Positions 1 through 36,533 of a stretch of 36,533 nucleotides of DNA are shown piece after piece. This DNA comes from Candidatus Doudnabacteria bacterium CG10_big_fil_rev_8_21_14_0_10_41_10 (GTDB taxonomy: Bacteria; Patescibacteriota; Doudnabacteria; UBA920; 2-01-FULL-50-11): the NCBI GenBank assembly GCA_002773695.1, contig PFAJ01000049.1:1-36533 (forward strand), read 5' to 3'. The notes under the pieces were generated by a model, which saw only the letters and a list, made by a program, of their open reading frames with translations, was not told the DNA's origin and did not search any database. The translations under genes were made by a program, and so were the position numbers. Within the stretch, counting starts at the first letter, position 1. Every line of letters starts with the position of its first letter.

Positions 1-99
1 TACTGTTTTTAATCAACCGCTTGGTCATAGAACCAGCATAGAACGACTACGCTATTCTAGACAAGATCCTAAAATAATTTGTAACTTAGCAATATTATC

Positions 100-1053
100 T
101 CATATACCCATGGTTTTTCCGTTGTTTCCGCTGAATCCATTTGCATAATCTTTGGCGTTCATTTCATTTTTACCCTCTGGTTGCAGGGTAATAAGGTCTA
201 TAGATGAATTGTTTCCACAGCCCACAGTTATTTTACCATTTTTTATCTTTATAAATCCAGGTGATAACCTTGAACGTTCTTCAGAGACAACAGCATCGAT
301 TATTTTAAGCCTGTTTGAGCCGATAGTAGTCCAAGTCCCTGGCCAAACCCGAAAGGCTTTTATTTGCCTGACAATGGATTCAGCAGGCCGTTTCCATACA
401 ATTTTTCCATCTTCTTTTGTCAGAATTTTTGTAAAAGTCGCTTCGTGGTCGTCTTGTTTTTTTGAATGTATTTCATTGTTGCACCAAGCGAGTAATAAGT
501 CGTTTATTTGCGAGGCCGCTTCATCACTCAATCGGTCATGCAACGATTTATAATCGTCGTCATCAGTCACTTTCACGGGGAATTGTTTTATAATCGCCCC
601 ATGATCCAGCTGCTGGTCCATTTCCATAAAACTAACTCCGGTTTTAATTTCTCCATTCAAAACTGTGAACTGGATGGGGGAGGGACCGCGATATTTTGGG
701 AGCATCGAAGGATGAATGTTTATAAATCCTTTCCGGCAAATTCTTAAAATATCAGAAGGGATAATCATCCCATAAGATGCGACTACCGCGATATCCGCAC
801 CCAAATCCTTGATTGTTTTTTGCACCGCTTTTTCTTTCAGAGTTTTAAATTCCAACACGGTTATTTTTTTGCTTTGCGCGAAGAGTTTGACGATGGTGGG
901 GGAGAGTTCTTGCTTTCTTCCCTTTGGACGATCTGGTCGAGTTATGACAGAAACAACATCCCAGTTATTCTGGATTAACGAATTTAAAATCGGGACAGCA
1001 AAATCGGAACTGCCAAAAAAAATTATTTTAAGATCATTCGGTTTTCTTGGCAT
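100..1053 (-). CDS. fmt: methionyl-tRNA formyltransferase
   Basis: Transfers a formyl group from 10-formyl-tetrahydrofolate to Met-tRNAi, producing the initiator used by bacterial ribosomes. The 317-residue product has the usual length. It starts with the formyltransferase fold (IIFFGSSDFAVPIL) and carries the SLLPRYRG-type motif as HPSMLPKYRGPSPIQ, with the catalytic Asn and His just before it. The later MDQQLDHGAII segment supplies the catalytic Asp, and a C-terminal tRNA-binding domain follows. The start codon lies 20 nt inside the end of def, so translation is probably coupled. The product of fmt is later removed by the def product, and the def-fmt order is common in bacteria. Nothing recognisable lies in the 99 bases beyond its stop. 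Confidence 0.95.
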   Translation of the reverse strand: MPRKPNDLKIIFFGSSDFAVPILNSLIQNNWDVVSVITRPDRPKGRKQELSPTIVKLFAQSKKITVLEFKTLKEKAVQKTIKDLGADIAVVASYGMIIPSDILRICRKGFINIHPSMLPKYRGPSPIQFTVLNGEIKTGVSFMEMDQQLDHGAIIKQFPVKVTDDDDYKSLHDRLSDEAASQINDLLLAWCNNEIHSKKQDDHEATFTKILTKEDGKIVWKRPAESIVRQIKAFRVWPGTWTTIGSNRLKIIDAVVSEERSRLSPGFIKIKNGKITVGCGNNSSIDLITLQPEGKNEMNAKDYANGFSGNNGKTMGI

Positions 1054-1534
1054 CGGTGTTTTTAGGGGTATATACTGTTTTTTTATCCCACTTATCCAAA
1101 ATAATTATCCCGTTTAAATGGTCGATCTCATGCTGAAAGACCTTGGCGGTCAAGCCGTCGACTTTGAGTTTGACTTTTTTTCCATCCTCTCGATAAAATT
1201 TTACAGTAATTTTTTTTGGTCTTTTTACAACACCAAATTTTCCCGGAATAGAAAGGCACCCCTCTTCCATTGTTTCTTTTCGAAAAGATTTGGATGTAAT
1301 TTTGGGATTGATAATAGGAAATGCCGGAATGTTATAGTGCTCAAGATTGATAATCGCCAGTTTTAAATTTTTACCAATTTGCGGGGCGGCAAGCCCAATT
1401 CCGTTAAATCTTTTTACATCGTATTTCATCTGGTCGATAAGTTTTTTTATGTCAGAAGATAACGGAAATTTTATTTCCGCGTTTTTATTACGCAGGATTT
1501 CGTTGGGGGAGGTGACTAACTTGAATCGTGGCAT
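1034..1534 (-). CDS. def: peptide deformylase
   Basis: A metallo-hydrolase that removes the N-formyl group from nascent proteins. All three family motifs are intact in the 166-residue product: GIGLAAPQIG (motif I), EGCLSIPG (motif II, with the metal-binding Cys) and QHEIDHLNG (motif III, with the two metal-binding His and the catalytic Glu). The length is normal. It is the first gene of a def-fmt pair; its 3' end overlaps fmt by 20 nt. A good promoter lies immediately upstream and would give a leader of only about ten bases. Confidence 0.95.
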   Translation of the reverse strand: MPRFKLVTSPNEILRNKNAEIKFPLSSDIKKLIDQMKYDVKRFNGIGLAAPQIGKNLKLAIINLEHYNIPAFPIINPKITSKSFRKETMEEGCLSIPGKFGVVKRPKKITVKFYREDGKKVKLKVDGLTAKVFQHEIDHLNGIIILDKWDKKTVYTPKNTDAKKTE

Positions 1535-1549
1535 AGTTAGATATTAAAA

Positions 1550-1578
1550 ATTATAGATGAGTTTATTGTTTTTGACAG
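1550..1578 (-). promoter_or_regulatory. predicted sigma-70-type promoter of def-fmt
   Basis: On the minus strand a CTGTCA -35-like box is followed by exactly 17 bases and a perfect TATAAT -10 box. The predicted transcript start is about 10 bases before the def ATG at 1534. Confidence 0.6.
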
Positions 1579-1653
1579 AATACCCCGCGGCTTGCTTTAG
1601 AGCACGAAAAATATTTTCTGAATTGCAAATTTTGGGTCGAAGGGTCGAGAAAA

Positions 1654-1688
1654 TTTTTCACTCCTTATTATTTCTAATAAATGAAAAA
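1654..1688. repeat. AT-rich inverted repeat
   Basis: TTTTTCA and TTATTA arms pair with TAATAA and TGAAAAA around a 4-base loop. It lies between the remnant SET gene and the def promoter. It lacks the features of a clean terminator, and its role is unknown. Confidence 0.4.
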
Positions 1689-1732
1689 ATGGAGCCTGAT
1701 ATGCGTTATTATCTAATGTTATTTTTTTGACA

Positions 1733-2119
1733 CTAGCTCTCGATAATGCCCACGCACTTTTTGCTACCACAATAACATTTCATACGCACATTCGGAGGCA
1801 ACTCTTCTTTATAGTCCCCTGTAATCTCCTCGTCTTTTATTATGTCGCGCTTGGCAGTATCATAAAACTATTTTGCGGTCGTGTTAGCATTATAAGAACA
1901 ATTAACATATTTTTCAGGATCTTGCATGATAATATATTTTCCATCCATATACGAAATATATCGTTTTTCATCTTCGGTCATCTTCGCGACTTCTTTATGT
2001 GGCAAGGTGTTTGAAATATCCCACCGCAAAACAGTTTCCCCGGTTTTAAAATCACGCCCCGCATAAACACCAGAGCCGTGAATACCAGATTCTTTTTCGA
2101 TTATATCGTTTATTCCCAT
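1733..2119 (-). pseudogene. decayed SET-domain protein-lysine methyltransferase
   Basis: The frame reads as a small SET-domain protein of about 127 residues. The N-terminal SET motif is present as GIHGSGVYAGRDFKTGE, then a central GKYIIMQDPEKYVN segment, and the C-terminal half carries EEITGDYKEELPP and the post-SET CYCGSKKC cysteine cluster. A TAG stop at 1868-1870 splits the two halves in the same frame. The normally invariant NHSC motif that forms the S-adenosylmethionine pocket reads NCSY, so both the His and the Cys are lost. A nonsense codon plus loss of core residues argues for true decay rather than a sequencing error. It sits alone between def-fmt and priA. SET proteins are frequent in CPR genomes but their bacterial targets are mostly unknown. 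Confidence 0.8.
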
Positions 2120-2192
2120 ACTATAAAGAAGATCTGCAGTTTTTATAAAGTTAATCTCAAAAAAATAATTTCCAATAAAGCTCGCGGCGTAT

Positions 2193-2313
2193 CCCTCCAG
2201 TGGCTAGAATCGCCACAGGCGGGCGAAAGACATTGCGAATATCTGATGTTTTGCGAATCCTCGCCATTCGGCGGGATAAACTCCGCGGAGCAAAGTATGG
2301 GGGAGGCTTTTGA
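2193..2313. other. G+C-rich intergenic block with several hairpins
   Basis: This block is visibly richer in G+C than its surroundings. On the plus strand it begins CCCTCC and ends GGGGGAGG followed by TTTT, so its ends can pair. Inside are a GTGG/CCAC hairpin, two copies of TTGCGAAT, a CGCC-ATTC-GGCG hairpin and a CTCCGCGGAG palindrome. An open frame runs through it but encodes nothing recognisable. It may be a structured RNA or a dispersed element. Confidence 0.3.
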
Positions 2314-2389
2314 ATAAAAACCGCAACCGGATATACGCTCTTATATGACGTAGATAAAAATTTCTTTTCCTTAATGTATTTTAAGCAAT

Positions 2390-2725
2390 TTATTCCTCTT
2401 TTATTAACTCATAAACTCTATAAGCTGCTTTACCACTGATGAAAAAATCCTTGTTTCCTACATAGAAATGAAATCTTAATTTTTCAGAGTCGGAAGTGGG
2501 CGATGTTTCGAAACAACTTATCTTAAAATTACCTGATTGCACGGGTCTAATCTCGTCTGTTTTAGGTGCGCTGATATCAAAATCATATCCATGGTTCAGC
2601 TTCTTTATTTCAGGACCACTAGTCCACTGTTCCCTGAAAAATTTTTTGATCGCAGATTCAAATCTTTTTGCTTGTATTTCTTTACTTTCTTGTTGCGGAG
2701 TGACACCTTCTAATTTTTCCGACAT
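2390..2725 (-). CDS. hypothetical protein
   Basis: A 111-residue soluble product of no family I recognise. The N-terminal third is charged and helical-looking (EIQAKRFESAIKKFF). The rest is predicted to be beta-rich with alternating polar and hydrophobic residues, ending GKAAYRVYELIKEE. No signal peptide or membrane segment is visible, and there is no strong ribosome-binding site before the ATG. It lies between priA and the decayed SET gene on the same strand. It could be a lineage-specific protein; a non-coding reading cannot be excluded. Confidence 0.5.
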   Translation of the reverse strand: MSEKLEGVTPQQESKEIQAKRFESAIKKFFREQWTSGPEIKKLNHGYDFDISAPKTDEIRPVQSGNFKISCFETSPTSDSEKLRFHFYVGNKDFFISGKAAYRVYELIKEE

Positions 2726-2949
2726 AATAATATGGTTAAATTATTAAACTGACTGAATTATACCAGAAACTATGTTCGACCTAAAATAAATTGCCAAAAT
2801 TATCAAAAAATAAAAGGGCCTTTACAAAATGGCTTATAACGTTTTTAGGTGGAGAATAATGGCATAGTACGTGAAGTCTGTGGCGAGATTTGAGCGAGGG
2901 AGAAATCAAAAATGTATATTTGCCGAATCAAAATTTTTACTATTAGATA

Positions 2950-4941
2950 TTACAATAAACTGTCAGGATCAACGTCGATGCTCCACTCGACTGGCAGTTT
3001 TGTCAGCTTTTTTTTTATGTTTTGAAACGCTAATTGTTGTTTTTCTCCAGCAAGTATTTTGATTATAACATAAATGATGTATTGACCGCGCATTCGTGGG
3101 ATAAAAGCGGCCGAAGGCCCGAGAATTTCAACACCTTCTGCCGACTTTAAGCTCTCTGCGATTTGTTCCGCTTTTGCCCAGGCGATTTTTTCGTTGTAAT
3201 GTTTTGTCGTAAGTTTTATAAGTTTTGAAAATGGGGGATAGTTAAATTCTTTCCGGTGGACAATTTCGGTTTCAAAAAACTTTTTGTAATCATGTTTTAG
3301 CGCGGCTTGAATAGCAAAATTTTCTGGGTTATATGTTTGCAAAATAACTTTTCCAGGGAAATCTCCGCGTCCGGTCCTGCCGGCAACTTGAGTTATTAAT
3401 TGGAACGTTCGTTCGTTGGAGCGAAAGTCAGGGAGTTGCAGTATTGTGTCGGCGTTTATCACGCCAATCAAACCTACTTGCGAAAGGTCCCAGCCTTTTG
3501 CCAAAAGCTGGGTACCCACCAAAATATCAAATTTATGACTGCGAAAATCATGGTACAAATTTTCCAACTCCAATCTTTTTGTAATTGCGTCACGATCTAT
3601 TCTTCTGACTCTGGCTTGAGTAAACACTCGTTGGATTTCTTTCTCGACTCTTTCCGTGCCTGTTCCCATAAAACGCAGTTTATGGCTTTGACATTTGGCG
3701 CATTTAATCGGGATGTTGTATTTTTTGTTGCAATGATGACATTCTAGTTTTTGGTTGCTCTGATGATACACCAAAGGCACAGCGCAACTCTTGCACATAG
3801 ACAATGATCCGCAATCCTTGCAAATCATCGATGTTGCGGTTCCGCGTCGGTTTAGAAAAAGGATGATTTGATGGTTCAAAGCGAGCTCCTTTTCAATTTC
3901 TTTAACAAGGCTTTCTGAAAAAATCGAGAAATTCCCCATCTTTGCCTCCTGACGCATATCAACCAACGTAACCGGCGGTAATTCTTGTTTGATTCTGTTA
4001 GACAATTCCAATTTCGTGACTGGTTTTCTGTTAGTATCGAGAGTTTGCGAAGCAAAATATGTTTCGACCGTAGGAGTGGCATCTCCCATCACCAAAGGAC
4101 AATCCCAAATTTCAGAGAGTTTGCACGCTACTTCGCGAGCGTGATATCTCGGGTTTTGGTCAAACTGTTTGTAGGAAGAGTCGTGCTCCTCGTCGATTAC
4201 TATCACTCCTAGATTTTTAAATGGCGCAAAAATCGAGGAGCGGGGACCGATAAGGATTTTTGCTTCCCCGCGGAAGACTTTTTGCCAGATTAAAAATTTT
4301 TGTCCGTAAGAAATTTTTGAATGTACGACAACGATATCATTTTGATCAAACCTTTCCGCGAATCGCGCGAGAGTTTGCGGGGTCAAGGCAATCTCCGGAA
4401 CCATTACCAATGCCTGCTTGCCTTGTTTTAGCAGGTCTTGAATTACTTGAATATAAATTTCAGTTTTTCCACTTCCCGTCACCCCGTGGAGCAAAAATAA
4501 TTTACTCCGATTTTTATATTCTAATATTTCAGCCAGAGCGTTGGTTTGGTCATCGCTTAACTTGAAACTCGGGTTATATCGTTCCACTTTTACGAACCTT
4601 TCAATCATTTTAGGGCGAGTCGCGAATTTGGTTATTATCGCTTTTATCACCAGGCCGAGAGAAACCAGATAAGTTTCCGAAATAAATTTCGAAAGTTCTG
4701 AAAGCTTATCGGTAAAAACCTGTTCAATCCAAACGATACTTTTTACAGGCTTCAGCGGATAGGCTGTTTTTTCAGATTTTAAAAGGTCTCTGACAACCCC
4801 CAATTCATCCCTTTTACCGAACGGGACATTTACAATCATTCCAATCTGAATCTGACCTTGCAGGTTTTTCGGAACACTATAACTAAACTCTTGATTTTTA
4901 CCAAACGATATTCTAGTGGCCGGAATGATTTTTGCGATCAT
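2950..4941 (-). CDS. priA: primosomal protein N' (replication restart helicase PriA)
   Basis: A 3'-to-5' superfamily 2 helicase that recognises stalled forks and reloads the replisome. The 663-residue product has the expected order: an N-terminal DNA-binding domain, Walker A GVTGSGKTEIY, Walker B DEEHDSSYK, a zinc-binding insertion with four CxxC pairs (CKDCG, CKSCA, CHHC, CAKC), and helicase motifs V and VI (GTQLLAKGWD, QVAGRTGRGDFPG). Helicase motif III reads GDATPTVET where GSATPS is usual. The length is slightly below the roughly 730 residues of E. coli PriA, as often seen in reduced genomes. It is transcribed towards def-fmt, a neighbour often found with priA, but is separated from it by about 1.4 kb of hypothetical and decayed genes. 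Confidence 0.95.
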   Translation of the reverse strand: MIAKIIPATRISFGKNQEFSYSVPKNLQGQIQIGMIVNVPFGKRDELGVVRDLLKSEKTAYPLKPVKSIVWIEQVFTDKLSELSKFISETYLVSLGLVIKAIITKFATRPKMIERFVKVERYNPSFKLSDDQTNALAEILEYKNRSKLFLLHGVTGSGKTEIYIQVIQDLLKQGKQALVMVPEIALTPQTLARFAERFDQNDIVVVHSKISYGQKFLIWQKVFRGEAKILIGPRSSIFAPFKNLGVIVIDEEHDSSYKQFDQNPRYHAREVACKLSEIWDCPLVMGDATPTVETYFASQTLDTNRKPVTKLELSNRIKQELPPVTLVDMRQEAKMGNFSIFSESLVKEIEKELALNHQIILFLNRRGTATSMICKDCGSLSMCKSCAVPLVYHQSNQKLECHHCNKKYNIPIKCAKCQSHKLRFMGTGTERVEKEIQRVFTQARVRRIDRDAITKRLELENLYHDFRSHKFDILVGTQLLAKGWDLSQVGLIGVINADTILQLPDFRSNERTFQLITQVAGRTGRGDFPGKVILQTYNPENFAIQAALKHDYKKFFETEIVHRKEFNYPPFSKLIKLTTKHYNEKIAWAKAEQIAESLKSAEGVEILGPSAAFIPRMRGQYIIYVIIKILAGEKQQLAFQNIKKKLTKLPVEWSIDVDPDSLL

Positions 4942-4962
4942 ATGAAATGGAAAAGTATCTGT

Positions 4963-4996
4963 CTATAGTTTCATGGTACGTACCATAAAACTATAG
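4963..4996. repeat. 34-nt near-perfect palindrome
   Basis: The two 17-base arms meet without a loop at GGTAC/GTACC and run out to CTATAG at each end. The only imperfection, between 4972 and 4987, is a G-U pair in minus-strand RNA but a C-A mismatch in plus-strand RNA. It fills most of the gap between the EamA gene and priA, both on the minus strand. The lack of an adjacent U-run makes it a poor terminator; an operator or mobile palindrome is possible. Confidence 0.6.
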
Positions 4997-5023
4997 GACT
5001 GATTGAGATAATAATTGCAAGTA

Positions 5024-5890
5024 TTATAAAATAGTTAACACCGCGCCGATTATTAGTAGTCCGGACGCAAACAATCTGCGATGAAGACCTTTTTCACGGA
5101 GTAGAGTTCCACCGACCAAAACAACAATTAAAGCATTAAGCCCAAACACGGCGTTCGCCAAAACGACTGACCCAAGAAGAAGCGCCATTTTAATATTGAA
5201 TCTGGCGATAAAAAAAGCGAGCGCGGTCCAAAATACCCCCCATCCATGATCCTTTAGATTAAATCTTAACTTTGTAATATTTTCTTTATGGAAAAGCGTA
5301 TCTAATACTATGTACCCCAAAAGCAAAAAGGTGTTTAAGAAAAATATCGTTGTTACCACAGAAACGTCTTGTAAAATAATTTTTGTCAGTACGCTGGTTA
5401 CCCCGTACAAAGTCACGGATACCAGTAGCATCAATAAGTGTTTGGAGTGCTGAAACGCTCGTAGGGGATTAAGGATGTTTAGTCCCGGTTTGAGTTCAAT
5501 CAAATAAGCTCCTATAAAAATAAGAAAAAGTCCTACGAAATTAATCGGCTGGGGAATATCTGATAAAATTATTACGGCAAAAATCAATGTTGAAATGACT
5601 TTTAGTTTCGCGAGGGGGATCACTTCCGACGCGTCACCGTTACGCAAAGCTTTGTTAAAAAATAAAAAAGCCAATGTCCAAACAAACCCGTTTAGGGCGA
5701 TTAGCCAGAAAGTTTCGATCGGCATCTGCCATTGTACCCAGGGAATAAAAAATAAAGACAAAACAAACCCGTAGAACGAAAGCTCTGTGGTGAATTCCAG
5801 CGCGTGAATTTTATTTAAATATTTTTTTCCCAGAATGTCGGCCAGAGCCAGAAAAGCCGCGGCTATAAGAGCAAATATCCACCAAGACAT
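5024..5890 (-). CDS. EamA/DMT-superfamily membrane transporter
   Basis: A 288-residue integral membrane protein with about ten hydrophobic segments in two halves of five, the layout of the drug/metabolite transporter superfamily. The first half opens with WWIFALIAAAFLALADILGKK and ends with a helix of the type FVGLFLIFIGAYLIELKPG, both typical EamA features. The second half has the matching NAVFGLNALIVVLVGGTLL segment followed by a short basic loop. The substrate cannot be read from the sequence; relatives export metabolites, amino acids or nucleotide sugars. It is the last minus-strand gene before the divergent plus-strand block, and the palindrome at 4963-4996 separates it from priA. Confidence 0.85.
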   Translation of the reverse strand: MSWWIFALIAAAFLALADILGKKYLNKIHALEFTTELSFYGFVLSLFFIPWVQWQMPIETFWLIALNGFVWTLAFLFFNKALRNGDASEVIPLAKLKVISTLIFAVIILSDIPQPINFVGLFLIFIGAYLIELKPGLNILNPLRAFQHSKHLLMLLVSVTLYGVTSVLTKIILQDVSVVTTIFFLNTFLLLGYIVLDTLFHKENITKLRFNLKDHGWGVFWTALAFFIARFNIKMALLLGSVVLANAVFGLNALIVVLVGGTLLREKGLHRRLFASGLLIIGAVLTIL

Positions 5891-5956
5891 AATTGTAAGT
5901 TAAAAGTTTAAAGCGAAAAGGGTAAAAAAGGTCAATCGTTTCGCAAATATAATTAG

Positions 5957-5985
5957 TTTTAGTTTAGCAGGAAAAGTGGTATAAT
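5957..5985 (+). promoter_or_regulatory. predicted promoter giving a near-leaderless transcript
   Basis: A perfect TATAAT at 5980-5985 ends only 7 bases before the ATG at 5993; a weak TTTTAG box lies 17 bases upstream. Transcription would start at or next to the start codon, and no Shine-Dalgarno sequence is available. It would drive the glycosyltransferase-Nudix gene and the gltX and DUF2238 genes overlapping it. Confidence 0.5.
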
Positions 5986-5992
5986 CAAAGAT

Positions 5993-7279
5993 ATGGAAAA
6001 GAACAAAATCGATGTTTTAGGGATAAACATAGACAACTTAACCACCAAGGAAGCGCTCGAGAAAATCGATGGTTTTACAAAAACCAAAAAACCGCATCAA
6101 ATAGTAACAGTAAACGCGGAATTTTTAGTTTTCGCGCAGCATGACTCGTACCTTCGTGCGGTGATGAGATCTTCGGCGCTAAACTTGGCAGATAGCACCG
6201 GTGTCCTTTGGGGGTCGAAATTCTTTTCGATGCCGCTTGCAAAAAATAAATTTTTCCAGTGGTTGCAGATCGGCTGGCAGTTGAAGACTACTTTTTTATC
6301 GATTTTATTTTGGCCATCGTACATTCGATCGGTTATCAAAGAAAAAATTTCAGGCAGTAGATTCATTTGGGATATCGCGGGCAACGCGGAAAAAAAGGGT
6401 CAGTCAATATTCTTATTGGGAGGATACCTCGATACCGCGAAAAAGGTTAAGGAAAAATTGTTGGTCAAATTTCCAAGGTTAAAAGTCGTCGGTACGTATG
6501 CTGGCACTCCGGATGAGAAGGGGATTGTTGAAAAAATCAATAAATTAAAACCTGATATACTACTAGTGGCTTTTGGTCCGATAATCCAAGAAAAATGGAT
6601 AGCCACAAACCTAAAAAATCTGCAGGTTGCGGTGGCAGTTGGGCTTGGCGGTACATTTGACTATATCGCGGGTATAAAGCCCTTTCCGCCCGGATTTTTG
6701 CGTTATATAGGACTTGAATGGGCCTTCCGGCTTGTTACCCAGCCTTACCGCATAAAACGCATATTTACGGCGGTTGTCAGGTTTCCATGGTATTGTGTTC
6801 GTTTTAAAATTTTATCAACAAAACCATATAGAAAAAGTGTCGTTGCTTGCATAGTAAACAATGATAAAGAAATATTTATTGGTAAGACGCCTAAACAAAA
6901 AGATGAAACCGGTAACCACCATTGGATGCTCCCTCAAGGTGGAGTGGAGGAACAGGAGGATAAAAATAAGGCCGTATTAAGGGAAGTTTATGAAGAGCTT
7001 CGATTGAAAAATTTAAAAAATTTAGGTCATATTGAAAATGTAAACAGATACGAGTGGCCGCTGTTTTATTCTTTAAATAAATATCAGGGAAAATTTAAAG
7101 GCCAAGAACAAACACTTTTCTTTCTAAGACATTTGGAAAATGAAAACGTAGAAATTGATAAAGAAGAATTTGTCGATTTCAGATGGGTAAAGATCGATGA
7201 CCTGATGGATTGGTTGCACCCAATAAGACACGGAATCGGAAAACATGTGATTAAAAATTTTAATAAATTTATAAAATGA
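5993..7279 (+). CDS. fusion of WecG/TagA/CpsF glycosyltransferase and RppH-like Nudix hydrolase
   Basis: Two complete domains lie in one uninterrupted 428-residue frame. Residues about 8-245 are a WecG/TagA/CpsF glycosyltransferase, which adds a sugar such as N-acetylmannosamine to a lipid-linked sugar. Seen are TVNAEFLVFA and LNLADSTGV (the expected catalytic Thr and Asp regions), FLLGGYLDTA, FGPIIQEKWI and GLEWAFRLVTQPYRIKR. Residues about 280-428 are a Nudix domain with the box GGVEEQE-x7-REVYEEL starting near residue 316. It matches GX5EX7REUXEEXGU except that the last Gly is Arg. The PQGGV start, YQGKFKGQEQTLFFLRHL and DFRWVKIDDLMDWLHP segments resemble RppH, which removes pyrophosphate from RNA 5' ends. 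The stop overlaps the gltX start as ATGA. Whether the Nudix half acts on RNA or on a nucleotide sugar is unknown. Confidence 0.88.
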   Translation: MEKNKIDVLGINIDNLTTKEALEKIDGFTKTKKPHQIVTVNAEFLVFAQHDSYLRAVMRSSALNLADSTGVLWGSKFFSMPLAKNKFFQWLQIGWQLKTTFLSILFWPSYIRSVIKEKISGSRFIWDIAGNAEKKGQSIFLLGGYLDTAKKVKEKLLVKFPRLKVVGTYAGTPDEKGIVEKINKLKPDILLVAFGPIIQEKWIATNLKNLQVAVAVGLGGTFDYIAGIKPFPPGFLRYIGLEWAFRLVTQPYRIKRIFTAVVRFPWYCVRFKILSTKPYRKSVVACIVNNDKEIFIGKTPKQKDETGNHHWMLPQGGVEEQEDKNKAVLREVYEELRLKNLKNLGHIENVNRYEWPLFYSLNKYQGKFKGQEQTLFFLRHLENENVEIDKEEFVDFRWVKIDDLMDWLHPIRHGIGKHVIKNFNKFIK

Positions 7280-8631
7280 CAAAAGTTAAAACACGTTTTG
7301 CCCCGTCCCCAACAGGCTTTTTACATGTCGGCGGACTTCGCACCGCGCTTTTTAGTTATTTATGGGCAAAAAAGAACGAGGGAAAGTTTTTATTGCGCAT
7401 AGAGGACACGGATCGTGAGAGATTTGTTAAGGGAGCTGAAGAAAACATTCTCAAGACGCTTGCTGACTTTGGAATGAATCCTGATAAAATATTCAGACAA
7501 TCTGATCGATTGGCAACATATAAAAAATATGTCGAGCAACTATTAAAACAAGAAAAAGCCTACGAGGAAAAAGGGGAGAAGGGTACCGCGATAAGATTTA
7601 AAACGCCAAAAACCGGAATCACAGAATGGGAAGATTCGGTTTACGAAAAAATGCAGTTTAAAAACGACGCGATAAAAGACCCGATCATTTTAAAATCTGA
7701 CGGTTATCCGGTTTATAACTTTGCCAATGTTATAGACGATCATGAAATGGAAATCACTGATGTGATTCGTGGCGAGGAATTTTTATCTTCCACCCCTATC
7801 CATATCAAATTGTACGAAGCGCTTGGGTGGCAAGCGCCCAAATTCGCTCATGTCCCATTGATTTTAGACAAGGACCGAAAAAAACTTTCAAAACGAACCG
7901 GCGATGTGGCGGTCCACGAGTATTTAAAAAAAGGATACCTAAAACCCGCGCTTTTGAATTTTATAGTTTTACTCGGCTGGAACCCAAAAACAACCGCGGA
8001 GATATTTTCGCTTGAGAATTTACTGGAAGTTTTTGAGATTAAAAAAATCAATAAAGCCGGAGCGATTTTTGATGTAACTAAACTTGATTTTATCAATCGC
8101 GAATGGCAAAAAAAACTAGGGATCAAACCGGAAAACGATCCGTTGTATCAAAGGGCTTTAAAAATCGTCACCAAGAAATTTTCTGACAGCGATGAAAGCA
8201 AGGTTATAAAACAACTTTTAGCAATTTGGCCTCAAATCATTGAACGCGTCCAAGGACCGTCTGATTTAGATGAGAAATTGAATGAATTTGATTTTTATTT
8301 TAAAGAGCCAAAATACGATCCGGAAATACTTGTATGGAAAAAAATGACGGCGGAGCAAACCAAAATTAATCTTGCTATCCTCAAAGATTTCATTTCGAAA
8401 ATCGATGAAAAAGATTTTATCGCGGGAGTACTGGAAAAACAAATCAAAGATTTTATCCAAGAGAAGGGGATTAAGACCGGCGAAGCCTTGTGGCCTTTAC
8501 GAGCAGCCCTTTCTGGGCAAAAAAACTCTCCCAGCCCGTTTGAGATTATGGAGATTTTAAAATTAGAAAAATCGTTAGCAAGGATTGAATCCGCGATAAG
8601 TATCCTCCTCACTTTAGATGATGGTTTTTAA
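7276..8631 (+). CDS. gltX: glutamate--tRNA ligase
   Basis: A class I aminoacyl-tRNA synthetase that charges tRNA-Glu; in lineages lacking GlnRS it also charges tRNA-Gln for later amidation. The 451-residue product begins with APSPTGFLHVGGLRTALF, containing the HIGH-type motif as HVGG, followed by RIEDTDRERF. It has the KMSKS-type loop KLSKRTGDVAV and a C-terminal helical anticodon-binding region. It is somewhat shorter than the usual 470-490 residues, with compact C-terminal helices. The ATG overlaps the stop of the upstream fusion gene, and its own end overlaps the next gene by 14 nt, indicating one transcript. Confidence 0.95.
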   Translation: MTKVKTRFAPSPTGFLHVGGLRTALFSYLWAKKNEGKFLLRIEDTDRERFVKGAEENILKTLADFGMNPDKIFRQSDRLATYKKYVEQLLKQEKAYEEKGEKGTAIRFKTPKTGITEWEDSVYEKMQFKNDAIKDPIILKSDGYPVYNFANVIDDHEMEITDVIRGEEFLSSTPIHIKLYEALGWQAPKFAHVPLILDKDRKKLSKRTGDVAVHEYLKKGYLKPALLNFIVLLGWNPKTTAEIFSLENLLEVFEIKKINKAGAIFDVTKLDFINREWQKKLGIKPENDPLYQRALKIVTKKFSDSDESKVIKQLLAIWPQIIERVQGPSDLDEKLNEFDFYFKEPKYDPEILVWKKMTAEQTKINLAILKDFISKIDEKDFIAGVLEKQIKDFIQEKGIKTGEALWPLRAALSGQKNSPSPFEIMEILKLEKSLARIESAISILLTLDDGF

Positions 8632-9223
8632 CTTACAAAAAAAAATTGAAAAACCTAAACTTTCAGATTATTTTTTAAGAGGCATAGTTTTATACGCTTT
8701 TTTAGTTTTTGTTTTTCAAGATGAGTTAGTCAACGCCGTAAGCACGGCTTTTATATTTTTATTAATGACAATCCCGGTCCTAGTTAAGAGAAAATATAAA
8801 ACCCGCACCCCGCTTGAACTTGATATCGCTTTATCCGTGTTTGTGTTTTTATCACTCTATTTAGGGAGTCTTCGTGGGTACTACGATCGATTTCCGTGGT
8901 ACGACCTCATGTTACATTTTTCTTCAGGAATGCTGTTGGGCCTAATCGGGTTTGTCCTTCTGTATCTTTTGAACCAAAATAGTCCGGAAAACGTTAACTT
9001 GAGCCCGGGGTTTATTTCCTTTTTTGCCTTTTCGTTTTCCATGACTATGAGCGCTATTTGGGAAATATTCGAGTTCGCAATGGATTTATTTTTTGGTTTT
9101 AATATGCAAAAAAGCGGACTAATAGACACCATGAGCGATCTAATTGTAAACACGGCCGGGGCATTAATTGTTGCGATCGGTGGATACATATGGATTAAGC
9201 AAAGGGGAAAAACCTTTTTTTAG
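8618..9223 (+). CDS. DUF2238/YjdF-like integral membrane protein
   Basis: A 201-residue protein with about five or six membrane segments. It matches the pattern of the DUF2238 (YjdF) family: an aromatic-Asp-LMLHF-x-SGM segment, a WEIFEFAMD segment in a membrane helix, and a DTMSDLIVNTAGA segment near the end. The conserved Asp, His and Glu in helices suggest a membrane enzyme or metal site, but no function is established for the family. A second ATG one codon downstream could also be the start; both overlap the end of gltX. It ends the translationally coupled fusion-gltX-membrane protein set. Confidence 0.75.
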   Translation: MMVFNLQKKIEKPKLSDYFLRGIVLYAFLVFVFQDELVNAVSTAFIFLLMTIPVLVKRKYKTRTPLELDIALSVFVFLSLYLGSLRGYYDRFPWYDLMLHFSSGMLLGLIGFVLLYLLNQNSPENVNLSPGFISFFAFSFSMTMSAIWEIFEFAMDLFFGFNMQKSGLIDTMSDLIVNTAGALIVAIGGYIWIKQRGKTFF

Positions 9224-9238
9224 TATAATTTGGGCAAC

Positions 9239-9267
9239 TTGAAAGTCTTCGCGCTTTCTGCTATCAT
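9239..9267 (+). promoter_or_regulatory. predicted sigma-70-type promoter of the M23 peptidase gene
   Basis: TTGAAA, a 17-base spacer and TATCAT form a near-consensus promoter. The predicted start is about 6 bases before the ATG at 9280, so the leader would be very short. Confidence 0.65.
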
Positions 9268-9279
9268 ATCTTAAGTGTT

Positions 9280-10575
9280 ATGAACTCTTTGAAACAAAAA
9301 AGAAACTTATTAGCTATTTTGTTAGCTTTATCCCTGCTGTTGGGATCAGGGGCTTTTGTTTATGCTCAAGATTCGGTTGATGATTTAGAATCACAAAAAA
9401 ATGAAAAGCGGAGACAATTGTTGGAAATTAAGGAAAAAATTAACGCGCTTCAAGAAAATGTGGTTGAACAACGCGGAAAAGTCGCGAGTTTAAACAATGA
9501 ACTGGTGTTATTTGATCTGCAAATCCAGCAAACCGAGCAGCAAATAAAAGCTTTAGAAGCGGAAGTCGAATTTACTAATTTGGAAATCACGGGAACATTA
9601 AAAGAAATTTCTTTGGCGGAAGACCAGATCGAAACAAAAAAATCGCTTCTTACCAGTTTAATCCGCGACATTTATGAGGCTGACCAAGCGTCTCCTTTAG
9701 AGCTGATTTTAGCAAACAATAATTTTTCAGATTTTTTAAACGCAGTCGAGAACACAATAACTTTTCAAGAAAAAAACCAAGAATTACTATCAGGATTGAA
9801 AACAATAAAAGCTGAATTAATTCTTAAACAAGAAGCGTTAGAATCTAAAAAAGAAGAGTTAGAAATACTAAAACTGCAAGCCAAAGAAACCCAAAACAGT
9901 TTGCTTGCTCAAGCCGCGCAAAAACAAGGGCTGCTTTCGTATACCCGGGGTCAGGAATGGCGCTATCAACAACTTTTAAGCGAAGTTTCAGAAGAAGAAG
10001 CGCAAATCCAGCGGGAAATTTTTGATTTAGATTTAAATATTAGAAATCAACTTGGTGACAAAACTCTTCCAACTATTACCGGAGGTCTTACTTGGCCAAT
10101 GAGTGGAGTTTTAACGCAAGGTTATGGTAACACCGGCTTTACCGCTTTGGGATACTCTTTTCATAATGGAATAGATATTGCCGCGCCCCCAAATACACCT
10201 ATCCGATCAGTAGGGGATGGAGTGGTATATTCCACCGGCACAGGCAACACGGCTTATGGTAACTGGGTTGTAGTTAAACACACTGTTGATACTGATGAAA
10301 ACGGGATGCGCAACATTATGGTTCTATATGCTCATTTAAATAAAATATCCGTAAGTCCAGGGCAAGGAGTTTTAGCAAGTGATCTTATAGGTCTTCAAGG
10401 AAACACCGGCAATACCACGAGATTATTGTACGGACCGGAAAGGGGATACCATTTGCATTTAACAATATTTGACGAAGAAGGGTTTGGCATCAAAGAAGGC
10501 GCCTATCAAGACATCTACGGCCCCTACCGCATTCCTTTTGGGTATAGCTACGACCCTTTTGATTTCTTTCAATAA
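9280..10575 (+). CDS. EnvC-like coiled-coil M23 (LytM) peptidase
   Basis: A secreted or surface peptidoglycan hydrolase or hydrolase activator of 431 residues. Residues 1-30 form a signal peptide with a hydrophobic core (LLAILLALSLLLGSGA). Residues about 33-250 are a long coiled coil rich in Gln, Glu, Lys and Leu. Residues about 265-425 are the M23 zinc-peptidase domain. The metal ligands appear intact: His and Asp in HNGIDIA, and His in YHLHLTIF together with the YAHLN motif. Because the site is complete, it may be an active endopeptidase rather than a catalytically dead EnvC-type activator. It has its own promoter and is followed by a broken gene on the same strand. Confidence 0.9.
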   Translation: MNSLKQKRNLLAILLALSLLLGSGAFVYAQDSVDDLESQKNEKRRQLLEIKEKINALQENVVEQRGKVASLNNELVLFDLQIQQTEQQIKALEAEVEFTNLEITGTLKEISLAEDQIETKKSLLTSLIRDIYEADQASPLELILANNNFSDFLNAVENTITFQEKNQELLSGLKTIKAELILKQEALESKKEELEILKLQAKETQNSLLAQAAQKQGLLSYTRGQEWRYQQLLSEVSEEEAQIQREIFDLDLNIRNQLGDKTLPTITGGLTWPMSGVLTQGYGNTGFTALGYSFHNGIDIAAPPNTPIRSVGDGVVYSTGTGNTAYGNWVVVKHTVDTDENGMRNIMVLYAHLNKISVSPGQGVLASDLIGLQGNTGNTTRLLYGPERGYHLHLTIFDEEGFGIKEGAYQDIYGPYRIPFGYSYDPFDFFQ

Positions 10576-10597
10576 ACAATAAAAAAACGCTGGAAGC

Positions 10598-11115
10598 TGG
10601 AAGATAGAGGAGATTAAAGAGGGTGTTGATAAATTCCTCGAAATAAATGGGAAATTTCCAACAGCACGTGAAATTGATGAGATTGATTATCTACCAACAT
10701 CTCGGTCGATACAACGTTCATTCGGTGGGCTTGAAAAAGTACGGGAAAAAAATTTGGTTATGATATTACTCACTATGGAAAAGGTGAAAATCGATCAAGA
10801 ATTGCCAAAATTATAATCAAAAGGGGATTTGAAGCGGAAAACGAAATCCGTAATCTTTTGGTAGCGCAATTTGGCAAAATATTCGTCCACTTAGAGAGGC
10901 ATATTGGGAACTCAAAGAAAAGAGTTGATTTTTATGTATTCTCTCCAGATGGAAATTTTGGAGTAGACGTGTTTTACCCCTCCGACATGTTTAATCTAAA
11001 CAACGCACTAAACATTAAACTGGGGGCCTACAAGCAATTTAATGATAAGCTTTATTATCTAGTTGCTAATACAGATATAACGCAAACCGATATCAATAAA
11101 GTAATTAAAAAATAA
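10598..11115 (+). pseudogene. frameshifted gene: HNH-associated-repeat-like domain plus nuclease-like domain
   Basis: Two frames read as one protein when a single base is restored near 10755, in the poly-A/T run before GGTTATGAT. The first part (WKIEEIKEGVDKFLEINGKF, then FPTAREID and a SRSIQRSFGGLEKVRE segment) resembles the homing-endonuclease-associated repeat. The second part has a glutamate-rich helix, then VHLERHIGN, RVDFYVFSPDG and FGVDVFYPSD, and a later lysine. This spacing resembles a restriction-type PD-(D/E)XK nuclease core, but that is inference. There is no clear start codon; the N-terminus seems to have been lost at the junction with the M23 gene. A sequencing error could explain the frameshift but not the missing start. 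Confidence 0.6.
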
Positions 11116-11765
11116 ACTGAGGAAGCTTCCTGACAAACAAACAATTATATCTTTAACGTTATTTAAATAAATTATTAGCACCATAAAAGCTTACGAGGTG
11201 GTTAGGGGACGAATAAAATGAAATATATAGTGCGTCGTGCAATATACCTTTTACGACGTATATAAACTAAAATAGGACTTGTATGAATTTTGGCTATTCG
11301 TATCCTACTCCTTTACAAACTTTTTCTTTCGAATTATTACTCAATCACCTATTGCTAAATATTATATAAACATCTATAAGTCCGCCTATACATTCACTCT
11401 AACTTATGTTTACGACCTAGCAAAAACCCGTACAAGCTCTCAAAGCCTTTTTAAAGGTCATAGGGTAGCAATCAAGTCACTAAAAAACCCCAGAAGGCTA
11501 TTTTTTTCGACTCCTAATCTGTTTCTATTTATTCCTTTTATCATTCTGAATCAAATTCAGAATCTACACTTTAATCTATTTTATAGAACTTGTTTATAGA
11601 TCTTGGTTCCCAGTAGGATGACTGTATGTAATAGTAAATATTTATAAATTATTTAAAATATAATTATAAAATTTATCAAAAAAAATTTAATTTAACTTCT
11701 TACTTATCTATGTCGCACAATATAAAGCTTTGGGCTAAGTAAACTCCACAATAATTCATTACCAA
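11116..11765. other. gene-poor AT-rich intergenic region
   Basis: About 650 bases with no credible gene on either strand. It contains a perfect inverted repeat ATTCTGAAT-CAA-ATTCAGAAT at 11543-11563 and a smaller CGTCGT/ACGACG pair near 11235-11260. An open frame at 11279-11599 has low-complexity, Phe/Tyr/Ser-rich content and no ribosome-binding site. No tRNA-like cloverleaf was seen. Confidence 0.5.
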
Positions 11766-11796
11766 TAAAAAAGGCTCCAGCAAGTTCGCTGGAGCC
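11766..11796 (-). terminator. rho-independent terminator of the candidate RNA
   Basis: On the minus strand a perfect 9-bp stem, GGCTCCAGC paired with GCTGGAGCC around GAACTT, is followed by TTTTTTAT. Confidence 0.85.
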
Positions 11797-12014
11797 GAAG
11801 GCCCGCTCCGTCAAAAGCGAAGCCTTGTGGTAGCCGTAGGATCACCTGCCTTTCTCCCTGGGTGGGACGACGGTTCTACTTCGATTTTTATGATCCATAT
11901 TACCCTCCTTTCCCTTCCGGAGATTTATGTTGCGGCCATTAGTTTGACCCAGCGTATTTTCGCTCTCAACGAAGGAATGGTTATCCGCAAGCGGAATAGC
12001 CAGCACCTTCTACT
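11766..12014 (-). ncRNA. candidate structured RNA or short leader-type transcript
   Basis: A G+C-rich block in AT-rich surroundings, bounded on the minus strand by a TATAAT at 12021-12026 and a strong terminator at 11766-11796. The roughly 250-nt transcript can form several local hairpins: UCCG-CUUG-CGGA with a classic CUUG tetraloop, UUCG/CGAA, a composite AAGGC/GCCUU hairpin with an inner CGCU/AGCG, and the terminator itself. GGAUC/GAUCC and CCGUC/GACGG can pair over longer distances. A Shine-Dalgarno sequence (AAGGAGGG) precedes an 18-codon frame at 11842-11898 (MDHKNRSRTVVPPREKGR), so a small peptide is also possible. No gene follows that it could lead. It matches none of the tmRNA, 6S, SRP or RNase P features I know. 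Confidence 0.45.
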
Positions 12015-12020
12015 ATGAGG

Positions 12021-12026
12021 ATTATA
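12021..12026 (-). promoter_or_regulatory. -10 box of the candidate RNA
   Basis: A perfect TATAAT on the minus strand lies just before the G+C-rich transcribed block. No good -35 hexamer is visible at 16-18 bases; TTCCCG lies 19 bases upstream. Confidence 0.4.
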
Positions 12027-12083
12027 CCTCTGGGCCCTTTTTTTTCGGGAACTATTTGAGGTTCTCTCCACCTTCCTCCTTAG

Positions 12084-12112
12084 TAAAAAACGCGGGAAGC
12101 CCACGTTTTTTA
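12084..12112 (-). terminator. terminator after speB
   Basis: On the minus strand AACGTGGG pairs with CCCGCGTT (one G-U pair) around a 3-base loop and is followed by six T. It lies about 50 bases after the speB stop and probably ends the long envelope-polyamine operon. Confidence 0.75.
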
Positions 12113-12160
12113 TGATTACTCTTTTATTATATGTCTATAAATATTCAAGGTCAAATACGA

Positions 12161-13045
12161 TTAAGTTAATTTATGCTTGATCAGTTCATATACCAACTTT
12201 GCCGCGAGAAAATTTGGAGCTTCGAAACCATGGATCGGGGCAAGCTCCACCACGTCCGCACCGATGATGTTTTTTGATTTAAATACACCGTTTAACAAAT
12301 CAAGGAGTCGTTCCCACGACAGCCCTCCCGGCTCCGGGGTGCCCACAGAAGGCATTATTGAAGGGTCTAGGCCGTCGAGGTCAATGGTTATATATACATC
12401 CTTTGGGAGGCTTTTTAAAATTTTGGCAACTGGAACATCAGTGCCATAAAAAGTCGTCACTTTTTTCTTCGTGTCCGCCCGGCCCATAAATTCTTTAACT
12501 TCTGGATTGGTATTTCTTATCCCTACTTGAGTAATTTTTATATTTTGGTCCAGTATTCGACGCATCACGCAAGCGTGTGAATACTTTGAACCTTCAAAAC
12601 TATTTAATAAGTCTGTATGCGCGTCAATTTGTAAAACCGCAAAGTTTTTATTTTTTTTCTTGAGCGCGCGAGTAACTCCGGACGTTATTGAATGTTCCCC
12701 TCCTAAAACAAGAGGAAATTTATTTTTCGACACCGCCCAATCCCCTACCGCCTCTGTTACACCATCAACCGCCTCTTTGGCAGAATTGCGCGATAAAATA
12801 AATTCATCCAGTAAAAAAATATCTGTATCTATGAACCCATCAAGCAGAACCCCTTTTTCATCAGACCACATCTCATCCAAAAACCGAGAGTTTCGCACAA
12901 TCGCAACCGGCCCTTCTTTTGCGCCAGAGCCGAACGACACCGTTGAATCATAAGGAAACTGAAAAATCGCAAGTTTTGATTTTTCAAAATCTTGTTTCTC
13001 AAGGGCTCCAAAGTTATATTTCCATTGTTCGTAAAGTTTTTTCAC
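12161..13045 (-). CDS. speB: agmatinase / ureohydrolase
   Basis: A dinuclear manganese hydrolase of the arginase-agmatinase family, expected to split agmatine into putrescine and urea. The 294-residue product carries the metal-binding motifs GGEHSIT, QIDAHTDLLNSF and ITIDLDGLDPSIMP, and ends with the DVVELAPIHG segment. The SHACVMRRI and PEPGGLSWE segments are typical of agmatinases rather than arginases. Its place in a cluster with an arginine decarboxylase and a deoxyhypusine-synthase-like enzyme supports agmatine as substrate. The ATG lies 1 nt after the stop of the broken SET gene, and a terminator follows. Confidence 0.9.
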   Translation of the reverse strand: MKKLYEQWKYNFGALEKQDFEKSKLAIFQFPYDSTVSFGSGAKEGPVAIVRNSRFLDEMWSDEKGVLLDGFIDTDIFLLDEFILSRNSAKEAVDGVTEAVGDWAVSKNKFPLVLGGEHSITSGVTRALKKKNKNFAVLQIDAHTDLLNSFEGSKYSHACVMRRILDQNIKITQVGIRNTNPEVKEFMGRADTKKKVTTFYGTDVPVAKILKSLPKDVYITIDLDGLDPSIMPSVGTPEPGGLSWERLLDLLNGVFKSKNIIGADVVELAPIHGFEAPNFLAAKLVYELIKHKLT

Positions 13046-13046
13046 G

Positions 13047-13543
13047 CTATTTATTGTTAATTTTTGGTAAAAGATAGGGCGAAAATAAAAATTTCAGTAA
13101 ATTTTTCTTATATTTAGACAAGTATTTAAATCCTTTAATGCGCTTGAAAAACTTTTTACTACCGCATTTACACTCAAAATCAGTCCTAAATACCCGCATA
13201 TCATATTCTGTAGTTAAATAATTATAAATAATTTCCTTGTTTTTGGGTATTCTTTCAAGTGCTTTAAATTCCATTTTTTTCGAAATCAATAAAAGCATTT
13301 GGGTTGCAACCATGGTTTATAAAGTCCCCCACAACAAAATCATAGCTATCAAGGAATAAGCCCCCCATTTGAAGAGATTCGGGATAAGGTTTTTAATATA
13401 CCTTCCAATTTGATAATCCTTTCGTTTTTTCTATATACTTTGTTCGAAAAAAGGGATAAACCTTTTCCTTCAAAATACACTATTCGCAATCCCACGGGAG
13501 GCTTTAACTTGAACAATTTTTTTCGATCAAATATCCAAATCAT
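13047..13543 (-). pseudogene. SET-domain methyltransferase gene with two frameshifts, inside the polyamine operon
   Basis: Joining three frames restores one small SET protein. The first has GKGLSLFSNKVYRKNERI, the second carries LFLDSYDFVVGDFINHGCNP, and the third has IPKNKEIIYNYLTTEYDM and the post-SET CKCGS. The breaks lie in a CCC run near 13385 and in an A6 run near 13280. Unlike the copy at 1733-2119, the NHGC core and the Glu...Tyr catalytic segment are intact; the last post-SET Cys is Phe. Spacing is 1 nt to the gene before and 1 nt to speB after, so the gene was built as a coupled operon member. Both lesions are homopolymer indels, so a sequencing or assembly error must be excluded before calling it dead. 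Confidence 0.75.
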
Positions 13544-13544
13544 C

Positions 13545-14669
13545 TCAATTTTTTTTAGCTTTATCCATTCTTTGCATTACTGCTTTTAAAATAACCGGCC
13601 ACGCAATTGTTGCGTCGGCTATCACTTCAGCATATTTACCGCCTCTACTAACGGGCATAAATTTACCCCAAGAACTCCCTTCGGAATACGTACAACCGGA
13701 AAGTCCTCCCCAATGCGCGGGTTCGGGACAAATTCTGACGCCATATGAGTACATTCGGTTGTAAGGTTCGGATTGATTCCACGGGTCTTTAATGTTGAAA
13801 TATTTCGAAGGGTCGGCTCCATCTTTATCTCTCCATCGGATCAAATCGAGAAATGGTGCTACTTGTTGAGCCCAATTTCTTGGCACACCACCGCCAACAG
13901 TAAAGATCCCCGCTTTCTTGCTTTTTAAGAATAAACTTGTAAAATGTTCCAGGTCGCCGAAAGGATCAAACACCAAACTTTTCTTCCCTGTTTTTTTTTG
14001 CAGCCTGTTGAAAAGAGCGAAATCCAAGCCATATTCTGAATCAGAAAAGGCCGGGATATAAACGGGAATATTTTTTTTATAGGCGCTTTTTAAAATTGAT
14101 TTCTGTTCTGGTTTCAACTTTGAAATCAGGTATTCCCCCATTTTTTCATTTATTTCGTGGCTGGAAACTGTTTGCCCCGGCTCAAACTTTGATAATACGG
14201 CATGGATATCCCCTTCTAAATCATCGAGGTTTTTTTCGAGCTCTAAGGTATCGTATATCCGATCATAACCTTTTTCACGTAGCTCTTTGTCGGTCATTTG
14301 ATCAACTTTGTATTTGAAATGGCTCATACCTAATCCCTCGACCATTCCATGGGTCATAAGCGCGCCGGTCGAAACCATCGCGTTTATCATGCCGCGGTCA
14401 ATCATTTCACAAATCAAAAGTCCCATTTTAGCCGCGGTCATTGCTCCGGAAAAAGTCCCTACAACAAACGTATCTTTGTCTGTCACCATTTCGCGCAAGA
14501 TATCCGCCGCCTCGCCTAAAGCGCGTCCGCCAAAAGCGGTTGATTTCATTTCGGTTGCCAATTCATCAAAATCTGTAACTTTATCCAAATCTAAGGAGTG
14601 TAACGGATCAAAACCGTCATCAGCACCGCTGTAAACTTTTTGAATTTTATCTTCATTATATTTGATCAT
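13545..14669 (-). CDS. deoxyhypusine-synthase-like protein (probable bacterial homospermidine-type synthase)
   Basis: A 374-residue member of the deoxyhypusine synthase family, which uses NAD to move an aminobutyl group between amines. Family landmarks are present: GAMTAAKMGLLICEMI, the TGALMTHGMVEGLG segment, the NAD-binding TVGGGVPRNWAQQ loop and EGSSWGKF with the lysine that forms the enzyme-imine intermediate. Bacteria lack eIF5A, so the substrate is unlikely to be a protein; bacterial relatives are known to make homospermidine or related polyamines. It lies 6 nt after speA and 1 nt before the SET gene, and speB follows, so putrescine made by SpeA plus SpeB would be at hand. The exact product cannot be read from the sequence. 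Confidence 0.85.
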   Translation of the reverse strand: MIKYNEDKIQKVYSGADDGFDPLHSLDLDKVTDFDELATEMKSTAFGGRALGEAADILREMVTDKDTFVVGTFSGAMTAAKMGLLICEMIDRGMINAMVSTGALMTHGMVEGLGMSHFKYKVDQMTDKELREKGYDRIYDTLELEKNLDDLEGDIHAVLSKFEPGQTVSSHEINEKMGEYLISKLKPEQKSILKSAYKKNIPVYIPAFSDSEYGLDFALFNRLQKKTGKKSLVFDPFGDLEHFTSLFLKSKKAGIFTVGGGVPRNWAQQVAPFLDLIRWRDKDGADPSKYFNIKDPWNQSEPYNRMYSYGVRICPEPAHWGGLSGCTYSEGSSWGKFMPVSRGGKYAEVIADATIAWPVILKAVMQRMDKAKKN

Positions 14670-14675
14670 GTATTT

Positions 14676-16097
14676 TTACCACCCAAATCTTTTACCAACA
14701 TCTTCAGCAGTCTCACGTGTCCGTGTGACAGTGATTAGACCGCTGTCGGCAGAAAGTTGCGCCGGGTTAGAAAGTAAACAATGATTTGAAGCAAGCGCGT
14801 CTTGATAGGCTCCTGTGTCAAAAAATGCTACATACAAATCGTCTCCATTCTCCACTTCGGTACGTTTTGGTAGTCTAACATAACTCCCGCCGGCTGTATA
14901 TTTGTCATCCGAATCGCATGAAGAGCCTGCCAACCATACGCGTTCGAACGTTTTTGCGTGTAAATGATTTATGGGAATTGCGTGCCAGCGTTGTTTTATT
15001 GCCCAAGTGTCCAACAAATCATTCATAAAACTACCGTCAACAAAATACCATTTTTTTGCCACTCCTCGGTTGATCTTTTTTTCTGCCAGTATTTTAAATA
15101 TTGTTATCTGCGCGGGAGCCACCACCCACCTCCCCCACTCAACAACCATGTTTGGGTGAGGAATTCCCGCGCGTTCAGCTTGTATTTTCAGGGTTTTTAC
15201 AATACCTTTAACCGCGCTTTCCAGAGAAAAAATTTTTTTCTTTTCGTAGGCAACGGGCATCCCCCCGCCGATGTCTAAAGTATCCAAAGAAGGGTTTATT
15301 TTTTTTAGCTTGATATAGTACTTCATCACCAATCGCGCGCTCCCAACCAAATCTTCCAGTCGTTGGATTTGCGAACTTGCGTGATAATGAAGAACTTTTA
15401 AATTTCTTATTTTTCCGATTTTTAGCAAATCTTGAAATGAAAAACCAAACTGATCGACTCGTTTGTCCCAATGTGATTTGATTTTTAAATCTGGGTCCAC
15501 CCGTACACCCAAGTCGCCACGATACCCTCGTAAATAATCAAGTTCTAAAAAATTCTCGATAATCGGAATAATCTCTAACCCCTTTCCTTTTAATTCTTCA
15601 ATCAAACTTAAATATCGTTTTGTCTTTGGTCCGTTACAAATAACTCGAATCCGCGAGGAAAACTGATCCTGCTCCCACAACCGTTTTATCAACCACAGCT
15701 CGTTGGCGCTTCCCACTTCAATATGACCCCCTTCCGAAATAATCGGCAAAACGAATTCCTTATTCTGGTTGACCTTCATTGGATAATGAAATCTAAATTT
15801 GCCTTTGTACTTGTTTTGCTTTAAATAGTAAGCGAATATTTCATGAATCTCATTTAACCTCTCCTCAATAATAAACGGAAAAATAATTTCCAAACTGGTT
15901 CCAAAGCGTTTTACCAAATCAAAAATTTTGTACTGGTAATTCCCTTGTCTAACAACTAATTTTCCTTCTCGGTCAATATCAAAAGGCCTGGTGCCCACTT
16001 CTTTATCCCCAAGCTTCCAAATTTTCTTATAATTTTTCCTTACTTGTTTTTTTCGTCTCTTTCTTCTTTTCAAGGACTTCTTTTTCTTTTTCACCAT
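14676..16097 (-). CDS. speA: biosynthetic arginine decarboxylase, SpeA-like, with very basic N-terminal tail
   Basis: A PLP-dependent alanine-racemase-fold enzyme that converts arginine to agmatine. Seen are the PLP-lysine segment FHYPMKVNQN, HYHASSQI, the phosphate-binding LDIGGGMP loop, the GSSCDSDD segment with the second-subunit catalytic Cys, and FDTGAYQDALASNHCLLSNP. At 473 residues it is much shorter than E. coli SpeA (about 660) and lacks the inserted helical domains. Residues 1-25 are extraordinary: 17 of 25 are Lys or Arg. There is no other Met before the conserved part, and the ATG lies 1 nt after the hpf stop, so the tail appears genuine. It may bind RNA, ribosomes or other polyanions. 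A related decarboxylase specificity is possible, but the speB neighbour favours arginine. Confidence 0.85.
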   Translation of the reverse strand: MVKKKKKSLKRRKRRKKQVRKNYKKIWKLGDKEVGTRPFDIDREGKLVVRQGNYQYKIFDLVKRFGTSLEIIFPFIIEERLNEIHEIFAYYLKQNKYKGKFRFHYPMKVNQNKEFVLPIISEGGHIEVGSANELWLIKRLWEQDQFSSRIRVICNGPKTKRYLSLIEELKGKGLEIIPIIENFLELDYLRGYRGDLGVRVDPDLKIKSHWDKRVDQFGFSFQDLLKIGKIRNLKVLHYHASSQIQRLEDLVGSARLVMKYYIKLKKINPSLDTLDIGGGMPVAYEKKKIFSLESAVKGIVKTLKIQAERAGIPHPNMVVEWGRWVVAPAQITIFKILAEKKINRGVAKKWYFVDGSFMNDLLDTWAIKQRWHAIPINHLHAKTFERVWLAGSSCDSDDKYTAGGSYVRLPKRTEVENGDDLYVAFFDTGAYQDALASNHCLLSNPAQLSADSGLITVTRTRETAEDVGKRFGW

Positions 16098-16098
16098 A

Positions 16099-16437
16099 CT
16101 ACTGTTGTGCTTTTAATTCCCTCTGGGCCTTTCGGTTTTTCGACACACTTTTTTCTTTATTTTTCTCTATCTGCGTTACTATTTTTGGAATAAGCGTGTC
16201 AATAGACGCGTATAAATCAGTCATCGTACTTTCGGCGCGATACACCGCGTGAGGAGCGTCAACTGTTGCTTCCGCTCGATATTTTTCACCAGTATGTTTC
16301 GTTTCTAAAAATTCAAGCTCAATTCTCGCGATTTGCAGTTTTCCGCTATGTCGGTACAGTGATTTGAGTTTATTTTCCACATATTCCCGGATAGCATTCG
16401 TCAGTTTAAAATTTGTTGTCTTGATTGTGATATTCAT
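16099..16437 (-). CDS. hpf: ribosome hibernation-promoting factor (short HPF/RaiA family)
   Basis: A small ribosome-binding protein that occupies the decoding centre in resting cells. The 112-residue product has the family layout: MNITIKTTNFKLTNAIREYV, a HTGEKYRAEATVDAPHAVYR strand pair and the DLYASIDTLIPKIVTQIEKNKEK helix, ending in a Lys/Arg/Gln-rich tail. It lacks the C-terminal dimerisation domain of long HPF. Its ATG overlaps the murB stop as ATGA and its stop is 1 nt before speA, so it is made from the same mRNA as cell-wall and polyamine enzymes. Confidence 0.9.
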   Translation of the reverse strand: MNITIKTTNFKLTNAIREYVENKLKSLYRHSGKLQIARIELEFLETKHTGEKYRAEATVDAPHAVYRAESTMTDLYASIDTLIPKIVTQIEKNKEKSVSKNRKAQRELKAQQ

Positions 16438-17420
16438 TTAAATTTTCCCACATACTTAATTTCTTCCTCCAAATTTATATCCAATTTATTTTTACATTCT
16501 TTTTTCACAAAGTCAATTAATTTTTTTGCATTTTCGGCTGTCGCTTCTCCTAAATTTTCAAAAAAATTTGAATGCACCTCGGAAATTCTCATTTTATCCA
16601 GTTTATATCCTTTCAGACCCAAACATTTATCGATAATAAATCCGGTAGAAATAAAACCATCACGCAACGCAGACTCCCTCCATCTTGGATATTTATCATC
16701 GAGTTTTTGGATATTATCCTTGGTTTGTTTTAGAGCTTTAAAGGTGCTACCGGCGACCTTTGCCCCCAACGGCTGCTTTTGGGAGCGTTCTACCGCTGTT
16801 TCTACAATTCTACCTCGATTTAAATTCATTTCTTCTTTGGTAATTTTTTTTAGTCCAAAAACTACTTCCAAAGCAATCTCTTTTGTATCTTGCAATTTCG
16901 AATAATTATAATCAAATTGAAAGTAATCCTTTTCTACGGTTTTAATCTCGCCGTCCCGGCCGAGTAATGTTGCTTTCCTGACACTTTCCCCGGTCGAGCC
17001 GCCAAAACAGTTTGAATTTCCAAACAAGGCTCCGCCGACAGTCCCTGGGATCCCTACCGCCCATTCAATCCCGGAAAGATTGTTTTGCATTGATATTGCG
17101 GCGACTTTTCCCATTGTCTCACCCGCTCCGACAATAATTTTATCGTTTTGAACTTCCATTTTCAAAATTTCCAATTTTATAACCAATCCTTCAAACCCAG
17201 CATCTGACACCAAAAGATTGCTACCACCACCTAAAATATAGTAAGGCATTTTTTCTTGATTACACAACCTGATCGCGGCGCCAATCTCGCCGGGTGTTTT
17301 TGCCGAAAAAAAATACCTAGCGGGTCCGCCGATTTTCCAAGTTGTCAATGGCGCAAGCTGCCTGTTTTCCTCCAAGACAATATTGTATTTAGTTTTTGCC
17401 AGCTTTACTAAATCATTCAC
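16434..17420 (-). CDS. murB: UDP-N-acetylenolpyruvoylglucosamine reductase
   Basis: A FAD enzyme that reduces UDP-GlcNAc-enolpyruvate to UDP-MurNAc. The 328-residue product has the FAD-binding GGGSNLLVSD motif, GIEWAVGIPGTVGGALFGN, the catalytic serine loop AGSTFK and the C-terminal glutamate segment LEEEIKYVG. The layout resembles the shorter type II MurB enzymes of Gram-positive-like bacteria. It overlaps murC by 4 nt upstream and hpf by 4 nt downstream. Confidence 0.93.
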   Translation of the reverse strand: MNDLVKLAKTKYNIVLEENRQLAPLTTWKIGGPARYFFSAKTPGEIGAAIRLCNQEKMPYYILGGGSNLLVSDAGFEGLVIKLEILKMEVQNDKIIVGAGETMGKVAAISMQNNLSGIEWAVGIPGTVGGALFGNSNCFGGSTGESVRKATLLGRDGEIKTVEKDYFQFDYNYSKLQDTKEIALEVVFGLKKITKEEMNLNRGRIVETAVERSQKQPLGAKVAGSTFKALKQTKDNIQKLDDKYPRWRESALRDGFISTGFIIDKCLGLKGYKLDKMRISEVHSNFFENLGEATAENAKKLIDFVKKECKNKLDINLEEEIKYVGKFK

Positions 17421-18811
17421 GCTTTTACTATTTCCTCGGCCACTTTATAAATATCTCCGGCGCCCATAAAAATTATAACATCGTATTTTTGAGTCGCTTT
17501 TGAAACTTTCTCTTTCGTAACCGTCAAACTTTGAAGATACTCCACATCCGAACGTTTTTTAGAAATTTCCTGAACCAGATCCAGCGAACTGATTTTTTCT
17601 TCAGTTTCATCGTCCCGACCGGCGACATCAAAAACTTTTACTACCCACAACCCCGCGCTTTTTACCTCCGAAAGAGCTTTGACGAATTCATTAAAAAATA
17701 TTTGAGTACGTTTTTTTTGGTGAGGTTGGTAAACCAATAAAATTCTTTTACCAGCATACCAGTTAACAGCTGCTTTCATAGTGGCGGTAATAGCGGATGG
17801 ATGGTGCCCGTAATCAGACACTATTTCAGCCCCGAAAGCATTACCTAAAATTTCGAATCTACGCCAGATACCATGGTACCTTTCCAAAGCGGTTTTAATA
17901 ACTTCCGGCGCTATATTTAATCTCAACCCCACGGAGATCGCTGCCAGCGAATTGTAAACATTAAATTCACCGGGAACTTTTAATGAAAGGTTGATTTTTT
18001 GTTTTTTATAAACAACCTCGAATTCGATAGCCCCGGCTTTGGTGTTAATAGAATTGAGTTTTAAATTTTTAGCATTTTTTCCGAAATCCAGTTTTGTGCG
18101 ATCCTTTATTCGCTTCGCGACATCAGTTACACCAAAGTCATCGCTATTGTAAAATAATACGCCGCCATCCGTAATTCTATAACACAAATCTGAAAAAGCC
18201 GATGCGATATCCGCAAAATCTTTATAATAATCCAAATGATCCGGTTCGATATTGTTGATAACTAACATCTTCGGATTAAGGTGTAAAAATTGCCTATTCA
18301 ATTCGTCTGCCTCAACAACGAAAATATCACTTTGTCCGATGCGAACATTTCCACCCCATTCTTTTACTCTACTACCAACAAAAACCGTCGGATCCAAACC
18401 TGCCTCTTCCAAGACAAAACCAATCATTGTCGTGACCGTCGATTTACCATGTGTACCCGCAATCGCGATAGTTTGATGGTCTTTACTAAGGATTGCAATC
18501 GCCTCGAAATGTTCGAGTTGCGCGATGTTTTGCTCAATCGCGTATTGCCTTTCAATATTTTCAGCCCCAATAGCCGAGCTGTAAATTAATACTTCCGTGT
18601 CAGACGGAATATTTTTTTTATCATGAGAAATGTTTATATCTACTCCAACAGCTTTCAAATTTTCAAATACCGGCGAATCGGCAATGTCCGACCCGGAGAC
18701 TTGTTTCCCTTTTAAAGCAAAATATTTTGCGAGCCGCGAAAGCCCGATCCCCCCAACGCCTACGAAGTGGATTTTTTTTATATCATCAAATGATTTTATT
18801 GAATTAGACAT
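17417..18811 (-). CDS. murC: UDP-N-acetylmuramate--L-alanine ligase
   Basis: An ATP-dependent Mur ligase that adds L-Ala to UDP-MurNAc. The 464-residue product begins with the UDP-binding GVGGIGLSRLAKYF segment, has the ATP-binding AIAGTHGKSTVT loop, NNIEPDHLDYY and the C-terminal DYGHHPSAI motif that is typical of MurC. It overlaps the murG end by 8 nt and murB by 4 nt. Other Mur ligases are not in this window. Confidence 0.95.
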   Translation of the reverse strand: MSNSIKSFDDIKKIHFVGVGGIGLSRLAKYFALKGKQVSGSDIADSPVFENLKAVGVDINISHDKKNIPSDTEVLIYSSAIGAENIERQYAIEQNIAQLEHFEAIAILSKDHQTIAIAGTHGKSTVTTMIGFVLEEAGLDPTVFVGSRVKEWGGNVRIGQSDIFVVEADELNRQFLHLNPKMLVINNIEPDHLDYYKDFADIASAFSDLCYRITDGGVLFYNSDDFGVTDVAKRIKDRTKLDFGKNAKNLKLNSINTKAGAIEFEVVYKKQKINLSLKVPGEFNVYNSLAAISVGLRLNIAPEVIKTALERYHGIWRRFEILGNAFGAEIVSDYGHHPSAITATMKAAVNWYAGKRILLVYQPHQKKRTQIFFNEFVKALSEVKSAGLWVVKVFDVAGRDDETEEKISSLDLVQEISKKRSDVEYLQSLTVTKEKVSKATQKYDVIIFMGAGDIYKVAEEIVKA

Positions 18812-19922
18812 TTTTTACCAAAGTAATTAATTGTTTAGCCAATTTCTCGCTAGCATTTACGGGCATTAAATTTGCAATATTTTCACGCAACAATATTTGC
18901 AATTTGTAATCAAAAAGTAATTTTCTTAAAAATGTGATTAAAAGTTTGGGATTAAGCGTTTCTTGCCTGATGGCCACCGCGGCCCGCTTGAAAAATAAAT
19001 AATTTGCATTTGCGATTTGATGAGATTTCGGCATAGGTATTATAACACTTACCTTCTTACATGCCGATAGCTCAGTTATCGTTGAAAACCCGGCTCGGGA
19101 TACTACGATGTCAGCGATTTTAAAAGCGTCTGGTAAATTAGCCGTTAAAAAATCATAAGGGTGGTAATGGTCGATATTTTTTACAGACCTAACTTTATGT
19201 TTACCAATAACATGAATAACCTGGAAGTATTTGGTTAGTTCGCCGATAGACTCAAGGATAAGTTTGTTTATTGTCGCGGCGCCTGACGAGCCGCCCAAAA
19301 CTAAAATTGTTGGGAAATTTGACTCTAATCCAAATTCTTTTAACGCTCGTTTTCGATTCCCGGATGTAATATTTGCTCTTACCGGATTTCCGGTGTAAAT
19401 AATTTTCGATTGTTTTTTTATTTTTTTAAAAAAACCGCTTTCATTAGAAAAATTGCGCTGTGACTCCTCTAAACTAACTGACAATTTATTGGCGAATGGA
19501 AAAATTAATTTATTAGAGAAGCTTGGTAACAGGTCTTGCTGATGGAGAAAAATTTTCTTTCTCAAAATGAAGGCGGCGAATGAAACCGGAACGGAAACAA
19601 AAGATCCGGCGGATAATACAATGTCGGCTTTAATTTTTCGTAAAAGATATAACGAACGAATAAATCCAAACAAGACTAAAAAGATATCAAAAAAATTTCT
19701 AATAGAAAAATACCTTCTCCACTTTCCTGCCGGGATAGAATAAAATTTCAAGTTTTCTTTCTCAACTAAAATCTTTTCCGTCCCTGATCGAGTCCCGAAA
19801 AAATAAAACTTCGTGTTTGGTTCTAGTTTTAAAACCGCATCTTTCACAGCTAAAAGCGGCGAGACAGATCCAGCTGTACCCCCTCCGACCAAAATTATGT
19901 TCAAAGTTGTTTTTTTACTCAC
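18804..19922 (-). CDS. murG: MurG-like UDP-GlcNAc:lipid I glycosyltransferase
   Basis: A GT28-family enzyme of the inner membrane face that makes lipid II from lipid I and UDP-GlcNAc. The 372-residue product has the acceptor-domain loop GGGTAGSVSPLLAV, the nucleotide-sugar loop GGSSGAATIN, and VSRAGFSTITELSA followed by IPMPKSHQIANA. The first loop is unusual, because the His of the common GGTGGH motif is Ser here. The start is GTG, overlapping the TGA of the preceding glycosyltransferase gene. Its place directly before murC and murB supports the assignment despite the changed loop. Confidence 0.88.
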   Translation of the reverse strand: MSKKTTLNIILVGGGTAGSVSPLLAVKDAVLKLEPNTKFYFFGTRSGTEKILVEKENLKFYSIPAGKWRRYFSIRNFFDIFLVLFGFIRSLYLLRKIKADIVLSAGSFVSVPVSFAAFILRKKIFLHQQDLLPSFSNKLIFPFANKLSVSLEESQRNFSNESGFFKKIKKQSKIIYTGNPVRANITSGNRKRALKEFGLESNFPTILVLGGSSGAATINKLILESIGELTKYFQVIHVIGKHKVRSVKNIDHYHPYDFLTANLPDAFKIADIVVSRAGFSTITELSACKKVSVIIPMPKSHQIANANYLFFKRAAVAIRQETLNPKLLITFLRKLLFDYKLQILLRENIANLMPVNASEKLAKQLITLVKNV

Positions 19923-21058
19923 GATAAAGCTTTTTTATATACTAACTCTGTAGCCTCAGCCGCTTTGTCCCATGTGTAAGCAGAGACATTATTCATACCC
20001 AACTCAACTAACCGCTGCCTTAACGAATTATTGTTTGACAACTCGTCTAAAACATTAATCAACGATTCAATATTATACGGATCGAAATACAACACCGAAT
20101 TCCCTAAAATCTCTCTTGCCACCGGGATGTCACTGCAAATAACCGGAGTCTTACTGCTTTGCGCTTCCAGATAAGGCAGTCCAAATCCTTCGGAAAGTGA
20201 CGGATTAATAAATCCATCGGATCCGGAATATAGGGCTGACAGATCTTCGTCTGAAACTTTTCCGGGAGCGATTAAAATTTGAGGATTTAGCAAATTGTGA
20301 ACTCGCTTTGCAACTTCTGGATAATTTTTGTCGACCGCTCCTGCCAGGACCAATTGGTATTTGTTTCCAATTTTTCTTGACCATTTCGCAAACGCTTCCG
20401 CTAGAAATTCCAGGTTTTTATAACGACGACAAACCCCGACAAATAAAAAATAAGGTTTTACTATCCCCAGTTTCGTCTTTACAGATTCTATCTGATTATA
20501 ACCAACGCCTCTTCGATAAATATTTGAAACTCCTTCGTAAACAACCTCAACCTTTTCAGCTTTCGTTCCAAGTAGTTTAATTATATCACTTTTTGTCGAT
20601 TTAGAAACCGCGATTACTTTTTTCGCGCTTTGAGCGGCTCTCCAAATAATAAAACGGTATGCGAGCCGGTATAAAAAATTCTTTTTTTTGTTTCCCGGAA
20701 ACCTGTGATGAATTAAGTCATGAATTGTGGTTACAAATTTTTTCCTGTATAAAACCGGGACGTTAAAGTTTGGAAAATGTACGAGATCCAAATTTTCCTG
20801 ATTCAAAATTCTCGGCAGATTCACCTGTTCGCCGAACGAATAGTATTTTGCAGATACCAATCTGCAATCTGCTCCCAAATTTTTGAACTTTTCATATTCT
20901 CCCGAGTTAAAATTTTTATCGAAAAATAACACATATTTAAAATCATTTTTTCTTTTTAGAAGTGCTGAAAATAAATCAAGAGCATATTTTCCTATTCCAA
21001 ACCCCTCCCCCGCCATCCGCATATCGACGCCTATTCTATAGACTTTATTTTGCTCCAT
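19919..21058 (-). CDS. GT4-family glycosyltransferase
   Basis: A 379-residue retaining glycosyltransferase of the two-Rossmann-domain GT-B fold. The N-terminus has IGVDMRMAGEGFGIGKYA. The C-terminal donor domain has FVGVCRRYKNLEFLAEAF and the E-x7-E-type segment SEGFGLPYLEAQSSKTPVI. It overlaps the previous glycosyltransferase by 14 nt and murG by 4 nt, so the three are coupled. The donor sugar is unknown; relatives transfer mannose, glucose or rhamnose to lipid-linked surface glycans. Confidence 0.88.
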   Translation of the reverse strand: MEQNKVYRIGVDMRMAGEGFGIGKYALDLFSALLKRKNDFKYVLFFDKNFNSGEYEKFKNLGADCRLVSAKYYSFGEQVNLPRILNQENLDLVHFPNFNVPVLYRKKFVTTIHDLIHHRFPGNKKKNFLYRLAYRFIIWRAAQSAKKVIAVSKSTKSDIIKLLGTKAEKVEVVYEGVSNIYRRGVGYNQIESVKTKLGIVKPYFLFVGVCRRYKNLEFLAEAFAKWSRKIGNKYQLVLAGAVDKNYPEVAKRVHNLLNPQILIAPGKVSDEDLSALYSGSDGFINPSLSEGFGLPYLEAQSSKTPVICSDIPVAREILGNSVLYFDPYNIESLINVLDELSNNNSLRQRLVELGMNNVSAYTWDKAAEATELVYKKALS

Positions 21059-22229
21059 GATTATTGTTTAGAAAGTTAATGTTGGTGTTCCGAATTTGAT
21101 TAAATATATCTACGGTTTCTTGCGCGGTTTTTTCCCAACTAAATTTTTTCGCCTGCTCCGCTCCTTTTTTTGAATATTGCCCGTACATTTCATCGTCAGA
21201 CAACAAAACCGTTAAAGCCTGTACGATCTGGTTGGAATTATGCGGGTTTACATAAACACACGATTCACCCAAAACTTCCGGAAAACTCGAATTCATCGCC
21301 GCAATAACCGGCGTCCCGCATGCCATAGCTTCCAATGGCGGCAACCCAAACCCTTCGTAAAAACTTGGAAAAATCATCAATCTTGCCATCCGATAAAGGT
21401 GCGGTTTTTCGGGTTCTTTAAGGTTGTTAACTATTTTAATATCATTTTTAAATACCGACTCGCTAATCTTTTTCAATACTTTTTCGTACAACCACCCCAA
21501 TCGTCCGACTAAAACGAGTTCTAAATCGTCGTCCGTAGTCTTTCGAATTTTTTCATACGCCTCGAGGATCCCTAAAATATTTTTTCTCGGCTCGATCGTT
21601 CCGAGATACAAAATAAATGGTCTATGTAATTTGCGTTTATCTCTAAACTTCCGCTCTTCTCCGTCATCCGAGTTTAGGTTAAAAAGATGATGATCCAATC
21701 CCAGTCTGACAACTTTTACTTTTTCTTCAGGAGTTTGAAAATATTTTACGATATCATTTTTGGTCGATTGAGAGTCGGCTAAAATATAACTGGCTTTTTT
21801 TGCTACGGATCTATCAGAGATAATTTTATGCCAGAGTCTTCTTTGCCAGGTAGAAAAATCAGGACGGTGAACAAAAGATAAGTCGTGGGTTGTGATAATT
21901 AGTTTACACTTCGGGCTTAACGCTGAAAATAAATACCGGGGAGCAAAAAACATATCAAGTCCTCCTACCAGTTTATCGATTTTTGGATAAGATAGGAAGC
22001 GCAAAGAAGCGTTTAATAATCTGTTAGGAAAGTTGTAATGTTTTACGGTAACATTTGAGTAATCAAACCTTAAGGCAAAATCAGTGGTGTTTTTAAAAGA
22101 GTTTGAAAACAAAACATACTCGTTCGCTTTGTCAATCTTAAAGATCTCGTTCAAAAGGCTTGTGGTGTATACTTCTACCCCAGTTGTTTTTCCATCTGAT
22201 AAAGTTCTTAAGTCAATACCAATACGCAT
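21045..22229 (-). CDS. GT4-family glycosyltransferase
   Basis: A 394-residue GT-B enzyme when started at the ATG at 22229, giving [20 protein letters not shown]. The frame is open further upstream to 22331, but that extension lies within the inverted-repeat element at 22237-22342, so I reject it. The C-terminal domain has [20 protein letters not shown] and [20 protein letters not shown], with the donor-binding glutamates. It is most similar in style to mannosyltransferases of the WbaZ/mannosyltransferase B type, but the sugar cannot be assigned. Its 3' end overlaps the next glycosyltransferase. Confidence 0.88.
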
Positions 22230-22236
22230 AATTAGA

Positions 22237-22342
22237 TTAACCTCATTGCAGGAGCCAACCTGGATGGCGATGAAGCAATCCTTTCTTTCTTTAAGATTGC
22301 TTCTCCTTCCGCCGTGGCGGACGGATCGCAATGACAGGTTAA
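22237..22342. repeat. MITE-like inverted-repeat element
   Basis: The outer ends TTAACCT-CATTGC and GCAATG-AC-AGGTTAA are inverted repeats, and GAAGCAATC pairs with GATTGCTTC near the middle. It fills the entire gap between two glycosyltransferase genes. The CATTGC/GCAATG and GAAGCAATC/GATTGCTTC signature resembles a dispersed palindromic element seen in many bacterial genomes. Confidence 0.65.
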
Positions 22343-22343
22343 A

Positions 22344-23435
22344 TTAAGTTTCTTTATAAATAAATGAATTCATTTGAGACCGAAAAGATTGCTTGCTAAA
22401 CCTTTCCGCTTGTTTAACCAACTCTTCTTGGTTGTATTTACTCGGGTCAAAATTTTCTAGAACTGTTTTGAGTGATTCTTTGGTCTGTTCATAAAACAAC
22501 TCACCATGCTGTCCTGGTTTTATAAATTCCAGCGCGCCTCCCTTGCCGTATGCAATAACCGGGGTCCCCATTGCTAAAGATTCCAACATCATTATCCCCG
22601 CGTCTTCCAGGCTTGGAAAAATAAATGCTTGTGCGCCTCGATAAAGATCTCGCAATTTTTCGTCAGTCACTCTTCCTAAGAAACGAATATTTTTACCAGA
22701 TTCCAACATCAACTCATTTTCGAGTGAACCGCTTCCGGCAACAACAAGATTTTTATCGAGCTCTTTAAGAGCTTTTACGACAAGATCAATTTTTTTATAT
22801 GGCTCGAGTCTCCCTGCGGTAAGGAAATAACCATTAGCTTTCAGCTGATCGCTTGCGGGAAAGAAAAAATTTGTATCGACAGGCGGGTAAATTACTACAG
22901 AGTTTCGATCGTAATACTTTTTTATCCTCGACTGGACTTCCAGGGAATTAGCAATAAAAAAATCAACTTTCTGCGCAACCTTGTAGTCCCATAGTTTTTG
23001 CCGCATCAAAAACGGTTTTGCAATTTTTTTAATAAACCACGGGTATTGGATAGTCGAAATATATTCATCTGTCATCTGCCATAAATATCGAGTGGGTGTG
23101 TGGCAGTAACAAATGTGCTTGGTCGGCTTTTTTACCTTCACCCCTTTTGCAAACGCGGAGGCGTCAGACAAGACTAAGTCGTATTCAGAAAAATCGAAAG
23201 ATTCAATCGCTTTCGGCATTAAAGCCAAATACCATTTGTAACGCTTTATTCCCCAAGGTAATTTTTGGATAAAACTGGTTCGAATGTCCCAATCTGTATA
23301 TTTTCCTTGTGTTTTGTTTTCATCATAAACCAAAGTAAAAACAGGAGCCTGTGGAAACATTTGGTGCAATTCATCAAGCACCCGTTCGGCCCCTCCAAGT
23401 TGAGTTAAAAAATCATGGACTAGAGCAACCTTCAT
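22344..23435 (-). CDS. GT4-family glycosyltransferase
   Basis: A 363-residue GT-B enzyme starting MKVALVHDFLTQLGGAERVL, which carries the GGAE acceptor-domain motif. It has CYCHTPTRYLW in the N-terminal domain, LTAGRLEPYKKIDLVVKAL at the domain junction and the donor-site segment FPSLEDAGIMMLESLAMG with both glutamates. This layout is common in exopolysaccharide mannosyltransferases located next to sugar-phosphate transferases, as here. The donor sugar is not evident. Confidence 0.88.
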   Translation of the reverse strand: MKVALVHDFLTQLGGAERVLDELHQMFPQAPVFTLVYDENKTQGKYTDWDIRTSFIQKLPWGIKRYKWYLALMPKAIESFDFSEYDLVLSDASAFAKGVKVKKPTKHICYCHTPTRYLWQMTDEYISTIQYPWFIKKIAKPFLMRQKLWDYKVAQKVDFFIANSLEVQSRIKKYYDRNSVVIYPPVDTNFFFPASDQLKANGYFLTAGRLEPYKKIDLVVKALKELDKNLVVAGSGSLENELMLESGKNIRFLGRVTDEKLRDLYRGAQAFIFPSLEDAGIMMLESLAMGTPVIAYGKGGALEFIKPGQHGELFYEQTKESLKTVLENFDPSKYNQEELVKQAERFSKQSFRSQMNSFIYKET

Positions 23436-23506
23436 TTATGAAATACTAATAGATACGAATATACAAATTTGAAATTTATAGGATTTAAGTCTTATAAAGA
23501 TCAGAT

Positions 23507-23538
23507 TTCCCCTCCTCATGAGGAGTGGTAGGGGAGGT
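23507..23538. repeat. CCCCTCCT/AGGAG palindromic element
   Basis: Contains an exact 14-base palindrome CTCCTCATGAGGAG at 23512-23525 within CCCCTCCT...AGGGGAGG. It lies in the 214-base gap between the sugar transferase and the first glycosyltransferase. The same core occurs at 25097-25117. The rest of the gap is AT-rich with ATTCGTAT-type fragments and no gene. Confidence 0.55.
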
Positions 23539-23649
23539 CCCAGTCGGAATCAGATAATCATAGTTTCTAAAACCCCCGCAAGGGATTGGCTCAATACCGT
23601 AAGTCCTATTTTATTAGTATATTCGCACAGATTCGTATTTCAAAAAAAC

Positions 23650-25083
23650 CTAATAATCTCCGCTTTTACCCGGTGGTTGTAGTAAGACTACCACCGTTCG
23701 AACAAGTATTTGTAAATCCAAACCCATTGACCAGTTTTCTATATAAAATGTGTTCAAGCGAATTTCTTCTTCAAACGGCAAATCCGGCTGTTTGATTTGT
23801 GTTACCTGCGCAAGCCCTGTTACTCCCGGTTTGATGGTAAACTGCCTCCTGTATCGCTCACGATAAAGTTCTACTTCGTCCAACACGTGCGCTCTGGGGC
23901 CCACCAAACTCATATCGCCCAAAAGCACGTTGAAGAGCTGTGGTAACTCATCCAGTTTTGTCCTGCGTAAAAATCTTCCGGCTTTTGTAACTCTTGGGTC
24001 GTTTTTGATTTTAAGAAACGGCCCTTTCCTCGCATTTGCTTCCCAAAGTTTTTCTCTGGCCTTCTGGGCATTTTCGCCGCCGTAATTTTCTCCTACCGAT
24101 AAATGCTGATGCATTGTCCGGAATTTAAAAAAATCGAACGGCTCTTTCTGCCCGTAACGTTTTTGAATATATAAAACTTTTCCGGGAGAATCAATTTTTA
24201 TCAACAAAATAATAAAAATAAAAATCGGCAGCAATAAAATTATCATAACCAAACTCGCCACAACATCCAGGATCCGCTTTACGACCTTCCCCCACCCATC
24301 GAGCGGAGTATTTTTTAATCCGACCATGGGGATACCGGCGATATCGTGCAAACTGATATTTGATTTTTGCGCCTCTACAATATCGGGAACGTAGTTAAAA
24401 GTGATTCCGTGGTCATGGGTAAACTTTAAAAGTTTGCCGTTGGTTGTACGGTCCAGGTCGTGGTTGGCTTGAATAATCTCATCGATCCCTTGCTCGTTGT
24501 AGATTGCTTGCAATTGAGCAACAATATCACCGTTGCCGTCTAGAGTTTTTATAATCTGATAACCCAGTTCAGGTCTTTTTTTGATTTCTCTTTTCAAACT
24601 GTAATCCTTGTTCCAGCCTAATATCAAAACCAGTTTATGCAAACCTTTTCCGCGTCGTAAAAACGCTCGTTCCGAAAGCAAAACGACAAATCTTCCCAAG
24701 CCGACTGCCAAAATAGCAAAAATCCAACTCATTAAAACTATCAACCTGGAAGGAAAAATATGTTGGTTAAAAAAATAAATTGCGACGAAAACCATCAGAC
24801 CAACCGAAATTCCAGCCGCAACCTTTACAAAAGTTTCTCGAAATCCCCTGGTACTTTTTAGTTTATACAAACCGTAAAATGACATTATGAGAATTAAAAC
24901 CGGGACAGCAATGATGATATTTTTTAAAAATTCACCAGAAGTCAAATCAAATTGGATTGGGTATTGAGGTAAAAAGCTTTCTACCCGGTATCGCAAAAAA
25001 TACGCGATCGATCCGGCAAGAATAATCATAATCGCGTCTACAAAAATAGAGATGATATTAAATACAAGTTCTAATCGTTTCAT
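23650..25083 (-). CDS. polyprenyl-phosphate sugar-1-phosphate transferase (WbaP/WcaJ-type)
   Basis: Starts surface-glycan synthesis by moving a sugar phosphate from a UDP-sugar to undecaprenyl phosphate. The 477-residue product has about four N-terminal membrane helices (residues 10-130), a CoA-binding-like Rossmann domain (about 145-250), a fifth hydrophobic segment, and the C-terminal catalytic domain. That domain shows FFKFRTMHQH, LRRTKLDELPQLFNVLLGDM and SLVGPRAH, then IKPGVTGLAQ. PRAH replaces the more common PRPE-type ending. It is the first gene after a consensus promoter and is followed by three glycosyltransferases, as in a glycan assembly locus. Confidence 0.92.
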   Translation of the reverse strand: MKRLELVFNIISIFVDAIMIILAGSIAYFLRYRVESFLPQYPIQFDLTSGEFLKNIIIAVPVLILIMSFYGLYKLKSTRGFRETFVKVAAGISVGLMVFVAIYFFNQHIFPSRLIVLMSWIFAILAVGLGRFVVLLSERAFLRRGKGLHKLVLILGWNKDYSLKREIKKRPELGYQIIKTLDGNGDIVAQLQAIYNEQGIDEIIQANHDLDRTTNGKLLKFTHDHGITFNYVPDIVEAQKSNISLHDIAGIPMVGLKNTPLDGWGKVVKRILDVVASLVMIILLLPIFIFIILLIKIDSPGKVLYIQKRYGQKEPFDFFKFRTMHQHLSVGENYGGENAQKAREKLWEANARKGPFLKIKNDPRVTKAGRFLRRTKLDELPQLFNVLLGDMSLVGPRAHVLDEVELYRERYRRQFTIKPGVTGLAQVTQIKQPDLPFEEEIRLNTFYIENWSMGLDLQILVRTVVVLLQPPGKSGDY

Positions 25084-25096
25084 ACGGATTTTATAT

Positions 25097-25117
25097 CCCC
25101 TCCTGCCAGAGGAGGGG
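25097..25117. repeat. palindrome in the leader of the sugar transferase operon
   Basis: CCCCTCCT and AGGAGGGG form a perfect 8-bp stem with a 5-base loop. In the minus-strand mRNA the right arm contains AGGAGG about 15 bases before the start codon, so the hairpin could hide a ribosome-binding site. It shares its core with the element at 23507-23538. Confidence 0.6.
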
Positions 25118-25174
25118 CGCCTACCTCAGGTGGACGGGGTGATGGTAAATCGAAACCGTTTAATAACTTCAATT

Positions 25175-25203
25175 ATTATACTAAATTATAGCATTTCTTT
25201 CAA
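25175..25203 (-). promoter_or_regulatory. promoter of the envelope-polyamine operon
   Basis: TTGAAA, a 17-base spacer and TATAAT on the minus strand give a near-consensus promoter. The predicted leader to the ATG at 25083 is about 85 bases and includes the palindrome at 25097-25117. No terminator was seen between here and 12112. Confidence 0.75.
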
Positions 25204-25229
25204 TAAAAAAGATTGGTAATCCTACTCGT

Positions 25230-25895
25230 CTAGACCTTTGTCCGGACAATCTCGCCCTTCTTTTGGATCAAAAATCTCCTCCAGTCACTGCGCATGGTTA
25301 GCTTTATCAGCCTGCTAAACATCCCTATCAGTGGTGTTTTTGGTGTCGACCTGAAACTGACAGTCCCGCTTTTTGAATAATGCACCGGCATGCATTCAGC
25401 AAGACGGACAAACCTTTCCGTCCACTTACTGTCAGGGGAACACTCATGTCCGTTCGTATACGCAAGTAGTACTTTCTTCAAAAAGTTTTTGGGGGAAATC
25501 ACCAACTGGATGAAAACCAACCGAGCCATCCGAATATTTGCTTCCTCTTGTTGCAAAAGATCGAGCTTCTCTTGGTCAGCATGGTCGGCTTGCAGAATTA
25601 CTGCCCGCTTGAAGTCTAAGACTTCTCTCATCGCCGCGGCAGTAAGTAACGAGACTTGTCCTATGTCTGGGAGCCGATGTTTTTGTGCGGCCAAGTGCGC
25701 CGTTGAAACGCTCACGATGGGAACACCGAATCGCTTGGACAGAAATTCTGCAACCTTGCCTTTTCCCGACCCTACCGGTCCGATCATTGCCACAATCAAA
25801 GGCGATCCAGCTTTCGATCGAAACTGACCTAGACCCCCCACTACTTCGGGGATCAAATTCCCAATTTCATCAGAAAAGACAACTTTGGTATTCAT
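25230..25895 (-). CDS. adenylate-kinase-like P-loop protein
   Basis: A 221-residue product with a Walker A loop GPVGSGKGK at about residues 39-47, followed by a helix and FGVPIVSVSTAHLAAQ, the arrangement seen in nucleoside monophosphate kinases. The DGFPR motif and the typical LID of adenylate kinase are not visible; ILQADHADQEKLDLLQQEE stands in the corresponding place. The C-terminal part is basic and unlike adenylate kinase. I start it at the ATG at 25895, because AAAGGAGAG lies 5 bases upstream; a longer start at 25922 is less likely. Base composition is visibly richer in G+C than its neighbours, which may mean transfer. A TATAAT at 25921-25926 could be its -10 box. The substrate is unknown. 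Confidence 0.6.
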   Translation of the reverse strand: MNTKVVFSDEIGNLIPEVVGGLGQFRSKAGSPLIVAMIGPVGSGKGKVAEFLSKRFGVPIVSVSTAHLAAQKHRLPDIGQVSLLTAAAMREVLDFKRAVILQADHADQEKLDLLQQEEANIRMARLVFIQLVISPKNFLKKVLLAYTNGHECSPDSKWTERFVRLAECMPVHYSKSGTVSFRSTPKTPLIGMFSRLIKLTMRSDWRRFLIQKKGEIVRTKV

Positions 25896-25952
25896 ATCAT
25901 CTCTCCTTTTTTTTCGTATCATTATACTATTGCATTTCGATACTTTAGTCGA

Positions 25953-25984
25953 CTAAAAAACCCCAACGATTATCAGGGTTTTTA
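25953..25984 (-). terminator. terminator of RNase P RNA
   Basis: On the minus strand AAAACCC pairs with GGGGTTTT around an 11-base loop and runs into TTTTTT. It begins just after the 3' end of rnpB. The hairpin is almost symmetrical and could work in both directions. Confidence 0.75.
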
Positions 25985-25987
25985 GTG

Positions 25988-26366
25988 CTCCAAGTAAGTC
26001 TGTAAGCCGAATTCTGTTTTTGTGTAGCCATCTGTCTGGGCCGGGTGTTGCCACCACGGCTCAATGCGACCTATTTGGTCTTGCACTCAAGTAAGAGTTT
26101 AGCCGTTTCAATCTCGGTTTCACTCGAGCAAGCTCGAGGTTATACCGAGCGTCGCCCTACTACGCTCCCTGCGGATCTTCGAAGGGCGGTTTTGCGATTT
26201 CTCGCAAAACCGTCTCTGCTCGCATCTCTATGGTCACCCACGACGGGAATTACCCGCTACCTTTGAAATTCAATAACTCTTAAGGGGTTATCAAGTCTCT
26301 GAGTGTTCGGACTTTCCTATCCAGGCGGTCGAAACCGCCAAGATTAGCTACCCAACTTACTTGGAG
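25988..26366 (-). ncRNA. rnpB: RNase P RNA (class A type)
   Basis: The catalytic RNA that matures tRNA 5' ends. On the minus strand it starts and ends with an 11-bp perfect P1 helix (CTCCAAGTAAG paired with CTTACTTGGAG). Conserved elements appear in order: GGAAAGTCCGAACAC near the 5' end, AGTAGGGCGACG in the middle, GTGCAAGACCAAATAGG and finally ACAGAATTCGGCTTA. Length about 379 nt. One internal hairpin has the palindromic stem CTCGAGC/GCTCGAG and another has GGTTTTGCGAG paired with CTCGCAAAACC. A consensus promoter and a terminator flank it. Confidence 0.97.
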
Positions 26367-26373
26367 TATAAAA

Positions 26374-26402
26374 ATACTAGCAAAATAATAAGCCGTTGTC
26401 AA
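26374..26402 (-). promoter_or_regulatory. promoter of rnpB
   Basis: A perfect TTGACA, a 17-base spacer and TAGTAT on the minus strand, placing the start at the beginning of the P1 helix. Confidence 0.85.
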
Positions 26403-26609
26403 CAATCGACGGTAAAAAGAAATTGGACGGTAAAACTTACGTAATCCGCGAAAAGGTTTATCACTACATTTATTATTATTCCCTTAACTGGGAGCAATAT
26501 TTAAGACAATAGAAAGGCAAGTTATAATGTCCTATTTATACCCGTGATACGTAAACCCATGCCAACTGCAAAATTAAAAAGCCTGAAATCCAACGGGAAT
26601 TTTAATAAA

Positions 26610-26912
26610 TTATAAATTAATATACTTTCTCAGTTCTTCCAAATCAGAATCCGTTTGATCTTTGGCAACCGACTTAACCAATTCTCCGGTCTGTTTTTCT
26701 ATTTCACCCAATTCAACATCGAAAGATCGCGTAGCACTGCTTAAATCCTGCGAAGCCTTAAGTTGTTTTGCCGTTTCAGACAGAATTTTTTTTATCCCGG
26801 CCTTGACCGCGCTCTCCTTTCCCGCTTCCAACTTCCCCAGAAGATCCTGCTTTTCGGAGAGCGCTATAGGCAACTTATTTATCAATTCCGCTAATTTTTT
26901 TTTGTTATCCAT
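26610..26912 (-). CDS. hypothetical helical protein
   Basis: A 100-residue charged protein with no Cys or Trp, predicted to be almost wholly alpha-helical with heptad-like Leu/Ile spacing (LAELINKLPIALSEKQDLL, KQLKASQDL, DVELGEIEKQTGELVKSV). I recognise no family. It lies 17 nt after the gene at 26930-27940 on the same strand, so the two probably form a unit. There is no strong Shine-Dalgarno sequence. A coiled-coil partner or chaperone-like role would be only a guess. The gap from 26403 to 26609 beyond it holds nothing recognisable. Confidence 0.55.
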   Translation of the reverse strand: MDNKKKLAELINKLPIALSEKQDLLGKLEAGKESAVKAGIKKILSETAKQLKASQDLSSATRSFDVELGEIEKQTGELVKSVAKDQTDSDLEELRKYINL

Positions 26913-26929
26913 TTTATTTTAATGAATAA

Positions 26930-27940
26930 TTATGCGGCTTGGGCAATAGCCATTTCTGGCGCCCTAGATCCGCCAATTTCAACTTTTATATCCCGTACGT
27001 CAACGCCGGCTTCATTCGCTTCTGCCAATAACCTAGTAAATTCGATCGTGGTCATAACTTCCGGCGCCACCCGCATTATCTCCAGCTTTTTTCTCAACTT
27101 TTCCTGCGCTACCGACTTTTCGTCCGCGAGAACGGTTAAATTCTTAAACTTCACATCTAAATTATGTCGCTTGGCCAATCCTTGAACTTCTTCAAACTCT
27201 TTGGCCGTCAAAAAGCTCTCTTGATTTTCGTCATTCAAAGCTTCAACAATCTGATTGGCGGAAGATCTCTCTCCTTCGAATCTGCCTTGGTTAGCCTGCA
27301 TGCTTAGACGGGCAACCCTGTCAAATCTTTGTTTCATGCCCAGCTCGGCAATGCCGGAAAATTTTTTCCACGCCTTTGCCAGCCTGTTCTCAACCACCGG
27401 CCCGCCCAAAACTTTCTTCTGCTCTCCGTTTAAAGCCAAAACCGAAGGGATTGTCATCTCGTCCGCGTCTGCTTCACTGTAATTTTCCAAGCCTTTTGTC
27501 TTAGCAACGGCTTGCCAAACTCTTTCCCTTTGTCTGTCTGCCCAATCGCTCAAAGCGGCACCGACATTGGTCGGCTTAGATGTTTCAAAAGCTTTACTTT
27601 GGTCACCTAAATCGGGAGCCAGATTAGTCACGGTTTCCCGAGCTCTATCCTTGCTTTCGCGGACTGCGGTTTCGGCCATGTCCGGAATGGCAAAAGTATA
27701 TGATACGGCTGACTCAAGTTTCCGACCTATTTTCCTGCCAAAGTTAATTAGCACTTCAGCTCTTTTGGCTCCCCGAGCCTTGTATCCATGTTCTACTTGA
27801 CCTGTATACAAGTCCATTTGTTCAGCGCTTGCTGAATCAAAAGGCCTTTCAGAAGCCTTTTCTTCCCCACGTTTTCCCAAACCGAGAGTAGTGATTTCGG
27901 AACCCCCCGAGTCTCTTTTAAATAAATTTCTTAAGCCCAT
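26930..27940 (-). CDS. hypothetical protein, compositionally distinct
   Basis: A 336-residue hydrophilic protein of no family I recognise. It is rich in Ala, Glu, Lys and Arg and predicted to be mostly helical, with no signal peptide or membrane segment. The first 40 residues are loose and charged (MGLRNLFKRDSGGSEITTLG). The C-terminal part has KRHNLDVKFKNLTVLADEK and VEIGGSRAPEMAIAQAA. Its G+C content and codon use look higher than in the surrounding genes. It is followed by the small helical gene at 26610-26912. The compositional shift and proximity of an IS relic at 28005-28190 suggest acquisition, but this is inference. Confidence 0.6.
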   Translation of the reverse strand: MGLRNLFKRDSGGSEITTLGLGKRGEEKASERPFDSASAEQMDLYTGQVEHGYKARGAKRAEVLINFGRKIGRKLESAVSYTFAIPDMAETAVRESKDRARETVTNLAPDLGDQSKAFETSKPTNVGAALSDWADRQRERVWQAVAKTKGLENYSEADADEMTIPSVLALNGEQKKVLGGPVVENRLAKAWKKFSGIAELGMKQRFDRVARLSMQANQGRFEGERSSANQIVEALNDENQESFLTAKEFEEVQGLAKRHNLDVKFKNLTVLADEKSVAQEKLRKKLEIMRVAPEVMTTIEFTRLLAEANEAGVDVRDIKVEIGGSRAPEMAIAQAA

Positions 27941-28004
27941 AATAGAATAAAATTAATGTTAATATCTTATATATAAGTATAGCACAAATTATTCTGTGTG
28001 AACA

Positions 28005-28190
28005 ATGACCTCCTCCCCGCTCTGAAAAGCAGGGTTTTAGTCGCATGAAAATCGGTTAAAATAGCCAGGCTGTCTATGTTTTTTACTTCTTATTTTGGCA
28101 ATTAATTTACTTTTTGACTTGTTGTTCGTCCAATTCCACTGAAATTACAAAATACCCAGCAGCCCAAATTCCGTATTTTTGTATATACAT
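28005..28190 (-). mobile_element. relic of an IS200/IS605-type element (TnpA C-terminus plus right end)
   Basis: On the minus strand, 28190-28107 encodes MYIQKYGIWAAGYFVISVEL followed by DEQQVKK and a TAA stop. This matches the C-terminal end of Y1 HUH transposases (the pattern W-x-x-GYF-x-x-SVG-x-DE). In the same frame the sequence continues INCQNKK to a second stop at 28083, where relatives read YI-x-x-Q, so TAA has probably replaced a Tyr codon. Downstream lies a CCCCGCT...AGCAGGG hairpin at 28015-28034, of the type bound by TnpA at the right end. The catalytic His motif and Tyr are absent; only the tail remains. Confidence 0.65.
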
Positions 28191-28244
28191 CTAAAAGTAA
28201 ATCTCTCTTTCTAATGTGATAGGCCAGGACTATTTACTAATTAC

Positions 28245-28273
28245 TAAAAAACCCTTCTTACGAAGGGTTTTTG
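28245..28273 (-). terminator. terminator of the ribosomal protein operon
   Basis: AAAAACCCTTC pairs with GAAGGGTTTTT around a 4-5 base loop with a T-run, just after the rpsI stop. It is the likely end of the ribosomal transcript. Confidence 0.85.
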
Positions 28274-28277
28274 GATA

Positions 28278-28823
28278 TTAACGTTTTGCCCATTGTGGGG
28301 CTCTGCGGGCTCTTTTCAATCCCGGTTTCTTTCGTTCTTTTACTCGAGGATCGCGGGTTAGAAATCCGGCTTTTTTTAAAAGCGGTCTATCCTCTTCGTT
28401 TCTTTTTACCAAAGCTTGTGAAATACCATGTCTGACCGCTTCTGCTTGGGCATGGGTTCCACCGCCAGCTACATTTATTTTCCAAGATAATTTTGATTCA
28501 ACCCCCAATGCGTTTAGTGGAGATAATACGATTTTTTGCAATTCCGCTGTACCAAAATAAACAGGTAAATTTTTTGTATTTACCGTGATCCCTTTTCCTT
28601 CACTATAACCACGAACTTTCGCCATAGCGGTCTTCCGTCGTCCAACCGCGTACAAATAAGTTTCCTTTTTCATCTTTTTTACATTCGCTTCAACTTCTAT
28701 CGGTTCTACTTTTACAACTTTCTCTTGTTTCAACTCTTTTTTTGCCTCAGCAGAAACCACTGCCTTTTTCTTAGGTTTTTTAACAACTGGTTTTTTTTCG
28801 GTTATTTTCTTCTTTGTTATCAT
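28278..28823 (-). CDS. rpsI: 30S ribosomal protein S9, with N-terminal extension
   Basis: Core S9 begins at about residue 55 (ETYLYAVGRRKTAMAKVR) and continues with PLNALGVESKLSWKINVAGGG and the conserved basic tail GLKRARRAPQWAKR, which reaches the P-site tRNA. The extra 50 or so N-terminal residues are a Lys/Glu/Val-rich, low-complexity extension, making the protein 181 residues instead of about 130. The first ATG lies 4 nt after rplM. An internal Met at residue 51 would give a standard-length protein, so the extension may not be translated. The rplM-rpsI pair is the normal order. Confidence 0.93.
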   Translation of the reverse strand: MITKKKITEKKPVVKKPKKKAVVSAEAKKELKQEKVVKVEPIEVEANVKKMKKETYLYAVGRRKTAMAKVRGYSEGKGITVNTKNLPVYFGTAELQKIVLSPLNALGVESKLSWKINVAGGGTHAQAEAVRHGISQALVKRNEEDRPLLKKAGFLTRDPRVKERKKPGLKRARRAPQWAKR

Positions 28824-28827
28824 CGAA

Positions 28828-29253
28828 TTAAATTTCTGCTTTGATATTATTTATCTTAAAATCATGCTTACTGCCAATTACCACTTTTAGCCTTCTCATT
28901 TGGGCTTTTTGCAATTTAGTCTTTGCTAACATTCCGCGGACAGCTTCTTGAATAACAAAAGTTGGTTTCTTAACAAGCATGGTTTTCAAACTGGTAGTTG
29001 TGATTCCGCCCGGATAACCGGAATAACGGGTATATTTTTTTTGATCTATTTTCCTTCCGGTAAATTTGACCTCTTCGGCATTCACCACTACAACGTAGTC
29101 CCCCATATCCACATGTGGGGTATAATCCAGTTTATCTTTACCCATTAAAATTTTTGCTATCTTCGTCGATAACCGACCCAAAGTAAATTTGGAAGCATCA
29201 AATTCGTGCCAGTTCCTTTTAACGTCTTTAGGTTGTTTAATTGTAGTCTTCAT
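28828..29253 (-). CDS. rplM: 50S ribosomal protein L13
   Basis: A 141-residue ribosomal protein of normal length. Typical segments are DASKFTLGRLSTKIAKILMG, DYTPHVDMGDYVVVVNAEE, FTGRKIDQKKYTRYSGYPGG and the VRGMLAKTKL helix. It lies 6 nt after rplQ and 4 nt before rpsI. Confidence 0.96.
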   Translation of the reverse strand: MKTTIKQPKDVKRNWHEFDASKFTLGRLSTKIAKILMGKDKLDYTPHVDMGDYVVVVNAEEVKFTGRKIDQKKYTRYSGYPGGITTTSLKTMLVKKPTFVIQEAVRGMLAKTKLQKAQMRRLKVVIGSKHDFKINNIKAEI

Positions 29254-29259
29254 AAAATT

Positions 29260-29601
29260 TTAAACTAATTCTAGCCGAACTTTCGCGGTTCCGTCTTTAT
29301 ATTTTCCAAGATTGTACAGTCGGGTGTAACCGCCTTTTCTGTCTTTATATTTTGGGCCTAGGACTTCAAAAACTTTCCGAGCGGCGTTTACCTGCAACAA
29401 AGAAAACAACTGTCTTTTTTTATGTAAATCCGCGGTTCGTCCTTTACTGATCAATTTTTCTACCACACTTTTCAAAAGTTTTCCCTTTTTTGCGGTGGTC
29501 TCAACATGTTCGTATAAAAGAAAAGACGACGCCATAGTACGCATCAGACGTCTAGCTTGATCTCTTTTCGGACCGATTTTTGTCTTTTTTCTGTGTCTCA
29601 T
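29260..29601 (-). CDS. rplQ: 50S ribosomal protein L17
   Basis: A 113-residue protein near the polypeptide exit tunnel. It has the family start MRHRKKTKIGPKRDQARRLM, the SSFLLYEHVETTAKKGK segment and the closing GGYTRLYNLG and AKVRLELV segments. It follows rpoA, as in most bacteria. Confidence 0.96.
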   Translation of the reverse strand: MRHRKKTKIGPKRDQARRLMRTMASSFLLYEHVETTAKKGKLLKSVVEKLISKGRTADLHKKRQLFSLLQVNAARKVFEVLGPKYKDRKGGYTRLYNLGKYKDGTAKVRLELV

Positions 29602-29621
29602 CGTAAAAAATTAATTTCTTC

Positions 29622-30605
29622 TTAAAGCGTAAGGATTACTTCTAATATTTCTTTTATAGATTTATCTCCCAAACCTGAAAAGGATTCTAACTTCTCCTCA
29701 TTTAATTCTTTCAAATCCTTTAATGTTTTTACTCCATTTTTCAAAAGGGCGTTGTAAGACCGTCTGGAAAGACCCAAAGAAAGCAGGTCGTCAGTCACAG
29801 GAGAAAGACTTACCTTTGCGCTTGCTGGTTCTTCTGTAGACTTTTGAACCTCTTCTAATTTTTCAGATTCTATTTCTTTCTTCGCTTCCTTTTCAGCTTG
29901 TTCCAATCCGTCTTTTTCCAAAAGTTTAAAATGATCAACCAGCAACTCTGCTGATTGCTCCAGCGCGTCTTTACCGGAAATTGTTCCGTTTGTTAATATG
30001 GTGAAGGTCAAGCGATGGTAGTTCGTCATTTTCCCGACCCGCATATTCTCCACCAAAAAATGAGCGTTTCTAACCGGAGTGAAAAATGCATCAATAGCAA
30101 TCATTCCAATTTCCAATTTTTCTCCTTCGCGCATTTCGACAGTGGAGTAACCTCTCCCTTGTTCAACGACTAATTCCATTTCTATTTCGGAATTTTTACC
30201 ATCCAAGGTCGCGATTTTTAAATCTGGATTTCCAATCTCCACTTGATCGTTCTTGTCGATCATGGCAGCTGTTATCTCTTTCGCGCCTTTAACTTTCAGA
30301 TGTAGTCGAATCGGTTCAGTAGAATGGCTTTTTATATATAGTTTCTTCAAATTTAAAATAATGTCGATCATATCTTCCTTTACTCCTGGCACAGAAGAAA
30401 ATTCGTGATCAACACCGATAATTTTTACTGCTGTTACTGCTCCGCCCGGTAACGACGAAAGCATCACCCTTCGGAGAGCGTTTCCAATTGTATCGCCGTA
30501 TCCAGGATAGCAAGGCTCTAAAACAAAAACCGACTGGTTTCCTTCTTCTTTTATAAATTTTAGATTCTTTGGTAGTGGTAGTGATTCCATATTTGTTTTT
30601 ATCAA
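29622..30605 (-). CDS. rpoA: DNA-directed RNA polymerase subunit alpha
   Basis: The 327-residue subunit dimerises to start polymerase assembly. The N-terminal domain shows LEPCYPGYGDTIGNALRRVM, SSLPGGAVTAVKI and GRGYSTVE. A Glu/Lys-rich linker of about 30 residues (EQAEKEAKKEIESEKLEEVQ onward) leads to the C-terminal domain with SLGLSRRSYNALLKNGVKTL and FSGLGDKSIKEI, the helix-hairpin that contacts UP elements and activators. The position between rpsD and rplQ is canonical. Confidence 0.97.
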   Translation of the reverse strand: MIKTNMESLPLPKNLKFIKEEGNQSVFVLEPCYPGYGDTIGNALRRVMLSSLPGGAVTAVKIIGVDHEFSSVPGVKEDMIDIILNLKKLYIKSHSTEPIRLHLKVKGAKEITAAMIDKNDQVEIGNPDLKIATLDGKNSEIEMELVVEQGRGYSTVEMREGEKLEIGMIAIDAFFTPVRNAHFLVENMRVGKMTNYHRLTFTILTNGTISGKDALEQSAELLVDHFKLLEKDGLEQAEKEAKKEIESEKLEEVQKSTEEPASAKVSLSPVTDDLLSLGLSRRSYNALLKNGVKTLKDLKELNEEKLESFSGLGDKSIKEILEVILTL

Positions 30606-30636
30606 AGATTCATTAAAGTGAGTCTCTGATTATAAA

Positions 30637-31245
30637 TTATCTTGAATAGTGCTCAACAATTAATTGTGTATTAACCGTCCTATCAGCCTCCTCGATTATT
30701 GGAAGGCTTAAAACTTTCGCGGAAAAATCATTTTTATCAAATGACAGCCATTCCGGTGTCTGGTGTTTACCCATTTCGGTCTTTCTCACAATCATATATT
30801 TACTCTTTTGTTTATTTTCGCGAACTTTTACGCTATCACCAGCTTTTACCTGATAAGAAGGGATGTTTACCTTTTTACCATTGACTTCAATAAAACCGTG
30901 AGAAACCAGCTGTCTTGCTTGCGGGCGGGTAGTTGCCAAACCTAAACGGAAGACCACATTATCAAGCCGTCTTTCCAATAATTGCAAAAGCATTAGTCCG
31001 GTCTGCCCTTTCTTTCTGGCAGCTTCTTCATAGTAATTTCGAAATTGTTTTTCCAAAATACCATAAGTCCACTTCGCTTTCTGCTTTTCCAAAAGCTGGA
31101 TACCGTATTGAGACAACCTTTGTCTTTTCTGTCCATGCATCCCCGCTGGATAATTTCTCTTCGTCAAAATCTTCTCGTCTTTTGGAAAAATAGGCGATGA
31201 TAGTCTTCTTGCGTGTTTAGATTTTGGTCCTGTTAGTCTTGCCAC
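30637..31245 (-). CDS. rpsD: 30S ribosomal protein S4
   Basis: The product is 202 residues when started at the GTG at 31245, giving (M)[14 protein letters not shown], the family N-terminus. An upstream ATG at 31308 would add 21 residues with no counterpart in S4 and would run through intergenic-looking AT-rich sequence, so I reject it. Seen are [30 protein letters not shown], the S4 RNA-binding domain [20 protein letters not shown] and a C-terminal [12 protein letters not shown]4 is an early assembly protein and often a translational regulator. Confidence 0.92.
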
Positions 31246-31325
31246 TACTTTACTAATTACTGATAAAAATAGATATACGGATAAATTTATAATCTGTACA
31301 TTGTACAAATCTGTAATCCATAAAA

Positions 31326-31757
31326 CTAAACTCTCCGAGGTTTCTTTTTTCTTACTCCTCCGTGCGGGATTGGGGTGCGGTCTTGGATCATTCGGACTTT
31401 AATCCCCGATCCGTTCAACGCACGCACGGCCGACTCCCGTCCGGTACCGATACCTTTTATGAAAATATCAACTTCGGTTATCCCAATACCTTTCATAGCT
31501 TTCAACATTTCTTCCATGGTACGTTGCGCGGCAAATGGGGTAGACTTCTTTGAACCACGAAAACCAACCATACCAGAGGAACCCCAAGTCAACACATTCC
31601 CTTTATCATCAGTTATGGTGATAATTGTATTATTGTAACTTGACGAAATATAAATCTGCCCGGAAGTGGTCTTCCTGGATTTCTTTTTACCCGAACCGGC
31701 TTCTTTAATCGCTTTGAGCTCGTCTCCCGCTAAAGTTTTAACTTTTTGTTCACCCAT
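31326..31757 (-). CDS. rpsK: 30S ribosomal protein S11
   Basis: A 143-residue platform protein. It has [45 protein letters not shown] and the C-terminal [18 protein letters not shown]. The N-terminal 28 residues are a Lys-rich extension slightly longer than usual. It lies between rpsM and rpsD, in the standard order. Confidence 0.96.
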
Positions 31758-31869
31758 AATTCTCGATCCTAATATACTAATTAATCCTAATTATAATTAT
31801 ACTAATAAATAGATTTGGAATTTCAGTCTTTTTCATATCATTAGTATACGTTTAAATATTTACGTCGCG

Positions 31870-32259
31870 CTATGTTTTTTGATCCGATTGCTTTCGTCCG
31901 CTACTGACCGTCCTTCTAACATTGCCTCTTCGAGTTCTGGAATTGGTTTTGGTTCTCTGCCCGCGAACCGGCAATCCTTTAGAATGACGCATTCCTCGAT
32001 GTGAACCGATTTCTTTTAACAATTTAATGTTCAAAGACACTTGCTGTCGCAGTTCACCTTCCAGTTTAAAATTCTTTTCGATAAAAGTTCGCAATTTGTT
32101 CTCTTCCGCTTCTGATAAATCCTTGGACCGTTTGTTTGGGTCAACCCCGGTAGCCGTCAAAGCTTTTCTCGCGGAAACAAAACCAACCCCGTAAATATAC
32201 GTAAGGGCCGCTTCTATTCTTTTATTTGGAGGTAAATTTACCCCGCCAATACGAGCCAT
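31870..32259 (-). CDS. rpsM: 30S ribosomal protein S13
   Basis: A 129-residue head protein that contacts the P-site tRNA. It begins [20 protein letters not shown], has the [12 protein letters not shown] helix-hairpin and the [20 protein letters not shown] region, and ends in a basic tail that contacts tRNA. It lies 2 nt after rpmJ. A 112-base AT-rich gap to rpsK contains no gene. Confidence 0.96.
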
Positions 32260-32261
32260 AA

Positions 32262-32375
32262 TTATCCTTGTTTTTGCTTATGTTTGGCATTTTCACAAAT
32301 AATACGAACAACGCCTTTTCGTTTAACCACCTTGCATTTATCACACATAATTTTTACTGATGCTCGGACTTTCAT
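32262..32375 (-). CDS. rpmJ: 50S ribosomal protein L36
   Basis: A 37-residue product, [20 protein letters not shown] and onward to HKQKQG. The zinc-ribbon ligands C11, C14, C27 and H32 are intact, so this is the zinc-binding form. The normal infA-rpmJ-rpsM order confirms the call. Confidence 0.95.
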
Positions 32376-32461
32376 AAAATTATGCTAATTACTACTTGTT
32401 ACAAATGTACGGATACCGTATTTCAAGCAAAATAATTAATCGGTAGTCTGTAAAGTTTAAA

Positions 32462-32497
32462 AATAAAAAATCTAGTATCTCTTTCGAGACAGCTAGA
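32462..32497 (-). terminator. terminator or attenuator overlapping the end of infA
   Basis: On the minus strand TCTAG and TCTC arms pair with GAGA and CTAGA around a GAAA tetraloop and run into TTTTTTATTTTT. The infA TAG stop lies inside the 5' arm. It separates infA from the remaining ribosomal genes. Confidence 0.7.
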
Positions 32498-32720
32498 GCC
32501 TTTTTGTTATTCTACCTCGGGTCAGATCATAAGGAGTAAACTCCATTTCCACCCGATCGCCTGGGAGGATTCGTATATGGTACATCCTCATCCGTCCAGA
32601 TATATATCCCAAAACAGACTGTCCAGCTTCTAATTCTACACGAAATTGTGCGTTTGGTAAAGCCTCTGTGATTTTTCCCTCTAAAACTATCACATCTTCC
32701 TTCCCCTTATTTCCTTCCAT
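32493..32720 (-). CDS. infA: translation initiation factor IF-1
   Basis: A 75-residue OB-fold protein that binds the A site of the small subunit. Seen are [40 protein letters not shown] and [12 protein letters not shown], all family hallmarks. It is the first gene after a perfect TTGACA promoter and has a leader of about 105 nt. secY, adk and map, which often precede it, are absent here. The gap from 32376 to 32461 holds a possible weak promoter (TTGAAA-17-TGTAAC) for rpmJ. Confidence 0.96.
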
Positions 32721-32831
32721 TCCTAATTTTTTATTCGGTAAATATTCCTTAATTTATTCAACTTCAACCCTATTTTATAGCTTAAAGATGAAAAAACTCT
32801 TTAATATTGGCTCTAAATTTAAAGTAACAAT

Positions 32832-32860
32832 ATAATAACAGGATTCAAAATTCGTGTCAA
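32832..32860 (-). promoter_or_regulatory. promoter of infA and the ribosomal block
   Basis: A perfect TTGACA, a 17-base spacer and TATTAT on the minus strand, between the slipin stop and infA. Confidence 0.8.
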
Positions 32861-32871
32861 ACAAGGACCCA

Positions 32872-33609
32872 TTATTTATTTCCTTTGCCCTCAAAAGACC
32901 GTAAAACTTCCAAAGGAACAGCAAAGATAATGGTATTCGACTGATCAGAGGATAAATCGTTTATCGATTGCAAAGTTCTTAGGTGCAAGGCTCCAGAAGA
33001 CCCGGCTAACACGTGCGCGGCTTTGGCCATGTTGTCTGCGGCCGCGACTTCTCCTTCGGCTTTAATAATAACCGCGCGTTTCTCCCTTTCCGCCTCCGCC
33101 TGCTTTCCAATTACTCTTTTCATTTCTTCGGGAAGAGTCACGTCTTTCAATTCCACAGAATCAACTTTTATCCCCCAAGGATCGGTTGCTTTGTCAACTA
33201 TTGTTCGGATCCGGCTGGAAACATCATCCCGATTTGCAAGAAGTTCATCCAACTGAACTTCTCCAACGACATTCCTCATCGTGGTTTGGGCAAGTTGGGA
33301 GACAGCGTAGCGGAAATTCTCAACCTCTAACACCACTTTTTCAGCGTGTGATACTTTATAATAAATAACCGCGTTTACTCGCACCGAAATATTATCTTTC
33401 GTGATCGCTTCTTGGTCCGGCACATCCACCGCGCGAACTCGCAAGTCTACTTTTTGATAACTTTGAAACACCGGAATCACTAACCGCCAACCCGGAGACA
33501 TTAGCCCGGTATATTTTCCTAGAGTAAACCTCACGCCAAGTTGGTACTGGTTGATTTGTTTGATAGATGCAAAAATTATTAGAACGATAACTCCAACTAC
33601 AAATGACAT
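32872..33609 (-). CDS. slipin (stomatin-like SPFH/Band 7 protein)
   Basis: A 245-residue membrane-anchored scaffold protein that forms oligomers at membrane microdomains. An N-terminal membrane segment (MSFVVGVIVLIIFASI) is followed by the SPFH domain: YQLGVRFTLGKYTGLMSPGW, VDLRVRAVDVPDQEAITKDN, NAVIYYKVSHAEK, VGEVQLDELLANRD and WGIKVDSVELKDVTLPEEMK. A helical, Ala/Glu-rich coiled region then leads to IIFAVPLEVLRSF. No NfeD-like partner is visible; instead it follows a DUF4342 gene and a broken membrane-protein gene. Confidence 0.92.
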   Translation of the reverse strand: MSFVVGVIVLIIFASIKQINQYQLGVRFTLGKYTGLMSPGWRLVIPVFQSYQKVDLRVRAVDVPDQEAITKDNISVRVNAVIYYKVSHAEKVVLEVENFRYAVSQLAQTTMRNVVGEVQLDELLANRDDVSSRIRTIVDKATDPWGIKVDSVELKDVTLPEEMKRVIGKQAEAEREKRAVIIKAEGEVAAADNMAKAAHVLAGSSGALHLRTLQSINDLSSDQSNTIIFAVPLEVLRSFEGKGNK

Positions 33610-33623
33610 ATTTTTTTAGTTAA

Positions 33624-33842
33624 TTATTTAACATCTTTATCTTTTTCATATCCACAATTTTTAAAACCACGACACCACAACCCGCAACAGCGACCATGCT
33701 TCTTTTTTCCGACCACAAACCACAAACCCGAAACAACAATTACAATCGGCCAAATAATCGCCCCTGCCTCCACTGACAAGTAACCCAAATTTTCTTATAG
33801 AAAAATACCTCCAACCGCAATAAGAATAATTCCTAAAAACAT
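33624..33842 (-). pseudogene. small LiaI/LiaF-like membrane protein interrupted by TAA
   Basis: One frame starts with ATG at 33842, reads MFLGIILIAVGGIFL, meets a TAA at 33795-33797 and continues ENLGYLSVEAGAIIWPIVIV and so on to VVGKKKHG and a Cys-rich tail (RCCGLWCRGFKNC). The whole 72-codon frame has the two-helix layout of LiaI-LiaF-like / DUF5668 membrane regions (GIILI-x-x-G-x-x-F-L-x-ENLG ... IIWPIVIVVSGLWFV). TAA probably replaces a TTA Leu codon in the first helix. It lies between DUF4342 and slipin with the same orientation. The downstream part could still be translated from a TTG or GTG codon. Confidence 0.6.
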
Positions 33843-33857
33843 ATTCTTAAATTTTAA

Positions 33858-34097
33858 TTATTTCTTTCGCTCTACCACGACAGTGCAATCTGTTAAAAAA
33901 GCAGCTATCGCACCGACTGCCGCGAGCATCGGGGCAAGCACCGCGCCAACGACTGCGAAGTTAACAGGGATTTCCATTAGGTCGTTGCCTTCACTATTTT
34001 TGATAATAATCCTACGCACGTTCCCCTCTTTGATTAGATGTTTAACTTTTTCTTTTAATTCTTTTCCAGAGACCTTGAATTCTTCTTTTTTTTTCAT
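33858..34097 (-). CDS. DUF4342-domain protein
   Basis: A 79-residue protein matching the DUF4342 pattern: EEFKVSGKELKEKVKHLIKE, GNVRRIIIKNSEGNDLMEIP, then a hydrophobic segment AVVGAVLAPMLAAVGAIAAF and a short TVVVERKK end. The domain has no established function but is often found near envelope or stress genes. One Cys lies after the hydrophobic segment. It is upstream of the broken LiaI-LiaF-like gene and slipin. Confidence 0.8.
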   Translation of the reverse strand: MKKKEEFKVSGKELKEKVKHLIKEGNVRRIIIKNSEGNDLMEIPVNFAVVGAVLAPMLAAVGAIAAFLTDCTVVVERKK

Positions 34098-34109
34098 AAT
34101 TTTTCTGTC

Positions 34110-34151
34110 ATTCCGGAAGCCATAAGCGTAAGCGCAGGCTATCCGGAATCC
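34110..34151. repeat. REP-like palindrome
   Basis: ATTCCGG and AGCC arms pair with GGCT and CCGGAAT around a G+C-rich centre. The TCATTCC...GGAATCC form resembles dispersed intergenic palindromes of many bacteria. It fills the gap between the DUF4342 gene and the gene at 34163-35242. Confidence 0.5.
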
Positions 34152-34162
34152 ATTGCATTAAC

Positions 34163-35242
34163 TTAATTAATAAATTTAAAAGTGGAAATCAGGTGCTGAT
34201 AAATCGGGTCACTTATATCTGTAGACGGGGCAACCCCTTCATGAGCAGTTATCATATATATATTTCCGTTTGCCAAAGTATAAGTTGCCAGGTCTGTCTT
34301 CGAGGTATAGGCTACTTTGTCTCCAAAAATAATTTTTGTATAGTCACTCAAATTGCTACTAATATTTGAGTTATTTGGGTCTTGAATCCAGAATTTGATA
34401 GACGTATAAGGAACCTCAATAGATGATCTAACTCCATAAGTAACGCCTCCAGTCGCAAATTGGACGAGATCGTTTCCGACGGAAAGTGCACTTGGATACT
34501 TGATAGTCTCGTCTAAATCGAGCGATAGACCGCTTGACGGGAACTCAAATTCGTATCCTACGCGAGTGTTTCTATATGTCTGCCAATCCGCTGTTTGGTC
34601 TTGGTCAAGGAATTTAAAAGTAGAGAGGATGTTAATAAAATCTTGTTTATTTGCTGGCAATTCGAGCTGCTCTAATGGTCTAAAATTGAAACCGTGTTCA
34701 CCCTGTTTAGTCTCATATTCCCAGCCAGTATTCTCACCGTAATATACATGCCACTCAATACCGTTTATAGTTTCCGACGAAGTTCCACGATCATAGTTCA
34801 CATTTGTAAAGTATAAGTCCACGTTTCTTTGAGCGCACTCTAGAGCCTGATCACCACTCTTCACTGAAATCATTTTGCATTCTTCAACCCGCAAAGAATT
34901 TTCTTTTCTTGATTCCTCTGAAAAGAAAAATAACTCTTCACTTGCACCTTGTGATTCTATGGTCCAATCAACGGGCACTTTCATCTCAAAACCAAACTCT
35001 TCGCTGCGGTACGTCTGCCAACTTGAAGTCTCGTCACCAGTATCCTGCGATCCTGTCGCAATCGGCAGTTTGGAATCAGAATCCGTTGTAACCGTCGCAG
35101 GCTCGCGGATTAAAAGAAAAACTATCACCGCAACCAAAACAATAATCACTGCCCCAATACCAAAAACTAACTTACCACTTAGTTTTGAAGTAGGTTGTGG
35201 TTCTGGATTTGATTGTTGATCAGATTTATTTGGCGTATCCAT
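34163..35242 (-). CDS. membrane-anchored protein with two PsbP-like repeats
   Basis: A 359-residue protein with a Pro/Ser/Gln-rich start, one membrane helix at about residues 26-46 (LVFGIGAVIIVLVAVIVFLL) and an extracellular part. The extracellular part contains two similar units, one starting WQTYRSEEFGFEMKVPVDW (about residue 75) and another starting WQTYRNTRVGYEFEFPSSG (about residue 220). This W-x-T-Y-x-n-GF-x-P pattern is common in PsbP-like or DUF domains of CPR surface proteins. The first unit has a closing ILSTFKFLD and the second ends LISTFKFIN, supporting an internal duplication. No enzyme motif is visible. The function is unknown. Confidence 0.75.
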   Translation of the reverse strand: MDTPNKSDQQSNPEPQPTSKLSGKLVFGIGAVIIVLVAVIVFLLIREPATVTTDSDSKLPIATGSQDTGDETSSWQTYRSEEFGFEMKVPVDWTIESQGASEELFFFSEESRKENSLRVEECKMISVKSGDQALECAQRNVDLYFTNVNYDRGTSSETINGIEWHVYYGENTGWEYETKQGEHGFNFRPLEQLELPANKQDFINILSTFKFLDQDQTADWQTYRNTRVGYEFEFPSSGLSLDLDETIKYPSALSVGNDLVQFATGGVTYGVRSSIEVPYTSIKFWIQDPNNSNISSNLSDYTKIIFGDKVAYTSKTDLATYTLANGNIYMITAHEGVAPSTDISDPIYQHLISTFKFIN

Positions 35243-35276
35243 GTTTGTTTAAAAATTTTAAATTATAAATTTAAAG

Positions 35277-36485
35277 TTACACAATCACTCCTCCCCCCAA
35301 TAATACTCCTTTTTTATACATTGCGCAAAATTGGCCGGGGGTTGCGGCGCGCTGCTTTGCGCTGAATTTGACCACTATATCTTTTTTTCGCCTGATTATA
35401 GTACACGCTTGTTGTTCTTGTCGATAGCGAATAAGCGCGTTTCCTTTAGTGGGTAATTTTGGCGACCTGCCGGAAATCCAGCTAACCTGTTTTAATTTAA
35501 TCTCTCGATGATACAATTCTTTAATCTTTGATCCACGGCCTACGATTAGATGATTTTTTCTGAGATCTTTTCCAACAACAAAATATGGAAGTCCTCCGCC
35601 GATGTTTATTCCACGCCGTTGACCGATAGTATAAAATGGTAACCCTTTGTGCTTGCCGACTATCCGATTATTGATATCGACAACGTCGCCGGGTTTCTCC
35701 TTCAGCCGAGCTCTTAGAAATTCATCAAAATTCACTTCCCCAACAAAACAGATTCCCATACTCTCTGGTTTCTCGGCGTTTTTAAAACCTAACCTGTTTG
35801 CGATCTTTCGAACTTCGGGTTTAGTGTAATCCCCCAGCGGAAACAAAGATTTGGATAACTGTTTTTGAATAACGGTACAAAGAAAGTATGATTGGTCCTT
35901 ATTCTTGTCCTTGGCTTTAAAAATTTTATACTTGATATTTCGGTCTTCAATTTTTTGCTCTCCGCTTTCCGCTTTACGCTTCTTCACATAGTGCCCGGTC
36001 GCAATGTAGTCAGCGCCGTCTTTCAACGCTCGTTTTAAAAATAAACCAAACTTTATCTCTCGATTACAAACTACATCCGGGTTAGGAGTAAGTCCCCGCT
36101 TCTCGCCTTCAAAAAAATAATCAATGACTTTTTTATTATATTCTTTTTCGAAATTGTAAACTTTTACCGGAATCCCCAATATTTTACAAACATTTTTAAC
36201 ATCTTTTAAATCTTTGCGCCACGGGCAGTATTTTGAAAACTTTCCTCCAAAACTTTCTTCCGACCAGTTTTTCATGTACACGCCGGTAACATCATAACCT
36301 TTTTGCTTCAACAAAAAAGCCGCGACTGAAGAGTCAACTCCCCCCGACATTGCTACGAAGACCTTTCTTTTAAGAGGGGTATTTGATTGTTTGTGTTTAT
36401 TCCAAATTCTAGCCATATTCGTTTCGTTCACCGGGCCTAACGTGGCCCCAGCATTAAAAGTACCGGGAATGTCAGTTTTGTCCAT
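35277..36485 (-). CDS. mnmA: tRNA-specific 2-thiouridylase
   Basis: Adds sulphur to U34 of tRNA-Lys, -Glu and -Gln. It has the PP-loop SGGVDSSVAAFLL, the NPDVVCNREIKFG segment with the first catalytic Cys, MGICFVGEVNFDEFL with the second, and FYTIGQRRGINIGGG. The C-terminal beta-barrel ends in GQFCAMYKKGVLLGGGVI. At 402 residues it is about 40 longer than usual. The conserved part starts near residue 40 (KRKVFVAMSGGVDSS). The frame upstream of the chosen ATG is open to the window edge, so the true start is uncertain: the ATG of MARIWNKHK at residue 24 is a likely alternative. Confidence 0.93.
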   Translation of the reverse strand: MDKTDIPGTFNAGATLGPVNETNMARIWNKHKQSNTPLKRKVFVAMSGGVDSSVAAFLLKQKGYDVTGVYMKNWSEESFGGKFSKYCPWRKDLKDVKNVCKILGIPVKVYNFEKEYNKKVIDYFFEGEKRGLTPNPDVVCNREIKFGLFLKRALKDGADYIATGHYVKKRKAESGEQKIEDRNIKYKIFKAKDKNKDQSYFLCTVIQKQLSKSLFPLGDYTKPEVRKIANRLGFKNAEKPESMGICFVGEVNFDEFLRARLKEKPGDVVDINNRIVGKHKGLPFYTIGQRRGINIGGGLPYFVVGKDLRKNHLIVGRGSKIKELYHREIKLKQVSWISGRSPKLPTKGNALIRYRQEQQACTIIRRKKDIVVKFSAKQRAATPGQFCAMYKKGVLLGGGVIV

Positions 36486-36533
36486 TTCCCGTTCGTGAAT
36501 CTTATTCGGCAGAGGGATGGTGGCAAAAATCTT

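Follow-up and report, generated by a model that had tools for sequence, protein, structure and literature searches.

The locus described here raises the question of whether a SET-domain protein methyltransferase gene lodged in a bacterial polyamine operon belongs to the pathway or is a passenger in it. The window, by which we mean the whole 36,533-nt stretch of DNA that was analysed, comes from a Patescibacterial genome of 1.08 Mb (70 contigs, 94% complete), and its polyamine genes are read from the minus strand in the order hpf, speA-like, deoxyhypusine-synthase (DHS)-like, SET-like stretch and speB-like (Table 1). A preliminary description had proposed that arginine decarboxylase, agmatinase and a DHS-like enzyme make homospermidine or a similar polyamine, with an intervening SET gene, spaced by 1 nt on both sides, as an apparent pathway member. 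Family scans find the speA-, DHS-like and speB genes intact at the positions given there, and the tight spacing holds at both junctions: the synthase stops at 13545 and the SET-like ATG lies at 13543, and the SET-like stop at 13047 is followed by the speB GTG at 13045. The SET homology between synthase and speB is likewise real, but the intact reading frame is not. The locus is thus probably a Patescibacterial polyamine operon of the homospermidine type that carries a SET pseudogene passenger.

Table 1. Coordinates of the polyamine operon and of the SET-related stretches in the window.
Feature	Position	Strand	Evidence and remarks
speB-like agmatinase	12161..13045	-	GTG start, 294 aa; PF00491 1.8e-59; TIGR01230
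SET-domain methyltransferase pseudogene	13047..13543	-	pieces in three frames; read-through PF00856 2.9e-9
deoxyhypusine-synthase-like (speY-type) gene	13545..14669	-	374 aa; PF01916 4.7e-78
speA-like alanine-racemase-fold decarboxylase	14676..16097	-	473 aa; PF02784/PF00278; Lys/Arg-rich N-terminus
hpf/yfiA ribosome hibernation factor	16099..16437	-	TIGR00741 67.7 bits; 1 nt upstream of speA
second SET remnant, outside operon	1808..2077	-	PF00856 3.5e-7 with 1 TAG in frame

The speB-like protein exceeds the agmatinase cut-off (TIGR01230, 213.8 bits vs 174.3). The speA-like protein matches both the speA and the lysA models below their cut-offs (184.6 vs 624 for speA); its best solved relative is the biosynthetic arginine decarboxylase 3nzq (1.3e-28), although its 473 aa make it shorter than the biosynthetic arginine decarboxylase (ADC) models (624-636 positions). 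The synthase is a clear DHS homologue in which the equivalent of the catalytic lysine is kept (K336, motif SSWGK) and an Asn occupies the position of the archaeal DHS active-site His in the alignment. It falls below every NCBI DHS equivalog cut-off, including that of the homospermidine biosynthesis model (NF001980, 164.9 bits against 450), and is therefore filed as SpeY-like and not as a proven SpeY; the sub-threshold scores of this protein and of the speA-like protein leave their exact substrates unproven. In the DHS tree, the window synthase groups with those of G250 (its nearest relative, 54%), G012 and G269, and a contig search with it recovered just two homologues, both archaeal and distant, and yielded no close relative in which the orthologous SET is intact.

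The polyamine reading of the cluster is supported, and the pathway is of an already known kind, namely the SpeA-SpeB-SpeY homospermidine route seen in Anabaena, in clusters of SpeD-derived ADC with SpeB and SpeY (PMC10407285) and in a Pelagibacter cluster (PMC9992855). Like these, the window clusters a putative arginine-type decarboxylase, an agmatinase and a DHS-homologous synthase; unlike them, it has a synthase of a separate subfamily and an inserted SET pseudogene. No gene of the spermidine-synthase family (PF01564, spermine_synth) was found in the 94% complete genome, which is consistent with a route to homospermidine; a spermidine route was rejected on this ground. Accordingly, the SpeA-like enzyme is predicted to decarboxylate arginine to agmatine, SpeB to hydrolyse the agmatine, giving putrescine, and the NAD-dependent SpeY-type synthase to join two C4 units into homospermidine. 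In an alternative order, the synthase might couple two agmatines first, with SpeB then trimming the product. The 1,9-bis(guanidino)-5-aza-nonane synthase (NF002699) is also a DHS homologue of polyamine clusters, but the window synthase scores 200 against its cut-off of 500; another Patescibacterial synthase (G193) passes that cut-off (577 vs 500), and hence either agmatinase or synthase may act first. Elsewhere, SpeD-family genes lie directly upstream of DHS-like genes in three loci (L076:5942-6457, L077:3422-3937 and L078:5978-6493, of which only L076 is backed by Pfam AdoMet_dc), an arrangement that resembles the published SpeD-derived arginine decarboxylases.

Across the order, hpf is a conserved syntenic neighbour of speA. 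A block of hpf and speA, in most cases accompanied by mur genes, is found in nine of its genomes (G005, G007, G011, G013, G017, G021, G032, G034 and G040), and SET is present in none of them (0/9). Downstream of speA, these genomes display one of two gene pairs: synthase with speB, whose order varies, or agmatine deiminase with carbamoylputrescine amidase. The SET-free mur/hpf-speA-speY/speB version recurs in G005, G007, G013, G017, G021, G032 and G034, with other ORFs intervening in G017 and hpf unlabelled in G021, and the agmatine deiminase and carbamoylputrescine amidase replace agmatinase beside speA in G011, G040 and G193. As the agmatinase and the deiminase pair both consume agmatine and swap beside speA, the decarboxylase most likely makes agmatine, which is the likely shared intermediate of the swapped blocks. 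The synthases are less constant: in four genomes of the window's own family they belong to separate branches of the DHS tree, and the hpf-speA blocks as a whole (L028-L047, L074-L083, L155) contain different DHS subfamilies, even within that family. Such mixing within conserved blocks suggests repeated replacement by transfer.

We found no single frame that covers 13047-13543. The N-terminal piece of the SET-like stretch (ATG at 13543, 64 aa), the middle piece (DSYDFVVGDFINHGCNPNAFIDFEKN), which carries the catalytic NHxC, and the C-terminal piece, which carries the post-SET region, lie in three different successive frames, each of which contains stops, with a +1 offset at a G6 run (13361-13366) and a further +1 offset at an A7 run (13274-13280). 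In Pfam, the separate pieces are without a match, and the read-through is recognised as SET. One explanation is that the frame is unbroken in the living organism and that both offsets are consensus errors at homopolymers, as each is a single base within such a run and the pieces align well to SET outside them. Against this, the open genes of the window, about 29.8 kb in all, contain about 175 comparable homopolymer runs and no break at any of them, and the SET stretch has two breaks among its six runs. This comparison, which is partly circular since the comparison genes were chosen for being open, indicates that sequence errors are not general and argues for decay over a general error, with a local error still conceivable. 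Further, the motif residues have eroded independently of frame: in alignment with intact relatives, the window copy reads NHGC in place of NHSC, and the post-SET zinc motif CxCGxxxC reads CxCGxxxF, its last (third) Cys being replaced by Phe. The window SET also sits on a tree branch of 1.88 (median 0.38). Nor do homopolymers explain the in-frame TAG of the second SET remnant in the window, and we consider consensus error to be quite unlikely.

Slippage can occur at homopolymer runs such as G6 and A7, and the offsets could hence be real and rescued by transcriptional slippage or frameshifting to yield some full-length SET. However, one message would need two such rescues at runs that are short, for a product whose catalytic and zinc motifs are eroded, which makes this highly improbable. 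The window SET gene is therefore best read as a pseudogene passenger, a decaying insertion between synthase and speB that would yield no full-length enzyme and have no role in this genome.

The second SET remnant, which lies between a peptide deformylase gene (1034-1534) and a 111-aa ORF (2390-2725), is similarly decayed: apart from its TAG, its NHSC motif reads NCSY in the alignment. Its nearest intact relative is in G067 (57% identity). With both SET stretches decayed, the genome appears to be losing its SET genes.

Given the gene broken over three frames and the recurrence of the block without SET in about nine of the order's genomes, the proposed membership of SET in the pathway is unsupported here. 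The preliminary description had further suggested that SET might methylate the synthase, the basic tail of SpeA or a polyamine-bound ribosomal target. A comparably basic SpeA N-terminus (L032, in G005) occurs in a cluster without SET, as do shorter basic starts (L033, L035), and methylation of SpeA was rejected as a candidate. In this genome we find no support for SET acting on SpeA, the synthase or ribosomes.

An association of SET with agmatine enzymes does extend beyond this genome. An arginase-family gene is present in 9 of the 70 SET-bearing genomes, and in four of these nine (the window, G003, G324 and G200) it shares one cluster with SET. In G003, which belongs to the window's family, an intact SET is separated from the downstream speB by 1 nt, within a plus-strand run of a GARS-like ATP-grasp gene, SET, speB and the synthase, joined by a 4-nt overlap, a 1-nt gap and a 10-nt gap. 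In G324, from another family, an intact SET overlaps speB by 4 nt, and its orthologues in G400, G401 and G402 stand in the order SET, kinase, EamA transporter and agmatine deiminase. In G200, an intact SET is three genes from speB, following a run of speA, synthase and speB and two small genes. The clustering in four of nine genomes should exceed chance expectation; with the window excluded, the chance of at least three co-locations in ten pairs is about 1e-5 to 1e-4, a rough figure that assumes 0.4-1% per pair and a distance rule picked after looking. Since the adjacency is not unique to the window, a SET-agmatine link survives as a live but unproven lead that rests on the intact relatives instead of the window. 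We found nothing relevant in the literature on SET with agmatinase, or on SET in CPR/Patescibacteria.

It could therefore be that SET is a real, recurrent part of Patescibacterial agmatine or homospermidine modules, methylating a small molecule or a pathway enzyme, and that the window holds a dying copy. The tight G003 run, the overlap with speB in G324, the nearby agmatine deiminase genes of its orthologues and the rarity of such co-locations by chance all point this way. So does a solved SET relative, BurB, a methionine S-methyltransferase that methylates free methionine and is encoded in a DMSP/malleicyprol biosynthetic cluster (PMC12542666, PMC7496086). Like BurB, the proteins considered here are small bacterial SET proteins in a biosynthetic cluster, and they are detectably similar to it in sequence (4.1e-4 for the window read-through and 1.8e-6 for the G324 SET), which makes a small-molecule role for Patescibacterial SETs conceivable. 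Unlike BurB, they lie in another pathway.

On the other side, the SETs linked to polyamine genes come from different places in the SET tree (4 changes), and no polyamine genes neighbour the SETs of G537 and G558, close orthologues of the G200 copy. Most polyamine blocks, moreover, are without SET, and the commonest labelled SET neighbour across the phylum is a sensor histidine kinase. By counts restricted to labelled families, histidine kinases fill 16 of 226 immediate-neighbour slots of 121 SETs, vs 4 of 252 slots at least three genes away, and speB fills 3 of the 226. These mixed neighbours indicate that SET genes occur in a variety of accessory gene neighbourhoods. On balance, we regard SET as a recurrent part of such modules as fairly unlikely. 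Somewhat less likely still is the specific version in which, in several Patescibacterial lineages, an intact SET directly upstream of agmatinase is a functional operon member methylating a small molecule of the pathway, in a BurB-like manner, or one of its enzymes, with the window as a decayed copy. A shared origin of the window and G003 SETs was also considered and set aside, as the tree does not support them as one clade; it does not reject this either (AU p = 0.139). We hence retain the window SET as a pseudogene passenger, for which the intact SETs in polyamine operons of other genomes make a former function possible.

The SET-kinase pairing was observed at L161, L167, L183, L207, L224, L229, L232, L245, L249-L251, L253, L255, L256 and L263; these loci, drawn from several SET clades, often also encode a small 'CDPxxExCF' protein or a membrane protein resembling TrmB and possibly represent a signalling module. 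Separately, a purD/GARS-like ATP-grasp gene adjoins or lies near SET at L030, L264, L260 and L185 (genomes G003, G559, G467 and G024).

The window thus combines an already known route to polyamines, in a bacterium with a reduced genome, with gene decay, and the tight spacing around a broken gene is a warning against inferring function from spacing. Its wider value lies in a recurring arrangement in which unrelated Patescibacteria have an intact SET placed close to agmatinase or agmatine deiminase. Should these SETs prove functional, they would provide a metabolic context for bacterial SET enzymes that are not host-directed effectors.
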